A stretch of 64,000 bases of DNA from Burkholderia sp. BCC0322 (lineage in GTDB: Bacteria > Pseudomonadota > Gammaproteobacteria > Burkholderiales > Burkholderiaceae), in assembly GCF_902833045.1 (NCBI RefSeq), contig NZ_CADFDU010000008.1, positions 233,018 to 297,017 on the forward strand, written 5' to 3'. Positions 1 through 64,000 of the stretch are shown here, piece after piece (position 1 is the first letter of the stretch; the number at the start of each line of letters is the position of its first letter). Made by a program: the position numbers and the translations under genes. The notes below the pieces were generated by a model. That model was not told where the DNA came from. It did no database searches and worked only from the letters and a program-made list of their open reading frames with translations.

Positions 1-80
1 GCAAATACGAGGGCGAGCGGATTACCGAGGCAATCCGCCCGCTACTGCGCCAAGACGACTCCCGAAACAGAAGTGTCAGC

Positions 81-299
81 TTAGCCCGCCGGGGTTGCCC
101 GGATCGCGCTGGCAGAACAGTTGGTAGCCGAAGGGGAGGACACGCAAGTGCCAAGATTGGTGAACATGTTTCCAAGACTACTGCCGATGTTCGTCACCCC
201 GGCAACGATTGCGACAGCAATGAGACCCGCAATCAGACCATACTCGATCGCGGTAACCCCGTCTTCTTCCTTAAGGAAACGCTTGATGATTGCTTTCAT
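81..299 (-). CDS. flp: Flp-family type IVb pilin
   Basis: This is a 72-residue prepilin for a Flp/Tad-type pilus, a surface adhesion fibre. A short charged leader (MKAIIKRFLKEEDG) ends in Gly14 and is followed by V-T-A-I-E-Y, the class IVb prepilin-peptidase site with Glu at mature position +5 and Tyr at +6. A hydrophobic helix (GLIAGLIAVAIVAGV) follows, then a short tail with two cysteines. The ATG at 299 was chosen over the longer frame back to 368 because a GAGGAA ribosome site precedes it and the longer start would bury the leader. It is transcribed towards the left edge, so the assembly genes (prepilin peptidase, Cpa/Tad proteins) would be expected outside the window. That last point is inference from family organisation. 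Confidence 0.93.
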   Translation of the reverse strand: MKAIIKRFLKEEDGVTAIEYGLIAGLIAVAIVAGVTNIGSSLGNMFTNLGTCVSSPSATNCSASAIRATPAG

Positions 300-658
300 T
301 TTATTCCTCGTGCCTGTATTTACGTTCTTTGGCCTTTTATACGTAAACGTCCCCGCATATCCGGCCATTGCCCCGCGCTGTTCGCCACATCTGCTGCGAC
401 GTCAACCGGGTGCGCTTTCTTTATAGGTTGCCCCGAGGGGCATGGCTCAACATTTGATGCAAGTTAACATTCGCGATAGTGATCCTCCTCGAACGCTGTG
501 TACCGAACCGTACATTTCCTTACATCTGCTTCGGATTCTATATCCGATCCCATTTAATTTCCAACCTCTTTCAACGACTTGGATGGAAAAAAATGACCGG
601 AAGCACAACGTATTTGTACGGCGTTTCGGTACGGCTTACACATAGGATTTACGATAGG

Positions 659-676
659 TTAGATGTGCACACCTAA
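659..676. promoter_or_regulatory. 18-bp near-palindrome, candidate operator
   Basis: TTAGATGTGCACACCTAA is a palindrome with one mismatched pair, centred on TGTGCACA. It lies 360 bp upstream of the pilin start and 220 bp before the sigma-54 promoter, so it could serve either gene. The regulator is unknown. Confidence 0.4.
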
Positions 677-724
677 TCCACCAGTAAAACAATTGCCTCG
701 TCCACCAAGCCTGCGCATCCCCCA

Positions 725-769
725 CGTTACGTCGTACGCGTAACGCCAATGTTGTGACGTTACGTTACG
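725..769. promoter_or_regulatory. CGTTACG motif cluster, candidate sigma-54 enhancer
   Basis: Four copies of CGTTACG or its complement occur in 45 bp: 725-731, 739-745 (inverted, forming a 7-7-7 inverted repeat with the first), 758-764 and 763-769. They lie about 130-175 bp upstream of the -24 element at 900, the usual range for an enhancer-binding protein. A similar cluster precedes the sigma-54 promoter at 37966-37982. The activator is not identified. Confidence 0.5.
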
Positions 770-805
770 CAACGCTCGAAACCGTTCTCATTCGTCTGCC
801 CTTAA

Positions 806-823
806 AAAGATTCAACAATCTTT
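806..823. promoter_or_regulatory. A-tract inverted repeat between enhancer and promoter
   Basis: AAAGATT-CAAC-AATCTTT is a perfect inverted repeat placed between the CGTTACG cluster and the sigma-54 promoter. Its AT content and position suit a DNA bend such as an IHF site, but it matches the IHF consensus only loosely. Confidence 0.3.
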
Positions 824-897
824 CAATTTCCATAACCTCCTTTTCCGACAAGGAATTGCCCCGTTTAAAACCTGTTGTCGAACCGTCGGCCATCGAA

Positions 898-914
898 ATG
901 GCACGACAGTTGCA
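898..914 (+). promoter_or_regulatory. Sigma-54 (-24/-12) promoter
   Basis: ATGGCACGACAGTTGCA matches the RpoN consensus YTGGCACGRNNNTTGCW everywhere except the first base, with GG at 900-901 and GC at 912-913 in the required 10-nt spacing. Transcription would start near 925, giving a leader of about 50 nt to the ATG at 977. Sigma-54 promoters need an enhancer-binding ATPase, and the motif cluster at 725-769 is the likely site. Confidence 0.75.
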
Positions 915-976
915 GAGTAGTTCTCGCACCACTCAACACAACGCAGTTCACAACACATTTTTAATGCGAGGACAAA

Positions 977-2560
977 ATGGACATTAAGGTTATCCCCCAT
1001 GGCGTGTTCCGGACGACTCTGATCGCGGCCACCGTTGCAGCCATGCTTTCCCTCTCCGCGTGCGGTGGTTCCGGCTCCATCAGCCAGGGTCTTGGCGGCG
1101 GCTCGAGCTCCGGCGGCGGCGATTCGATCTCGACTTCGGGCGGCGGCACGTCCGGCTCGAGCGGAACCTCGGGTACGAGCGGCACGTCCGGCACCAGCGG
1201 AACCTCAGGCACGAGCGGTACGTCCGGCACCAGCGGAACCTCGGGTACGAGCGGCACCAGCGGCACGTCGGGCACGAGCGGTACCTCGGGCACCTCGGGT
1301 GTGTCGTCGAACCCAGTGGGAACTGTCCTCGCAAGCAGCAGCAACATCGTCACGGGTGTCGGCGGAACCGTCTCGGGTCTCGGCTCCGTCATCGGCAGCC
1401 AGTCGCTGCCGGGCGTCAACCCGGCCACCACGCAAGCCGCCGGCGGCATCGTGCAAAGCGTCGGCGGTGCGGTGACCGCACTCGGCAACGGTCTCGGCCA
1501 GCTCGGCGCGACGAAGGATCCGCTCGGCACGACGCTCGCCAGCACGGGCGGCGTGGTCAACCAGCTCGGCGGCGCAGTCACGCAGACCGGCAACCTGGTC
1601 ACGAGCCTCGGCAGCGGGCCCCTGTCACCGCTCGCACCGGTCACGGGCGCCGTCGGCGGCCTCGTGTCGACGCTCGGCGGTGCCGTCTCGAACGGCGGCA
1701 CCACCCTCACCAACGCACTGTCGACCGGCCCGATCCAGCAAGTCACGCAGACGGTCAGCTCTGCCATCACGCCGATCACGACGATGGTCGGCCAGACGAC
1801 CCAGACGATCGGCACGGCGACCGGCCTCGGCGCGCCCGTCAATACACTGCTCGGCACGGTCGGCAACGGCCTGAACCAGGCCGGCGCCCTGCTCGCGTCG
1901 ACGGGCGGCAACCCCGTCACGACCGGCCTTGGCAACACGGTCTCGTCGACGGGCAACACCGTGAAGGCCGTCGGCGGCCTGCTCACGGGCGGCACCGGTG
2001 GCGTGACCAACCCGCTCGCACCGCTCACTGGCCTCGTCTCGACGGTCACGGGCGCACTCGGCGGCGCAACGGGCGGCGGCAGCGGCCCGCTCGCTCCGGT
2101 CACCGGCCTCGTCTCCACGGTTACCGGTGCACTCGGCGGCGCAGCAGGCGGCGGCGGCGGTCCGCTCGCCCCGGTCACCGGCCTCGTCTCCACGGTTACC
2201 GGTGCACTCGGCGGCGCAGCAGGCGGCAGCGGCGGTCCGCTCGCCCCGGTCACCGGCCTCGTCTCCACGGTCACGGGCGCACTCGGCGGCGCAACGGGCG
2301 GCAGCAGCAGCCCGCTCGCCCCGGTCACGGGTCTCCTCGGCGCGGTGACGGGTGCACTCGGCAGCGCGACAGGCGGTGCAGGCGGCAGCAGCCCGCTCGC
2401 CCCGGTGACGAACGCCGTCTCCACGGTGACCAGCGCAGTCGGCGCACCGGCATTGACCGGCGGTACGGGCGCAGTGACGAATTCGGGCTCGTCGTCGAAT
2501 CCGCTCGCGCCCGTCACGTCGCTGATCGGTGGCCTGCTCGGCGGCACGCACGGCAAGTAA
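977..2560 (+). CDS. Collagen-like repeat lipoprotein, first of a paralogous pair
   Basis: This is a 527-residue exported lipoprotein of unknown function. An N-terminal signal ends in the lipobox L-S-A-C (Cys29). Residues about 57-109 are G-X-S triplets, nearly all G-T-S, which databases score as collagen-like although proline is absent. A Gly/Thr/Val-rich middle follows, then from about residue 346 five units of the type PLAPVTGLVSTVTGALGGA, four of them exactly 25 residues (75 bp). GAGGA precedes the ATG. It is driven by the sigma-54 promoter at 898 and followed 40 bp later by a paralogue. Burkholderia is known to encode collagen-like (Bucl-type) proteins, and a surface or biofilm role is inference from its neighbours, the Flp pilus and a TpsB transporter. 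Confidence 0.8.
   Translation: MDIKVIPHGVFRTTLIAATVAAMLSLSACGGSGSISQGLGGGSSSGGGDSISTSGGGTSGSSGTSGTSGTSGTSGTSGTSGTSGTSGTSGTSGTSGTSGTSGTSGTSGVSSNPVGTVLASSSNIVTGVGGTVSGLGSVIGSQSLPGVNPATTQAAGGIVQSVGGAVTALGNGLGQLGATKDPLGTTLASTGGVVNQLGGAVTQTGNLVTSLGSGPLSPLAPVTGAVGGLVSTLGGAVSNGGTTLTNALSTGPIQQVTQTVSSAITPITTMVGQTTQTIGTATGLGAPVNTLLGTVGNGLNQAGALLASTGGNPVTTGLGNTVSSTGNTVKAVGGLLTGGTGGVTNPLAPLTGLVSTVTGALGGATGGGSGPLAPVTGLVSTVTGALGGAAGGGGGPLAPVTGLVSTVTGALGGAAGGSGGPLAPVTGLVSTVTGALGGATGGSSSPLAPVTGLLGAVTGALGSATGGAGGSSPLAPVTNAVSTVTSAVGAPALTGGTGAVTNSGSSSNPLAPVTSLIGGLLGGTHGK
2012..2392 (+). repeat. 75-bp in-frame tandem repeats
   Basis: Units starting at 2012, 2087, 2162 and 2237 are each 75 bp and highly similar at the DNA level. 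A fifth at 2312 is 81 bp. Each encodes a PLAPVTGLVSTVTGAL unit with a Gly-rich tail. The array keeps frame, so copy-number change would lengthen or shorten the protein without breaking it. Confidence 0.85.
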
Positions 2561-2600
2561 ACCAACATCCATCAATCGACAAGACAGCGAGGAGTCAATC

Positions 2601-4022
2601 ATGTCCCAGCAACGTTCTCTCACGACAGCCGCCCTGAGCCAGTGGCGCGTGCCCCTCACCGCCTTCGCCGCCGCCTGCCTGCTGGCCGCCTGCGGCGGCG
2701 GCGGCGTGAGCTCGCCGCCGACCAGCAGCAACAACAACCCCAGCAGCACGAGCGGCACGCCGAGCACGAGCGGCACCAGCGGCACGTCAACCGGCACCAA
2801 GGGTGTCGTCAGCACGGTTGGCCAGACAGCCACCGACCTCGGCAGCACGGTCGGCAACATCAGCGTGCCGGGCCTCGGCGACGGCGTGACGAAGGGCGTC
2901 GGCAGCACGCTCTCCAGCACCGGCACGATCGTCGGCGCAGCCGCCGATGCCGTGAGCAACGGGCTGGGACAGATCGGCACGACTAAGGATCCGGTCGGCA
3001 CAACCGTCGCTGGCCTCGGCAATGTGGTCGGCGCGACGAGCAACACGGTGTCCGGGCTGAGCTCGACGGTCAAGGCACTCGGCACGGGCCCGCTCGCGCC
3101 GCTCGCGCCCGTCACGACCCCGGTCGGCACCGTGCTCGACACGGTGGCCAACGGCTTGACGGCCGCCGGCACGACGATCGGCTCGACGCTGTCGTCGGGC
3201 GCGGTGCAGCAGGTGACGCAGCCGCTCAGCTCGGCGATCACGCCACTCGTGATCACCGCCGGCCAGGTCACGCAACAGGTCGGCACGACGACCGGCCTCG
3301 GCCAACCCGTCTCGGGCCTGCTCGGCCAGGTCGGCGGCGCGATCAGCTCGGCCGGCAAGCAGGTTGGCGGCACGTCAAGCCAGCCGCTCGTCGGCGACGT
3401 GGGTCAACTCGTGACTGCGGTCGGCAACACCGTGACCAACGCGGGTGGCCTCGTCAACCCGAACGGCCCGAACGGCGCGGCACCGATCCCCGGCCTGATC
3501 ACGAGCCTCGTCGGCGGCTCGACGGCGACCGTACAGAACGGCACGTCGTCGGGTTCCGGCTCGACGAATCCGCTCGGCGGCCTGCTGTCGGGTCTCGGCT
3601 CGACGCCGCTCGGCTCGCTCACCGGCGCACTCGGCGGCGCAACCGGCGGCTCGGGCAGCGGCCCGCTCGCACCCGTCACGGGCCTCGTCTCCACCGTTAC
3701 CGGCGCACTGAGCGGTGCGGCGGGCGGCAGCGGCGGCCCGCTCGCCCCGGTCACGAATCTCGTGTCGACGGTCACGGGCACGCTCGGCGGCGCAACGGGT
3801 GGTGCAGGCAGTGCAAACCCTCTCGCGCCTGTCACCGGTTTGCTGAATACTGTCACCGGAGCAGTTGGCGGTGCAGCAGGATCCGGTGGCGCGAGCCCGC
3901 TCGCGCCGGTCACGTCGCTGGTCGGCAGCGTCACGGGTACGGCGACGTCGGGCGGCGGCTCGACGGGTCTGCTGGCACCGGTAACGGGATTGCTGGGTAC
4001 GCTGGGTAGCGTTGGCAAATAA
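2601..4022 (+). CDS. Collagen-like repeat lipoprotein, second paralogue
   Basis: This 473-residue lipoprotein is a clear paralogue of the gene at 977. Both share the central block around LGQxGxTKDPxGTT, the QQVTQxxSSAIT segment, and C-terminal LAPVTGLVSTVTG units, here more degenerate. The signal peptide ends with the lipobox L-A-A-C followed by a Gly run. The G-T-S tract is much shorter than in the first copy. The ATG at 2601 is preceded by GCGAGGAG; an in-frame start at 2529 would overlap the upstream gene and hide the signal peptide. The 40-bp gap implies co-transcription with the first copy. Its molecular function is unknown. Confidence 0.8.
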   Translation: MSQQRSLTTAALSQWRVPLTAFAAACLLAACGGGGVSSPPTSSNNNPSSTSGTPSTSGTSGTSTGTKGVVSTVGQTATDLGSTVGNISVPGLGDGVTKGVGSTLSSTGTIVGAAADAVSNGLGQIGTTKDPVGTTVAGLGNVVGATSNTVSGLSSTVKALGTGPLAPLAPVTTPVGTVLDTVANGLTAAGTTIGSTLSSGAVQQVTQPLSSAITPLVITAGQVTQQVGTTTGLGQPVSGLLGQVGGAISSAGKQVGGTSSQPLVGDVGQLVTAVGNTVTNAGGLVNPNGPNGAAPIPGLITSLVGGSTATVQNGTSSGSGSTNPLGGLLSGLGSTPLGSLTGALGGATGGSGSGPLAPVTGLVSTVTGALSGAAGGSGGPLAPVTNLVSTVTGTLGGATGGAGSANPLAPVTGLLNTVTGAVGGAAGSGGASPLAPVTSLVGSVTGTATSGGGSTGLLAPVTGLLGTLGSVGK

Positions 4023-4095
4023 GGAGGACGGTCGCACCTTCGCAGCCGGAGCGGATGGCGCGACCGTACAAATACAACCGGCATTGCGGCACGCG

Positions 4096-4122
4096 GCGCG
4101 CGGCACCCTGGTGTCGCGCGCC
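4096..4122 (+). other. GC-rich hairpin before the TpsB gene
   Basis: A GCGCGCGGCACC / GGTGTCGCGCGC stem-loop lies in the 144-bp gap between the second lipoprotein and the transporter gene. There is no T-run, so it is more likely an RNA stability or partial polarity element than a terminator. Confidence 0.4.
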
Positions 4123-4166
4123 GGCATTACAAAGAAGACGAAGAGCAAGGCCTACGAGGAAGAACA

Positions 4167-5852
4167 ATGAAATCCAGACTCGACAGATGGATGATGATGC
4201 TCGCCATCGCGGCAGCAGGCACGGCACATGCACAAACACGCGTCGGAGGTAACCCGCTCGATTCCCTACCGCAGATCAACGCGCCGAAAACCGGCCCGAG
4301 CGTGACCGTGCAGGTCGCACCGCAAGCACCCCAATTGCAGGAGTTGTTGTCGCGCCACCTGACACCGACGACGTTCCAGGTCGAAGGCGTGAAGTCCGTT
4401 CCGTTCGAGGAAATCTCGCGTCGCTTCACCCCTCTCGTCGGCAAGGACATCACGATCGGCGAATTGATCGAAACGGCCAACGGCGTGACGAAGCTGTACC
4501 AGGATCGCGGCTACGCGCTGTCGTTCGCGTTCGTTCCCGCGCAGACGTTCGAGAACGGCGTCGTGCGCATCACGGTTGTCGAAGGCTATGTATCGGACGT
4601 CAAGGTCACCGGCAAGCCTGGTGCGATGGAACCGAAGATTCGTGCGATCGCCGCACATATCACTGCCGATCGCCCGCTGCGCCGCGCGACGTTCGAACGC
4701 TACGTGAACACGTTCGGCCTGTTGCCCGGCCTCACGGTAAAGGCGAACGTACCGCCGCCGCAAACCACCGACGGTGCCACGACGCTCGAGCTCGCGGTCG
4801 ACCGCAAGCCGTTCAACGTCAGCACCGGTATCGACTTCAACCACCCGGGCGTCCAGGGCCTCATCACCGCCACGGAAAACGGCCTCACGTCGTTCGGCGA
4901 GCAACTGAGCATTTCCGCGCTGGCGCCGCCGGGGCGCGACAAGCAGACTTATTTCGCATTCAGCGGCGCGGTACCCGTGGGCAGCAGCGGCCTGATCACG
5001 CGCCTCGACGCGAGCACCTATCGCGGCAAGCCGACCGACAACCCGGGGCTGCCGTCATACGTGCAGCGTACGGTCAAGAACGAGAAGCTGGGTCTTTCGG
5101 CATCCTATCCGATATTGCTGAACAACCAGCGCAGCCTGCTCGGCACGGTGTCGGGCTACGCGGCGCACAACGAGGACAACTACCAGAACCAGATCAACGG
5201 CGCGACGCTCGAGAACCGGTCGCAGGTTCGCGTGCTGCAACTGCAGCTCGACTACACGAACGTCCAGCCGAAACAGGTACGAAAATTGAGCGTCAATGTG
5301 GCCAAGGCGTTCGACATTCTCGGCGCGTCGAAATCGCAGGTCGCCCAGGTGAACGGCTCGACGATTACGTACGCCGACCCGACATCGCTGACCTTCGTCC
5401 GCACCGGCGCGACCTTCACGCAAACCAACGAGTGGCCGTTCCGGATCGGCACGTCGGTCTCGCTAACCGGGCAATACAGCCCCGACTCGCTGCCGACGTC
5501 CGAGCAGATCTCGTTCGGCTCGACGCGTTACGCGCTCGGCTATCAGCCGGGCGAAGCGTCGGGTGACTCGGGATGGGGGATGTCGTTGGAGGTCAACCGC
5601 GGCTTCACGCCGGGCTGGACGTATATGAAGTCCGTTACGCCGTACATCGCCTACGATATGGCCCGTGTGTACCTGCACGCGGGTACACCGTCGCCGAATC
5701 GCATGTCATCGGTCGGCATTGGCGTGCGTTTCACCGACAGCCGCTTCTACAGCCTCGACCTGAACGTCGCGAAGCCGGTGGGTGACGCGCCCGTCGAAAG
5801 CGCGTCACGCAGCCCGCGCATCAACGCCGCATTCTCGTATCAGCTCAACTGA
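4167..5852 (+). CDS. TpsB/FhaC-family outer-membrane transporter
   Basis: This 561-residue ShlB/FhaC/HecB-family protein is the outer-membrane partner of two-partner secretion. A signal peptide is cut after about Ala22 (GTAHA). A POTRA region follows at about 65-150 (FQVEGVKSVPFEEI ... VVEGYVSDVKV), then a long beta-barrel. The barrel has the family's loop-6 region RYALGYQPGEASGDSGW at about residues 454-470, but the usual V-R-G-Y/F tip reads A-L-G-Y (456-459), so the conserved Arg is Leu. AGGAAG precedes the ATG. No large haemagglutinin-like TpsA is encoded beside it; its neighbours are the two repeat lipoproteins, which makes them candidate partners or cargo by inference only. Confidence 0.85.
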   Translation: MKSRLDRWMMMLAIAAAGTAHAQTRVGGNPLDSLPQINAPKTGPSVTVQVAPQAPQLQELLSRHLTPTTFQVEGVKSVPFEEISRRFTPLVGKDITIGELIETANGVTKLYQDRGYALSFAFVPAQTFENGVVRITVVEGYVSDVKVTGKPGAMEPKIRAIAAHITADRPLRRATFERYVNTFGLLPGLTVKANVPPPQTTDGATTLELAVDRKPFNVSTGIDFNHPGVQGLITATENGLTSFGEQLSISALAPPGRDKQTYFAFSGAVPVGSSGLITRLDASTYRGKPTDNPGLPSYVQRTVKNEKLGLSASYPILLNNQRSLLGTVSGYAAHNEDNYQNQINGATLENRSQVRVLQLQLDYTNVQPKQVRKLSVNVAKAFDILGASKSQVAQVNGSTITYADPTSLTFVRTGATFTQTNEWPFRIGTSVSLTGQYSPDSLPTSEQISFGSTRYALGYQPGEASGDSGWGMSLEVNRGFTPGWTYMKSVTPYIAYDMARVYLHAGTPSPNRMSSVGIGVRFTDSRFYSLDLNVAKPVGDAPVESASRSPRINAAFSYQLN

Positions 5853-5862
5853 ACGGTCACCG

Positions 5863-5887
5863 AACAGCCCGCGCCACGCGGGCTGTT
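5863..5887 (+). terminator. Terminator after the TpsB gene
   Basis: AACAGCCCGC and GCGGGCTGTT form a 10-bp stem with a 5-nt loop 10 bp after the stop codon, ending in a short T tract. Confidence 0.7.
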
Positions 5888-6018
5888 TCGATTAGAGTCC
5901 CCTCTATCAAACGTGGCGCGCTGTTTCACGTATTCTGGCACAGCTCGCAACATGCCCGCCCCATGCAGACGGTCGTGCGGGCAAATCGAACACGACATGC
6001 AAAACAAGGAGGACGACA

Positions 6019-6480
6019 ATGATTCAACTGACCCGCCCGTTTCGTGCAATCGCCGTCGCCGGCGTACTGCTCGCTTGCGCTGCCCCCACGTTCGCACAAG
6101 CAGACAGCCCCATCGGCATGTGGCAGACGATCGACGACAACACGCATCAGCCGAAGGCACTCGTGCAGATCGCCGAGGACGGCGACGGTGCGCTGACCGG
6201 CAAGGTCGTCAAGGGCCTCGGCGCGAACGATACGCCTGATCGCCGCTGCACCGCCTGCACGGACGAGCGCAAGGATCAGCTCATCAAGGGCATGACGATC
6301 ATCAAGGCAATGAAGAAGGATGGCGACCACTGGGACGGCGGCAACATTCTCGACCCGGAGAACGGCAAGGTCTACAAGTGCAAGATGACGCTTGAAGACG
6401 GCGGCCAGAAACTCGTGGTGCGCGGTTACATCGGCGTGTCGCTGCTCGGTCGTTCGCAGACCTGGGTTCGCCAGCAATAA
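6019..6480 (+). CDS. DUF2147 secreted protein
   Basis: This 153-residue protein has a signal peptide (hydrophobic AVAGVLLACAAPTFA, cleavage after FAQA) and a DUF2147 domain: the opening SPIGMWQTIDD, a conserved C-T-A-C segment near residue 75 (DRRCTACTDERK), G-NILDPENGKVYKCKM, then LVVRGYIGVSLLGRSQTWVR at the end. DUF2147 proteins are small periplasmic beta-barrel-like proteins of undefined role. AAGGAGGA precedes the ATG. It has its own terminator and a terminator upstream, so it is probably monocistronic. Confidence 0.85.
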   Translation: MIQLTRPFRAIAVAGVLLACAAPTFAQADSPIGMWQTIDDNTHQPKALVQIAEDGDGALTGKVVKGLGANDTPDRRCTACTDERKDQLIKGMTIIKAMKKDGDHWDGGNILDPENGKVYKCKMTLEDGGQKLVVRGYIGVSLLGRSQTWVRQQ

Positions 6481-6515
6481 TGCGACTCGCGCTTAAACGC
6501 GCGGCTCAATGAAAA

Positions 6516-6555
6516 AATCGGCCTGCGACGAAGTCGTCAGGCCGATTTTGTTTTG
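6516..6555. terminator. Bidirectional terminator
   Basis: AATCGGCCTG and CAGGCCGATT form a stem, with an inner complementary CGACGAAGTCG. The A-run on the left and T-run on the right allow termination for both the DUF2147 gene and the convergent gene at 6584. Confidence 0.85.
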
Positions 6556-6583
6556 ATGCGCGCAAAACTGGAACCCGCGGACA

Positions 6584-6994
6584 TCACGCTGCATGTTTCA
6601 GCGTATCTGATGCATAGCTGCCAGGTGCGCGATACACAGGCGCCACATTGCTGCGCGCTTCCGCCGCTTTCGATTGCGTGTGCTTGCGCATTCGCGTGGA
6701 CAATTCATTGCACAGATTGACGCCTGCGTCGCCATAGAGTTCACGCATGATACTCATCAACGTACCTGTCTCGTGCCAGACCTTGAAGCGTCGATGGCAA
6801 GTTTGGTACGAAGGGTAACGGCGCGGCATGGCCGACCACGTTGCGCCACTGTAGATCACCCAGAGCACGCCGTTCAGGACGGCACGCGTATTGGCCAACG
6901 GACGGCCGCGCAACTCGGTGCGCGGCTGCATTTCGGGCAGAAGCGGCGCGACGCAGCGCCACTCGTGTTCGGTCAGATCGCGATACGGTGTCAT
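6584..6994 (-). CDS. Stand-alone IS5-type transposase N-terminal domain protein
   Basis: This 136-residue protein resembles only the N-terminal (DUF4096-like) domain of IS5-family transposases: LTEHEWRCVAPLLP, RGRPLANTRAVLNGVLWV, YSGATWSAMPRRYPSYQTCHRRFKVW. The catalytic DDE domain is absent and no terminal inverted repeats or downstream transposase remnants are visible. It ends in an unrelated tail and a proper terminator. The ATG at 6994 follows GGAGAG. It could be an IS remnant or a domesticated DNA-binding protein; the intact frame and a similar protein at 34198 favour the latter, as inference. Confidence 0.7.
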   Translation of the reverse strand: MTPYRDLTEHEWRCVAPLLPEMQPRTELRGRPLANTRAVLNGVLWVIYSGATWSAMPRRYPSYQTCHRRFKVWHETGTLMSIMRELYGDAGVNLCNELSTRMRKHTQSKAAEARSNVAPVYRAPGSYASDTLKHAA

Positions 6995-7138
6995 GGATCT
7001 CTCCAGCCTTAGTAACCATGACACAACGATATCGGCTCACCTCAACAATGAATATAAGACAAATCCGAAAATACCCCGAGATTACCTGAATTTGACCGGA
7101 ATTGACGTTTGAATCCCGGCCGTTGCCGGGAATCGCAC

Positions 7139-8236
7139 TCAGGTCAGCGACGTATCGACGATGCGGCGCGGCGTTTCGATATATTCCTTCGACTGCATCT
7201 CGACGATTCGCGACACCGTACGTGCAAATTCGTTGGCCATCGGGCCTTCGACGTACAACTGCTCCGCCGGCACCGCTGCAGACATCAGCAGCTTGACCTT
7301 GTGGTCGTACAGCACGTCGATGAGCCACGTGAAGCGGCGCGCCTCGGACGCCATCCGCGGCGACATCTGCGGCACCTCGGACAGTACGATCGCGTGGAAG
7401 CGGCTTGCGAGCTCGAGATAGTCGTTCTGCGAGCGCGGGCCGCCGCACAGCGTCGCGAAGTCGAACCATACGACGCCGTCCGCCTTGCGCAGCGCCTTCA
7501 GTTCGCGCTTCTCGATATGCAGGAGCGGGCTTTCGTCGGGAACCGCAGCAAGCTTCTGGAACGCATGCCGCAATTCGCGATCGGCATCCGCACCGAGCGG
7601 CGTGTGATACATCTTCACCTGCGCAAGCGTGCGCTGGCGATAATCGACGCCCGCATCGACGTTGAGCACGTCGAGCTTGGACTTGATCAGCGCGATCGCC
7701 GGCAGCATGCGGTCACGATGCAGGCCGTCCGGATACAGGTCGTCGGGATCGTAGTTGGACGTCATCACGAACTGCACGCCGTTGTTGAACAGGCGGTCGA
7801 GCAGACGATAAAGGATCATCGCATCGGCAATATCCGACACGTGGAACTCGTCGAAGCAGATCAGCCGGTAGCGCTTCGCGATGCGCCGTGCGAGTTCGTC
7901 GAGCGGATCGGCCTGCCCTTTCAATTCCTCGAGCTCGCGATGCACTTCGCGCATGAATTCGTGAAAATGCAGGCGCGTCTTGCGCTGCACGGGCACGACC
8001 GCGTAGAAGCTGTCCATCAGGAAGCTCTTGCCGCGACCGACGCCGCCCCACATGTAGACACCGCGCGGGAGGTCGGGATGATTGATGAGCTTCTTGAATG
8101 CGTTCGAGCGGCGCGCCTTGTACTCGACCCACTCGTCGAAACAGAGCTGCAGGCGATCGACGGCCGCGCGCTGCGCGGGATCGGACTGATAGCCGCGCGT
8201 GGTCAGTTCGCGCGTGTAGTATTCGGTGACGTTCAT
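7139..8236 (-). CDS. zapE: Cell division protein ZapE (AFG1-like ATPase)
   Basis: This 365-residue P-loop ATPase belongs to the ZapE/AFG1 family, which binds FtsZ at the constricting septum. The Walker A motif GGVGRGKS is at 64-71 and Walker B LICFDEFH has Asp129-Glu130. The sensor-type MTSNYDPDDLYPDGLHRDRMLPAI and the C-terminal FDFATLCGGPRSQNDYLELA are typical of the family. The start at 8236 (MNVTEYY) gives the family's usual N-terminus; an upstream in-frame start would add 18 non-conserved residues. It is the last gene of the leftward block after lpdA, but a terminator separates them. Confidence 0.95.
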   Translation of the reverse strand: MNVTEYYTRELTTRGYQSDPAQRAAVDRLQLCFDEWVEYKARRSNAFKKLINHPDLPRGVYMWGGVGRGKSFLMDSFYAVVPVQRKTRLHFHEFMREVHRELEELKGQADPLDELARRIAKRYRLICFDEFHVSDIADAMILYRLLDRLFNNGVQFVMTSNYDPDDLYPDGLHRDRMLPAIALIKSKLDVLNVDAGVDYRQRTLAQVKMYHTPLGADADRELRHAFQKLAAVPDESPLLHIEKRELKALRKADGVVWFDFATLCGGPRSQNDYLELASRFHAIVLSEVPQMSPRMASEARRFTWLIDVLYDHKVKLLMSAAVPAEQLYVEGPMANEFARTVSRIVEMQSKEYIETPRRIVDTSLT

Positions 8237-8248
8237 CGGGCAAACCGG

Positions 8249-8282
8249 AAAAAACGAAGGCGGACGGGTAACCCCGCCCGCC
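8249..8282 (-). terminator. Terminator between lpdA and zapE
   Basis: On the minus strand GGCGGGCGGGG-TTAC-CCGTCCGCC forms a stem followed by TTCGTTTTTT, ending just before the zapE start. It probably ends most odhA-odhB-lpdA transcripts. Confidence 0.75.
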
Positions 8283-8334
8283 CTCGTCATGAGACGGCTG
8301 CACCGGCCGATGGCCGGCCGGCGCTATACCGCGC

Positions 8335-9765
8335 TCAGCTGTTCAGCGAACGTTTGTCGACGGCGAGCGCCGCTTCGCGCATCACTTCCGACATCGACGG
8401 GTGCGGATGGCAGATACGGGCGATGTCTTCCGACGCCGCCTTGAATTCCATCGCCACCACGGCTTCCGCGATCAGGTCCGACGCGTTCGCCGCGATCACA
8501 TGCACGCCGAGCAGTTCGTCGGTCTTCGCGTCCGCGATCATCTTCACGAAACCGTCCGGTGCGTTCATGCCGAGCGCGCGGCCGTTGATCGAGAACGGGA
8601 ACTTGCCCGTCTTGATCTCGCGGCCTTCCGCCTTCAGCTGCTGCTCCGTCTTGCCGACCCACGCGATTTCCGGGTACGTGTAGATCACCCACGGAATGCA
8701 GTTGTAGTCGATGTGCGGCTTCTGGCCGTCGATCACTTCCGCGACCAGCACGCCTTCGTCTTCCGCCTTGTGCGCGAGCATCGGGCCACGCACCACGTCG
8801 CCGATCGCGTACACGTTCGGCACCGCCGTGCGGCAGTGGTCGTCCACGTCGATGAAGCCGCGTTCGTTCGCCTTCAGGCCGATCGCCTCGAGGCCGAGGT
8901 TGTCGGTGTTCGGCACGCGGCCGACCGACACGATCAGGCGGTCGGCGTCGAGCGTCTGCGCGTTGCCGTCCTTGTCCGTGTAGGCGATCGACACGCCGTT
9001 CGCGGTCGTCTTCACTTCGCCGATCTTCACGCCGAGATGGATGTCGAGGCCCTGCTTCTTGAACAGTTTGGCCGCTTCCTTCGCGAGCGCTTCGTCAGCA
9101 GCGCCGAGGAATGCCGGCAGCGCTTCGAGCACCGTCACTTCGGCACCCAGGCGACGCCACACCGAACCGAGTTCGAGGCCGATCACGCCGGCACCGATCA
9201 CGGCGAGCTTCTTCGGCACCGCGTCGAACGTCAGCGCACCTTCGTTGTCCGACACGATCTTGTTGTCGACCGGGATGCCCGGCAGGTGACGCGCCTTCGA
9301 GCCCGTCGCGATGATCACGTTCTTCGCGGTGACGACTTCGGTTTCACCCTCGCCGCTCACTTCGATCTGCACGCCGGCGTCGGTCTTGCCGGTGAACTTG
9401 CCATGGCCCTTCAGCCAGGTGATCTTGTTCTTCTTGAACAGGAACTCGATCCCGCTCGTCATCTTCTCGACGATCGCGTCCTTGCGGCCGAGCATCTTCG
9501 CAACGTCGATCTTCACGCCGTCAACCGTGATGCCGTGGTCGGCCAGGTGGTGCGACGTGTTCTCGAACTCTTCCGACGACGCGAGCAGCGCCTTCGACGG
9601 GATGCAGCCGACGTTCAGGCACGTGCCGCCGAGCTTCAGCGCGCCGGCCGGGTTCTTCCACTTCTCGATACACGCAACGGTCTTGCCGAGCTGCGCGGCG
9701 CGGATCGCGGCGATGTAGCCGCCGGGGCCGGCGCCGATCACGACGACGTCAAATTCCTTGGACAT
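8335..9765 (-). CDS. lpdA: Dihydrolipoyl dehydrogenase (E3)
   Basis: This 476-residue FAD/NAD disulfide oxidoreductase reoxidises dihydrolipoamide on the 2-oxoglutarate dehydrogenase E2. The FAD-binding GAGPGG is at residues 11-16, the redox-active pair is GGTCLNVGC (Cys49 and Cys54), a second Rossmann motif reads [13 protein letters not shown], and the dimer-interface acid-base motif CHPHPSMSE lies near the C terminus. Length and motifs are complete. It lies 83 bp downstream of odhB on the same strand, completing the E1-E2-E3 operon. Confidence 0.97.
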
Positions 9766-9848
9766 GACAATCCTTTCTTCTTGTGCAACCGCACGGGCAG
9801 CGCGTGTCGCGCGCCCGTGCGATGCGGGTCAATGCGGTGAAACTCGGC

Positions 9849-11123
9849 TTACAGGTCGAGCAGCAGGCGTGCCGGATCTTCCAGCGCATCCTTCATCGCG
9901 ACAAGCGACAGCACGGCTTCGCGGCCGTCGATGATGCGGTGGTCGTACGACAGCGCGAGGTAGTTGATCGGACGGATCACGATCTGGCCGTTTTCGACGA
10001 CCGGACGCTCCTTCGTCGCGTGCACGCCGAGGATCGCCGACTGCGGCGGGTTGATGATCGGGGTCGACAGCATCGAGCCGAACACGCCGCCGTTCGAGAT
10101 CGAGAACGTACCGCCCGTCATTTCCTCGATCGACAGCTTGCCGTCCTTCGCCTTCTGGCCGAACTCGGCGATCTTCTTTTCGATTTCGGCGAGGCTCAGT
10201 TGATCCGCATTGCGCAGGATCGGCACGACGAGGCCGCGCGGCGAGCCGACAGCGATACCGATGTCGAAGTAGCCGTGGTAGACGATGTCGTTACCGTCGA
10301 TCGACGCGTTCACGAGCGGGAACTTCTTCAGTGCGTGGACAGCCGCCTTCACGAAGAACGACATGAAACCGAGCTTCACGCCATGCTCTTTCTCGAACTT
10401 GTCCTTGTACTTGTTACGCAGCTCCATGACCGGGGCCATGTTCACTTCGTTGAACGTCGTCAGGATCGCGTTGGTCTGCTGCGACTCGAGCAGACGCTCG
10501 GCAATACGCGCACGCAGGCGCGACATCGGCACGCGTTGTTCCGGACGGTCGTTCAGCCAGGTCGCAGCCGATGCCGGCACCTTCACTTCCGGCAGCGACG
10601 GCTTCGCAGCGGCCGTCTTGGCCGGTGCGGCAGCCGGAGCGGCCTTCGTTGCGCTGCCTGCTGCCAGCGCGTCGCCCTTCGTGACGCGGCCGTCGCGGCC
10701 CGAACCTGCGACGTCGCCCGCCGACAGGCCCTTCTCGGCCAGCAGCTTCGATGCGGCCGGCGATGCGGTCGCCGACGATGCCGCAGCGGCGACCGGCTGC
10801 GCTGCCGGCGCGGCTGCAGCAGGTGCTGCCGCCGGCTTGACTTCGGCGGCGCCCGCCGCAGCTTCGGCCGCACCTGCCTTCGCTTCAGTGTCGATCGTTG
10901 CGATCAGTTGATCGGCAACCACCGTGTCGCCGTCGTTCTGCAGCACTTGCGCGAGCACGCCCGCGGCCGGCGCCGGCACTTCGAGCACGACCTTGTCGGT
11001 CTCGAGTTCGATCAGGATTTCGTCTTGAGCAACTGCTTCGCCCGGCTTCTTCTTCCACTGCAGCATGGTGGCTTCCGAAACCGACTCCGAAAGCTGGGGG
11101 ACTTTGACTTCTACGATAGCCAT
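9849..11123 (-). CDS. odhB: 2-oxoglutarate dehydrogenase E2, dihydrolipoyl succinyltransferase
   Basis: This 424-residue E2 transfers succinyl groups to CoA in the TCA cycle. It has one N-terminal lipoyl domain with the lipoylated lysine at [10 protein letters not shown] (Lys44), an Ala/Pro linker, a peripheral-subunit-binding segment ([28 protein letters not shown]), a second Ala-rich linker and the C-terminal catalytic domain ending in [12 protein letters not shown], which holds the catalytic His and Asp. The start at 11123 ([11 protein letters not shown]) matches the family; the longer frame back to 11231 adds non-conserved sequence. It follows sucA by 135 bp. Confidence 0.97.
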
Positions 11124-11258
11124 GTGATTTTCCTGGATGCTTAATCTGGGGTATGACGAGGTTCGTGCGATTCCTTCAGCCAGTGCGGCGCGCAACGCGC
11201 CCGGCAGGCCAAAAGAGACGGGAAAGCGCATGGCGCCTTCCCGTTTCGCTTCCGTCGG

Positions 11259-14123
11259 TTATTTCGCGATCGATGCGCTCTTCAGGCGGCCGAACGCACC
11301 TTCGATGAGGGCCTTCTGCTGCTCGTAGTGCTTCGCGTAGTAGCCAACCGCCGGCGAGGCCGAAGCCGGACGGCCGCTGTATGCCAGCTTCTGCCCTTCC
11401 TTCATGCCTTCCTTCAGATGGTGCTCGACGTAGAACCAGGGGCCCTGGTTCTGCGGCTCGTCCTGCACCCAGACCACTTCAGTCGCGTTCTCGTACTTCT
11501 TCATTTCGGCTTCGAACTGCTTGTGCGCGAACGGATACAGCTGCTCGATACGGATGATCGCGACGTCGTTCGCCTTCGTTTCGCGGCGATGTGCGACGAG
11601 GTCGTAATACACGCGGCCCGAGCACACCAGCACGCGCTTGACCTTCTTCGCGTCGATGCCGCCGTCGGTTTCGCCCAGCACCGGCTGGAACGAACCCTTC
11701 GCGAGTTCCGACAGGTCCGACACAGCTTCCTTGTGACGCAGCAGCGACTTCGGCGTAGCGACGATCAGCGGCTTGCGGAACAGGCGGATCATCTGGCGAC
11801 GCAGCAGGTGGAAAATCTGCGCCGGCGTCGTCGGTTGAACGACCTGCATGTTGTGATCCGCGCACAGTTGCAGGAAACGCTCGATACGCGTCGACGAGTG
11901 TTCCGGACCCTGGCCTTCGTAGCCGTGCGGCAGCAGCATCGTCAGACCCGACACGCGGCCCCACTTCACTTCGCCCGACGAGATGAACTGGTCGATCACG
12001 ACCTGCGCGCCGTTGACGAAGTCGCCGAACTGCGCCTCCCACAGCACGAGCGTGTTCGGCTCGGCGGTCGAGTAACCGTATTCGAAGCCCAGCACGGCTT
12101 CTTCCGACAGCACCGAGTCGATCACCGTGAACTTCGCCTGGCCATCAGCGATGTTCTGCAGCGGCACGTACGTGCCGTCGTTCCAGCGCTCGCGGTTCTG
12201 GTCGTGCAGCACCGCGTGACGGTGCGTGAACGTGCCGCGGCCCGAGTCCTGGCCCGTCAGGCGCACCGAGTAACCCGATGCGACGAGCGACGCGAACGCG
12301 AGGTGTTCGCCCATGCCCCAGTCGAGCGGCTGGTCGCCACGCGCCATGTTGCGACGGTCGTTGATCACGCGCTCGACGAGCGGGTGGACCTTGAAGTTTT
12401 CCGGGACCGTCGTGATGCGTTCGCCGAGGCGCTTCAGCTCTGCGAGCGGCACGGCCGTATCGGCTGCATCCGTCCACTTGCGGTTCAGGAACGGAACCCA
12501 GTCAACTGCGTACTTGCTCTTGTAGTTCGACAGGACCGGATCGACCGTGTGGTGGCCGTCGTCCATCGCCTTGCGGTACGCCTTCACGTAGTTGTCGGCG
12601 TCTTCCGCGGTGATCACGCCCTGCTGCACGAGCTTCTCGGCGTACAGCGCACGGGTGCCCGGGTGCTGCGCGATCTTCTTGTACATCAGCGGCTGCGTGA
12701 CCGCCGGCGTGTCCTGCTCGTTGTGGCCCAGCTTGCGGAAGCAGACGATGTCGATCACGACATCCTTGTGGAACTGCATCCGGTAGTCGATCGCGATCTG
12801 GATCGCGAGCACGACGGCTTCCGGATCGTCGCCGTTCACGTGCAGCACCGGCGCCTCGATCATCTTGACGACGTCGGTACAGTACAGCGTCGAGCGCGCA
12901 TCGCGCGGGTCGGACGTCGTGAAGCCGATCTGGTTGTTGATGACGATATGCAGCGTGCCGTGCGTGCCGTAGCCGCGCGTCTGCGCGAGGTTCAGCGTTT
13001 CCATCACGACGCCCTGGCCAGCGAAGGCCGCGTCGCCGTGGATCTGCACCGGCAGCACTTGCAGGCCGTCTTCGTCGCCGCGACGATCCATCCGCGCCTT
13101 CGCCGAACCTTCGACCACCGGGTTCACGATTTCGAGGTGCGACGGGTTGAACGCGAGCGACAGGTGGACCGGGCCGCCTTCCGTCGACACGTCCGACGAG
13201 AAGCCCTTGTGGTACTTCACGTCACCGGCCGGCAGGTCGTCGACGTGCTTGCCTTCGAATTCGGCGAACAGGTCGGCCGGCATCTTGCCCAGCGTATTGA
13301 CCAGCACGTTGAGACGGCCACGGTGGGCCATGCCGATGATGATTTCCTGCACGCCGCGCTTGCCCGAGTGCTGGACGACTTCGTCCATCGCCGCGATGAA
13401 GCTTTCGCCGCCTTCGAGCGAGAAGCGCTTCTGGCCGACGTACTTGGTATGCAGGTAGCGCTCGAGGCCTTCAGCGGCCGTCAGGCGATTCAGGATGTGC
13501 TTCTTCTCGTCTGCCGAGAAATTCGGCGTCGCGCGGATCGACTCCAGTCGCTCCTGCCACCAGCGCTTCTGTTCCGGGTCGCTGATGTACATGTATTCGG
13601 CGCCGATCGTGCCGCAGTACGTGTCGCGCAGACCCTTGACGATGTCGCGCAGCGAAGCCTGGTCGAAACCGAAGTACAGGTTGCTTGCGCTGTACGTCTG
13701 GTCGAGGTCGCCTTCGGAGAAATCGTAGAACGCGGGTTCGAGCTCGGGAATGGCGGGACGTTCGCGACGCTTCAGAGGATCCAGATTGGCCCATTGCGAG
13801 CCGAGGAAGCGATAGGCGCTGATGAGGGACTGGACGTGCACTTGCTTGCGTGCCGCAGCCAGATTGGTGGTGCTTTCGCGCGGGATGAAGGCATTGGCCT
13901 TCGCACGCTCGGCGAACGATTCGACGATCGGGAAATGGGCGACGTCGTTGGCATTCGAACCGTCGGTTGCAGGGACATTCTGCAGCGCGTCGAAATACTC
14001 TCGCCAGTTCTCCGGCACCGATGCCGGATTGTTGAGGTATGCATCGTACAGTTCTTCAACGTACGAAGCATTGCCGCCGAACAGATAGGAGTTCAGCTGA
14101 AACTGCTTCATTACATCTGACAT
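11259..14123 (-). CDS. sucA: 2-oxoglutarate dehydrogenase E1
   Basis: This 954-residue thiamine-diphosphate enzyme decarboxylates 2-oxoglutarate and passes the succinyl group to the OdhB lipoyl arm. The N-terminal FGGNASYVEELYDAYLNNPASVPENWREYF helix binds the E2 core. Conserved active-site segments include GMAHRGRLNVL, GDAAFAGQGVVMETLNL (ThDP region), HIVINNQIGFTTSDPRDARS and the C-terminal QDEPQNQGPWFYVEHH. The length is normal. It is the first gene of the leftward operon. The region upstream holds no obvious strong consensus promoter. Confidence 0.97.
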   Translation of the reverse strand: MSDVMKQFQLNSYLFGGNASYVEELYDAYLNNPASVPENWREYFDALQNVPATDGSNANDVAHFPIVESFAERAKANAFIPRESTTNLAAARKQVHVQSLISAYRFLGSQWANLDPLKRRERPAIPELEPAFYDFSEGDLDQTYSASNLYFGFDQASLRDIVKGLRDTYCGTIGAEYMYISDPEQKRWWQERLESIRATPNFSADEKKHILNRLTAAEGLERYLHTKYVGQKRFSLEGGESFIAAMDEVVQHSGKRGVQEIIIGMAHRGRLNVLVNTLGKMPADLFAEFEGKHVDDLPAGDVKYHKGFSSDVSTEGGPVHLSLAFNPSHLEIVNPVVEGSAKARMDRRGDEDGLQVLPVQIHGDAAFAGQGVVMETLNLAQTRGYGTHGTLHIVINNQIGFTTSDPRDARSTLYCTDVVKMIEAPVLHVNGDDPEAVVLAIQIAIDYRMQFHKDVVIDIVCFRKLGHNEQDTPAVTQPLMYKKIAQHPGTRALYAEKLVQQGVITAEDADNYVKAYRKAMDDGHHTVDPVLSNYKSKYAVDWVPFLNRKWTDAADTAVPLAELKRLGERITTVPENFKVHPLVERVINDRRNMARGDQPLDWGMGEHLAFASLVASGYSVRLTGQDSGRGTFTHRHAVLHDQNRERWNDGTYVPLQNIADGQAKFTVIDSVLSEEAVLGFEYGYSTAEPNTLVLWEAQFGDFVNGAQVVIDQFISSGEVKWGRVSGLTMLLPHGYEGQGPEHSSTRIERFLQLCADHNMQVVQPTTPAQIFHLLRRQMIRLFRKPLIVATPKSLLRHKEAVSDLSELAKGSFQPVLGETDGGIDAKKVKRVLVCSGRVYYDLVAHRRETKANDVAIIRIEQLYPFAHKQFEAEMKKYENATEVVWVQDEPQNQGPWFYVEHHLKEGMKEGQKLAYSGRPASASPAVGYYAKHYEQQKALIEGAFGRLKSASIAK

Positions 14124-14441
14124 TTTACGCTCACCTTTCTTCGAGCTTCTCGAGAAATAGCGGGTTGCTCAACCTTCCGCGACACGGCCTGACCGTTTAG
14201 CGGATTGCGAATCAAGTCTTGCTTGGAAGGACCTAAAACTTGCGTGCGCGCAGCATATCACAGAACCGATACCGAAGTTCACGGCGAAATGTGCCTGAAA
14301 GCACCGCGCGACGGGGTTTTGCCGGATTGCCACGACCCGCAGGAACAGTGTTTTGCAGACACCCCGATTGCGCACTGCGCAGATGCGAAAAAGGCTGCCC
14401 GCAGGCAGCCTTTCCCGTGATGCAGCGAACGGACGAAACGC
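14124..14441. other. Intergenic region sucA / typA
   Basis: This 318-bp region holds the sucA leader (GAAAGGTGAGC ribosome site before the ATG at 14123) and the typA terminator. A TATGCT hexamer near 14256 on the minus strand could be a -10 box for sucA but lacks a good -35. No coding sequence is seen. Confidence 0.6.
14388..14414 (-). terminator. typA terminator
   Basis: On the minus strand AAAGGCTGCC-TGCG-GGCAGCCTTT is followed by further Ts, about 30 bp after the typA stop. Confidence 0.85.
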
Positions 14442-16268
<1,827 letters not shown>

Positions 16269-16597
16269 AGAAACCTGGAAATCGTTTGAACGCGCAAAAG
16301 CGCCCGCTCGTTTTTCACGGGCGCGCGCATTGCAGCTTGGAAAGCCACAAATTATAGCACGTGCGAATGTCGAGAGCTGACGGGTACGTTGCGACGCAAC
16401 AAAAGCCGGCCGGCTCGCCCTCCTCCCGGACATGCCCATCAATCGATGGCCTACGTCACCGGCGGGCCCAAAACCCTTACGGGGACAAGGGATTTGTGTG
16501 ACGTAAAGCGCGCCCTTTGCCGTTCGATTAACATTTGCCGCGGCAAGCAACTGTGCCTATACTACTGCCTAGTCAACTATTGCAGCTTCAGGGTTTT
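16269..16597. other. Divergent intergenic region typA / marR
   Basis: This 329-bp region contains the marR promoter and operator candidate described separately. No coding sequence is supported; the in-frame extension of marR back to 16535 starts inside the promoter. Confidence 0.6.
16535..16563 (+). promoter_or_regulatory. marR efflux operon promoter with overlapping palindrome
   Basis: TTGCCG at 16535-16540 and TATACT at 16558-16563 are 17 bp apart, a good sigma-70 promoter. The -35 hexamer is the left half of a perfect 12-bp palindrome, TTGCCGCGGCAA (16535-16546). MarR proteins typically repress by binding palindromes that overlap the promoter, so this is the likely autoregulatory operator. 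Confidence 0.65.
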
Positions 16598-17089
16598 ATG
16601 TCGGATTCTTCTACCCCACCACCTGTTTCGCCGCTGTCCTCATATCAGATGAACGACAGCGTCGGTTATCTGATGTCGCGTGTGAAGTCGGTGATGACCA
16701 ACCTCGTCACGCAACGCACGCAGGAAGAGCTCGGCATCACAGGCACGCAGGCGAGCATGCTGTTCATGATCGCGGTCGGCAAGTGCTCGACGGCCGCCGA
16801 GCTCGCGCGCGAATACGGGATCGACGCGAGCGCGGTCACGCGCCTGCTCGACCGGGTCGAGAAACGCGGCCTGCTGTCTCGCGTCCGCAGCATCGAGGAT
16901 CGGCGTGTCGTGCGCCTCGAGCTGACCGACGAAGGCCGTGCGCTCGCCGAACGGCTGCCGCCGATTTTCCGCAGTGTGCTCGACCAGGTGCTGGACGGGT
17001 TTACGCCGGAAGAAGTCGGGTTCCTGAAGAGCATGCTGCGCCGCATTCTCAGCAACTACTGCGAGACTGCCGGCGGCAGCATCACGTAA
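16598..17089 (+). CDS. MarR-family transcriptional regulator
   Basis: This 163-residue winged-helix regulator has recognition-helix region AELAREYGIDASAVTRLLDRVEKRGLL and wing RVRSIEDRRVVRLELTDEGRAL, both diagnostic of MarR. It probably represses the efflux genes that follow and is released by their substrates, as E. coli EmrR (MprA) does for emrAB; this is inference from position. The ATG at 16598 was chosen for homology-like length; only a weak ribosome site is visible. An 87-bp gap to the next gene contains AT-rich sequence. Confidence 0.9.
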   Translation: MSDSSTPPPVSPLSSYQMNDSVGYLMSRVKSVMTNLVTQRTQEELGITGTQASMLFMIAVGKCSTAAELAREYGIDASAVTRLLDRVEKRGLLSRVRSIEDRRVVRLELTDEGRALAERLPPIFRSVLDQVLDGFTPEEVGFLKSMLRRILSNYCETAGGSIT

Positions 17090-17176
17090 TAGTTGCCATA
17101 ACAATTACTTTTGACAGATTAATGTAAGGAAATCCTTGCAGTGTCCATCATTCATTCCGAGTCAGGGATCAGCGCG

Positions 17177-18673
17177 ATGAAATCCTCCCCGTTGTCCGTG
17201 CGCGCCAGGTCGTGCCGCACCGCCGTCGCCGCCGCGGCCGCCGCACTGGCGCTGGCGGGCTGCGCGAACTACATCGGCATCAAGAGCGACAAGCAGATCG
17301 CCCCCGCGTCGCAATTCGAATCCGCCCAGAGCCTGCCGGCCCAAGGCGGCCAGTGGCCGGCGCTCGACTGGGCCAGCCAGTTCGGCGATCCGCAACTGCC
17401 GAAGCTGATCGACGAAGCCCTGCAGGGCAATCCGTCGATCGCGCAGGCGCAGGCGCGCATCGCAAAGGCGTCGTCATACATTGAATCGTCGCGTTCGAAC
17501 CTGATGCCGAAGGCGGAAGCCAGCTATTCGTGGACGCGCGAGCTGTATTCGTCGAACGCGCTGTTCCCGCCCCCGTACGGCGGCCAGTGGTACAGCGAGA
17601 ACAATGCGCTCGCGAGCGCGTCGTGGGAACTCGACCTGTGGGGCAAGAACCGCGAACGCCTGCATACCGCCGTATCGCAGGAAAAGGCGGCCGAAGCCGA
17701 CATGCAGCAGGCGCGCATCACGCTCGCGTCGTCGGTCGCACGCACCTACAACTCGCTCGCGCAACTCTATGCGCTGCGCGATATCGCACAACGCGAGATC
17801 ACCAACCGCGAGACGGTCGGCAAGATCACCGACGGCCGTGTGTCGGCCGGCCTCGACACCAACGTCGAACGCCAGACGGCTCGCGGCAATATCGCCACGA
17901 CCCAGGCTTCGCTGTCGGATCTCGACGGCCAGATCACGACGGTGCGCTACCAGCTCGCCGCGCTGCTCGGCAAGGGTCCGGATCGCGGGCTGCAGATCGC
18001 GGCGCCCGTGCTGAACCCGAGCGGCGAAGTGGCGCTGCCCGGCAACCTGCCGGCCGATCTCGTCTCGCGCCGCCCCGACATCGTCGCCGCGCGTTGGCAG
18101 GTCGAAGCCGCGATGCACGACGTGAAGGAAGCGAAGGCCGAGTTCTATCCCGACGTGAACCTCGCGGCCGGCTTCGGCTTCGATGCGTTCGGCTGGGGCA
18201 AATTCCTGAACTTCGCGAGCCGCCAGGCGCAGTTCGGCCCGGCGATCCACCTGCCGATTTTCGATGCCGGCGCGCTGCGCGCGCAGCTCAAGGGCCGTTA
18301 CGCGGACTTCGACCTGTCGGTGGCGAACTACAACCAGACGCTGATCAATGCGCTGAACGACGTCGCGACGCAGGTCGCATCGATCCGCGCGATCGATCGC
18401 CAGATGGGCGATGCGCAACGCGCACTCGACGCATCGACGCGCGCCTACGACCTCGCAGTCATCCGCTACAAGGCCGGCCTGTCGCCGCAGTTGCAGGTGC
18501 TGACCGCGGACAGCAACCGCCTCGCATCGGAGCAGACGGTGACCAACCTGAAGATGCGCCGCCGCGACATGCAGCTCGCGCTGATCAAGGCGCTGGGTGG
18601 CGGGTTCGACGCGACCGGCACGCCGCTCGCCGCACCCGACGCCGACAAGCCGACAAAACAGGCCGCCAACTGA
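17177..18673 (+). CDS. NodT/OprM-type outer-membrane efflux lipoprotein
   Basis: This 498-residue RND/MFS outer-membrane factor forms the exit channel for the EmrAB pump. The signal ends in lipobox L-A-G-C with lipidated Cys29. Two OEP repeats follow: WPALDWASQFGDPQLPKLIDEALQGNPSIAQAQARI at the start and the RRPDIVAARWQVEAAMHDVKEAKAEFYPDVNLAAGFG segment mid-protein, typical of the NodT subfamily. The start at 17177 (MKSSPLS) has AGGGA upstream and gives a clean signal peptide; a GTG start at 17141 with AAGGAA upstream is possible. It is followed after 52 bp by emrA. Confidence 0.92.
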   Translation: MKSSPLSVRARSCRTAVAAAAAALALAGCANYIGIKSDKQIAPASQFESAQSLPAQGGQWPALDWASQFGDPQLPKLIDEALQGNPSIAQAQARIAKASSYIESSRSNLMPKAEASYSWTRELYSSNALFPPPYGGQWYSENNALASASWELDLWGKNRERLHTAVSQEKAAEADMQQARITLASSVARTYNSLAQLYALRDIAQREITNRETVGKITDGRVSAGLDTNVERQTARGNIATTQASLSDLDGQITTVRYQLAALLGKGPDRGLQIAAPVLNPSGEVALPGNLPADLVSRRPDIVAARWQVEAAMHDVKEAKAEFYPDVNLAAGFGFDAFGWGKFLNFASRQAQFGPAIHLPIFDAGALRAQLKGRYADFDLSVANYNQTLINALNDVATQVASIRAIDRQMGDAQRALDASTRAYDLAVIRYKAGLSPQLQVLTADSNRLASEQTVTNLKMRRRDMQLALIKALGGGFDATGTPLAAPDADKPTKQAAN

Positions 18674-18725
18674 TCCGGCGCCACCACTACGCAGACACTC
18701 GAAATAACGGACGGAGAAAATCGCC

Positions 18726-19940
18726 ATGAGCGACCAACAAAACGCCGCCAGCGCGCAGCCGCAGAACAACGGCAAGCGCAAACGGATGATGACGCTGCTC
18801 GTCGCGGTCATCGTAATCGCGGCCATCGCGTATGGCCTGTACTACTTCCTCGTCGCCCGCTTCCATGAAGGGACCGACGACGCGTACGTGAACGGCAACG
18901 TCGTGCAGATCACGCCGCAGGTCACCGGCACCGTGATCGCGGTGAAGGCCGACGACACGCAGACGGTCAAGGCCGGCGATCCGCTCGTCGTGCTCGACCC
19001 GGCCGATTCGCAGGTCGCGCTGCAGCAGGCCGAGGCCAATCTCGCGCAAACGGTGCGCCAGGTGCGCGGCCTGTTCGTCAACGACGACCAGTACCGCGCG
19101 CAAGTCGCGCTGCGCCAGTCCGACCTGTCGAAGGCCGAGGACGACCTGCGTCGCCGCCTGGCCGTCGCGCAGACGGGCGCCGTGTCGCAGGAAGAAATCT
19201 CGCACGCGCGCGACGCCGTGAAGGCCGCTCAGGCATCGCTCGACGCCGCACAGCAGCAGCTCGCATCGAATCGCGCGCTGACCGCGAACACGACGATCGC
19301 CTCGCACCCGAACGTGCTCGCCGCGGCCGCGAAGGTGCGCGACGCGTATCTTGCGAACGCCCGCAACGTACTGCCCGCGCCGGTGACCGGCTATGTCGCG
19401 AAGCGCTCGGTGCAGGTCGGCCAGCGCGTATCGCCGGGCACGCCGCTGATGTCGGTGGTGCCGCTGAACGCGGTGTGGGTCGATGCGAACTTCAAGGAAG
19501 TCCAGCTCAAGCACATGCGCATCGGCCAGCCGGTCGAACTGACGGCCGACATCTACGGCTCGTCGGCGGTCTACCACGGCAAGGTGGTCGGCTTCTCGGC
19601 CGGTACGGGCTCGGCGTTCTCGCTGCTGCCGGCGCAGAACGCGACGGGTAACTGGATCAAGGTCGTGCAGCGCCTGCCGGTACGGATCGAACTCGATCCG
19701 AAGGATCTCGACAAGCACCCGCTGCGCATCGGCCTGTCGATGCAGGTCGACGTGGACATCAAGGACGAACGCGGCGACCAGCTCGTCAACGCGCCGAACA
19801 CCGTCTACGAGACCAACGTGTTCGCGAAGTACGGCGACGAAGCTGACGCCGAAATCGCCCGCATCGTCGCAGAGAACGCAGGCGGCAACGCATCGGCGCC
19901 GGCTGCGTCGAAGTCGAATGCCGCCGCGAAGATGATGTAA
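18726..19940 (+). CDS. emrA: EmrA-like membrane fusion protein
   Basis: This 404-residue HlyD-family periplasmic adaptor has a short cytoplasmic tail (KRKR), one N-terminal membrane helix (about 21-43), a biotinyl-lipoyl half-motif (GTVIAVKADDTQTVKAGDPLVVLD), an alpha-hairpin, and the second lipoyl half with beta-barrel (LPAPVTGYVAKRSVQVGQRVSPGTPLMSVVPL). This is EmrA architecture, pairing with an MFS rather than an RND pump. It is translationally close to the genes on both sides (28 bp to emrB). Confidence 0.93.
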   Translation: MSDQQNAASAQPQNNGKRKRMMTLLVAVIVIAAIAYGLYYFLVARFHEGTDDAYVNGNVVQITPQVTGTVIAVKADDTQTVKAGDPLVVLDPADSQVALQQAEANLAQTVRQVRGLFVNDDQYRAQVALRQSDLSKAEDDLRRRLAVAQTGAVSQEEISHARDAVKAAQASLDAAQQQLASNRALTANTTIASHPNVLAAAAKVRDAYLANARNVLPAPVTGYVAKRSVQVGQRVSPGTPLMSVVPLNAVWVDANFKEVQLKHMRIGQPVELTADIYGSSAVYHGKVVGFSAGTGSAFSLLPAQNATGNWIKVVQRLPVRIELDPKDLDKHPLRIGLSMQVDVDIKDERGDQLVNAPNTVYETNVFAKYGDEADAEIARIVAENAGGNASAPAASKSNAAAKMM

Positions 19941-19968
19941 CCGTTCCGACTCCGGAAAAACAACCGAC

Positions 19969-21528
19969 ATGGCACAGGCTCCTGTCTCTCACCCGCCCTT
20001 GCAGGGCGGGCAACTCGTGATCGGAACGATCGCGGTATCGCTCGCGGTGTTCATGAACGTGCTCGACACGTCCATCGCGAACGTCGCGATCCCGACCATC
20101 TCGGGCGACCTCGGCGTGTCGTCCGACCAGGGCACGTGGGTCATCACGTCGTTCGCGGTCGCGAACGCAATCTCGGTGCCGCTGACCGGCTGGCTGACCG
20201 ACCGCTTCGGGCAGGTGCGCCTGTTCCTCGCGTCGATCATCCTGTTCGTGATTTCGTCGTGGATGTGCGGGCTCTCGCCCACCCTGCCGTTCCTGCTTGC
20301 GTCGCGCGTGCTGCAAGGCGCGGTCGCAGGCCCGATGATTCCGCTGTCGCAGGCGCTCCTGCTGTCGAGCTATCCGCGCGCCAAGGCGCCGATGGCGCTC
20401 GCGTTATGGGCGATGACGACGCTGATCGCGCCCGTTGCCGGCCCGATTCTCGGCGGCTGGATCTCGGACAACTACTCGTGGCCGTGGATCTTCTACGTCA
20501 ACATCCCGGTCGGCATCGCCGCCGCCGCCGCGACGTGGGCGATCTACCGCAATCGGGAGTCGGCCGTGCGCCGCGCGCCGATCGATGGCGTAGGCCTCGC
20601 GCTGCTGGTCGTCTGGGTCGGCTCGCTGCAGATCATGCTCGACAAGGGCAAGGATCTCGACTGGTTCGCGTCGACGACCATCATCGTGCTCGCACTGACT
20701 GCCGTCATCGCGTTCGCGTTCTTCGTCATCTGGGAATTGACCGCCGAGCATCCGGTTGTCGACCTGTCGCTGTTCCGCATGCGGAACTTCACCGGCGGCA
20801 CGGTTGCGTTGTCGATCGGGTACGGCCTGTACTTCGGCAACCTCGTGCTGTTGCCGCTGTGGCTGCAGACGCAGATCGGCTACACCGCGACCGACGCCGG
20901 TCTCGTGATGGCGCCGGTCGGGCTGTTCGCCATCCTGCTGTCCCCGCTCACCGGGAAGTATCTGCCGCGCACCGATCCGCGCTTTATCTCGACGGCGTCG
21001 TTCCTGACGTTTGCGCTGTGCTTCTGGATGCGGTCGCGCTACACGACGGGTGTCGACGAATGGTCGCTGACGCTGCCGACGCTCGTGCAGGGCATCGCGA
21101 TGGCCGGCTTCTTCATCCCGCTGGTGTCGATTACGTTGTCCGGCCTGCCCGGCCATCGCATCCCTGCGGCATCGGGCCTGTCGAACTTCGTGCGGATCAT
21201 GTGCGGCGGTATCGGCACATCGATCTTCCAGACGGCCTGGGACCATCGCAACAACTTCCATCACGCGCAACTGGTCGAGCAGGCGAACGTCTACAACCCG
21301 ACGTTCAACCAGGCCGTCACGCAGATGGGCAACCTCGGGCTGACGCCGGACCAGGCGCACGGGCTGATCAACAACATGGCCACGCAGCAGGCCGCGCAGC
21401 TCGGCGTGAACGACCTGTTCTACATCTCGGCAGCGATCTTCGTGCTGCTGATCGGGCTGATCTGGATCACGAAGCCCGAGCGCTCCGGTGGTGGCGATGC
21501 AGGTGCCGCGGCATCGGCTGCACACTGA
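19969..21528 (+). CDS. emrB: EmrB-like DHA2-family MFS exporter
   Basis: This 519-residue major-facilitator protein has about 14 membrane helices. The first helix region reads IAVSLAVFMNVLDTSIANVAIP, motif A is GWLTDRFGQVR, and motif C-like glycines occur at APVAGPILGGW. DHA2/EmrB proteins export hydrophobic drugs by proton antiport through a tripartite channel. It is the last gene of the marR-outer-membrane factor-emrA-emrB operon, closed by a strong terminator. Confidence 0.94.
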   Translation: MAQAPVSHPPLQGGQLVIGTIAVSLAVFMNVLDTSIANVAIPTISGDLGVSSDQGTWVITSFAVANAISVPLTGWLTDRFGQVRLFLASIILFVISSWMCGLSPTLPFLLASRVLQGAVAGPMIPLSQALLLSSYPRAKAPMALALWAMTTLIAPVAGPILGGWISDNYSWPWIFYVNIPVGIAAAAATWAIYRNRESAVRRAPIDGVGLALLVVWVGSLQIMLDKGKDLDWFASTTIIVLALTAVIAFAFFVIWELTAEHPVVDLSLFRMRNFTGGTVALSIGYGLYFGNLVLLPLWLQTQIGYTATDAGLVMAPVGLFAILLSPLTGKYLPRTDPRFISTASFLTFALCFWMRSRYTTGVDEWSLTLPTLVQGIAMAGFFIPLVSITLSGLPGHRIPAASGLSNFVRIMCGGIGTSIFQTAWDHRNNFHHAQLVEQANVYNPTFNQAVTQMGNLGLTPDQAHGLINNMATQQAAQLGVNDLFYISAAIFVLLIGLIWITKPERSGGGDAGAAASAAH

Positions 21529-21549
21529 GCACGTAGCCTGAACGCAAAC

Positions 21550-21575
21550 AAAAAGCCCGGTCGACCGGGCTTTTT
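21550..21575. terminator. Bidirectional terminator between emrB and truB
   Basis: AAAAAGCCCGGTC-GACCGGGCTTTTT is a perfect palindrome with A and T runs, serving both convergent genes. Confidence 0.9.
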
Positions 21576-21607
21576 CATTTCGACGGGCGCGCGTTCGCTC
21601 GGCTGCG

Positions 21608-22540
21608 TCAGGCCGCCGTGACGACGAGCCGCTCCGGCGCCAGTACGCCGCTCGCCTTGCGAGCCACACCGAGCAGCCGAGTCGCGTCGTAAACACGCAC
21701 ACGCTCACCTTCGGCCGCATCGATCGGGTCGAGCGCCGACAGCGGCAGACGCTGGCCGTGCAGGAACCGCTTCGCGCTGGTCTCATCGAGACGAACCAGC
21801 GGAAACCTCGACAACAACGCGTCGACCGGCTGGAGCCACGCATCGCGCGACGCGTCGTCCGCATCGGACAGCGCATCGAGCGTCACCGCATGCTCGAGCG
21901 TCAGCGCACCGACGCCCGTGCGACGCAGCATCGTCAGATGCGCACCGCAACCGAGCGCCTCGCCGATATCCTCCGCCAGCGTGCGCACGTACGTGCCCTT
22001 GCTGCAGGTCACGCGAAACGTCACGTCAGGCAATTCGCACGCGAGCAGCGCGAGTGCGAGGATCGTCACGTTGCGGCCCTCCCGCTCGACGGTTTGCCCC
22101 GCGCGCGCATATTCGTACAGCGGCTTGCCGTCGCGCTTGAGCGCCGAATACATCGGCGGCACCTGTACGATCTCGCCGGTGAAGCGGACGAGCGCGGCTT
22201 CCACCGCCGCGCGATCGCATTCGACGGGCCGCGTGTCGATCACCTCGCCTTCCGCGTCGCCGGTGGCCGTACGCTGGCCGAGCCGCATCGTTGCTTCGTA
22301 GGTCTTGTCCGCCTCGAGCAGATCCTGCGAGAACTTCGTCGCCTCGCCGAAGCACAGCGGCAGCAGGCCCGAAGCCAGCGGATCGAGCGTGCCGGTGTGA
22401 CCGGCTTTCTTCGCGAGCAGCAGGCGCTTCGCGCGAATCAGCGCGTCGTTGCTCGACAGGCCGACCGGCTTGTCGAGCAGGAGGACGCCGTCCAGCACGC
22501 GCCGGGGCACGCGCGGACGTTGGGATGCTGCAGTCGTCAT
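21608..22540 (-). CDS. truB: tRNA pseudouridine-55 synthase TruB
   Basis: This 310-residue enzyme makes pseudouridine 55 in the tRNA T-loop. It has the N-terminal VLLLDKPVGLSSNDAL motif and the catalytic GHTGTLDPLASGLLP with Asp53. The RVTCSKGTYVRTLAEDIGEALGCGAHLTMLRRTGVG segment is conserved, and a C-terminal PUA-like region ends at LVVTAA. It follows rbfA by 13 bp at the end of the rimP-nusA-infB-rbfA-truB gene order. Confidence 0.96.
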   Translation of the reverse strand: MTTAASQRPRVPRRVLDGVLLLDKPVGLSSNDALIRAKRLLLAKKAGHTGTLDPLASGLLPLCFGEATKFSQDLLEADKTYEATMRLGQRTATGDAEGEVIDTRPVECDRAAVEAALVRFTGEIVQVPPMYSALKRDGKPLYEYARAGQTVEREGRNVTILALALLACELPDVTFRVTCSKGTYVRTLAEDIGEALGCGAHLTMLRRTGVGALTLEHAVTLDALSDADDASRDAWLQPVDALLSRFPLVRLDETSAKRFLHGQRLPLSALDPIDAAEGERVRVYDATRLLGVARKASGVLAPERLVVTAA

Positions 22541-22553
22541 AGGCCGGTCGAGC

Positions 22554-22952
22554 TCAGTCGTCCTTGGTGGCCGCGTCGGCCTCGTCGTCGTCCTTCGCGC
22601 GCGTCGAGTTCGCTTCCTTGATCAGGCGCGACATTTCCACGGCTTTCTCGATCGTCTGGTCGTAGTGGAAATGCAGTGTCGGCACCGTATGAATGTGCAG
22701 GCGCTTGAACAACAGGTTGTGCAAGTGACCCGACGCGTGGTTCAGCGCTTCCTGCGTCTTGGCCGGATCACCGGTCAACGCAGTGAAGTAGACCTTCGCG
22801 TGTGCGTAATCCGGCGTCAGCTCCACGCTCTGGATGGTCACGATGCCGATGCGCGGGTCTTTGACCTCGCGCATGATGAGTTCGGACAGATCCCGCTGAA
22901 TCTGGTCGGCGATCTGAACGTTGCGATTGGGGGAAGTCCGTTTCCTGGACAT
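22554..22952 (-). CDS. rbfA: Ribosome-binding factor A
   Basis: This 132-residue RbfA is a KH-type fold protein that binds the 30S subunit late in assembly. It has [48 protein letters not shown] and [32 protein letters not shown], the family core. The tail ([16 protein letters not shown]) is acidic and disordered. The start at 22952 (MSRKRTSP) gives the family N-terminus. A strong hairpin separates it from infB upstream. Confidence 0.94.
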
Positions 22953-23010
22953 GATCGATCCGTATCCTTTATCAGGATGAAGCGGCGGCCAGTGTTGGCA
23001 CGCCACCATG

Positions 23011-23047
23011 AAAATGGGCGGGACAGGCCCAAGCCTGCCCCGCCCAT
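23011..23047 (-). terminator. Hairpin between infB and rbfA
   Basis: On the minus strand ATGGGCGGGGCAGGC and GCCTGTCCCGCCCAT form a roughly 15-bp stem with a 4-nt loop, followed by only TTTTC. It lies 17 bp after the infB stop and about 60 bp before rbfA, inside a conserved operon, so it probably acts as a partial terminator or RNA processing site. Confidence 0.6.
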
Positions 23048-23064
23048 GAGCCGATGCGCGACGA

Positions 23065-25989
23065 TTACAGCGTACGCGCGACTTCGGTCACTTCGAAGAC
23101 TTCGAACTGGTCGCCTTCGATGACGTCGTTGAAGTTCTTCACCGACATACCGCACTCGAAGCCTTGCTTCACTTCCTTCACGTCGTCCTTGAAGCGCTTC
23201 AGCGATTCGAGTTCGCCCGTGAAGATCACGACGTTGTTGCGCAGCACGCGAACCGACGACGAGCGCTTGACGATACCGTCCGTGACCATACAGCCAGCGA
23301 CCGTACCGACCTTCGGCACCTTGAACACCTGGCGCACCTCGACCATGCCGGTGATGACTTCGCGCTTCTCCGGCGCCAGCATGCCCGACATTGCCGCCTT
23401 CACTTCATCCACTGCGTCGTAGATGATGTTGTAGTAGCGGATGTCGATGCCGTTCGACTCGGCCAGCTTGCGCGCCTGTGCATCCGCACGCGTGTTGAAG
23501 CCGATGATGACAGCCTTCGATGCCGTTGCGAGGTTGACGTCGTTTTCGCTGATGCCACCCACCGCGCTGTGCACGATCTGCACGCGCACTTCGTCGGTCG
23601 ACAGCTTGAGCAGCGACTGTACGAGCGCTTCCTGCGAGCCCTGCACGTCCGCCTTGATGATGAGCGGCAGGTTCTGCACTTCGCCTTCGCCCATCTGCTC
23701 GAGCATGCTTTCCAGCTTCGCGGCCTGCTGCTTCGCAAGCTTGACGTCGCGGAACTTGCCTTGACGGAACAGGGCGATTTCACGCGCCTTGCGCTCGTCC
23801 GGCAGCACGATCACTTCCTCGCCCGCACCCGGCACTTCCGACAGACCCTGGATTTCGACCGGGATCGACGGGCCAGCTTCCTTCGTCGGCTTGCCGTTCT
23901 CGTCGAGCATCGCACGCACGCGGCCGTAGGCCGTACCCGCCAGCACGATGTCGCCGCGGTTCAGCGTACCGGACTGAACGAGGATCGTCGCGACCGGGCC
24001 CTTGCCCTTGTCGAGCTTCGCTTCGATCACGATACCCTTGGCCGGCGCCTCGACCGGTGCCTTCAGTTCCAGCACTTCGGCCTGCAGCAGCACGTTCTCG
24101 AGCAGATCGTCGATGCCTGCGCCCGTCTTTGCCGACACCGGCACGAACGGCGAATCGCCACCGTATTCTTCCGGCACGACGCCTTCCGCGACCAGCTCCT
24201 GCTTGACGCGATCGGGGTTCGCTTCCGGCTTGTCGATCTTGTTGATCGCGACGACGATCGGCACGCCACCCGCCTTCGCGTGGGCGATTGCTTCCTTCGT
24301 CTGCGGCATCACGCCGTCGTCAGCGGCGACCACCAGCACCACGATGTCGGTCGCCTTCGCGCCGCGTGCACGCATTGCCGTAAACGCTTCGTGGCCCGGC
24401 GTATCGAGGAACGTGATGACGCCACGCGGCGTTTCGACGTGGTAAGCGCCGATGTGCTGCGTAATGCCGCCCGCTTCGCCCGCGGCAACCTTCGCACGAC
24501 GGATGTGGTCGAGCAGCGAGGTCTTGCCGTGGTCGACGTGGCCCATCACCGTGACGACCGGCGGACGCGGCAGTTGCTCTGCGTCGGTGCCGGTTTCGCC
24601 TTCGACGAGCAGCGCTTCCGGATCGTCGAGCTTCGCGGCAACCGCGCGGTGGCCCAGTTCCTCGACGACGATCATCGCCGTTTCCTGGTCCAGCACCTGG
24701 TTGATCGTGACCATCTGGCCCATCTTCATCATCACCTTGATGACTTCGGAGGCCTTGATCGACATCTTGTGCGCGAGATCGGCAACCGAAACGGTTTCCG
24801 GCACGTGCACTTCACGCACGATCGGCTCGGTCGGCGCCTGGAACGACGATGCGCTGTCCTGGTGACGGCCGCGCCCCTTCGGGCCGCCGCGCCAGCCGCG
24901 GTCGACGCCGCCGCTCGAATCGCCGCGCGTCTTGATGCCGCGACGCTTCGCCGCGTCGTCCTGCCAGCCGCCCTTGCCTGCGCCCGGCTTCTTGTTGCGG
25001 TCGCCCGCACCTGCCGGCGCCTGCGTCGTTGCCGGTGCTGCGCCAGCCGGCTTCTTCACGGCCGGACGCGCCTGCGCACCTTCCGGCTTTGCCGGCTTGT
25101 GCAGCGTGCCCTTCGCTTCGGCCGGCTTCGGCGGCTCGACCGGCTTCGGCGGCTCGACTGCCTTGACCACGGCCTTACGCGGCGTGTTCATCATTTCGCG
25201 AATCGCGCGCGCTTCGGCTTCCGCCGCCGCACGGCGCTTGCTGATCTCTTCCTGCTCGGCGCGCGCCTTGTCGGCCGCCTCGCGGGCAGCGTCTTCAGCC
25301 TTCTTCGCCGCTTCGCGCTGCGCCGCACGTTCGGCGGCTGCGCGTGCTTCGTCCTGCGCGGACTGCGACTGCGTAGGCGCCGCTTGCTGCTCGGCTGCAG
25401 CGGCCTGCTGCGCGACCGCCTGCTGCTGTGCCGCCGCAGCTTCGGCCGCGGCACGCTTCGCCGCCGCTTCTTCCTCGGCGCGACGGCGCTCGGCTTCGGC
25501 CGCCTCCTCGCGGGCGCGGCGTTCCGCTTCCTCGCGCTCGAGGCGCTCCTGACGCTCGCGGAGTTCCTGCGCCTGCTTCTCGAGCAGCTCGGCCTCGCGG
25601 CGCGCCTCTTCTTCGCGACGCTTCAGTTCTGCATCGTCGTCCGCTTCGGCGACTTGCGCCTGACCCTGTTCCGCACCCTCGCTCACGTCGTCGCGCTTGA
25701 CAAACGTACGCTTCTTGCGGACCTCGACCTGAATGGTGCGAGCCTTGCCCGTCGCGTCAGATTGCTTGATCTCCGACGTATGCTTGCGGGTCAGCGTGAT
25801 CTTGCGCTTGTCGCCGTCGGTTGCGCCGTGTGACTTGCGCAAATGATCGAGCAGACGCGCCTTGTCCGTTTCGGACAGCGCATCGTCTTCACTCGCTTTC
25901 TGGACGCCCGCTGCCTGCAGCTGTTCGAGCAGCACACCAGCAGGCATTTTCAGTTCCGCGGCAAATTGGGCTACGTTGTTACTCGCCAT
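23065..25989 (-). CDS. infB: Translation initiation factor IF-2
   Basis: This 974-residue GTPase delivers initiator tRNA to the 30S subunit. It has an N-terminal IF2-N fold ([23 protein letters not shown]), a long Ala/Glu/Arg-rich coiled linker with Pro/Lys and Gly/Arg stretches (about residues 100-400), the G domain at [19 protein letters not shown] (about 480), DTPGHEAF and NKIDKP, then domains II-IV. The long linker explains the large size and is typical of beta-proteobacteria. The reverse strand carries long open frames that are GC artefacts. Confidence 0.97.
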
Positions 25990-26080
25990 TCATTCCTCTT
26001 AGTGCAAGGACCGATTCCTTGCGGTTAGCATCGGGTCAGGCCATACGGCCGCCATCAAATCAGTGCGCCATGGTCATTTC

Positions 26081-27556
26081 TCACTGGAACCAATGTTCAC
26101 GTGCTTTCATGATCAACGCCTTAGCGGCATCCTCTTCCATTCCGGTCATGTCGACCAGTTCATCTACAGCCAGCTCGGCGAGATCGTCGCGCGTCTGCAC
26201 GCCGTGTTCGGCCAGCTTCGCGAGCAGCTCCGGCGTGATGCCGTCGAGGCTCTTGAGATCCAGCGCTGCGTTCTCGACCTTTTCTTCGTTCGCGATGGCC
26301 ATCGTCAACAGCGCGTCGCGTGCGCGGTTGCGCAGTTCGTGCACGGTGTCCTCGTCGAACGCCTCGATTTCGAGCATTTCGTTGAGCGGCACGTACGCGA
26401 TCTCTTCCAGGCTCGTGAAGCCTTCGTCGATCAGGATGTCGGCAACTTCTTCGTCGACGTCGAGACGCGCCATGAACAGCGCACGCAGCCGGTCGCGCTC
26501 TTCACCCTGCTTCAGGGCGGATTCGTCCGGCGTCATGATGTTGATCTGCCAGCCGGTCAGTTCGCCTGCAAGGCGAACGTTCTGACCACTGCGGCCAATC
26601 GCGACAGCCAGCTCGTTCTCGTCGACGACGACGTCCATCGAGTGCTTTTCTTCATCGACGACAATCGACTGGACAGCTGCCGGCGCGAGCGCGCCGATCA
26701 CGAACTGGGCGGGATCCTCCGACCATAGCACGATGTCGATGTTTTCGCCACCGAGCTCGTTGCGCACGGCCTGCACGCGGGAACCGCGGATGCCGACGCA
26801 GGTGCCGATCGGGTCGATCCGCTTGTCGTATGCGATGACGCCGATCTTCGCGCGCACGCCCGGGTCGCGAGCAGCCGCCTTGATCTCGAGCAGACCCTGC
26901 TCGATTTCCGGCACTTCCATCTCGAACAGCTTCATCAGGAACTCGGGCGCCGTACGCGACAGCTCGATCTGCGGGCCGCGCGCGGTGCGGTCGACCTTCG
27001 CGATATACGCGCGCACGCGGTCGCCCACGCGCAGGTTTTCCTTCGGGATCAGCTGGTCGCGGCGCAGCAGCGCCTCGACACGGCCCGACTCGACGATGAA
27101 GTTGCCCTTGTCGAGGCGCTTCACCGTACCCGTCATGATCTTTTCACCACGCTCGAGGTAGTCGTTCAGGATCTGCTCGCGCTCGGCGTCGCGCACCTTC
27201 TGCAGGATCACCTGCTTCGCGGCCTGCGCGCCGATGCGACCGAACTCGATCGACGGAACGGGTTCCTCGACATACTCGCCGACTTCGACGTCGGGCTTCT
27301 GCTCACGTGCTTCGAACAGCAGGATCTCGCGATCCGGCTCCTGCAAGCCTGCCTCGTCGGGCACGACGAGCCAGCGACGGAAGGTTTCGTGCTCGCCGCT
27401 TTCGCGATCGATATGGACGCGGATTTCGGCGCCTTCGTCGAACAGCTTCTTGGAAGCGGACGCGAGCGCGGCCTCGAGGGCGCCCAGCACCACATCCTTG
27501 TCGACGTTTTTCTCGCGCGCCAGCGCATCCACCAGCATCAACACTTCGCGACTCAT
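26081..27556 (-). CDS. nusA: Transcription termination/antitermination factor NusA
   Basis: This 491-residue NusA binds RNA polymerase and nascent RNA. It has an N-terminal RNAP-binding domain, an S1 domain ([37 protein letters not shown]), KH1 and KH2 ([42 protein letters not shown]) and two acidic C-terminal repeats. The start codon overlaps the rimP stop in TAATG, indicating translational coupling. NusA can autoregulate its operon through termination in other bacteria, relevant to the leader terminator at 28117. Confidence 0.97.
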
Positions 27557-28014
27557 TATTTGCGGCTCCTAAAGTCAACTTGCGGAATCAGGCGGGCTTT
27601 GTCGATATCGGCCAGCGTGAAATCCAGCATGGCTGCCTCGCCCTTCTTCCCCTCAAATTCCAAACCGATCGTTTCGCCATTCGGCGCGTGCAGAATGCCC
27701 CGGTACGTCTTGCGCCCGTCCAGCGGCTTTTTCAAGGTCACGGAAACTTCGCTGCCGGCGAAGCGCTCGAAGTCGGCCAGCTTCTTCAACGGGCGGTCGA
27801 GCCCCGGGGACGAGACTTCGAGCCGTTCGTAATCGATGTTTTCGACCGTCAAGACGTGCTGGAGCTGACGCGTGACCTTTTCGCAATCTTCGAGCGAGAT
27901 GCCGGCAGGCTGATCGATATAGATGCAAAGCATGCCGCGCCCGGTGCGCTCGAGATCCACCAGCTCGTAGCCGAGCCCGGTGACCGTGGTTTCTATCAGT
28001 TCCGTCAGTTGCAC
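27556..28014 (-). CDS. rimP: Ribosome maturation factor RimP
   Basis: This 152-residue RimP is needed for 30S maturation. The N-terminal domain [50 protein letters not shown] is followed by [17 protein letters not shown], the most conserved family motif, and a C-terminal SH3-like domain. It is the first gene of the leftward rimP-nusA-infB operon and overlaps nusA by one base. Confidence 0.95.
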
Positions 28015-28116
28015 AGTGTCCTCTCAGGTGTTCGCGCCCGCCGCTCGCGATTCACCCGCGGGCGCGCGCCTTAGCCGGCGCAGGAAGCGCTACCCGAGAT
28101 GCCTAACCGTTTCAGC

Positions 28117-28141
28117 AAAAAAAAATGGGCGGAACGCCCAT
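28117..28141 (-). terminator. Terminator within the rimP leader (candidate attenuator)
   Basis: On the minus strand ATGGGCG-TTC-CGCCCAT is followed by nine Ts. It sits about 55-80 nt after the predicted start at 28195 and about 100 bp before rimP. A second GGGCGT upstream in the leader (near 28179-28184) duplicates the 5' arm and could pair with the 3' arm instead. It may also stop read-through from rluB. Confidence 0.75.
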
Positions 28142-28201
28142 CTTCTTACTGGTGGTCGCACCTGAGCCGCACATTGAATCCGTACGCCCAGCGACTTCGC
28201 G

Positions 28202-28230
28202 ATTATAGCGATTTTTGGCGCAAACGCCAA
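28202..28230 (-). promoter_or_regulatory. Sigma-70 promoter of rimP-nusA-infB
   Basis: On the minus strand TTGGCG (28230-28225) and a perfect TATAAT (28207-28202) are separated by 17 bp. The predicted start is near 28195, giving a leader of about 180 nt. Confidence 0.75.
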
Positions 28231-28451
28231 GCCAGCCGGTAAAAGCAGCGTGTCGACTGCCTTTACGGGCCCAAAAAAGCGAAATCGGGCTGTTCGATCA
28301 ACCGGCGCGATCGACGCATGCCGGTAATCGGTCATGCCGGCGGCCATCCAGCGCCGCGCGACATATATACAGCCGAAAGCAATAAACGCGATGCCTCGCG
28401 TCGACAAGACCGGCCGGCACGCCGACGGCCTTGCACCGCATGCCTGAATGC

Positions 28452-30215
28452 TCAGCGGCTACGCGTGCGGCTGCGCTGCGGACGCTGACCGCCGCGTGGG
28501 CCGCCGCCGTTGCCGGCGCCGTCGGCACGATTGCCGTTCGGGTTGCGATTACCGCCCTTGCTGCCGCCGCGCTTGGGGCCCGCGCTGTCGCGCTTGGGGC
28601 CTGCACCATACGACGCGCGGTTGCCGTCGACATCGCCACGGCCACCGCCGACGCGATTGCCATCGCGCCCACCTCCGCCCGCACGGTTGCCATCTCGACC
28701 GCCGCCGGCGCGATTGCCGTAGCCCGACGGCGCGACCGGCAGGCTGCCGTAGCCGCTCAGGCCCGGCAGGCCCGGCCCGCCGCGGCGACCACCGCCACGA
28801 CGCGGCTGATCCAGCTGCCCGTGCGTCGTCAGCACCGGCTCACGGCTGATGAAGCCCATCGACGTCTGCATCGGATCGGGCTGGCGTCGCTCGGCCTGGC
28901 CGGCAGCGCCGCGCTTGCCCTTTTCCTCGGACGGCGCTTTCAGCCCGACGGTCGCCATCAGCTTGCGCACCTGCGTGTCGTCGAGCTCTTCCCAGCGACC
29001 GCGCTTCAGGCCGCGCGGCAACGGAATCGGGCCGTGACGCGTGCGGATCAGGCGGCTCACCATCAGGCCGACCGCCTCGAACATCCGGCGCACTTCGCGG
29101 TTGCGGCCTTCGGCCAGTGCAACGTGATACCAGTGATTCGTGCCTTCGCCGCCGCCGTCGCGGATGCGCAGGAAGTTCGCCGGGCCGTCATCGAGCTCGA
29201 CGCCGTGCAGCAGCTTTTGCCGCATGCCTTCGGCCAGCTCGCCGACGACGCGCACCGCGTACTCGCGCTCGACGCTGTAGCGCGGGTGCATGAAGCGGTT
29301 TGCAAGGTCGCCCGAAGTCGTCAGCATCAGCAGACCTTCGGTATTGAAGTCGAGGCGGCCCACCGCGAGCCATTTCGCCGTCTTCATCGGCGGCAGGCGG
29401 TCGAACACCGACGGACGGCCTTCCGGATCCGCATGGCTGACGATCTCGCCCGTCGGCTTGTGGTACAGCAGCACGCGCGGCGGCTTGTTCGGCAGCTTGC
29501 GCTTGACCGGCTTGCCGTTGATCCGCACCTGGTCGGTCGGCATGATGCGCTGGCCGATGTGCGCCGGCTCACCGTTCACCGACACGCGGCCGGCAACGAT
29601 CAGCTCTTCCATTTCGCGGCGCGAGCCCATGCCCGCCTCCGCCAGCACCTTGTGAAGCTTCGGCGCGTCGTCGTCAGGCGACAGCACGCGCTTGTTCGCC
29701 GGCTGGTTGCGGCCGCGACGCAGCATCGGCGCGCGCACGCCGCTACCGCCCGCGGAGTTGTCGGCGTCGAATGCCGGCGACGTCACGTAGGCGAACAGCT
29801 CGTCCTGGGACGCATCGCCACCCTCCACCTTCGCCGCACCGCCTTCAGCCTTCGATGCGCCACCGCGACGGCCCTGGCCGCCCTGGGACTTGGCCGCAGC
29901 ACCTTCGCGCTTGGCGGCCGGCTTGCGAGCACCCTTGGCCGCACCTTCCTTGCGCGGTGCACGCGCCGGCTGCTGCGCTTCGGCGGCCTCGGCCGGCTGC
30001 GCGTCAGCGCCTTCGCCGCCCTGCGGTTCGCCTTCGGCGCCCTTCGACTTGGCCGCCGCGCGACGCCGCGCGATCAGGCTGCGCGGGCCTCGCCGCAGAC
30101 CGCGGCGGGGACGCTCGTCGCCACCCTCGGCCGAAGCGCCCTGCTCCGGTGCATCGTCGGCACGCGCCGCCTGCACGGCAGGCGCGGACGATTCAATATC
30201 GTGGATATCTGTCAA
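28452..30215 (-). CDS. rluB: 23S rRNA pseudouridine synthase RluB-like, with disordered tails
   Basis: This is a 587-residue RsuA/RluB-family enzyme, expected to modify U2605 of 23S rRNA. The core has an S4 domain at about 186-240 ([33 protein letters not shown]) and the catalytic [16 protein letters not shown] with Asp near 287. The core is flanked by about 180 Ala/Lys/Arg-rich N-terminal residues and about 140 C-terminal residues rich in GGGRDGN and RGG-like repeats, both probably disordered and RNA-binding. Typical RluB is about 290 residues. It follows scpB by 60 bp. Confidence 0.92.
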
Positions 30216-30275
30216 AACAACCTCAAAATGTCAGGTCTCGCGCCCGACGCGGGCGCGGCAAGAAGTTGGCCGCGA

Positions 30276-31307
30276 TCAGGCGCGACGCTGTTCGGGTTCT
30301 GCTTCGTCGTCAGGCAGCGCGTCGGCACCGATGGGTGCACTGGCGCTTCGTACGGCATCGGCGAGACTGTCGGACGTGTCGTCCAGCATCTCGTCGTCCG
30401 CAGGACGGGAACGGGGGGCGTCGGCCCGACCAGCCTCGCCAGGCATGTCGCCGGCCGCTTCCGCTCCGTCTCCGGCAACCGCTTCGGCCGCCGGCTTGCG
30501 ATCTTCCTCGCTCCAATCCGCGCGCAGCGCCTCGGGCTGCACACCGGCTGGCACTGCTTCGGCGCCAGCCTGTTCGATTTGTTCCGTTTGCCCGCGATCA
30601 GTATCGAGCGTATCGCGGCTCGCGATTTCATGCGTCGACGCGACGTCCGCCGCGGGATCATCCGGCAATCCTGCCGATTGACCGGCGAATGCCTCATCCG
30701 TTTGCGGCGCGTCGCCCGCTGCGTCGCCTGCGACCGCCATGCCCTCGTCGAAATCCATCGCCTGCTGCGCAAGCAGCGCGGCCTCGATGTTCGCGGCCGG
30801 TTCCTCGAGCGCAGGCAGGTCATCGAGCGCCTTCAGGCCGAGGTCGTCGAGGAACTGCTTGGTCGTCGCATACAGCGCCGGGCGCCCCGGTACGTCACGA
30901 TGACCGATCACTTCGATCCAGCCGCGATCCTCGAGTTGCTTGACCACCTGCGTATTGACCGTTACGCCGCGAATCTCTTCGATGTCGCCGCGCGTGACGG
31001 GCTGCCGGTACGCGATGATCGCGAGCGTTTCGAGCACGGCACGCGAATACTTCGGCGGCTTCTCGGGATGCAGGCGATCCAGATAGTGACGCATCGCCGG
31101 CTTGCTCTGGAAGCGCCACCCGGTTGCGAGCGCCACCAGTTCGACGCCGCGACCGGACCAATCCTGTTTCAGATCTTCGAGCAACGTGCGGACCGTGTCA
31201 GCCGACACGCCGTCGGCAAAGAGCTTGCGCAAATCGCCGAGTTTCAGCGGTTCCTGCGCGCAGATCAAAGCAGTCTCGAGGACGATCTTCGCCTCTTGGG
31301 TATTCAT
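30276..31307 (-). CDS. scpB: Condensin subunit ScpB with long acidic tail
   Basis: This 343-residue protein has an ScpB core of about 185 residues, made of two winged-helix domains ([95 protein letters not shown]). Together with SMC and ScpA it organises and segregates the chromosome. The remaining 150 residues are Ala/Asp/Glu-rich and probably disordered. The scpB-rluB pairing is common in proteobacteria. Confidence 0.93.
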
Positions 31308-31579
31308 GCAGCTAGGCCAGACCCTGTGGTCAAACGAACCGGATCAACAAACAGACGAAAGGAACGGAAGACGCGCTCGCCCGATTCTGATCGGTCATAT
31401 TGATGGGAGCACGAACCGGGGGCGGCGAACCAACTTCAGGCCAGGCCCAAACCGGACGGAACAGCACGGCTCAACGACGGAACCGCGTGACTGAGCGCCA
31501 TATTACGCAAAATTGCCCGGTGCGTAAAGATGAGCCGAACGAGCCGCCACCCGCGCGCCGCGTCCGCTCCGGCCCCGCT

Positions 31580-32791
31580 TCAGCGGACAGCTGCGCCGAG
31601 TGCGAGGAACCGGCGCAACCGCTCGACACCCGCGTCGAGTCGTGCCGGATCACAAGCGTAGCACCAGCGCACGAACCCTTCCCCCTCCGGGCCGAACGCC
31701 CGCCCGGGTGCAAGACCGAGCCCCGCCTCGCGCACCAGCGTCTTGCAGAACGCAAGACTGTCTGACGCGCCCGGGAGGCGCAGAAACAGATACATCGCGC
31801 CCGACGGAGGCGGCACCTCGCCCCCCGGCAGCGTACGCAGCGCGGCAACCAGGTGATCGCGCGCATCGCGCAGCGCCGCAACGAACGACCGTACGAACGG
31901 CTCGCCATCGCGCAGTGCGACTTCACCCGCTGCCTGCACGAAGCCCGGCGCACATGACGTGTTGTATTCGACGAGCTTCGCCAGGTCAGCCATCACCGCT
32001 GCGGGCGCGATGAGCCACCCCAGGCGCCAGCCCGTCATCGCCCACGCTTTCGAAAACGAGTTCACGACCACGACCCGCTCGTCGCGCGATGCGATGTCGA
32101 GGAACGATGGCGCGCCGTCCGCACCACATGCGTCGAAAGCGAGCCGCTCGTACACCTCGTCGGCAACCAGCCAGATGCCGTGGCGACGGCAATGGGCGAG
32201 CACGGCTTGCTGGTCGTCGCGCGACATCGTCCAGCCGGTCGGGTTATTCGGCGAGTTGATCAGCAGCATCCGCGTATCGGGCGTCAGCGCCGCGAGCAAC
32301 CGCCCGACATCGAGCCGCCAGCCCGCAGCGCCATAGCCGAGCGGGACGCATTCTATCCGAGCCCCAAGGATCTTCGGGATCTCGACGAGATTCGGCCACA
32401 GCGGCGTGACCGCGACGACGCGTTCGCCCGCACCGACCAGCATCTGCGCGGCCAGCATCAGCGCGCTCACGCCCGAACTCGTCACGGCCACGGTGTCGGC
32501 CGTCGTGACACCGTGACGAGCGCTGACGTAGGTCGCGATCGCGTCGCGCAGCGGCGCTGTGCCGAGGTTGTGCGTGTAGAAGGTCGCGCCGTCGCGCAGC
32601 GCCGCCGCCGCGGCGTCGCGGATGAAGTTCGGCGTCACGCGATCGGATTCGCCGAACCAGAACGGCAGCATGTCCGACACGCCAAAGCCGGCGTTTGCCA
32701 CCTCCCGGATCAGCGACGGACGCAACGCGTGCACTGCGTCGCGCGCCGCAGGCGCGCCGGCTACCGGAAAAGACTCTGCGAAATGCGCCAT
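31580..32791 (-). CDS. Pyridoxal-phosphate aminotransferase (class I/II)
   Basis: This 403-residue fold-type I PLP enzyme carries SPNNPTGW (about 181-187), the D211-E-V-Y214 cofactor-binding segment, and the Schiff-base lysine in NSFSKAWAMTGWRLGW (Lys248). Substrate phosphate/carboxylate Arg is probably in the C-terminal FVRWCYA region. Its natural amino-acid substrate cannot be read from sequence; aspartate-type or alanine-type aminotransferases are closest in motif. A LysR gene lies 75 bp upstream on the same strand and may control it. Confidence 0.88.
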   Translation of the reverse strand: MAHFAESFPVAGAPAARDAVHALRPSLIREVANAGFGVSDMLPFWFGESDRVTPNFIRDAAAAALRDGATFYTHNLGTAPLRDAIATYVSARHGVTTADTVAVTSSGVSALMLAAQMLVGAGERVVAVTPLWPNLVEIPKILGARIECVPLGYGAAGWRLDVGRLLAALTPDTRMLLINSPNNPTGWTMSRDDQQAVLAHCRRHGIWLVADEVYERLAFDACGADGAPSFLDIASRDERVVVVNSFSKAWAMTGWRLGWLIAPAAVMADLAKLVEYNTSCAPGFVQAAGEVALRDGEPFVRSFVAALRDARDHLVAALRTLPGGEVPPPSGAMYLFLRLPGASDSLAFCKTLVREAGLGLAPGRAFGPEGEGFVRWCYACDPARLDAGVERLRRFLALGAAVR

Positions 32792-32866
32792 CGAGAACCA
32801 CCTTCGAGGAACACGATCCGCGTAGTGTACCGGCCCCTAAGCCGGACTGGCGCGCGTCGGAGCGCG

Positions 32867-33769
32867 TCAGTCGAGATCCTCCGCCCTCGCAGGCATCTGC
32901 CGCACGAGTTCCCAGATCGCCTGCGCAGCGGGTGACAACGACCGGTCGCGGCGGCGCACGAGTTCGACCGTACGCTCGGTGCGTGGCGTGAGCGGCCGCG
33001 CGACGAGCGTCGAGCCGGCCGGGAGCGGCAGCGACAGCCACGGCTGCACACTCACGCCGACACCGGCCTCGACGAGTCCGAATACGGTCGCCGAATGCCC
33101 AAGCTCTTGCATGACCGTCGCGTTGACGCGATGGGCAGCCAGCGCGGCATCGATCAGCGGCCGGCTTCCCGACGCATGATCGAGGAGCACGAGGCGCTCG
33201 CCGTCCAGCGCCGTCCAGGGCACCTCGGCACGCGCCGCGAGCGGATGGTCGGCGCGCGCGACCAGGCAGAACGAATCGGTCATCAGCGATTCGCAGAACA
33301 GATCGGCCACCGTGAGCGGCCCGATCACGACACCGAAATCGACCTCGCTCGACTTCACCTTTCGCAACACGTCGCTCTGCACGTCGTCGCGCAAACCGAG
33401 CGTCACGAACGGAAACTGGCGCTCGCACGATGCAACCACGCGCGGCATCAGCCGGCACGCAATCGTCGGGCTTGCTGCGACGATCACGCGCCCGCGGCGC
33501 TGCTCGCCGATTTCGCGAATCTCTCGCAGCGTGTCGTCGAGATCGTCGAGCAGACGCGACACGCTCGCGATCAGGTTCGCACCGACATCGGTCAGTTGCA
33601 CGTCGCGCGTCGTGCGGTCAATCAGCTTCAATCCGAGCTCGGCCTCGAGCTCGCGCACGCAGCGGCTGACCGCAGACTGCGTGAGCCCGATCTCGTCACC
33701 CGCGCGACTGAAGCTCTTGAGCCGCGCGACCTCGATGAAGACGCGAAGCTGGCGCAGCGTGACGTTCAT
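32867..33769 (-). CDS. LysR-family transcriptional regulator
   Basis: This 300-residue LysR regulator has the N-terminal HTH MNVTLRQLRVFIEVARLKSFSRAGDEIGLTQSAVSRCVRELEAELGLKL, followed by a type 2 periplasmic-binding-like effector domain from about residue 90. It lies in the same direction as the aminotransferase downstream rather than divergently. The effector is unknown. Confidence 0.92.
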   Translation of the reverse strand: MNVTLRQLRVFIEVARLKSFSRAGDEIGLTQSAVSRCVRELEAELGLKLIDRTTRDVQLTDVGANLIASVSRLLDDLDDTLREIREIGEQRRGRVIVAASPTIACRLMPRVVASCERQFPFVTLGLRDDVQSDVLRKVKSSEVDFGVVIGPLTVADLFCESLMTDSFCLVARADHPLAARAEVPWTALDGERLVLLDHASGSRPLIDAALAAHRVNATVMQELGHSATVFGLVEAGVGVSVQPWLSLPLPAGSTLVARPLTPRTERTVELVRRRDRSLSPAAQAIWELVRQMPARAEDLD

Positions 33770-34197
33770 TTCATGACCTCATCAATCGTCGATATCGATG
33801 CGCGATTTTAATGCGCGAATCCGGCGTCGATGTGCGAATCAGGCACCGGCCCCACATGTTTCGCTGCGGTGCAATACATCCGCGAACGCACGTGGTGCGG
33901 GCGAACTGCACAAGATTGGTGATTGTCCCGATTTGCTGGTGGGTTATTTTGGCGTCTTATACGCCCCTAGCTGACTTAGCCGTTAGCTCGCTGCCAAGCG
34001 GCTCTCGAGGGAATTACCTCCGACATGGCACGCTTCGTGCATTACCTGACGCACAGGGCGCAGGTTTCGTCGGACGGAAGAGCAGAAACGCCGCTGCCGG
34101 CCAACCGGACGCCCCCACCCGGCACTCGACGATCGAGTGCTTGAAGAGTGCGCGGCGCAGGGCAGCGCACCGGAGTTAGCTTCGCTGAGGTGAGGAC
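33770..34197. other. Intergenic region between LysR gene and IS5-type gene
   Basis: This 428-bp region is mixed in composition. ATCGTCGATATCGAT and GCGCGATTTTAATGCGCG just upstream of lysR are dyads that could be LysR autoregulatory sites. A sigma-54-like sequence is at 34024-34040. No coding sequence is supported. Confidence 0.5.
34024..34040 (+). promoter_or_regulatory. Possible sigma-54-like promoter
   Basis: ATGGCACGCTTCGTGCA keeps the GG and GC dinucleotides at sigma-54 spacing, with mismatches at three consensus positions (first base, the purine, and the first T of TTGC). No CGTTACG cluster lies upstream. It would drive the gene at 34198. Confidence 0.25.
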
Positions 34198-34599
34198 ATG
34201 ATGCTGTTCGACGATTTGAGAGATAACGAGTGGGCGCTGGTCGAGGGTCTGTTTTGCTCGGAACCCGCACGGAGTGAGCGGCGCGGCCGCCCCCGGGTGG
34301 AAGCCCGCTCGGTGGTGAACGCCGTGCTGTGGGTGCTGTCGACCGGAGAAGGCTGGTCGAAGCTGCCGGGCCGCTATCCGTCGCCGCCGACTTGCCGCCG
34401 TCGCTTCGACGAATGGCAGGCCGACGGCACGCTCGCCGAAATCGTGAAGCGACTCGGCACGAGCGGTCGGCAGATCTCCCTGCGCGGGCGCATCGGCGCA
34501 AGCGCCGCGAAGCCGCCTGCACCGCCGAGCCGCGACCGGCTGCGCGGCGCCTTCTGGACCAACCCGGAATCCTGGCGCGCGCCCGTGAAGATGGCGTAA
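34198..34599 (+). CDS. Second stand-alone IS5-type transposase N-terminal domain protein
   Basis: This 133-residue protein has the same domain as the gene at 6584: LRDNEWALVEGLF, RRGRPRVEARSVVNAVLWVLSTGEGWSKLPGRYPSPPTCRRRFDEW, then a short extension and an unrelated Arg/Pro-rich tail. No DDE catalytic domain or terminal repeats are visible. It has a ribosome site (GAGGTGAGG) and its own terminator, which argues for a functional gene. Two adjacent ATG codons (34198, 34201) are both possible starts. Confidence 0.7.
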   Translation: MMLFDDLRDNEWALVEGLFCSEPARSERRGRPRVEARSVVNAVLWVLSTGEGWSKLPGRYPSPPTCRRRFDEWQADGTLAEIVKRLGTSGRQISLRGRIGASAAKPPAPPSRDRLRGAFWTNPESWRAPVKMA

Positions 34600-34611
34600 C
34601 GAATGATCGAT

Positions 34612-34641
34612 CGGGCGGCCTCGGCCGCCCGGTTTCTTTTT
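34612..34641 (+). terminator. Terminator after the IS5-type gene
   Basis: CGGGCGGCC-TC-GGCCGCCCG followed by GTTTCTTTTT, 12 bp after the stop. Confidence 0.85.
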
Positions 34642-34797
34642 GCGACGCGACTTGTTCGCGACGCCGGCGTTGCCGTCGATTACCGTTGTCGTGCCGCGAT
34701 ACATCTATTTACCAATATTTACAGCAAGCCTGCACTCCCACGCTTACCTTAGCGAGATATCAACAGGCCGCATCGACGGCTTGAAGGGAGCCCCGCC

Positions 34798-35049
34798 ATG
34801 AAACCAATGTCACTGCTCGTTGCATGCGGCATTGTCATTTCCCTGGCGTTGTCCGCTCCAGCCCATGCCGACGATCGCGCGAAGCCGCCCCATCGCCAGC
34901 AGGATCACCGGAACACGCCCCGCCAACCGCCGTCCGCCAACCCGTCCAGCCGGCAGACCGTGCCGCGTGGCGACCTGCGCGGCGACATCGCCAGCAATGC
35001 GCGAGCGCGCATCGGCTCGCAACCGTCCGACGGACCGCGTCATCCGTAG
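34798..35049 (+). CDS. Small exported protein, unknown function
   Basis: This is an 83-residue protein with a clear signal peptide (VACGIVISLALSAPAHA, cut before DDRAK) and a Pro/Arg/Gln-rich, probably disordered mature part (HRQQDHRNTPRQPPSANPS). It resembles other small basic periplasmic proteins of Burkholderia, but no domain is recognised. AAGGGAGCCCC lies upstream of the ATG. Confidence 0.65.
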   Translation: MKPMSLLVACGIVISLALSAPAHADDRAKPPHRQQDHRNTPRQPPSANPSSRQTVPRGDLRGDIASNARARIGSQPSDGPRHP

Positions 35050-35052
35050 TCC

Positions 35053-35199
35053 TGCCAAATTCGGGATTTCGCCAAAGAAAATACCCGCAGTCGGGAACTG
35101 CGCCGCACGCGATGAGTCACAACGTTGCCATGAGCACAGCGTGGCAACAGCAAAAGTATCCGGTACGCCCGTATCCTCGTGATACGGGCTTTTTTTTGG
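35053..35199 (+). ncRNA. Possible 3'-UTR-derived or independent small RNA
   Basis: After the stop at 35049 a 145-nt untranslated stretch contains a GTTGCCA-N11-TGGCAAC stem (35127-35151) and ends in a strong terminator (GCCCGTATC/GATACGGGC with eight Ts, 35167-35197). A structured 3' end with a long T-run suits an Hfq-type sRNA processed from the upstream mRNA. No promoter is evident. Confidence 0.3.
35167..35197 (+). terminator. Rho-independent terminator
   Basis: GCCCGTATC and GATACGGGC pair, followed by eight Ts. Confidence 0.9.
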
Positions 35200-35245
35200 G
35201 GCATCGCCAGCCGCACGGCGATGCGGGCGGCGGGATGATCGGCCG

Positions 35246-35563
35246 CTACAGGCGGCTTTCGAGAATTGCCACGGCACTCGCTTCGCTCAATGCGTAGTCG
35301 GCCATGCGGCGATCTGTCCAGGAAAGTAATTTCTCGTCACGCTCGAGGCGCGAGAATTCGGCTCGACCGCTTTCGGTCAGCACGGCAATGTCGACCGGTG
35401 CATGGAAGCCCGGCGCTGGAGCAACGGTTTTCTGCCTGACCGTGTCCATCAGCCCGAGCGAACGGAGATACTCGAACACGCCCGGGCGGCGCGCCCACGG
35501 TACCTGGCGGTACTGCACTCGTCTCAATGCGTCGAGCACCGCTTCATTGGAATACGTGGCCAT
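35246..35563 (-). CDS. Hypothetical protein, 105 residues
   Basis: This soluble-looking protein has no signal or membrane segment. MATYSNEAVLDALRRVQYRQVPWARRPGVFEYLRSLGLM and the following VAVLTESG-like strand with a RAEFSRLE helix suggest a small winged-helix-like fold, which is a guess from the pattern. A weak ribosome site is present. It is divergent from the YdcF-like gene. Confidence 0.55.
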   Translation of the reverse strand: MATYSNEAVLDALRRVQYRQVPWARRPGVFEYLRSLGLMDTVRQKTVAPAPGFHAPVDIAVLTESGRAEFSRLERDEKLLSWTDRRMADYALSEASAVAILESRL

Positions 35564-35720
35564 CTCGATTCTTTCTTAAAGTGCAGCGACAATGCGAAGC
35601 GGCGCGCCGGGCGGCGTCACCGCCCGCCGATACCGCCACCGATTCTGGAAGCCGACGTTCGGCGTCGCGTCAGGGCCGGATCGTCAGCCGTCCATAAAAA
35701 GACACCATACCCCAATCAAA

Positions 35721-36437
35721 TTGATTCTGTTCGATTCATTTGTACTTCTCTTCATCTGTTTCATGCTCTGCCGCAAGCGGCGACGAATCATCTCGATCGC
35801 CGCCGTTGCGCTGTTCTGGCTGCTCGCGACGGGCTGGCTCGCCGCGCCGCTGATCGCCTGGAGCGAGGCGGGCGTCGTACCCGTCGAGCACCCGGACATG
35901 CACGGACGGACCACACTGATTCTCATCGGCGCCGGCACGAAGCGCACCGACTCCGGGCTGCGGCCGCCATCCGATGGAGCCGCCCGCATCCACAAGATCG
36001 CCGCGCTCTACCGCACCTGCCGGCAACGGGCCGAGCGCTGCACCGTGGTGATGTCTGGCGGTGACCCGCAGAATCACGGCGAAACCGAGGCTGCCGTATA
36101 CGGCCGCCAACTCGTCGCCGAAGGCGTCGCGCCCGCGGATCTCGTTCTGGAACCGGATAGCCGCACAACCTACGAAAATGCGAAATTCACTGCATCTATA
36201 CTACGCTCACAGTATGACGACGCACGCATTCTCGTCACTTCGTCATACCAGATGCGCCGCGCATTGCTCGATTTCCACCGTTTCGGGATCGATCCGCAGC
36301 CCGTTTATGCGAATCGCCGACGCGCTCAAACGGGTTGGCTGCCGCGCTGGCTCAATGTCGTCAACGCCGCGCAAGCGCTGCACGAACTGGTCGGCATCGC
36401 TCAATTCCATGTCTATCGATGGTTTGGATGGTTCTGA
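35721..36437 (+). CDS. YdcF/ElyC-family (DUF218) membrane protein
   Basis: This protein of about 238 residues has two N-terminal hydrophobic segments (FVLLFICFML; IISIAAVALFWLLATGWLAAPLIAW) and a DUF218 domain: LILIGAGTKRTDSG, VVMSGGDPQNHGETEAAVYGRQLVAEGV, LEPDSRTTYENAKF and ILVTSSYQMRRALLDFHRFG. Related E. coli ElyC and SanA act at the envelope. A TTG at 35721 is the best start because the conserved hydrophobic segment begins there and no suitable ATG precedes it; an ATG at 35763 would cut into the first helix. The start is therefore uncertain. Confidence 0.8.
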   Translation: MILFDSFVLLFICFMLCRKRRRIISIAAVALFWLLATGWLAAPLIAWSEAGVVPVEHPDMHGRTTLILIGAGTKRTDSGLRPPSDGAARIHKIAALYRTCRQRAERCTVVMSGGDPQNHGETEAAVYGRQLVAEGVAPADLVLEPDSRTTYENAKFTASILRSQYDDARILVTSSYQMRRALLDFHRFGIDPQPVYANRRRAQTGWLPRWLNVVNAAQALHELVGIAQFHVYRWFGWF

Positions 36438-36658
36438 CCGCTGCATGGAAACCGGAGCGGAAATGACTACGGCGGCTACGATGGCAGGCGCGTGACGAAG
36501 CGTGCGAAGTGTTGCGCGACTTCAACGAGACCTTGCGTCGCGCCACGATCCGATGCACATTGATCCGTCACTTTTGTTACACTCGACACGCACTCGATTG
36601 CAGTCGCCAGACAAAACGGCAACACTCGGGTTCATCACCACTTAGCGGAGGTAAAGCA

Positions 36659-36937
36659 ATGAAGAAGACGTCCCTGGCTATCCTGGTTGCGATGTCGGCG
36701 CTGACTGGCGCAGCGTATGCGCAAGAGAGCACGGAAATCAAGACGATTACCGATCCGGCCAAGATCTCCGAGATCGAGCAACGCGCACAGGCGCTGCAAC
36801 AGCAGCAAGCGGCTGAAGCCGCACAGCCGGCGATGCAGGAAGAGCATCACCACGGCAAGAAGGCTGCTCACCACAAGGCTGCTGCGAAGAAGGCCGGCAA
36901 GAAGGCTGCCAAGGCCGCAGACGCTGCCAGCCAGTAA
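36659..36937 (+). CDS. Small exported His/Lys/Ala-rich protein
   Basis: This 92-residue protein has a signal peptide (KKTSLAILVAMSALTGAAYAQ). The mature part begins with an acidic stretch containing TDPAKISEIEQRAQALQQQQ and ends in EEHHHGKKAAHHKAAAKKAGKKAAKAADAAS, a histone-tail-like polycation preceded by clustered histidines. GCGGAGG precedes the ATG at 36659; the longer frame back to 36509 is not supported. The His cluster suggests metal binding, as inference. It has its own terminator. Confidence 0.75.
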   Translation: MKKTSLAILVAMSALTGAAYAQESTEIKTITDPAKISEIEQRAQALQQQQAAEAAQPAMQEEHHHGKKAAHHKAAAKKAGKKAAKAADAASQ

Positions 36938-36960
36938 GTTCGGCGGCACCGCACAAGCGA

Positions 36961-36997
36961 AAAGCCGAATCCGGGCAACCGGGTTCGGCTTTTTTGG
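36961..36997 (+). terminator. Terminator after the His/Lys/Ala-rich gene
   Basis: AAAAGCCGAATCCGG-GCAA-CCGGGTTCGGCTTTTTT. Confidence 0.9.
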
Positions 36998-37073
36998 TTG
37001 CGGTGCCCGTGCGCTGTGCTAAAGTCGCGCACCGAAATTTTCCACCCGTGCGCACCCCGGTGCGGAGGACAGC

Positions 37074-37331
37074 ATGAGCAACATTCAACTCGACATCGAG
37101 TGGACCGAAGCAGCCACTCGCCAGATCAAGCAACTGATGCCCCGCGGCTCGGCTGACGCGTTCCTCGCGCTGCCGCCGATCGAGTGCCTGCCGATGGAGG
37201 GCGACGTGCTTTTCCTCGGCCCGCAAGGCAAGCAGCAACCGTTCATCGTCGCAGAGCGCCAGTACCATCACGACGGCGACGCAGACTGGACGATCATCCT
37301 GATCCTCGACGTACCCAACACGTCGCACTGA
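37074..37331 (+). CDS. Hypothetical protein, 85 residues
   Basis: This small soluble protein (MSNIQLDIEWTEAATRQIKQLMP ... DWTIILILDVPNT) has no recognised domain. GCGGAGGACAGC precedes the ATG, and codon use is like its neighbours, so it looks like a real gene. It is convergent with the monooxygenase-like gene. Confidence 0.65.
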   Translation: MSNIQLDIEWTEAATRQIKQLMPRGSADAFLALPPIECLPMEGDVLFLGPQGKQQPFIVAERQYHHDGDADWTIILILDVPNTSH

Positions 37332-37371
37332 CGCACCCCGCGACCGAACAGGTCCGGTCGCCCCACCCGGC

Positions 37372-37662
37372 TCAGGCGAGCTTCGACAGCACGCGGATTT
37401 CGGAACGCTCGATCCAATTCGCGGCCGCTTCGCGATAAGCGAGAATGTGCGCGGAGCGCGCATGAGCAGCAAGCGCCTCCCCGCTTTCCCAGCGCTCAAC
37501 GAATACGAACCGCGCGGGCTCCTTCAAGTCCCGGTGCAGGTCGTACTGCAATGCCCCTGCTTCGTTGCGGGTCGGCTCGACGATCCCTTCGAGCTGGACA
37601 CGCAACTTCTCCTCGGCGCCCGGCTTCGCCACGATCAGCGCCACGTCTGCAATTTCCGCCAT
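37372..37662 (-). CDS. Quinol monooxygenase-like (ABM domain) protein
   Basis: This 96-residue dimeric ferredoxin-like ABM-family protein (VALIVAKPGAEEKLRVQLEGIVEPTRNEAGALQYDLHRDLKEPARFVFVERWESGEALAAH) resembles YgiN-type quinol monooxygenases. The start at 37662 follows GGAGGCGGGA; the frame extends to 38046, but the extension runs through two hairpins and the candidate sRNA and is not protein-like. The natural substrate is unknown. Confidence 0.85.
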   Translation of the reverse strand: MAEIADVALIVAKPGAEEKLRVQLEGIVEPTRNEAGALQYDLHRDLKEPARFVFVERWESGEALAAHARSAHILAYREAAANWIERSEIRVLSKLA

Positions 37663-37744
37663 TCCCGCCTCCTTCGTCTTGAGAAGCCCGAGAATACGCG
37701 AATCGCGCATCGGCTGCGCCAGCACGGTATCGCACGACAGCCCC

Positions 37745-37778
37745 AAAAAAATAGCCCGCGCTTCAGAGAAGCGCGGGC
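37745..37778 (-). terminator. Terminator of the candidate sRNA
   Basis: On the minus strand GCCCGCGCTT-CTCTG-AAGCGCGGGC is followed by TATTTTTTT. Confidence 0.9.
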
Positions 37779-37955
37779 GAAACCGTCGCCCTACGAGGAT
37801 AGGCGACGGGGCCATCGAGATCCGCACGCTGGCGCGGATCGTCATCAGTTGCGCCGACGCTCGTCGCGCCGACATTCGAAAACGTCGATACCGTTTATCG
37901 GGCGCTCGCGGCACACCCCCGGTTTCTGACGCCATCCTCCCTGTTCCATCAATTT
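37745..37955 (-). ncRNA. Candidate sigma-54-dependent structured small RNA
   Basis: About 211 nt are predicted from the start near 37955 to the T-run at 37745. The RNA can form successive hairpins: GATCCGC/GCGGATC (37819-37840), CCGTCGCC/GGCGACGG with loop TATCCTCGTA (37783-37809) and the terminator stem GCCCGCGCTT/AAGCGCGGGC (37754-37778) with seven Ts. Short open frames (34-38 codons, near 37949-37961) start at or before the predicted transcription start, so a coding role is unlikely. The CCUC-containing loop could pair with ribosome sites. An alternative is a long 5' leader of the ABM gene. Confidence 0.5.
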
Positions 37956-37965
37956 CAACATATAA

Positions 37966-37982
37966 AGCAGGTTGCGTGCCAA
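37966..37982 (-). promoter_or_regulatory. Sigma-54 (-24/-12) promoter of candidate sRNA
   Basis: On the minus strand TTGGCACGCAACCTGCT matches YTGGCACGRNNNTTGCW with two mismatches, keeping GG and GC at correct spacing. It points away from bamC towards the ABM gene. Confidence 0.65.
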
Positions 37983-37997
37983 CTGCACCAAACCGAC

Positions 37998-38010
37998 CAT
38001 CTCGTTGATT
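37998..38010 (-). promoter_or_regulatory. IHF-like site
   Basis: AATCAACGAGATG on the minus strand matches WATCAANNNNTTR with one mismatch and lies between the CGTTACG cluster and the -24 element, where IHF bends DNA at sigma-54 promoters. Confidence 0.45.
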
Positions 38011-38058
38011 TATAAGGGAAAAAATTTTCCGCCGACAATGCCGCATGCGTTTTTCCGC

Positions 38059-38083
38059 CGTAACGCGCGGATGTTACGTAACG
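38059..38083. promoter_or_regulatory. CGTAACG cluster, candidate enhancer
   Basis: CGTAACG occurs at 38059-38065 and 38077-38083, 18 bp apart, with a TGTTACG between them creating the palindrome GTTACGTAAC (38073-38082). The 12-mer GTGACGTTACGT is shared with 755-766 near the lipoprotein promoter. It is 80-105 bp upstream of the -24 element. Confidence 0.5.
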
Positions 38084-38135
38084 TCACGAGAAGGGACCGA
38101 ACCTCCAGCACAGGTGCGCGCCGGCGAGCGGCCAT

Positions 38136-38163
38136 AAAAAAGCCCGCCATATGGCGGGCTTTT
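38136..38163. terminator. bamC terminator (bidirectional)
   Basis: AAGCCCGCCAT-ATGGCGGGCTT with A- and T-runs, 25 bp after the bamC stop. Confidence 0.88.
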
Positions 38164-38187
38164 CAGTAGCGCGGAGAAACGCCGAAA

Positions 38188-39396
38188 TCAGCGGAGCTGA
38201 TTCACGAGCAGCCCCATGATCTGGCGAGCCGGTGACGACGTGTCGATCGCGCCCGAATCGTCGACGACCGCGACACGCGTCTGGTCGGCCGTGAGTGCCT
38301 TCACGTTGACACGGTATTGCTTCGCCTGCTTTTCCTTCTTGCCGTGGAACAACTGGCTCCAGAAGCCCTGCTCGGCCGAAGTCAGATCCTTCGGATCAAC
38401 ATAGCGCACGAAATACAGGCCCTTCGTGCGATCGCGATCGTCGACCGTGAAGTTCGCACGATCGAGCGCGAGACCGACGTGCAGCCACGACCGGTCGTAC
38501 GGCTCGCCAAGCGTGACTTCCGACGGAACGGCAGCGTCGGCCGCATCGTTGCCTTGCGCCGACGTGCGGGAAACGTTTTGCGCGGCAATCGCTGCAGCAG
38601 CCTTCGACGATGCGTCGGCGTCGGCCTTCTTGTCCTTCGGGACCGTGTTGTCCTTGATGTTCGCGATTGGCGGCTCGCCGTTCTTCGCGCGCTGCTCGTT
38701 CTGCGCGAGCACCGCCATCAATCGCTTCAGGTATTCGGTCTCGAGTGCCGGATCGTTCGGCTTCGGTTCCCACTTGCTCGAATCGTTGTTCGAGCCCGTG
38801 ATCGCTTCGCGCATCCCCTTCTGGCTGATGAAGACATAGGTGCCGCCATTCGGCGCCGAATCGAGACGCGTACGGTACTTGTTGCGCTCGGCCGTCACGT
38901 ACGAGTTGCCCATCGCCTTCGAGATCACGCTACGGATCAGGCCGTCGTTGATCTGCGGATGAGTTTCGTTCCAGTCGGTTTCCATCACGCCCTTGTCGCG
39001 CTGGTCGACGACGAGCAGGAAGCCCTGCTCCTGCCAGAAGCGGCGAACCTGCGGCCAGACGTCGGCCGGCTGCTTGCCGTCGATCACGAGCCAGCTCTCG
39101 GTGCCATCGCGCTGGATATGCATGCCGGTCACAGCCGGAGCGACAGTGTCCAGCGCAGGCGCTGCCTGCTGGACCTGCTGAAGCGCGGAAAGGGAAGTCG
39201 CGCCGCCCTGGGGCGGCAGCGAACGCTGATCGGCCGTCTCGTCGAGCATATTGGGCGGCACTGCGAGCGACGCTTCCTTCGATTTCGAATCGCTCTTGTA
39301 GTCCACTTTCGTGGGCGACGACGTACCGCAACCGGCAACGAGCGCGCCGGTGGCGAGCACTGCAGCGAACCGCATGGTAAGACGAAGATCAGTCAT
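38188..39396 (-). CDS. bamC: Outer-membrane assembly lipoprotein BamC
   Basis: This 402-residue NlpB/DapX-family lipoprotein is an accessory part of the BAM complex that inserts beta-barrels. The signal has lipobox L-V-A-G-C (Cys23 from the start MTDLRLT). Then a conserved unstructured segment ([14 protein letters not shown]) that contacts BamD, and two helix-grip domains ([64 protein letters not shown]). The start at 39396 follows GAGGATTCC. E. coli has dapA upstream; here a tRNA gene is upstream instead. Confidence 0.93.
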
Positions 39397-39497
39397 GTTC
39401 GGGGAATCCTCTTCCGCTAAATCACGGCGCTTTCCGTGGATCAACCTTGCATTTTACCGGGGCCGCGCCACGATGTGCAAAAAAGCGACGGCCAAGA

Positions 39498-39533
39498 AAA
39501 AACCCGCGCCAGCTTAAGCTGACGCGGGTTCTT
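39498..39533 (-). terminator. tRNA-Pro terminator
   Basis: On the minus strand AACCCGCG-TCAGCTTAAGCTGG-CGCGGGTT then TTTTC, directly after the tRNA. Confidence 0.85.
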
Positions 39534-39536
39534 GTC

Positions 39537-39613
<77 letters not shown>

Positions 39614-39765
39614 AAAGAAAAAAATTATAACAGACAGTTTTCCGATTTAGAACGGGTCGCATGCATTTTGTGAATGTTCTTGTGAATTTTTTTGGGTGTG
39701 GCGGTTCCGATGCAAGCAACGACGCGCTTGGCACGACGCTGCGCACCGGCCAGACGGCCTTGCAT

Positions 39766-40479
39766 TCACCGCTTGCGTGCGACACAGATGACCGTCAGCC
39801 CGGCGACGCGGTTGAAACGGAACATCGGCAACTCGATCCGACAGATCGTCTTGAGCAGGCCGTTCACGAACGGATGGTGACGACGCAATTGCGACGCCGG
39901 CACGCGCGGTTGCCGACGCACGCGCTCGCCGAGCCGCAACGCTGCCGCGAGCGGAAACGTGAGGCCGAAATAATAGGCGCCGTGCTCGACGTCGAGCCCC
40001 GCGCGACGTACCACGTCCTCGAGACTGCCGAGCGTATATCGGCGCTTGTGCTCCAGAAAATCATCATGACCGCTCCAGAGGAACTGGAACGCGGGAACCG
40101 TGATCAGGAAGCGGCTGCCCGAAGGCGCATCCTTTACATACTGCGTGAGCAGACCGACGTCGTCGTCGACATGCTCGAGCACGTCCATCAGCAACACGAG
40201 ATCGGCATCGAATCGATCAACGGATCGCCGAAAGTGGATGGGCTTGCCAGCCGCCTCGCCATCGGTATCGTCGGCGTAGCTCGTATCGACACACCAAGCT
40301 TCCGTCGCCTGCGTACGCTCCAGCAAGTGCTTCGAGAAGAAGCCGGAGCCTGCACCGACATCGAGTATCCGGTTCGCGCCTGGCGCCCCCAGGAACCGAC
40401 GGATCGCACTCGCCTTCGACGCGTAGTACCAGTGATCGCCCACGCCTGCACCTAATACGTCGACTTCCTTGAGATCCAT
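39766..40479 (-). CDS. Class I SAM-dependent methyltransferase
   Basis: This 237-residue Rossmann methyltransferase has motif I ILDVGAGSGFFSKHLL (Gly42, Gly44, Gly46) and motif IV DADLVLLMDVLEHVDDD. The C-terminal part has a hydrophobic stretch (YYFGLTFPLAAALRLGERV) seen in methyltransferases that act near membranes or on sugars. The substrate is unknown. It is unaccompanied by an operon partner. Confidence 0.85.
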   Translation of the reverse strand: MDLKEVDVLGAGVGDHWYYASKASAIRRFLGAPGANRILDVGAGSGFFSKHLLERTQATEAWCVDTSYADDTDGEAAGKPIHFRRSVDRFDADLVLLMDVLEHVDDDVGLLTQYVKDAPSGSRFLITVPAFQFLWSGHDDFLEHKRRYTLGSLEDVVRRAGLDVEHGAYYFGLTFPLAAALRLGERVRRQPRVPASQLRRHHPFVNGLLKTICRIELPMFRFNRVAGLTVICVARKR

Positions 40480-40812
40480 GACGCTTCCCCGTGATGGCTA
40501 CCGTGCTTTGGTCGATACAGTCACTGCTGCCGATCTTACCTCGCCGCTGCCACCGATCCCACCTGCCCGAACGCGCAACCGACGGTGGCAACCCGCTTTC
40601 CAACCTAATCGAAAAGGACGATGGCCGGTTCGCCGCAAATCGCTACCGTGCGGTTACCCGGCGCGAGATCGATGCGCGCGGGTGAACCGTCCGACTGCAT
40701 GCCGATCGACCCGGCCGCCCCGGCTTTGCCGCGTCGCGCGTGATACAGGAGGCGGTTTCTGTCACCACCGCAGTCGCGACCTCTTGTAACCGTCTTCGAC
40801 ACAGGGCATTGA
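40480..40812. other. Divergent intergenic region methyltransferase / phosphatase
   Basis: This 333-bp GC-rich region shows no supported gene. Open frames here are reading-frame shadows without ribosome sites. No clear promoter pair is seen. Confidence 0.5.
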
Positions 40813-41691
40813 ATGCATCAGAAAAACGAAATTTCCCGTCGACATTTTCTCCGGCTGGGCGTCGGCACGATAGGCATGGCGCTGGGGAGCGCATCGCTTC
40901 TGTCGGCATGCGGAGGCGACTCGATTTCGGTCGCGCCCGTCACGACACCGCGGCTGAGTTCCGCATCGAATTTTCGCGATACGGCCGGGCCGGACGGCGC
41001 CGGCTACGCGACAACGAACGGCGCCAGGATGAAGAAAGGCGTGATCTATCGTTCATCCGCGCTCGCGTTGTCGGCCGCGGATGTCGCCACCGTCGGCACG
41101 CTCGGCGTCAGGCAGGTTTGCGACCTGCGCACGCCCGCCGAGATCAAGACGCAACCGGATGTGCCGCTGGCTGGCGCCACCTGGCAAAACCTCAACGTGC
41201 TCGGGGCCGCCAGCATCGATCCGATCCCGACCACCGGCGCCACCGCGACGGCTTTCATGTTGAGCATGTACCGCGCGTTCGTCACGTCGGACACCGCGCA
41301 TGCCCGCTATCACGCGCTCTTCACCGGCTTCGCTGCCTCCGGCGAAAACCTGGTGTTCCACTGCACGGCCGGCAAGGATCGCACGGGCTGGGCAACCGCG
41401 ATCCTGCATACGATCCTTGGCACATCCGAGCAGACGATACTCGCCGACTATCTGCTAACGAACGTCTATAGCGCATCGGAAATCGCCGCTTCGGTCGCCC
41501 AGGCGCAAAAAGCCGGCGGGCAAAATGCGGCAGACATGATGACCGCGCTGCAAGGCGCACACACCGACTATCTGCAGGCGGCATTCGATCAGGTCACCGC
41601 GTCGTACGGCTCGATGGCGTCGTATATCGCGAACGGCCTGCAACTCGACCAGGCGACGCTGAACGCAATCCGGCAGCGCATGCTGGTCTGA
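40813..41691 (+). CDS. Tat-exported tyrosine-phosphatase-like lipoprotein
   Basis: This 292-residue Y_phosphatase3-family protein has a twin-arginine signal (ISRRHFLRLGVG, Arg9-Arg10) and a lipobox L-S-A-C (Cys33), so it is likely folded in the cytoplasm and anchored in the envelope. The catalytic P-loop is HCTAGKDRTG with Cys184 and Arg190. An ATRDF-like segment (SNFRDTAGPDGAGYATTNG) and the LCDLRTPAEI-type strand precede it. Relatives include protein-tyrosine and phosphoinositide phosphatases. The substrate is unknown. Confidence 0.87.
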   Translation: MHQKNEISRRHFLRLGVGTIGMALGSASLLSACGGDSISVAPVTTPRLSSASNFRDTAGPDGAGYATTNGARMKKGVIYRSSALALSAADVATVGTLGVRQVCDLRTPAEIKTQPDVPLAGATWQNLNVLGAASIDPIPTTGATATAFMLSMYRAFVTSDTAHARYHALFTGFAASGENLVFHCTAGKDRTGWATAILHTILGTSEQTILADYLLTNVYSASEIAASVAQAQKAGGQNAADMMTALQGAHTDYLQAAFDQVTASYGSMASYIANGLQLDQATLNAIRQRMLV

Positions 41692-42036
41692 TCACCCCGC
41701 AAGCCGCTGCGACGGGGCCGGACCGCATCCACGCCGCGACCGCTGCGACCGCGGCAACGCAAGCCCGACTAAACCCGCGCTGGCCGAGGCTGGAGGGGGT
41801 TTGCCCGGACCCAACAAGATCCGCCGGGGACCGGTCGTGTAAACCAAACGACCGTTTGATCCAGCCGTCCAACCACCTCGAATCCGTTGTCCCGCAGCCC
41901 GCCGGCCGGCCCCGTCCGGGCGCCCGTTGTTTGGTAACGCCGCTCTAGCGCGCTATGCCACACTGCACCGCATCGACGCTCGCGCCGTGCAGTGGCGCGC
42001 GCGGCCGTCGATCACGACAAGACATGGAGACAGACG
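41692..42036. other. Intergenic region before the duplicated lipoprotein
   Basis: This 345-bp region contains a perfect 14-bp dyad CAAACG-AC-CGTTTG at 41845-41858 and no supported gene. The ribosome site of the next gene (GGAGACAGACG) is at its end. Confidence 0.5.
41845..41858. promoter_or_regulatory. Orphan palindrome, TetR-operator-like
   Basis: CAAACGACCGTTTG has two perfect 6-bp arms around AC and resembles the AAAC-N-GTTT operators of TetR regulators. No TetR gene is nearby. Confidence 0.3.
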
Positions 42037-44247
42037 ATGCGGAATGCGGTCCGGCGCGGCCATCGCTCGCCTTTGGCAATTTTCGACTGGTTTTCCGGCC
42101 CGCCACGCGCGGCCCGCCCCATCTCGTCCAGGACATCCCGCGCGTTCGGCTGCGGCGTACTGGCGCTCGCCATGCTGTGTGCCGGTTGCGCGGAATCATC
42201 CGCGCAGCGCGACGGCAACACGTCGGCCGCGTCGACGAAGATCGAACGCACCAAGGCCGAACGCCTCGCCCGCGAGCAGCAGGTCGCACGCACCGTGCCG
42301 TCGCTCGCATCGATCAGCCTCACGCAATCGCGCCCGTTCACGCTGCGCGACTCGGGCCAGAACGGCGCGATGACGTTCCTGCGCGACGTCGATTTCCGTA
42401 TCGTCAACAACCTCGGTTTCTTCATCCACCAGCTGTCAGCGACGCTCGTGCCGACGCAGGCCGGCGCGCCGATCGTATTCGACGATCCGACAAGTTTCGA
42501 GATCGACGTGCATGAAGGCACGGTCACGCTCGACAACGCGAAGCTGACCGCCCTCTTCAACACCTACATCTTCGGCTACCGCAACGCACCGCTGCGCAAG
42601 CTCGCCGTATCGGCCGGCGACGGCGTGATTCACCTGCAAGGCGAGATGCAGCGCGACGGCTGGGTGCCGTTCTCGCTGACGGGCACGCTCGCAATTCGCG
42701 ACGGCAGCCAACTCGTGTTCCATCCAACGGGCGTGCACGTCTCCGGCATCAACGCGCAGCCCGTGATGCGCGCGGCCAACGTGAAGATGGCCGACCTGCT
42801 GAAAGTCCAGACGCCGATCGCGCAGCTCGCCGGCGACGATCTCGTGATGTCGGTCGACAAGCTGATGCCGCCGCCACGCCTGAAGCTCACGATCACCGCG
42901 TTGCGCGTGACGCCGGCCGGCCTCGACCTGAAGCTCGACGACGGCACGCACGCCGGCTTCGCGATGCCCGCGAACGCGCCGCAGCAGGCGATGGTCATTC
43001 GCGGCGGCGATGTGAAGTTCATGCGCTCGATGCCGATGAACGCGGACATCCTGATCCGCCCGGTCGATTCCACGAAGCCCGGCCAGACTTTCGTGTTCGA
43101 CCTGTATCACTACCGCGACCAGGTATCGGCCGGCTACTTCAACTTCGACGAAAGCGGGGCGATGGCGATCCGGATGCCCTCGTATGCGGGCCCGGCCAGC
43201 GGCGCGCCGCTCGGCAACGCGGCCGCGCGCCTGAACGACAGCTTCCTCGCCGCGCAGCAGAATGCGCTGCGCGACATACGACAGCACTGGGAAGCCTATG
43301 CGCTCGCGGCAAACACCGCCTCCCCCCGCATGCAGAAGGTCGCGATGCGCCGCACGTCGACCACGCCGTTCAACGAACGGCACGTGTCGAACCGCAACCC
43401 GACGATCCACTTGCGCAACGTCGACTTCAACCTGTCCGGCGATATCGGCTTTCACGTCGAGGATCTCGACGTGGAACTCGTATCGAAGCGGCCCGGCGAG
43501 CCCGTCGATCTCGACGACCCGAACCAGTACGACATCCGCATTCTCGGCGGCACGGTCGTCGAGTCGTGGAAGGCAATGTCCGCGCTCTTCAACAACTATC
43601 TGCTCGACTACTCGCCGCGCTCGCTCAACGACTTGCAACTGAGCGCGGACGGCACGAACCTGCGTGTCCAGGGCGGCATCAAGCTGTGGAATCACGTGCC
43701 GGGCGTCTGGCTGCCGACCGACATGAAGGGCACGCTGTCCGTGCTCGACGATCGGCACCTCGCGTTCAAGCCGTCCCAGGTGTCGGTGCTCGGCATTCCG
43801 CAGGCGAAGCTGCTGCGTTCGCTCGGCATCGAGCTCGCTTCGCTGACACCGTTGCAGCGGCGCGGCGCGGAGCTACGCGGCGACACGCTCGTGCTCGACC
43901 AATACACTGTGTTCCCGCCACCCGTGCTGAACGGCAAGCTCGGACAGGCAACGGTCGAGCGCGACGGGCTGCGCCTCACGTTCAGGCGCATGGCAGGCGC
44001 GCCCGCGCCGCAACGGCCGCAGATCGATGCTCCGAGCTACATGTGGATGGAAGGCGGCGACATGAAGATGTTCAACGTGCTCGAACTGAACGTGCGCGCG
44101 CTGATCCGGAATTCGGCCGAGGCCGGCCCGATGCGTTTCGACCTGTACGACTACCGCAGCCAGGTCGCGCAAGGCTCGGTGCGGATGCTGCCGGACGGCA
44201 CGCTGGTCGTCGACATGGGGCAGAAAAACCCGCTCGCATCACGCTGA
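42037..44247 (+). CDS. Large internally duplicated lipoprotein, unknown function
   Basis: This 736-residue protein has an unusually long n-region (about 38 residues) before a hydrophobic stretch and lipobox L-C-A-G-C (Cys51). The mature part contains two copies of a roughly 300-residue module about 344 residues apart: NLGFFIHQLSATLVPTQAGAPIVFDDP near 123 and DIGFHVEDLDVELVSKRPGEPVDLDDP near 467. Both modules share an LTALFNTY/MSALFNNY segment, an LTGTLAI/MKGTLSV strand and a final FDLYxYRxQVxxG motif. No known domain was recognised. GGAGA precedes the ATG at 42037; a longer frame starts at 41992. Confidence 0.75.
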   Translation: MRNAVRRGHRSPLAIFDWFSGPPRAARPISSRTSRAFGCGVLALAMLCAGCAESSAQRDGNTSAASTKIERTKAERLAREQQVARTVPSLASISLTQSRPFTLRDSGQNGAMTFLRDVDFRIVNNLGFFIHQLSATLVPTQAGAPIVFDDPTSFEIDVHEGTVTLDNAKLTALFNTYIFGYRNAPLRKLAVSAGDGVIHLQGEMQRDGWVPFSLTGTLAIRDGSQLVFHPTGVHVSGINAQPVMRAANVKMADLLKVQTPIAQLAGDDLVMSVDKLMPPPRLKLTITALRVTPAGLDLKLDDGTHAGFAMPANAPQQAMVIRGGDVKFMRSMPMNADILIRPVDSTKPGQTFVFDLYHYRDQVSAGYFNFDESGAMAIRMPSYAGPASGAPLGNAAARLNDSFLAAQQNALRDIRQHWEAYALAANTASPRMQKVAMRRTSTTPFNERHVSNRNPTIHLRNVDFNLSGDIGFHVEDLDVELVSKRPGEPVDLDDPNQYDIRILGGTVVESWKAMSALFNNYLLDYSPRSLNDLQLSADGTNLRVQGGIKLWNHVPGVWLPTDMKGTLSVLDDRHLAFKPSQVSVLGIPQAKLLRSLGIELASLTPLQRRGAELRGDTLVLDQYTVFPPPVLNGKLGQATVERDGLRLTFRRMAGAPAPQRPQIDAPSYMWMEGGDMKMFNVLELNVRALIRNSAEAGPMRFDLYDYRSQVAQGSVRMLPDGTLVVDMGQKNPLASR

Positions 44248-44270
44248 AGCGCACACGACACGCATGAAAG

Positions 44271-44300
44271 AAGCCCGGTGGCACGTCGCCAACCGGGCTT
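44271..44300. terminator. Terminator after the duplicated lipoprotein
   Basis: AAGCCCGGTTGGC-type stem (AAGCCCGGT/ACCGGGCTT) with a 12-nt loop and a T tract; it is near-symmetric and could also serve the convergent merR-like gene. Confidence 0.7.
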
Positions 44301-44319
44301 TTCATTTCATCCTTCGCGC

Positions 44320-44733
44320 TCAGTCGTGCTTCAGTCCGTCGATCACGTCGAGCAGCGCCTGCCGCAATGCAATGACGTCGACGGTCGCGCCCGGCTTGCC
44401 CGGCGCGCGTGCATCGGTAGCCTGCGCTTCCGGCTCGACGGGAGTGGCCGCAGCCCGCTCGGCGGCCGGCGAATCGAGCCGGTTGCGCGCACCGTTGATC
44501 GTGAATCCCTGCTCGTACAGCAATTCGCGAATCCGCCGGATCAGCAGCACTTCGTGGTGCTGGTAGTACCGGCGATTGCCACGCCGCTTCACCGGCCGCA
44601 GTTGAGTAAATTCCTGTTCCCAATAACGCAGCACATGCGGCTTGACCCCGCACAGTTCGCTGACTTCACCGATCGTGAAATAGCGCTTCGCGGGAATCGG
44701 AGGCAAGACGACTTTCTCAACCGTAGTGGTCAT
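44320..44733 (-). CDS. MerR-family transcriptional regulator
   Basis: This 137-residue regulator has the N-terminal MerR HTH (YFTIGEVSELCGVKPHVLRYWEQEFTQLRPVKRRGNRRYYQHHEVLLIRRIRELLYEQGFTINGARNRL). It lacks metal-binding cysteines and a long dimerisation helix. It sits directly after ihfA, an arrangement common in proteobacteria; the target is unknown. Confidence 0.92.
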   Translation of the reverse strand: MTTTVEKVVLPPIPAKRYFTIGEVSELCGVKPHVLRYWEQEFTQLRPVKRRGNRRYYQHHEVLLIRRIRELLYEQGFTINGARNRLDSPAAERAAATPVEPEAQATDARAPGKPGATVDVIALRQALLDVIDGLKHD

Positions 44734-44793
44734 CGTCGGTTAACCGTCGGTAAAGGGTGCGCGGCGGCCGCGCGGGGGCGTCAGCGCGCGGGC

Positions 44794-45189
44794 TTACTCC
44801 GCGCCGTTTTCGACCAGCGCCTTCAGCTTCTGGCTCGCGTGGAAGGTTACCACCCGGCGGGCCGCGATCGGAATCGCCTCGCCCGTCTTCGGATTGCGGC
44901 CCGGACGCTGCGGCTTGTCGCGCAACTGGAAATTGCCGAACCCCGACAGCTTGACGCTTTCGCCGTTTTCGAGCGCGTCGCGAATCACCTCGAAAAACGC
45001 CTCGACCATGTCCTTCGCTTCACGCTTGTTCAGCCCGACGCTGTCGAACAGCAGCTCCGCCAGTTCCGCCTTCGTCAGCGTGGGCGTCTCGGTGGACGCC
45101 GGCGCCGAAGCGTCGCGGTTCATGGCGCTGCGTTGCGCCGTCAGGAGGGCTTCGAATTCACTCGAGGTCATGTCGTTCATATCTGCCAT
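44794..45189 (-). CDS. ihfA: Integration host factor alpha subunit
   Basis: This 131-residue IHF-alpha core ([72 protein letters not shown]) includes the DNA-intercalating Pro in the GRNPKTGE arm. It carries about 35 extra N-terminal residues compared with E. coli IhfA. IHF bends DNA at sigma-54 promoters, relevant to 37998. It lies downstream of pheT, the classical pheS-pheT-ihfA order. Confidence 0.95.
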
Positions 45190-45252
45190 ACAGCGCGTTG
45201 AATCAAAACTTACGATGGGAAAAAGCCGCCCGCGAACGGGCGGGCCCTCTCC

Positions 45253-47682
45253 TTAGCCGCGCAGGCGCGCACCGGCGCGAGCCATCCGCTCGACCAGCGT
45301 CTGGATCGCCTGATCGACGACCTCATCCTGTAGCGTGCCAGCCGCGTCCTGCAACGTCACGCGGAAGGCAAGGCTCTTCTCGTGCGCGGCAAGACCACCG
45401 GAAGTATTTGATTTTGCACGAAATTCGTCGAAGAGTACAACCTTCTGAACGAATCGGCAGGCCTCTTCCGCAAGCGCCTTCTTCATTTCGTCGAAAAGTG
45501 CCTGAACCTCGACCGCCTGATCGACGACAACGGCGATATCGCGACGAACCGGCGGGAATTTCGACACGTCGGTCGGCGCGGGCAACGCACGCGCAATCAG
45601 CGCGTCCGCATCGATCTCGAACATCACCGGCGCTTGCGGCAGCTCGTATTTCTGCATCAGGCGCGGGTGCAGCTCGCCGATCCAGCCGACCGCGCGGCCG
45701 TCGACTTCGATCCGCGCGCTGCGGCCCGGATGGAGGGCCGGATGCTCCGCCTTCACGAAACGCGCGGCAGCGGGCGCGAGCAGCGCCTCGAGATCGCCCT
45801 TCACGTCGAAGAAATCGACCGCGCGGGTCGCTGCGCCCCACTGCTCATCGAGCGCCGGACCATAGGCAAGCGCACCGACGCGCTTCGGCTGCACATAACC
45901 TTCGACCGTCAGCTCACCGGCCTTCGCCGCCGCATCGGCGAGGAACACGCGGCCAGCCTCGAACACCCGCACGCGATCCGCGCGGCGGTTCAGGTTGTGG
46001 CGCAGCACGGAAATCAGGCTACCGAACAGCGTCGTACGCATCACCGACAGTTGGCTCGCGATCGGGTTCAGCAGCCGGATCGGGTTGTCGTTGCCGGCGA
46101 AATCGCGCTCCCACTCCGCATCGACGAAGCTGAAGTTGACGGTTTCCGCGTAGTCGCGCGCGGCGAGCGCGTGACGGATGTCGTGGATCGAGCGCCGCGT
46201 CTCGTTGGTCGCGCGCATTTCGCTCGTCGCGACCGGCGGACGCGCCGGGATCTTTTCGAAGCCGTAGATGCGCGCCACTTCCTCGATCAGGTCTTCCTCG
46301 ATCTCGATGTCGAAGCGATGCGACGGCGGCATGACGAGGAACGCGTCGTCTTCACGCTCGAACGGCAGGCCGAGGCGCGTGAAGATGCTGGCGATCTCGT
46401 CGGCGCCGATCTGCACGCCGATGATGCGGTTCGCGCGCGATACGCGCATCTTCACCGGCGCACGCTGCGGCAGGTTCACGGACTGATCGTCGACCGGCCC
46501 GGCCTTGCCGCCGCAGATATCCAGAATCAGCTGCGTGATGCGCTCGACGTGCTCGACGGTCGTCGCGTAATCGACACCGCGCTCGAAGCGATGGGCCGCA
46601 TCGGTCGAGAAGTTGTACTTGCGCGCCCGGCCGCGGATGCTGTCCGGCCACCAGAATGCGGCTTCCAGGTAGATGTTGGTCGTATCGAGCGTAACGGCCG
46701 TGCTGTCGCCACCCATGATGCCGGCCAGGCTTTCGACCTGGCGGTCGTCCGAAATCACGCCGACCGTTTCATCGAGTTCGACCGTGTTGCCGTTGAGCAG
46801 CTTCAGCGACTCGCCACGCTTGCCCCAGCGCACCTCGATGCCGCCGTGGATCTTGTCGAGATCGAACACGTGCGACGGACGGCCGAGCTCGAACATCACG
46901 TAGTTCGAGATGTCGACGAGCGCTGACACGCTGCGCTGGCCGGAACGCTCGAGGCGCTCGACCATCCACTGCGGAGTCTTCGCATGCGCGTTCACGCCGC
47001 GGATCACGCGCCCCGAGAAACGGCCGCACAGATCGGGGGCGGCAATGCGCACCGGCAGCGTCTCGTCGAGCTCGACGCGCACCGGGCGGATGTCGACCGG
47101 CGTCAGCGGCGCGCCGGTGATCGCGGCCGTCTCGCGTGCGATGCCGAACACGGACAGGCAGTCGGCCTTGTTCGGCGTCAGCTTGATTTCGAAGATCGTG
47201 TCGTCGAGATTGAGCGTCTCGCGGATGTCCTGGCCGACCGGCGTATCTTCCGGCAGCACCAGCAGGCCGCTGTGATCCTCGGACAGCTTCAGCTCGCGGG
47301 CCGAGCACAGCATTCCCTGGCTCTCCACGCCGCGCAGCTTCGACAGCTTGATCGCGAACGGTTTGCCGCCCTCTTCTGCCGGCGGCAGTTCCGCGCCGAC
47401 CAGCGCGACCGGCACCTTGATGCCGGGCGCGACGTTCGGTGCGCCGCAGACGATATTCAGCGTCGCGCCAGTGCCGGCGTCGACCTGGCAGACATTGAGC
47501 TTGTCCGCATCCGGATGCTTGACGACTTCGAGCACGCGGCCGACGACGATCTTCGACGTCGGCGGCGCAGCCTTGCTCAGCGATTCGACTTCGAGCCCCG
47601 CCATCGTCAGCGCGTGCGACAGTTCGTCGGTCGTCAGCTGCGGGTCGACAAAGGTTCTCAACCAGGATTCAGGGAATTGCAT
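45253..47682 (-). CDS. pheT: Phenylalanyl-tRNA synthetase beta subunit
   Basis: This 809-residue PheT has an N-terminal tRNA-binding OB domain ([25 protein letters not shown]), the B3/B4 editing domain, B5, a core-like catalytic fold and the C-terminal FDX-ACB anticodon-binding domain ([19 protein letters not shown]). It forms the alpha2-beta2 enzyme with PheS, 96 bp upstream. Confidence 0.97.
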
Positions 47683-47778
47683 GGATGTCTACGTTCGAAA
47701 CAGGTTAGATCGACGCCCGGGCCCCGTCGGATCGGCCGTCGGGGCGTGTGCGGGCACAGGTCGGCGCGGCGCGCGGCG

Positions 47779-48792
47779 TTACGCGAACTGGCGCAGGAAA
47801 CGCAGGTCGTTCTCGAAGAACAGCCGGAGATCCTGGACGCCGTAGCGCAACATCGTCAGGCGCTCGAGGCCACTGCCGAACGCAAAGCCGATGTAGCGCT
47901 CGGGATCGAGGCCCATGTTGCGAATCACGGTCGGATGCACCTGCCCCGAACCGGAGATCTCGAGCCACTTGCCGGCGTTCTTGCCTTGCTCGAACATCAT
48001 GTCGATCTCGGCCGACGGTTCCGTGAACGGGAAATACGACGGACGGAAGCGCACGAGGATGTCGTCGCGCTCGAAGAATTTTTTCAGGAAGTCGGTATAG
48101 ACGCCCTTGAGGTCGGCGAAGCTGATGTTTTCGTCGATCCACAGCCCCTCGACCTGATTGAACATCGGCGAGTGGGTCGCATCGCTGTCGACGCGATACG
48201 TGCGGCCCGGCGCGATCACCTTGATCGGCGGACGGTTCATGCGCGCGTAACGCACCTGCATCGGGCTCGTGTGCGTGCGTAGCAGCAGCTGGCGGCCGTC
48301 GGCATCCTTGCCTTCGACGTAGAAGGTGTCCTGCATCGAACGCGCCGGATGGTTCTCCGGGCTGTTCAGCGACGTGAAGTTGTACCAGTCGGTCTCGATT
48401 TCGGGGCCATCGGCCACATCGAAGCCGATCGAGCCGAAAATCTGTTCGACACGCTCCCACGTGCGCATCACGGGGTGCAGGCTGCCTGCTCCGGCGCCGC
48501 GGCCCGGCAACGTCACGTCGATCGCTTCGGCAGTGAGGCGCTGATTCAGCAGCGCGTCGGCCAGTGCCTGACGGCGTGCGGTCAGCGCGGCTTCAACCTG
48601 CTGCTTCGCGACGTTGATGCGTGCGCCTTCGGTCTTGCGTGCTTCGGGATCGAGCTTGCCGAGACCCTTCAGCAACTCGGTCAGCGCGCCCGACTTGCCG
48701 AGAAATCGTGCTTTCTCATTTTCGAGCGTGGTGATGTCGGCAGCCTGTTCGAAGGACTGCTGCGCGTCGGCGACAATCTGGTCCAGATCCAT
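47779..48792 (-). CDS. pheS: Phenylalanyl-tRNA synthetase alpha subunit
   Basis: This 337-residue class II synthetase subunit has an N-terminal coiled coil, motif 2 region [27 protein letters not shown] and motif 3 [32 protein letters not shown]. The start at 48792 ([12 protein letters not shown]) gives the family length; in-frame upstream starts (48846, MMGS) are less likely. A terminator lies about 55-80 bp upstream, so pheST may be partly attenuated or have its own promoter. Confidence 0.96.
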
Positions 48793-48846
48793 AGATCCCA
48801 TCATTTCCAACGTCATTCGGTCTTGGCGAGCGAAATCGCCCACCAA

Positions 48847-48872
48847 ACAAAAAAGGGGCTCGGAAGAGCCCC
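48847..48872 (-). terminator. Terminator between rplT and pheS
   Basis: On the minus strand GGGGCTC-TTCC-GAGCCCC is followed by TTTTTTGTTT. It lies between rplT and pheS, where E. coli has the pheM attenuator; no phenylalanine-rich leader peptide is visible here. Confidence 0.85.
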
Positions 48873-48940
48873 GTTTTCGCTGCAGCGGCCGAGACTACCG
48901 GAACATCGCTGCAACTAACCACGCAGTGCTAATTTCGCAA

Positions 48941-49300
48941 TTAGGCTGCAACGGCGGCTTTCACCTGCTTGACGATCGCAGCAAAAGCAGCCTTGTCGAA
49001 CACCGCCATATCGGCCAGCACCTTACGGTCGAGTTCGATCGACGCCTTCTTCAGGCCGTTGATGAACACGCTGTAGGTCATGTCGTGCTGGCGAACTGCC
49101 GCGTTGATACGCGTGATCCACAGTGCGCGGAACACACGCTTCTTGTTGCGGCGATCGCGGTACGCGTACTGACCAGCGCGCATCACCGCCTGCTTGGCGA
49201 TGCGGTAGACGTTATTGCGGCGGCCGCGATAACCCTTGGCCAGGTTGATGATCTTCTTGTGGCGGGCCCGTGCGGTTACCCCACGTTTGACTCGAGGCAT
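48941..49300 (-). CDS. rplT: 50S ribosomal protein L20
   Basis: This 119-residue L20 ([68 protein letters not shown]) is full length and typical. It is cotranscribed with infC and rpmI; in E. coli L20 represses its own operon. Confidence 0.98.
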
Positions 49301-49329
49301 GTTTCTCTCCTTAGAGTATCAGTTAGGGG

Positions 49330-49527
49330 TTACGCGAACGGCAGCATCGCGCGGACGGAGTTCAGATCGGAATCATGAACTGCCGTTGCGCCGCGCAGGT
49401 GACGCTTGTTCTTCGTGGTTTTCTTGGTCAGGATGTGACGCTTGAAGGCTTGACCGCGCTTGACGGTACCGCCCGGCCGCACCACGAAGCGCTTTGCAGC
49501 ACTCTTCTTGGTCTTCATCTTAGGCAT
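49330..49527 (-). CDS. rpmI: 50S ribosomal protein L35
   Basis: This is a 65-residue L35 ([46 protein letters not shown]). The start at 49527 (MPKMK) matches the family; the ATG three codons upstream is not needed. Confidence 0.97.
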
Positions 49528-49715
49528 GACGAACAACTCCAGTTTATTAGATGGCGATGGGTGTGCGGTTGGCTTGCGCCCTTGACCCGCCCTTCGAAAC
49601 CCAGTCCACTTGTGTACGGCGAACCGCTTGCGCAGCCGCCGTCATTGTTGGCACGCCGCCCTGACGGGCGACGCGCCGAACCACTGCGAACCTGCGCGCG
49701 AAGCGCGCGGGCCCG

Positions 49716-50240
49716 TTACTTCTTTTTCTTCGGCGAGAGCACCATGATCATCTGGCGCCCTTCCATCTTCGGCATCTGCTCGACCTGGCCGACTTCCTCG
49801 AGATCCGTGCGCAGACGCTCAAGCATCCGCATACCGATTTCCTGGTGAGCCATTTCGCGGCCGCGGAAACGCAACGTGATCTTCGTCTTGTCGCCTTCTT
49901 CGAGGAAGCGCACGAGATTGCGGAGCTTGACGTTGTAGTCACCGTCATCGGTACCCGGGCGGAACTTGACTTCCTTGACCTGGATGACCTTCTGCTTCAG
50001 CTTCGCTTCGTGTTGCTTCTTCGATTCCTGGTACTTGAACTTGCCGTAATCCATCAGACGGCAAACCGGGGGAACCGCTTGCGGCGCGATTTCCACCAGG
50101 TCAACATCCAGTTCTTCCGATTTACGGAAAGCATCAGCGAGTTTTACGATACCGAGCGGCTCGTTCTCGATCCCGACCAGGCGCACTTCCGGCGCAGTGA
50201 TTTCACCGTTGATGCGGTGCGACGACTTATCAGTAGCGAT
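49716..50240 (-). CDS. infC: Translation initiation factor IF-3, ATC start
   Basis: This 174-residue IF-3 reads [32 protein letters not shown] from an ATC codon at 50240, preceded by GAGGAAACGTAAC. IF-3 genes use rare ATT/ATC/ATA starts so that IF-3 represses its own translation, so an ATG/GTG-based call beginning at the GTG at 50186 is 18 codons short. The C-terminal domain ([42 protein letters not shown]) is complete. A GC-rich 188-bp gap with a GCGCGC hairpin separates it from rpmI. Confidence 0.95.
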
Positions 50241-50289
50241 GTTACGTTTCCTCTAAAAATTAAAAAAACGAGCCGCGCTGCCAGGGCGG

Positions 50290-52197
50290 TTACTTGAACG
50301 ACCGCAGGTCTTCCTGCAGACGCTCAACGAAGGCATCGACCGGCATCACGCCAAGATCGACGCCGCCACGGGCACGCACGGCTACCGTTTGCGCATCACG
50401 CTCCTTATCACCCACGACGAGGAGATAAGGCACCTTTTCCAGCGTGTGCTCGCGTATTTTATAGCTAATCTTCTCATTGCGCAAATCGGCCGTCACTCTA
50501 ACCCCTTGTTTTTGCAACGATTGGGCCAGAGATTGCGCATATTCGGCCTGACTTTCGGCGATATTGAGCACAACTGCCTGGAACGGCGCGAGCCAGGCCG
50601 GCATCGCACCAGCGTGGTGCTCGATCAAAATGCCGAGGAAACGCTCCATCGAACCGACGATTGCACGGTGCAGCATCACCGGACGACGGCGGCTGCTGTC
50701 ATCCGCGACATACTCGGCGCCGAGGCGCTCCGGCAGCACCATGTCGAGCTGCAGCGTGCCGCACTGCCACGAACGGCCGAGCGCATCCTTGATGTGATAC
50801 TCGATCTTCGGGCCGTAGAACGCACCCTCACCCGGCAACTCCTCCCACGTGAGGCCGCAGGCCGTCAGCGCATCGCGCAGGCCCTGCTCGGCGCGATCCC
50901 AGGTTTCGTCCGTACCCGCGCGCTGCTCCGGGCGCAGCGACAGCTTGATGTCGATGTGATCGAAGCCGAAGTCCTTGTACACGCTCATTGCCAGCGTGTT
51001 GAACGCGATCGATTCCGAGATGAACTGGTCTTCCGTACAGAAGATGTGCGCATCGTCCTGCACGAAGCCGCGCACACGCATCAGACCATGCAGCGCGCCC
51101 GATGCCTCGTTGCGGTGGCACGAACCGAATTCCGCGTAACGCAGCGGCAGGTCGCGGTACGAACGCAGGCCGTGCTTGAACACCTGGACGTGGCCGGGGC
51201 AGTTCATCGGCTTGATCGCGTAATCGCGCTTCTCCGACTCCGTCGTGAACATGTTCTCGCGGTAGTTCTGCCAGTGGCCCGACGCCTCCCACAGCGAGCG
51301 GTCCATGATCATCGGCGTCTTGATCTCGAGGTACCCGGCTTCGCTCACGCGGCGGCGCATGTACTGCTCGACCTGCTGCCACAGCGCCCAGCCCTTCGGA
51401 TGCCAGAACACCATCCCCGGCGACTCTTCCTGCATGTGGAACAGGTCGAGCTGCTTGCCGAGCTTGCGGTGGTCGCGCTTTTCAGCTTCCTCGAGCATGT
51501 GCAGGTACTGGTCCTGGTCTTCCTTCTTCGTCCAGGCCGTGCCATAGATGCGCTGCAACTGCTCGTTCTTCGAATCACCGCGCCAGTACGCGCCCGCGAC
51601 CTTCATCAGCTTGAAGACTTTCAGCTTGCCGGTGGACGGCACGTGCGGACCACGGCACAGATCGGTAAAGCCGCCGTGCGAATACAGCTTGATTTCATCG
51701 CTTTGCGGAATCGATTCGATGATCTCGGCCTTGTACTTCTCGCCGATGCTGCGGAAGTAGCCCGCCGCCTCGTCGCGCGACACGACACGGCGCGTGACGG
51801 GCTCGTCCTTCTTCGCGAGTTCCTGCATGCGCTTTTCGATCTTTTCCAGATCTTCCGGCGTAAACGGGCGGTTGTACGAGAAGTCGTAATAGAAACCGTT
51901 GTCGATCACCGGGCCGATCGTCACCTGCGCGTCCGGATACAGTTCCTTCACCGCGTACGCGAGCAAGTGCGCCGTCGAGTGACGGATGATGTCGAGGCCG
52001 TCGGCGTCCTTGTCGGTCACGATCGCGAGCGACGCGTCGCGGTCGATCACGGCCGACGTATCGACGAGCTCGCCATCGAGCTTGCCACCAAGCGCAGCCT
52101 TCGCAAGGCCGGGACCGATCGAGGCTGCAACCTCGGCAACTGTCACCGGATGCTCGTATTGTCGAACTGAGCCGTCAGGCAAGCGTATCGAAACCAT
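50290..52197 (-). CDS. thrS: Threonyl-tRNA synthetase
   Basis: This 635-residue class II synthetase has an N-terminal TGS domain, the editing domain ([34 protein letters not shown] with the editing His residues), catalytic motifs with [57 protein letters not shown] (zinc Cys in MNCPGH) and the anticodon-binding C terminus. It is followed 49 bp later by infC, the classical thrS-infC-rpmI-rplT order. Confidence 0.97.
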
Positions 52198-52279
52198 AGC
52201 AATCTCCGTGATGCCGACAGTGGGCGGCAGACCAGGTACGCGATTTAAAAATCACGCGGGAAAATTTCGCGACAAAAAA

Positions 52280-52309
52280 AATGCGGCCCCGCTTTCGAGG
52301 GGCCGCATT
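52280..52309 (-). terminator. tRNA-Val terminator
   Basis: On the minus strand AATGCGGCCCC-TCGAAAGC-GGGGCCGCATT then TTTTTTT, between the tRNA and thrS. Confidence 0.9.
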
Positions 52310-52468
52310 CGATACTTCACTCAAACTGAAAGGGCGAAAGGGTTCCTCGACTAGCGTCGCTCCGAAAAGGTTTCGGTCAACGTTCGCGGTGTCATAACCG
52401 TATTCGCCTTGTTCGCGTTGAGTTATTTACTGCATCGAACACCCGGATACCGGACATTCTCAATTCGT

Positions 52469-52545
52469 TGGTAGGCTCGATTGGACTCGAACCAACGACC
52501 CCCACCATGTCAAGGTGGTGCTCTAACCAGCTGAGCTACGAGCCT
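52469..52545 (-). tRNA. tRNA-Val (GAC)
   Basis: This 77-nt tRNA has acceptor stem AGGCTCG/CGAGCCT, anticodon stem CCACC/GGTGG with loop TTGACAT giving anticodon GAC, T-loop GGTTCGAGTCC and an encoded ACCA end. Confidence 0.97.
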
Positions 52546-52632
52546 AGTGAAGCTAAGATTATATGGAGCCGTTACCCGCTTGGCAAGTATTTTTATGCAG
52601 CCGCAGCAAAATAACGGTGTTCGAACCCCACA

Positions 52633-54867
52633 TCATGCCTTCCGTCCGGCCCGCACGACGCCCTGCACCTCGCCGAGCAGCGTACATGCGCGCTGCACCT
52701 GCGCCGAGTTCGACACCTCGACCGTGAACTGCATGAATGCCGCATTGCGGCGGCTCTGCGTCTTCACGCCCACGACGTTCATCTTCTCGCGTGCGAACAC
52801 TTCGGAGATGTCGCGCAGCAACCCTTGCCGGTCGCTCGCCTCGATCATCAGGTCGACCGGATAGACGGACGCGCCGCGCCCGCCCAGCACGTCGGCCGAC
52901 CAGGTCGTCTGCAGCACGCGCTCCGGCGCGCGCTCGACCATCCGGCGGAAGGTCGGGCAATCGGTGCGATGGATCGACATCCCCTTGCCGCGCGTGACGA
53001 AACCACTGATCGGATCGGGCGGCGCCGGACGGCAGCAGCGCGCGAGCTGGGTCAGCAGCGCGTCGACACCCACGACCAGCACGCCGGTCGACGCGCCGTG
53101 CGCCACGCTCGCGCCGCTGCTGCGTTTCTCGAAATCGGCAGGCGCCTCGGGCGCCGGTTCGGGTGGCGGCGCATCGGACAGCGCGTGCTCGACATTGCGC
53201 AGGCTGAACTCTTCCTTGCCGACGACCGAGAACAGCTCCTCGGGCGACTTGAAGCCGAGCTTCGCGGCGAGGTTGTCCAGGTTGACCGACGTCTTGCCCT
53301 CGCGTTGCAGCGTCTTTTCGACGAGCGCGCGGCCGTGCGAGACGTTTTCTTCCTGCTCGATCGAGTTGAACCACGCCCGCACCTTCTGACGCGCGCGCGA
53401 GCTCTTCAAATAGCCGAGCTGCAGGTTCAGCCAGTCGCGCGACGGCCCGCCCTCCTTCACCGCGACGATCTCGACCGTCTGGCCATTCGCGAGCGGCGTG
53501 TTGAGCGGCACCATCGCGCCGTCGACACGCGCGCCACGACAGCGATGGCCAAGTTCGCTGTGCAGGTGGTACGCGAAATCGACCGGCGTCGCGCCCTGCG
53601 GCAACGCAATCACGCGCGCCTGCGGCGTCAGCACGTAGATGTGGTCGTCGTCGAGCGACGTCTCGCGCAATTGCGCCCACGCCTCGTCGCCCGACTTTTC
53701 CGCGCCGTCCTCGACGTCATCCTTCCATGCGAGCAGCTGGCGCAGCCATGCAATCTTCTCGTCGTACTTGTCGCTCGCCGAGAACTGACCTCCATAGCCG
53801 CGCGCGCCGGCTTCCTTGTAGCGCCAGTGCGCGGCGACGCCGTACTCGGCGAAACGGTGCATCTCCTGCGTGCGGATCTGCACTTCGAATGCGCGGCCGT
53901 CGTCGCCGATCACCACCGTATGCAGCGACTTGTAGCCGTTCGGCTTCGGTCGCGAGATGTAGTCGTCGAATTCCTTCGGCACCGGCTGCCACAGGTGATG
54001 CACGATGCCGAGCACCGCGTAGCAATCCTTGATGTCCGGCACGATCACGCGAAATGCGCGCACGTCGTACAACTCGGAAAAATCGAGCTCCTTGCCGCGC
54101 ATCTTGCGCCAGATGCTGTAGATATGCTTCGGCCGGCCGCTCACCTCGGCCTGGATGTTCGCGTCCGCCAGCTCGTGCTGCAGCCGCGCGATCGCCTGCG
54201 TGACGTACGCCTCGCGCTCGATGCGCTTCTCGTCGAGCAGCTTCGCGATCCGTTTGTAGGTCACGGGATCCTCAAAGCGGAACGCGAGATCCTCGAGCTC
54301 CCACTTCAGCTGCCAGATACCGAGCCGGTTCGCGAGCGGGGCATAAATCTCGAGCGTCTCGCGCGCAACGTCGGGCGGCGGGTCGATCTTCGCGGCCGCG
54401 TAGTAGCGCAACGACTGCAACCGCGACGCGAGCCGGATCAGCACCACGCGGATGTCCTGCGCGAAGGCGAGCAGCATCTTGCGCAGCGCCTCGATCTGCG
54501 TGCGCCGCTCTTCCGCCGCGTCGCGCCCGGAGTCGGGTTTCGCGTTCTGCGCGGCGCGCAGGCTGACGGTGCCGAGCCTCAGCAGCTTGCGCACGTCGGA
54601 CACGAGCCGCGCCACTTCGTCGCCGAAACGCTCGGTCAGCTCGCGCTCGGGATCGCTCAGGTGCGGCGTCAGCACGAACAGCGCGGCGGCCTGCATCGCG
54701 GACGGATCGACGTTCAGCGTGCGCATGATCGCCGCCGTGCCTGCCGAGTGATCGGCGAGCAATTCGCCGGACGACAGGCGCGCGTCGCCGGCCCGCTCGC
54801 GCACGAACGCGAGCACGTCGTCGAACGACGGCGCCGCGACGGGAGAGGCGGAAACGGATCCGGTCAT
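52633..54867 (-). CDS. relA: (p)ppGpp synthetase RelA
   Basis: This 744-residue Rel protein has an HD-type hydrolase domain that is degenerate (AAALFVLTPHLSDPE where hydrolases have an HD pair), so it is the synthetase-only RelA class. It has a synthetase domain (YSIWRKMRGKELDFSELYDVRAFRVIVPDIKDCYAVLGIVH), TGS (VIALPQGATPVDFAYHLHSELGHRCRGARVDG), a Cys-rich segment (LTQLARCCRPAPPDPISGF) and a C-terminal ACT domain. It senses uncharged tRNA on ribosomes. It lies upstream of tRNA-Val on the same strand. Confidence 0.95.
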   Translation of the reverse strand: MTGSVSASPVAAPSFDDVLAFVRERAGDARLSSGELLADHSAGTAAIMRTLNVDPSAMQAAALFVLTPHLSDPERELTERFGDEVARLVSDVRKLLRLGTVSLRAAQNAKPDSGRDAAEERRTQIEALRKMLLAFAQDIRVVLIRLASRLQSLRYYAAAKIDPPPDVARETLEIYAPLANRLGIWQLKWELEDLAFRFEDPVTYKRIAKLLDEKRIEREAYVTQAIARLQHELADANIQAEVSGRPKHIYSIWRKMRGKELDFSELYDVRAFRVIVPDIKDCYAVLGIVHHLWQPVPKEFDDYISRPKPNGYKSLHTVVIGDDGRAFEVQIRTQEMHRFAEYGVAAHWRYKEAGARGYGGQFSASDKYDEKIAWLRQLLAWKDDVEDGAEKSGDEAWAQLRETSLDDDHIYVLTPQARVIALPQGATPVDFAYHLHSELGHRCRGARVDGAMVPLNTPLANGQTVEIVAVKEGGPSRDWLNLQLGYLKSSRARQKVRAWFNSIEQEENVSHGRALVEKTLQREGKTSVNLDNLAAKLGFKSPEELFSVVGKEEFSLRNVEHALSDAPPPEPAPEAPADFEKRSSGASVAHGASTGVLVVGVDALLTQLARCCRPAPPDPISGFVTRGKGMSIHRTDCPTFRRMVERAPERVLQTTWSADVLGGRGASVYPVDLMIEASDRQGLLRDISEVFAREKMNVVGVKTQSRRNAAFMQFTVEVSNSAQVQRACTLLGEVQGVVRAGRKA

Positions 54868-54906
54868 TGCACGGCCTGGCGGAATACGGTCATCGTCGGA
54901 TAACGC

Positions 54907-55260
54907 TCAGCTCCGTTGCGCGGCGACGACGACGATCTCGACGAGCAGTGCCGGATCCGCGAGCTTCGCCTCGACGGTTGCGCGCGGCGGCGTGTTGCCC
55001 TGTGCGACCCATGCGTCCCACTCCGCATTCATGCCTTCGAAGTTCGCCAGATCCGAGATGTAGATCTGCACCGACAGCAGATGCGCCTTGTCGCTGCCCG
55101 CTTCGGCGAGCAGGCGGTCGATGTGGCCGAGCACTTCGCGCGTCTGGCCCCTGATGTCCTGCGTGGTGTCTTCGGCGATCTGGCCGGCCAGATACACGGT
55201 ACCGTTGTGGATCGCGGTTTCGGAGAGTCGGGCCCCGACGTGGTGACGAATGACTGCCAT
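54907..55260 (-). CDS. RidA/YjgF-family protein
   Basis: This 117-residue trimeric RidA-type protein has the opening motif NGTVYLAGQIAEDTTQDI, the AHLLSVQIYISDLANF segment and the C-terminal PPRATVEAKLADPALLVEIVVVAA containing the conserved Arg of imine deaminases. Members remove reactive enamine/imine intermediates. It is 39 bp upstream of relA on the same strand. Confidence 0.9.
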   Translation of the reverse strand: MAVIRHHVGARLSETAIHNGTVYLAGQIAEDTTQDIRGQTREVLGHIDRLLAEAGSDKAHLLSVQIYISDLANFEGMNAEWDAWVAQGNTPPRATVEAKLADPALLVEIVVVAAQRS

Positions 55261-55340
55261 GAAATGTTCCGGTCGTGATTGGGTAAGGAATCGGGCGGCA
55301 ACACGGCCCGCGTGCCGCCGAACCGCATATTATGACGCGT

Positions 55341-56237
55341 TTATGCGCCACCTTCGACGAAAAACCGCCGCGCGAGCGCAATCTGATCGGCGCTGACGAA
55401 CGCCGGCGCGTGGCCCGCACCCGGAATCTCGACGTGCGTCACACGCCGGCCGCGACGTACCATTTCGGCCGCCGTCTCGCGCGACAGCAAATCGGACGTC
55501 TCGCCGCGCACGACCAGCAGCGACGCGTCCGTCGTCTCGATCGCGCGCCATAGCGCGGCCTCGCCGAGTGCGGCCAGTTCAGGCGTCGTCGCCTTGAACG
55601 GCTCGGCGATGCGCGGATCGTAGCGCATCGTCCAGCCGCCTTCGGGCAATTCTTGCAGCAATGGCCCGTTGATCTCGCGCCACTCGTCGGCGCTCAGCGC
55701 GCCGAACGGCAGCGACAGCGACTTCAGATAGTCGATCCCCTCCTGCTCCGTCGCAAACCGCGGCTGTACGCCGAGGTATTCGCCGATGCGCGTGAGCGAA
55801 TCGGGTTCGATACGCGGACCAACGTCGTTGACGATCATCCGGCGCAGCGGCGAACCGGGCAGCCCCGCGAGCGCCAAGCCGATCAGGCCGCCCATCGACG
55901 TGCCGAACCAGTCGACCGATTCGACGTCGAGCCGTGCGATCAGCGTCACCATGTCGGCCACGTACTGCGGAATCGCATAGAGCCGCGGATCGGACAGCCG
56001 GTCCGACCGGCCACGCCCGACGACATCGGGACAGACGACGCGATACGTATCGGACAGCGCGGAGGCGAGCCTGTCGAAATCGCGCCCGGAGCGGGTCAGG
56101 CCGTGCACGCAGACAAGCACACGCGGATTCGCGGGATCGCCCCATTCGGTATAGGCGACGTGGTGAAGACCGGCCGCACTCGCACACTGCACGCGTCGCT
56201 GGCGGGGAACCGGGGAATTCGCTGGAGTCGTTGGCAT
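55341..56237 (-). CDS. Alpha/beta hydrolase
   Basis: This 298-residue alpha/beta hydrolase has VLVCVHGLTRSGRDF (oxyanion HG), the nucleophile elbow DWFGTSMGGLIG, a catalytic-acid region and the C-terminal histidine in GAGHAPAF. The substrate is unknown. The ATG at 56237 has AGGA at good spacing; an ATG at 56246 is also possible, and longer starts are unlikely. Confidence 0.87.
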   Translation of the reverse strand: MPTTPANSPVPRQRRVQCASAAGLHHVAYTEWGDPANPRVLVCVHGLTRSGRDFDRLASALSDTYRVVCPDVVGRGRSDRLSDPRLYAIPQYVADMVTLIARLDVESVDWFGTSMGGLIGLALAGLPGSPLRRMIVNDVGPRIEPDSLTRIGEYLGVQPRFATEQEGIDYLKSLSLPFGALSADEWREINGPLLQELPEGGWTMRYDPRIAEPFKATTPELAALGEAALWRAIETTDASLLVVRGETSDLLSRETAAEMVRRGRRVTHVEIPGAGHAPAFVSADQIALARRFFVEGGA

Positions 56238-56360
56238 CGTTGGCATCCTGTCGAACGGGGGCGACGCACGGGACAACGCTTGCGGCGCCTGATGCAAACG
56301 ATTGTAAACCGCTTCGGAATGACGAGGCGCCACGCGCCCGGCCCGTCGCCAGGGACGGGT

Positions 56361-57269
56361 TCAGTCTTCGCGGCCCCACGCATCCCGCAATTGCTCGCGC
56401 AGGAAATCGACGAATGACCGCACCCGCAACGGCACGTGACGGCCGCTCGGATAGACGGCATGCAGCGGTGCCGCGCACGCCTCGAAAGCCGGCAGCACGC
56501 GCACAAGCCGACCGGCATCGAGATCTGCGCCGACATCCCAGATCGACTTCAATGCAATGCCCGCCCCCTCGAGCGCCAGCGTGCGCGCCGCGCCGCCGTC
56601 GTTCGTCAGCAGCGCGGCCGTCACCTCGACCGCCACGCCGCCCTGGGCGCCGTCGAACCGCCATTCGGCACGCGGCTGATCCCCCATCACGATGCATCGA
56701 TGCGCGCGGAGCTCCGCCGGATGGGCAGGCAACCCGTGCGCAGCCACATAGCCCGGCGACGCACACAGCACGCGATGATTCGGCGCCAGTTCGCGCGCGA
56801 TCATCGTCGAATCGGCAAGATTGCCGATCCGCACGGCGACGTCGATGTCCGATGCGAGCAGATCGACAACCGTATCGGTCAGCATCAACTGCACGGTCAA
56901 TTGCGGATGGCGTTGCTGAAATGCCGCCACGAGCGGCGCGATCCGCAGGCGGCCGAGCTCGCCGGGCGCCGTCACGCGCAGTACGCCGCTGACCGTGCCG
57001 CGGCGATCGCGCATCAGCGTTTCGGCACGATCGACCTCGGCCAGGATGCGCAGCACCTGTGCGTGAAACTGGGCACCGTCGTCGGTGAGCGTTTGCTGCC
57101 GCGTCGTCCGGTGCAGCAGGCGCACGCCGAGCCGCGACTCGAGATGCGCGAGGCGCTTGCTGACGACGGATAACGACAGGTCGAGCTCGCGCGCCGCCGC
57201 CGACAGACTGCCGGTCGACACGATCCTCGCGAAGGTATCGAGCGCCGGGAAATCGTCGATCAGCATCAT
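56361..57269 (-). CDS. LysR-family regulator of the divergent SnoaL-like operon
   Basis: This 302-residue LysR protein has the HTH PALDTFARIVSTGSLSAAARELDLSLSVVSKRLAHLESRLGVRLLHRTTR and a C-terminal effector domain ending FVDFLREQLRDAW. The ATG at 57269 was chosen for the family N-terminus. It is divergent from the three-gene operon at 57405, with an inverted repeat in between, the classic LysR arrangement. Confidence 0.93.
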   Translation of the reverse strand: MMLIDDFPALDTFARIVSTGSLSAAARELDLSLSVVSKRLAHLESRLGVRLLHRTTRQQTLTDDGAQFHAQVLRILAEVDRAETLMRDRRGTVSGVLRVTAPGELGRLRIAPLVAAFQQRHPQLTVQLMLTDTVVDLLASDIDVAVRIGNLADSTMIARELAPNHRVLCASPGYVAAHGLPAHPAELRAHRCIVMGDQPRAEWRFDGAQGGVAVEVTAALLTNDGGAARTLALEGAGIALKSIWDVGADLDAGRLVRVLPAFEACAAPLHAVYPSGRHVPLRVRSFVDFLREQLRDAWGRED

Positions 57270-57328
57270 GGAACCCGCCTCATCCCAACCTTTCTTTTTT
57301 TCGAATAATCCATTCGCCGTTTGCCCGT

Positions 57329-57343
57329 ATTTGCATGCGAAAT
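57329..57343. promoter_or_regulatory. Candidate LysR operator
   Basis: ATTTGCATGCGAAAT is a near-palindrome of the T-N11-A type, located between the divergent LysR and SnoaL-like genes. Confidence 0.4.
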
Positions 57344-57404
57344 GGAAACCTACCATACCTGTTCCGCGTCGTCGCATGACGCTCTTCACAGGACCTCCGA
57401 AACC

Positions 57405-57962
57405 ATGTCGATCCGCCTTCGTTCAGCCACCCGCTCCCTCGCGCGCGCATGCGCGGCGGCCGCTTGCGTCGTTACGCTATGGCCCGCCGCCGCCCGTGCC
57501 GCCGATCTCGTCGCGCCGCACAGCCTGACCGTCGCGGCGGATTTGCCGGCGGCGCAGGCCCGGGCGCAAATTCTGGCCGCACGCCGCTACGGCACCTTCT
57601 GGAATACCGGCGACCCCGCCCTCGCCCGCGCGGCGCTCGCCGCCGGCTTCATCGACCGAACGCTGCCGCCCGGCCGCGAACAAGGCGTACCTGGGCCGCT
57701 CGCGGCCTCCGGCACGATGCGCGGCGCGATCCCGGATCTGCGCTGCGAGATCGAACAGATGATCGTCGCGGGCGATCGTGTCGTCGCGCACCTGCATTTT
57801 CGCGGGCATTTCACCGGCGCTTTCAACGGAACGGCCGGGCGCGGACAGGCAATCGACTTCATCGCGACCGATATCTACCGGATCGACCACGGCCGGATCG
57901 CGGAAAACTGGCACATCGAGGACAACCTGACGCTGATGCGTCAGCTTGGGCTCGTCGGCTGA
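57405..57962 (+). CDS. Exported SnoaL-like (NTF2-fold) protein
   Basis: This 185-residue protein has a signal peptide (AACAAAACVVTLWPAAARA, cut before ADLV) and a SnoaL/NTF2 fold: the RYGTFWNTGDPALARAALAAGFIDRTLPPG segment, IEQMIVAGDRVVAHLHFRGHFTG and the terminal FIATDIYRIDHGRIAENWHIEDNLTLMRQLG. Relatives include polyketide/ester cyclases and putative dehydratases. It is the first gene of a three-gene operon; 11 bp separate it from the next gene. Confidence 0.85.
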   Translation: MSIRLRSATRSLARACAAAACVVTLWPAAARAADLVAPHSLTVAADLPAAQARAQILAARRYGTFWNTGDPALARAALAAGFIDRTLPPGREQGVPGPLAASGTMRGAIPDLRCEIEQMIVAGDRVVAHLHFRGHFTGAFNGTAGRGQAIDFIATDIYRIDHGRIAENWHIEDNLTLMRQLGLVG

Positions 57963-57973
57963 CGGAGGAGACG

Positions 57974-58984
57974 ATGACTCAAGGTCACGACTATCCCGCG
58001 ACGCCGCTGCCGCGCCGCACGTTCCTGGCCCAGGCCGGCGCCGGGCTCGCGGCTGGCGTCGCCGCGGCCGCAGGCGCCTCCCTGCCGGCAACCGCCGCAT
58101 CGATGCCGGCACCCTCGGCACCGGGCGCCACGCCGTTCTGGCCGGACGGCGCACGCATCGTGATCTCGATCTCGATGCAGTTCGAGGCGGGCGGACAACC
58201 GCCTACCGGCGCGGACAGCCCGTTTCCGGCCGCCGCATTCCCGCCGTCGGTGCCGGTCGATCTCGCGTCGGCCACCTGGTTCGCGTATGGCTACCGGGAA
58301 GGGATTCCCCGCCTTCTCGATCTCTGGGACCGACACGGCGTGAAGGTCACGTCGCACATGATCGGGGAAGCCGCGCGCCGCCACCCCGAACTGGCGCGCG
58401 AAATCGTGTCGCGCGGCCATGAAGCCGCCGCGCACGGCCCGACGTGGCGCGCGCAATTCGCGATGAGCCGCGACGACGAGCGCCGCTTCCTGGCCGAAGC
58501 ACGCGACATGGTCGAAGCGGCGACTGGCCAGCGGCCGACCGGGTACAACTGCAACTGGCTGCGGCGCGGACCGCATACGCTGTCGCTGCTGCAGGAACTC
58601 GGCTACGCGTATCACATCGACGACGTCAGTCGCGACGAACCGTTCATCGAGACCGTCGGCGGTCGCGATTTCGTGGTGGTCCCGTACACGCTGCGCAACA
58701 ACGACATCCTGCTGATCGAAGGTCGCAACTACTCGCCGACGATGTTCCTCGAGCAGATCAAGCTCGATTTCGACCAGTTGTACGCGGAAGCCGGGCAGCG
58801 GCGCAGACTGATGTCGATCAGTGCGCACGACCGGATCAGCGGCACCCCGCAGATGGTTCGCGCGTGGGACGCCTTCCTGCACTACGCCCGATCACACCCG
58901 GGTGTCGCTTTCATGCGCAAGGACGACATTGCGCGCTTCGCGCTGCAGAGTCCGTCGACGCTGCGCGAGACCGAAACGATCTGA
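57974..58984 (+). CDS. Tat-exported polysaccharide-deacetylase-like protein
   Basis: This 336-residue NodB-fold protein is preceded by a twin-arginine signal (PLPRRTFLAQAGAG). The usual first motif (TFDDG) reads SISMQFEAGG, so the catalytic Asp pair is not conserved, resembling PuuE/allantoinase-type NodB proteins. The H-x4-H metal motif is present in SRGHEAAAHGPTW. RGPHTLSLLQELGYAYHIDDVSRDEP matches the family core. GGAGGAG lies just before the ATG. Its substrate is not known. Confidence 0.82.
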   Translation: MTQGHDYPATPLPRRTFLAQAGAGLAAGVAAAAGASLPATAASMPAPSAPGATPFWPDGARIVISISMQFEAGGQPPTGADSPFPAAAFPPSVPVDLASATWFAYGYREGIPRLLDLWDRHGVKVTSHMIGEAARRHPELAREIVSRGHEAAAHGPTWRAQFAMSRDDERRFLAEARDMVEAATGQRPTGYNCNWLRRGPHTLSLLQELGYAYHIDDVSRDEPFIETVGGRDFVVVPYTLRNNDILLIEGRNYSPTMFLEQIKLDFDQLYAEAGQRRRLMSISAHDRISGTPQMVRAWDAFLHYARSHPGVAFMRKDDIARFALQSPSTLRETETI

Positions 58985-59022
58985 CCGGATTCCGTTCAAC
59001 TCGTCACCCAGGAAAGACCTTC

Positions 59023-59736
59023 ATGAATGATGTGCTCCACGGGAAGAAAGTACTCGTCGTCGGCGGAAGCTCCGGCATCGGCGCCGCTGCCGCGACAGCC
59101 TTCGCGCGACGCGGCGCGCGCCTGACAATCGCTTCGCGCCATCCAGGCAGGTTCGACATCGACACCATGCCAGGCGCGCACGTGCGGACCGAAACGCTCG
59201 ACATCACGGATACGGCGGATGTCGATGAATTCTGCGCGCGCGCCGGCCAGTTCGACCACGTCGTGATTTCGGCCGCGAATACAGCCACGGGCCCCGTCCG
59301 TGCATTGCCGCTTGCCGACGCGCAAGCGGCGATGGACAGCAAGTTCTGGGGCGCATACCGCATCGCCCGCGCAATCGATATCGCGCCCGGCGGTTCGCTG
59401 ACGTTCGTGTCGGGCTACCTCAGTGTGCGGCCGAACGCGTCGTCGGTCCTGCAAGGCGCGATCAATGCGGCGCTCGAGGCGCTCGCTCGCGGCCTGGCAC
59501 TCGAGCTGGCGCCGGTTCGCGTGAATACCGTGTCGCCGGGCCTGATCGCAACGCCGCTGTGGGACAAGCTCGCGCCCGACGCACGCGACGCGATGTACGC
59601 CGGCGCCGCACAGCGGCTTCCGGCACGCAGAGTCGGCCATCCGGAGGATGTCGCGAATGCGATCCTGTATCTCGCGGCGACGCCTTATGCCACCGGCTCG
59701 ACGGTACTGATCGACGGCGGCGGCGCGATCGCGTGA
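59023..59736 (+). CDS. SDR-family protein lacking the catalytic Tyr-Lys
   Basis: This 237-residue Rossmann protein has the NAD(P)-binding VLVVGGSSGIGAAAATAF motif. At the position of the catalytic YxxxK it has Gln144 and Asn148 (LQGAINAALEAL), so normal dehydrogenase chemistry is unlikely. The C-terminal GRVGHPEDVANAILYLAATPYATGSTVLIDGGGAI is typical. It is the third gene of the operon at 57405 and probably co-regulated by the divergent LysR protein. Confidence 0.85.
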   Translation: MNDVLHGKKVLVVGGSSGIGAAAATAFARRGARLTIASRHPGRFDIDTMPGAHVRTETLDITDTADVDEFCARAGQFDHVVISAANTATGPVRALPLADAQAAMDSKFWGAYRIARAIDIAPGGSLTFVSGYLSVRPNASSVLQGAINAALEALARGLALELAPVRVNTVSPGLIATPLWDKLAPDARDAMYAGAAQRLPARRVGHPEDVANAILYLAATPYATGSTVLIDGGGAIA

Positions 59737-59755
59737 CGCATGCATTCACGACAAA

Positions 59756-59788
59756 ACGCCCCGCGTTCCGTCAGGCGCGCGGGGCGTC
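59756..59788. terminator. Terminator between the SDR and scoB
   Basis: A CGCCCCGCG/CGCGGGGCG stem (59757-59765 and 59779-59787). On the minus strand it is followed by TTTTG and serves scoB. Confidence 0.75.
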
Positions 59789-59812
59789 GAGAATGACGCA
59801 ACAAGGTGACGC

Positions 59813-60454
59813 TCAGGCCACCGCGCTGACGTCGAGCGGTGCGCCCGTCTTCGCCTGGATCTCGTCGGCGCTCACACCGTCGGCGAGCTCGAGGACCTTC
59901 AGCCCGGCCGGGGTGACTTCGATCACGCCGAGATCGGTGATGATCAGGTCGACCACGCCGACACCCGTCAGCGGCAGGTTGCATTCGTCGAGGATCTTGT
60001 GCTGATCGCCCTTCGCGACGTGCTCCATCAGCACGACGACGCGCTTCACGCCGGCGACGAGATCCATCGCGCCGCCCATCCCCTTGATCATCTTGCCCGG
60101 GATCATCCAGTTCGCGAGATCGCCCTGCTTGCTGACCTGCATCGCGCCGAGGATCGCGAGGTTGATATGGCCGCCGCGAATCATCGCGAACGAATCGGCC
60201 GACGAGAAGATCGACGAGCCCGGCAGCGTCGTGACGGTCTGCTTGCCGGCGTTGATGAGATCGGCGTCGACTTCGTCCTCGGTCGGCGACGGGCCGATGC
60301 CGAGCAGGCCGTTCTCCGACTGCAGCCACACCTCGACGCCTTCCGGCACGTGGTTCGCAACGAGCGTCGGCAGGCCGATGCCGAGGTTCACGTAGAAGCC
60401 GTCCTGCAGTTCCTTCGCCGCGCGCGCGGCCATCTGGTCACGATTCCAGGCCAT
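59813..60454 (-). CDS. scoB: 3-oxoacid CoA-transferase subunit B
   Basis: This 213-residue beta subunit of a family I CoA transferase carries the catalytic [10 protein letters not shown] motif (active-site Glu) and [31 protein letters not shown]. It likely activates acetoacetate with succinyl-CoA, but related AtoAD-type substrates cannot be excluded. It lies one base downstream of scoA on the same strand, so the two are translationally coupled. Confidence 0.93.
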
Positions 60455-60455
60455 G

Positions 60456-61160
60456 TCAGTCTCCTTTCGCGCGTACGACGCGTTGTTCGATGCGTTTTTC
60501 GGGCGTCGCGTTCAGCACGATGCGCTGCACGAAAATCCCCGGCGTGTGGATGTGGTCCGGATCGAGCTCGCCGTTCTCGACGATCTCCTCGACCTCAGCG
60601 ACGGTGATCTTGCCGGCCATCGCACACATCGGGTTGAAGTTGCGCGCGGTGCGGCGAAAAATCAGGTTGCCGGACTTGTCGGCCTTCCAGGCCTTCACGA
60701 GCGCGACATCGGCCGTCAGCGACGGCTCGAGCACGTAGTGGCGATCGCCGAACTGGCGCGTTTCCTTGCCCTCCGCGATCACGGTGCCGTAGCCCGTGTT
60801 CGTGAAGAACGCCGGAATGCCCGCACCGCCCGCCCGCAGCTTTTCGGCGAGCGTGCCTTGCGGCGTGAATTCGAGCTCGAGTTCACCGGCCAGATACTGG
60901 CGTTCGAACTCCTTGTTCTCGCCGACGTACGACGAGATCATTTTCTTGATCTGGCGCGTTTCCAGCAGCAGGCCGAGGCCGAAACCGTCGACGCCCGCGT
61001 TGTTGCTGATGCAGGTGATGCCCTTGACGGCCGAATCGCGCAACGCCGCGATCAGCGCCTCCGGAATCCCGCACAGGCCGAAGCCGCCCACCGCGAAGGT
61101 CTGTCCGTCGTGGACGATCCCTTCCAGCGCGGCAGCCGCGCTTGGATAGACTTTGTTCAT
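60456..61160 (-). CDS. scoA: 3-oxoacid CoA-transferase subunit A
   Basis: This 234-residue alpha subunit has [48 protein letters not shown] near the N terminus and [59 protein letters not shown] toward the end. It is the first gene of scoA-scoB. Confidence 0.93.
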
Positions 61161-61379
61161 CTGTTGTCCCTTCCTCTATGGAAACCAGCAAAACCGGTTC
61201 ACGCGCCCACCTGGCCCGCAAGCCCGCCGCATCATTCTATGCATGCACGGCGATGCCTGCGTCGAGGCACGCTGTTTTTATGTCGCAGCCACCACGAGAT
61301 GCGTGAAAGGGTACGATGCGGCGCGGATGCGGCACAATACGCAAAAATACATAAGCGTTTGCCTCCGCTTGCCTGCGCC

Positions 61380-61925
61380 ATGCCCGCTCTCGATTACCAG
61401 ACCGCCTTCCACCTCGCGCCGCTCGGCCTCGTCCTGTCGCGCGACCGCGTGATCGAGGACTGCAACGACGCGCTCGCGTCGATCTTCCGCTGCGTGCGGG
61501 CCGACCTCATCGGAAAATCGTACGAGGTGCTCTACCCGTCGACGGACGAATTCCAGCGAATCGGCGAACGGATCTCGCGCGTGATGGCCGCGAACGGCAT
61601 CTACTCGGATGACAGAATCATGAAACGGGCGGACGGCGAACTGTTCTGGTGCCACGTCACCGGCCGCGCGATCGACCGCACCGCGCCGCTTGCGGCGGGC
61701 GTGTGGACCTTCGAGGATTTGAGTGCGACGCGCCGGGTCGCCGTCGAACTGACCCCGCGCGAGCGCGAGATCGCCGCGCAACTCGCGACCGGCAAGACCA
61801 GCAAACAGATCGGGCGCGTGCTCGACATCAGTTCGCGTACGGTCGATATCTACCGCGCACGGCTGATGCGCAAATACGGAACCAACAATACCCCGGAGCT
61901 GCTGCAGCGCCTGCTCGGGCAGTGA
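61380..61925 (+). CDS. PAS-LuxR response regulator-like protein
   Basis: This 181-residue protein has an N-terminal PAS domain (TAFHLAPLGLVLSRDRVIEDCNDALASIFRCVRADLIGKSYEVLYPS; W(C)HVTGRAID) of about 110 residues and a C-terminal LuxR-type HTH (LTPREREIAAQLATGKTSKQIGRVLDISSRTVDIYRARLMRKYGTNNTPELLQRLL). No receiver domain is present. It probably senses a small molecule or redox signal and may regulate the neighbouring scoAB, as inference from divergence. The ATG at 61380 starts the PAS domain; a longer upstream frame is not supported. Confidence 0.88.
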   Translation: MPALDYQTAFHLAPLGLVLSRDRVIEDCNDALASIFRCVRADLIGKSYEVLYPSTDEFQRIGERISRVMAANGIYSDDRIMKRADGELFWCHVTGRAIDRTAPLAAGVWTFEDLSATRRVAVELTPREREIAAQLATGKTSKQIGRVLDISSRTVDIYRARLMRKYGTNNTPELLQRLLGQ

Positions 61926-62035
61926 ATGGCGGCTCCCTGATGACAATCGGCCGCACATGGCGGCCGATTCGGGAAACAGCAGATATGGCGTGCCACCGGC
62001 GACCTTGTGCCGGCCCGGCCGCGCCGCGTCGACGC

Positions 62036-62467
62036 TCAGCCGATCTTCGCCGCGAGCGCGCGCTCGATCGTGTCGCGCAGCAACTGAGGCAGCGGCACCG
62101 ACTTGCCGAGCGCGTAGTCGACCCACACGCAGCGCGCGTTGCCGCGCGCATAGACGTGCTGCGGATCGTCGGCGCGCGTCAGCTCGAAACCCGTGTCGAA
62201 GCTGCTACGGCCGGGCTTCGCAGCCGACATCCTCGCGATCACGTCACCCGGGTAGTGCAGCTGCTTGAGGAACTCCATCGACGCCGTGACGATGACGGGC
62301 CCCTGCCCCTCGCCGTTGCCGCCGGCGATACCGAGTTCCTCGAACCACGAGATCCGCGCCTGTTCCATGTAGCGGAAATAGACCGTGTTGTTCACATGGC
62401 CGAACGCGTCCATGTCGCCCCAGCGGATCGGCATCGACATCTCAAAAACGGGGGAATAGTCACTCAT
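62036..62467 (-). CDS. 4HBT-type acyl-CoA thioesterase
   Basis: This 143-residue hot-dog-fold thioesterase has the catalytic-Asp motif WGDMDAFGHVNNTVYFRYMEQAR and the second strand FELTRADDPQHVYARGNARCVWVDYALGKSVPLP. The YbgC/FcbC type hydrolyses acyl-CoA. It lies directly downstream of an SDR gene on the same strand, suggesting a small acyl-CoA operon. Confidence 0.9.
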   Translation of the reverse strand: MSDYSPVFEMSMPIRWGDMDAFGHVNNTVYFRYMEQARISWFEELGIAGGNGEGQGPVIVTASMEFLKQLHYPGDVIARMSAAKPGRSSFDTGFELTRADDPQHVYARGNARCVWVDYALGKSVPLPQLLRDTIERALAAKIG

Positions 62468-62499
62468 TGCAGTCTTCTGTGTTGCTGAATGTCATCCGC

Positions 62500-63288
62500 T
62501 CAGGCGAGGCCGAAGCCGTCGTCGGCGGAGATAATCGAGCCATTGATGAACTGCGACTCGTCGGCCGCGAGCAGCAACAACAGCCCGTCGAGATCCTGAG
62601 GCTTGCCGACGCGCCGGCGCGGCAGCATCGACTGCAGCTTCTGGCCCTGCTCGGTTTCCCACAGGTAATGATTGATTTCGGTATCGATATAGCCCGGACA
62701 TATCGCATTGACGTTGATCCCGTGACGCCCCCACTCGAGCGCCATCGCACGCGTCATCTGCACGACCGCCGCCTTGCTCATCGCGTACAGGCCGATCTGC
62801 GGAAACACGCGCAGCCCGGCCACCGACGCGATGTTGATGATCCGGCACGGCGGCTTGCCGTTGCCGCTTCCGTTCGCGCGCATGATCATCCGCTTCGCGA
62901 CCTCCTGCGCGACGAAAAATGCGCCGCGCGTGTTGGTGTCGAATACGAACTCGAAATCGGCCGGCGTCACGTCGACGAGCTTCTGCATCGTCGAGACGCC
63001 CGAATTGTTCACGAGGATGTCGATCGTACCGGCTTCCGTCTCCGCGTGCGCGACCGCCGCCTTGATGCTCTGGACGTCGGTGACGTCGAGCGACACGACA
63101 TGCGCGGCACCGCCCGCCGCCTCGATCTCGGCACGCAGCTCCTTCAGGCGCTCGACGCGACGGCTCGCAAGCACGACCTTCGCACCGGCCTGCGACAGCA
63201 CTTGCGCAAAACGCTGCCCGAGGCCGCTCGACGCACCCGTGACCAGCGCAACCTTGCCTTCCAGATTGATCGACCGACCCATTTGCAC
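62500..63288 (-). CDS. Short-chain dehydrogenase/reductase
   Basis: This 262-residue SDR has cofactor motif TGASSGLG (residues 17-24), a variant NNSGVS motif and the catalytic S-Y-x3-K (Ser in NIASVAG, YAMSK). The C-terminal DGLLLLLAADESQFINGSIISADDGFGLA is classical. It is followed 32 bp later by the thioesterase, so both probably act on CoA- or ACP-linked intermediates. The second ATG three codons in is an alternative start. Confidence 0.92.
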   Translation of the reverse strand: MQMGRSINLEGKVALVTGASSGLGQRFAQVLSQAGAKVVLASRRVERLKELRAEIEAAGGAAHVVSLDVTDVQSIKAAVAHAETEAGTIDILVNNSGVSTMQKLVDVTPADFEFVFDTNTRGAFFVAQEVAKRMIMRANGSGNGKPPCRIINIASVAGLRVFPQIGLYAMSKAAVVQMTRAMALEWGRHGINVNAICPGYIDTEINHYLWETEQGQKLQSMLPRRRVGKPQDLDGLLLLLAADESQFINGSIISADDGFGLA

Positions 63289-63460
63289 TTCCCCTTTCGA
63301 TGTCGTTTCGCCGCCACGGGCAGTACGGCCCGAACGGCATTACCCTAGCACAAAAATAGAACGATCGTGCTAATCTAGCCGCATGCTGTTGCGGCAAGCG
63401 TTTCGTTTCGCAGACAATACGCTCCCGAATAAAAGCATTCTAACGGTTAGAGGAACGCCA

Positions 63461-64000
63461 ATGACCCCCGCAAGCCTCATCGAGCAGTACGGCCCGCGCG
63501 AATCGATGGAATACGACGTCGTGATCGTCGGCGGCGGCCCCGCCGGGCTGTCGGCGGCGATCCGGCTCAAGCAGCTGGCCGCCGAGAAAGGCACCGAGAT
63601 CGGCGTGTGCGTGCTCGAGAAGGGTTCCGAGATCGGCGCGCACATCCTGTCGGGCGCGGTGATGGACCCGCGCGCGATCACCGAACTGTTCCCCGACTGG
63701 AAGGAACGCGGCGCGCCGCTCGACGTCGAGGTGACGGAAGACCGCTTCCTGTTCCTGTCCGAGAAAAGCGCGGTCACCACGCCCAACTGGGCGCTGCCCG
63801 CCAACTTCCAGAACCACGGCAACTACGTGATTTCGCTGGGCAACGTCACGCGCTGGCTGGGAGCGCAGGCCGAGGCGCTGGGCGTCGAGATCTTCCCCGG
63901 CTTCCCGGCCGCGGAGATTCTCTATAACGACGACGGCTCCGTGAAGGGCGTCGCGACCGGCAACATGGGCGTGGGCAAGGACGGCGAGCCGACCGAGAAC
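63461..64000 (+). CDS. Electron transfer flavoprotein-ubiquinone oxidoreductase (partial)
   Basis: The first 180 residues of ETF-QO run off the right edge. The FAD-binding motif [20 protein letters not shown] follows a short N-terminus, then [44 protein letters not shown] and [40 protein letters not shown], all diagnostic of ETF-QO. It passes electrons from acyl-CoA dehydrogenases via ETF to ubiquinone, matching the fatty-acid theme of its neighbours. The ribosome site is AGAGGAA. Confidence 0.94.

What the first reader, a model, noticed from the sequence alone, without database searches (positions are those of the whole stretch)
37745..38083. Candidate orphan sigma-54-dependent structured RNA
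Upstream to downstream on the minus strand: a CGTAACG cluster, an IHF-like site, a -24/-12 promoter, about 211 nt with three strong hairpins and a strong T-run terminator, but no plausible protein. A CCUC-bearing hairpin loop suggests an mRNA-targeting RNA. It may be an undescribed enhancer-controlled regulatory RNA.
Basis: partly seen in the sequence, partly recalled or inferred. Interest (0 to 1): 0.75.

Follow-up and report, generated by a model that had tools for sequence, protein, structure and literature searches.

The report
Sigma-54 RNA of the adhesin regulon
Next to an ordinary housekeeping gene of a Burkholderia-like bacterium lies the gene for a small RNA that is probably switched on together with a set of surface-adhesion genes and is shaped to pair with the translation start sites of those same genes, so it may act as a built-in brake on attachment to surfaces.

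Summary
On the minus strand a GTNAC enhancer array (38087-38060), a -24/-12 box and a 211-nt RNA ending in a terminator (37955-37745) are conserved. In 16 of 16 Burkholderia genomes array plus box gave one hit, this locus. Two hairpins covary across 61 sequences; the middle one, loop UCCUCG, is almost invariant. No reading frame is shared by all 16 sequences checked.

New here: a like array lies in the same window between flp (pilin) and a divergent collagen-like/ShlB adhesin operon with its own near-perfect sigma-54 box. GtrR, a sigma-54-type activator of BDSF/c-di-GMP quorum sensing, is encoded in the flp cluster and co-occurs with the RNA's enhancer in 50 genomes (33/2/2/13). The RNA loop fits the ribosome sites of ShlB, both collagen-like genes and flp (ranks 1, 4, 5, 9 of 46; 0 of 600 shuffles as good); relatives without the RNA mostly lack the match (2 of 9 versus 42 of 46).

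Best reading: an incoherent feed-forward small RNA of the GtrR adhesin regulon. Transcription, GtrR binding and repression are inferred. No Rfam family reaches threshold.

The parts
38060..38087 (-). enhancer array: GTGAC-GTTAC-GTAAC (38087-38073) and GTTAC (38064-38060)
   Evidence: (GTTACGTAAC identical in 16 of 16 aligned)
37998..38010 (-). IHF-like site AATCAACGAGATG (one mismatch to WATCAANNNNTTR, consensus recalled)
   Evidence: binding inferred
37963..37981 (-). -24/-12 sigma-54 box TGGCACGCAACCTGCTTTA
37745..37955 (-). predicted small RNA, 211 nt; +1 placed 12 nt after the GC, not measured
37819..37840 (-). hairpin A (GATCCGCGC CAG CGTGCGGATC), covarying
   Evidence: 7 of 7 pairs with two-sided change
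37783..37809 (-). hairpin B, almost invariant, loop UCCUCG at 37799-37794 (anti-Shine-Dalgarno)
   Evidence: 7 of 9 pairs never vary, none with two-sided change
37745..37778 (-). terminator hairpin C and T run, covarying
   Evidence: 4 of 10 pairs with two-sided change
726..768 (.). second GTNAC array, between flp and the adhesin operon
   Evidence: relatives
899..914 (+). sigma-54 box TGGCACGACAGTTGCA in front of the adhesin operon
977..2560 (+). collagen-like protein 1; predicted RNA site CGAGGA 967-972
   Evidence: (PF15984)
2601..4022 (+). collagen-like protein 2 (ATG start within the ORF listed from 2529); predicted RNA site CGAGGA 2588-2593
   Evidence: (PF15984)
4167..5852 (+). ShlB/FhaC-type outer-membrane transporter; predicted RNA site CCTACGAGGA 4151-4160
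81..299 (-). flp pilin, first gene of the pilus operon (rest beyond the window edge); predicted RNA site ACGAGGA 311-305

Best explanation
The locus encodes a trans-acting small RNA transcribed by sigma-54 RNA polymerase. The activator GtrR, encoded near the end of the flp/tad cluster, binds GTNAC arrays at two places: between flp and the divergent collagen-like/ShlB adhesin operon, and in front of the RNA. It thus switches on adhesin genes and RNA together. The RNA's exposed UCCUCGU loop then pairs with the ribosome-binding sites of the ShlB transporter, the two collagen-like proteins and the Flp pilin and lowers their translation: an incoherent feed-forward loop that limits or times surface adhesion. 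Shown by sequence: promoter, array, structure, conservation, like arrays at both places, co-occurrence with GtrR, complementarity. Inferred: transcription, GtrR binding, pairing and its sign, any need for Hfq or processing.
For: One enhancer-plus-box hit per genome in 16 of 16 Burkholderia, each with the RNA core in the fetched locus. Covarying structure. Triple GTNAC sites: 8 of 16 genomes have exactly two, at the RNA promoter and in the flp region. A sigma-54 box scoring 0.97 of 1 lies 129-133 nt from the flp-side array, towards the adhesin operon, in the window and in 16 of 16 Burkholderia flp loci; 20 of 24 other loci with an array score 0.83-0.97. The activator gene stands in the flp cluster of G103; in B. 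cenocepacia its ends match the published gtrR primers and it has 463 aa, as published. GtrR presence versus enhancer plus box at the RNA: 33/2/2/13, Fisher 2.8e-8; without the genus 18/2/2/13, 1.1e-5. Leaders with ACGAGGA: ShlB 16 of 19, collagen2 7 of 12, flp 7 of 21, collagen1 0 of 4; ten other cluster genes 2 of 189. Ranks 1, 4, 5, 9 of 46 window genes; 0 of 600 shuffled loops as good. Five relatives with a GtrR homologue but no RNA found: CGAGG in 2 of 9 ShlB/flp leaders versus 42 of 46 with the RNA, p 5e-5 (tallied by eye; test).
Against: No transcript, binding or repression data. The ten Caballeronia-like genomes here without GtrR also lack a ShlB relative at E 1e-60 yet keep the RNA's 3' module, so the RNA must have further uses. 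Two genomes (G052, G038) have the enhancer but no GtrR orthologue; two (G031, G062) the reverse. Within that genus alone the association is p 0.066. Another activator group (L219/L271/L300) fits presence and absence in the five sampled genomes better than GtrR: present in the three with the enhancer, absent in both without; it was not followed further. Around the 94 activator genes (1.9 kb each side) GTNACGTNAC was seen at three, one of them a gtrR; the flp array is about 12 kb from gtrR. The DNA probe of bclACB, recalled as a GtrR target, holds no array. flp has no good sigma-54 box on its own side in most loci. In one search only 78 of the 189 control leaders show any SD-like motif, against 51 of 56 target leaders. 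Genomes are related, so the Fisher values overstate independence.
Confidence: 0.57

Rival explanations
1. A sigma-54-dependent anti-Shine-Dalgarno RNA of the double-hairpin type (like ncS27 or S17) that tunes many metabolic mRNAs; the fit to the adhesin leaders is incidental.
For: Same layout as Rfam RF02837 and RF02278 below threshold; the 3' module persists in genomes without GtrR and ShlB; predicted targets of double-hairpin RNAs are mostly metabolic.
Against: Rank sum of the four adhesin leaders is 19, against 55-91 for four generic anti-SD loops, although ShlB ranks first with one of these too. CGAGG is rare in other cluster leaders (15 of 189) and in RNA-less relatives (2 of 9).
Confidence: 0.25
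2. The RNA is sigma-54-dependent, but its activator is another enhancer-binding protein; GtrR only travels with the same genes.
For: G052 and G038 carry the array without a GtrR orthologue; another activator group (L219/L271/L300) matches the five-genome pattern exactly; the bclACB probe has no array.
Against: A like array sits in the cluster that encodes GtrR; co-occurrence in 50 genomes; no GTNACGTNAC within 1.9 kb of the members of the other group.
Confidence: 0.3
3. Not a free RNA: a leader or attenuator of the downstream ABM-family gene (37662-37372).
For: Same strand, about 80 nt from the T run to the start codon; ABM domain.
Against: Strong conserved terminator. In L017, L018 and L022 a different, apparently convergent gene follows, as read by eye.
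Confidence: 0.05

Closest known systems
Double-hairpin / toxic small RNAs (Rfam RF02278; ncS03, ncS05, ncS27, ncS62) and S17 of Bordetella
   Same: CU-rich anti-SD loop in a short hairpin followed by a terminator hairpin; S17 is processed to a short 3' form
   Different: 25 bits against a cut-off of 50; different conserved core; sigma-54-type promoter, whereas S17 has a sigma-A promoter. S17 letters were not available to me.
anti-hemB / ncS04 (Rfam RF02837)
   Same: hairpin with CCUC loop plus terminator; E 3.5e-6 in a 501-base search
   Different: 33.7 bits against a cut-off of 49.5
Sigma-54-dependent small RNAs: CrcZ/CrcY with CbrB; GlmY and Qrr (recalled)
   Same: -24/-12 promoter, distant activator sites, RNA product; CbrB also uses TGTTAC/GTAACA subsites with IHF
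   Different: Here GTNAC boxes sit in tight 5-bp tandem; CbrAB is called exclusive to Pseudomonads (abstract); this RNA looks fitted to ribosome sites, whereas CrcZ titrates Hfq/Crc (recalled)
GtrR (BCAL1536), BDSF/c-di-GMP pathway
   Same: The cluster's activator is GtrR
   Different: I saw no small RNA named as a GtrR target in the passages read

Membership tests
Rfam RF02278 Betaproteobacteria toxic sRNA | score at or above the gathering cut-off | tested here: not met
   25.0 bits, cut-off 50
Rfam RF02837 anti-hemB | score at or above the gathering cut-off | tested here: not met
   33.7 bits, cut-off 49.5
Sigma-54-dependent small RNA | conserved GG-N10-GC promoter | tested here: met
Sigma-54-dependent small RNA | upstream activator sites | tested here: met
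   conserved GTNAC array; binding untested
Sigma-54-dependent small RNA | noncoding, with intrinsic terminator | tested here: met
   by sequence only:
Sigma-54-dependent small RNA | expression lost without rpoN | not testable with these tools
   needs an experiment
GtrR regulon | shares the candidate activator site of the gtrR cluster | tested here: met
GtrR regulon | site found in a GtrR target promoter (bclACB; recalled as a target) | tested here: not met
   two single GTNAC, no array
GtrR regulon | GtrR binds and activates | not testable with these tools
   needs an experiment
Hfq-dependent base-pairing RNA | Hfq binding | not tested
   only the U tail and open loop are seen

The most novel reading that the evidence does not exclude
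A quorum-sensing/c-di-GMP-linked sigma-54 activator (GtrR) drives, through like enhancer arrays, both a collagen-like/two-partner adhesin operon and a small RNA whose single loop is matched to the ribosome sites of that operon and of the Flp pilin: a one-window incoherent feed-forward circuit for surface adhesion in Burkholderia and its sister genera, whose target leaders evolved with the RNA.
Probability: 0.43. Interest if true: 0.76.

Novelty: new member of a known kind. Interest (0 to 1): 0.68.

Why it matters
It gives a known regulator (GtrR) a candidate DNA site, a candidate sigma-54 operon and a candidate small RNA, the last three in one 64-kb stretch, and so makes the GtrR circuit directly testable. 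It also points to an ultraconserved RNA family, not matched by Rfam at threshold, in Burkholderia, Paraburkholderia, Caballeronia and Trinickia, and to a natural case in which the promoter changed while the RNA core stayed.

Tried and rejected
Autoinhibition: the conserved 5' AGGGAGGA could cover the loop, as the lowest-energy fold of the window suggests, but the loop is open (mean unpaired probability above 0.7) in 96 of 115 sequences that passed a promoter and length filter, and below 0.3 in 10; rejected as a rule.

Short peptide: no frame shared by all 16 sequences; rejected.

CbrB-like control as in Pseudomonas: half-sites look alike, but CbrAB is called exclusive to Pseudomonads; set aside.

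Sigma-54 promoter on the flp side of the array: none convincing in most loci; 0.88 in L409 and 0.82 in L318.

S17 identity: the preprint's text as searched holds no S17 letters, so only Rfam RF02278 could be compared.

Order-wide search with the RNA model: 23 of 300 genomes matched, 4 strongly (all in the window's family); the other 19, at 22 to 33 bits, were read only in part and not counted as members. L185 shares CCTATCCTCGG.

Locus tags of Stubben 2014 (BTH_s15, BTH_s17) could not be tied to this place.

Counts that changed: the first Fisher test on leaders scored L406 flp as lacking CGAGG; its better start has it, so one search uses 2 of 9. In one search several cluster proteins (tadV, rcpA, cpaE, cpaF, tadB, tadC, tadD) were given without a sure start codon, so their leaders are approximate; a locus counted if any candidate start had the motif. 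The output was cut, so no count rests on it. In one search the module of G038 was located only by GGCCCC and that of G069 is a variant. My notebook says 188 control leaders; the sum is 189.

Full report
What was checked. Counting 12 nt from the GC gives +1 near 37955 and a 211-nt RNA. The stretch 37743-37958 folds better than all of 200 shuffles (z -2.8). The gene before it encodes a 418-aa protein that I take for BamC (recalled), the gene after it an ABM-domain protein.

Conservation. With the 381-bp region as query, 50 of 150 genomes of the family match, in 7 of 25 genera; most matches outside the genus cover only the last 75 or so bases. In 16 aligned Burkholderia sequences GTTACGTAAC is identical in all and the -24/-12 box nearly so. 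The pattern GTTACGTNAC, 75-105 bases, TGGC-N7-YTGC occurs exactly once in each of 16 Burkholderia genomes; the backward control pattern occurs once in 4 of them. The RNA core is present in all 16 loci so fetched (L151-L166).

Structure. In 61 sequences, chosen by me from 93 non-redundant ones out of 150, RNAalifold gives three helices. Helix A has two-sided changes in 7 of 7 pairs and the terminator in 4 of 10. The middle hairpin has none: 7 of 9 pairs never vary and 2 vary on one side. Overall 114 cells carry two-sided changes against 37.8 in shuffles, and 97.7% of cells pair against at most 48.2% when slid. A variable frame around a fixed hairpin with loop UCCUCG fits an RNA whose middle hairpin is its working part. 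Rfam has no match at threshold; anti-hemB (33.7 of 49.5) and toxic sRNA (25 of 50) come closest here.

Which activator. I fetched 94 sigma-54 activator genes from five genomes and grouped them. Three of the five have the enhancer at the RNA (G103, G105, G010), two do not (G031, G101). One group lay about 51 kb from the RNA on the same contig in G103 and G010 and was missing in G101, though present in G031. Its neighbourhood in G103 is an flp/tad pilus cluster (genes recognised by eye), with the activator near its end and a GTNAC array in front of flp. In B. cenocepacia (G152) the gene begins and ends with the published gtrR primer letters and encodes 463 aa, the published length. The flp cluster is published as two putative operons, BCAL1524-1520 and BCAL1525-1537 (passage), and GtrR as BCAL1536 (passages); so the activator is GtrR. 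By the review, GtrR works with the BDSF receptor RpfR, and c-di-GMP lowers the DNA binding of the complex (passage). A second group, L219/L271/L300, is present in exactly the three genomes with the enhancer and absent in both without; I did not follow it, and no GTNACGTNAC lies within 1.9 kb of its members. Such 10-mers stood near or in three of the 94 genes: L212, L242 (gtrR of G031) and L270, there inside the reading frame.

The array is rare. Triple GTNAC sites that contain a GTTAC or GTAAC box fall at the RNA (14 genomes) or in the flp region (14 genomes) of 16 genomes, with one other place (G111:C2:317894); 8 of 16 genomes have just these two triple sites of any kind; the backward control has hits in 4 of 16. 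In 50 genomes that match the RNA region, a GtrR orthologue (E at most 1e-100) is present in 35. Enhancer plus box at the RNA: 33 of 35 with GtrR, 2 of 15 without (Fisher 2.8e-8; 18 of 20 and 2 of 15 without the genus, 1.1e-5; one Caballeronia-like genus 2 of 4 and 0 of 10, p 0.066). The four exceptions were looked at again: G031 and G062 have GtrR (75% and 73%), while the best hits in G052 and G038 are other activators at 41-42%.

The second promoter. The left edge of the window itself holds flp (299-81, minus), an array (768-726) and, divergent from flp, two collagen-like genes and a ShlB-type transporter. Between the array and these genes lies TGGCACGACAGTTGCA (899-914, plus). A box scoring 0.97 of 1 stands 129-133 nt from the array in 16 of 16 Burkholderia flp loci. 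Of 28 further loci, two had no flp, two no array near flp, and of the 24 others 20 had a box of 0.83-0.97; L383, L394, L407 and L410 did not. Towards flp no good box is seen except 0.88 in L409 and 0.82 in L318. So this array most likely serves the adhesin operon through sigma-54, and flp perhaps by other means.

Targets. The loop and upper stem of the RNA (UCCUCGUAGG) are complementary over ten bases to the ShlB leader (CCTACGAGGA, 4151-4160), the only such site in the window apart from the RNA gene itself. Among 46 window genes the duplex energies of ShlB, collagen 1, collagen 2 and flp rank 1, 4, 5 and 9 (rank sum 19); no shuffled loop of 600 gave as low a sum, and four generic anti-SD loops gave 55 to 91, although ShlB came first with one of them too. 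In relatives ACGAGGA stands in the leader of ShlB in 16 of 19 loci, collagen 2 in 7 of 12, flp in 7 of 21 and collagen 1 in 0 of 4; CGAGG in 18 of 19, 10 of 12, 19 of 21 and 2 of 4. In ten other genes of the cluster the counts are 2 and 15 of 189, but only 78 of those 189 leaders show any SD-like motif, against 51 of 56 target leaders. Over 116 genes of the window and five loci the rates were 5 and 15.

A natural control. G003, G005, G007, G016 and G025 have a GtrR homologue (55-61% identity) but gave no match to the RNA region (a DNA search only, though G003 was also negative with the RNA model). Their ShlB and flp leaders hold CGAGG in 2 of 9, against 42 of 46 in genomes with the RNA (p 5e-5; tallied by eye, test). 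Conversely the ten Caballeronia-like genomes without GtrR lack a ShlB relative at E 1e-60 yet keep the RNA core, so the RNA cannot serve this cluster alone.

Mechanism. The simplest circuit is GtrR plus sigma-54 switching on the adhesin operon and the RNA together, with the RNA damping translation of the adhesins. Shown: sites, structure, conservation, complementarity. Inferred: transcription, binding, the sign of the effect, Hfq, processing. The loop is open in most full-length predictions (96 of 115), so processing need not be required.

Against. No expression data were available. The bclACB EMSA probe has no array; that GtrR binds it is from recall of Yang et al. 2017, which I could not read. 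Related genomes are not independent samples. The unfollowed activator group remains a rival. The RNA may already stand in supplementary tables that I could not open: Sass 2017 reports 148 start sites for sRNAs in Table S1, and Stubben 2014 lists 38 novel sRNAs.

Literature, as seen. Passages: PMC11722255, PMC5688073 (also section 6), PMC4603805, PMC6296734, PMC10175445, PMC10987360, PMC4035088 (outline), PMC3521395, PMC9684580, PMC12838280, PMC5295037, PMC2753556, PMC8174753, PMC5760752, PMC5734746 (not relevant). Listings that did not show this RNA as described; one search was on CbrB. Only open-licence papers are held, so this is weak evidence of novelty.

Noticed in passing
L024, L026, L030 (Caballeronia-like loci), upstream of the RNA core: Without the array the RNA keeps its core but shares another upstream block, with an inverted repeat TTGCGCA...TGCGCAA and GGACAGTACATTGCATCA; looks like a promoter replacement.
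   Followed up: partly
window 676-659, minus strand: Palindrome TTAGGTGTGCACATCTAA in the long leader region of flp, in a block well conserved over Burkholderia genomes; regulator unknown.
   Followed up: no
window about 37942-37934, minus strand: AGGGAGGA near the 5' end of the RNA is conserved (last base A or G) in 16 sequences without a conserved start codon; role unexplained.
   Followed up: partly
window 34198-34599, plus strand: Short ORF that looks like part of a transposase (by eye).
   Followed up: no
L242 (G031), about 1.2 kb beyond gtrR: GTTACGTAACG...GTGAC...CGTTACGG site near gtrR in a Caballeronia-like genome whose RNA promoter has no array.
   Followed up: no
G079, G107, G115, G123: A second GtrR-like protein (58-60% identity) in four genomes of one genus.
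   Followed up: no
activator group L219, L271, L300: Sigma-54 activator present in the three sampled genomes with the RNA enhancer and absent in the two without.
   Followed up: no
L185, centre, minus strand: A genome of another family shows CCTATCCTCGG with a terminator, perhaps a distant relative of the RNA.
   Followed up: no
window 14128-14210 and 28118-28214: Known Rfam elements: sucA motif and Bp1_162 sRNA.
   Followed up: no
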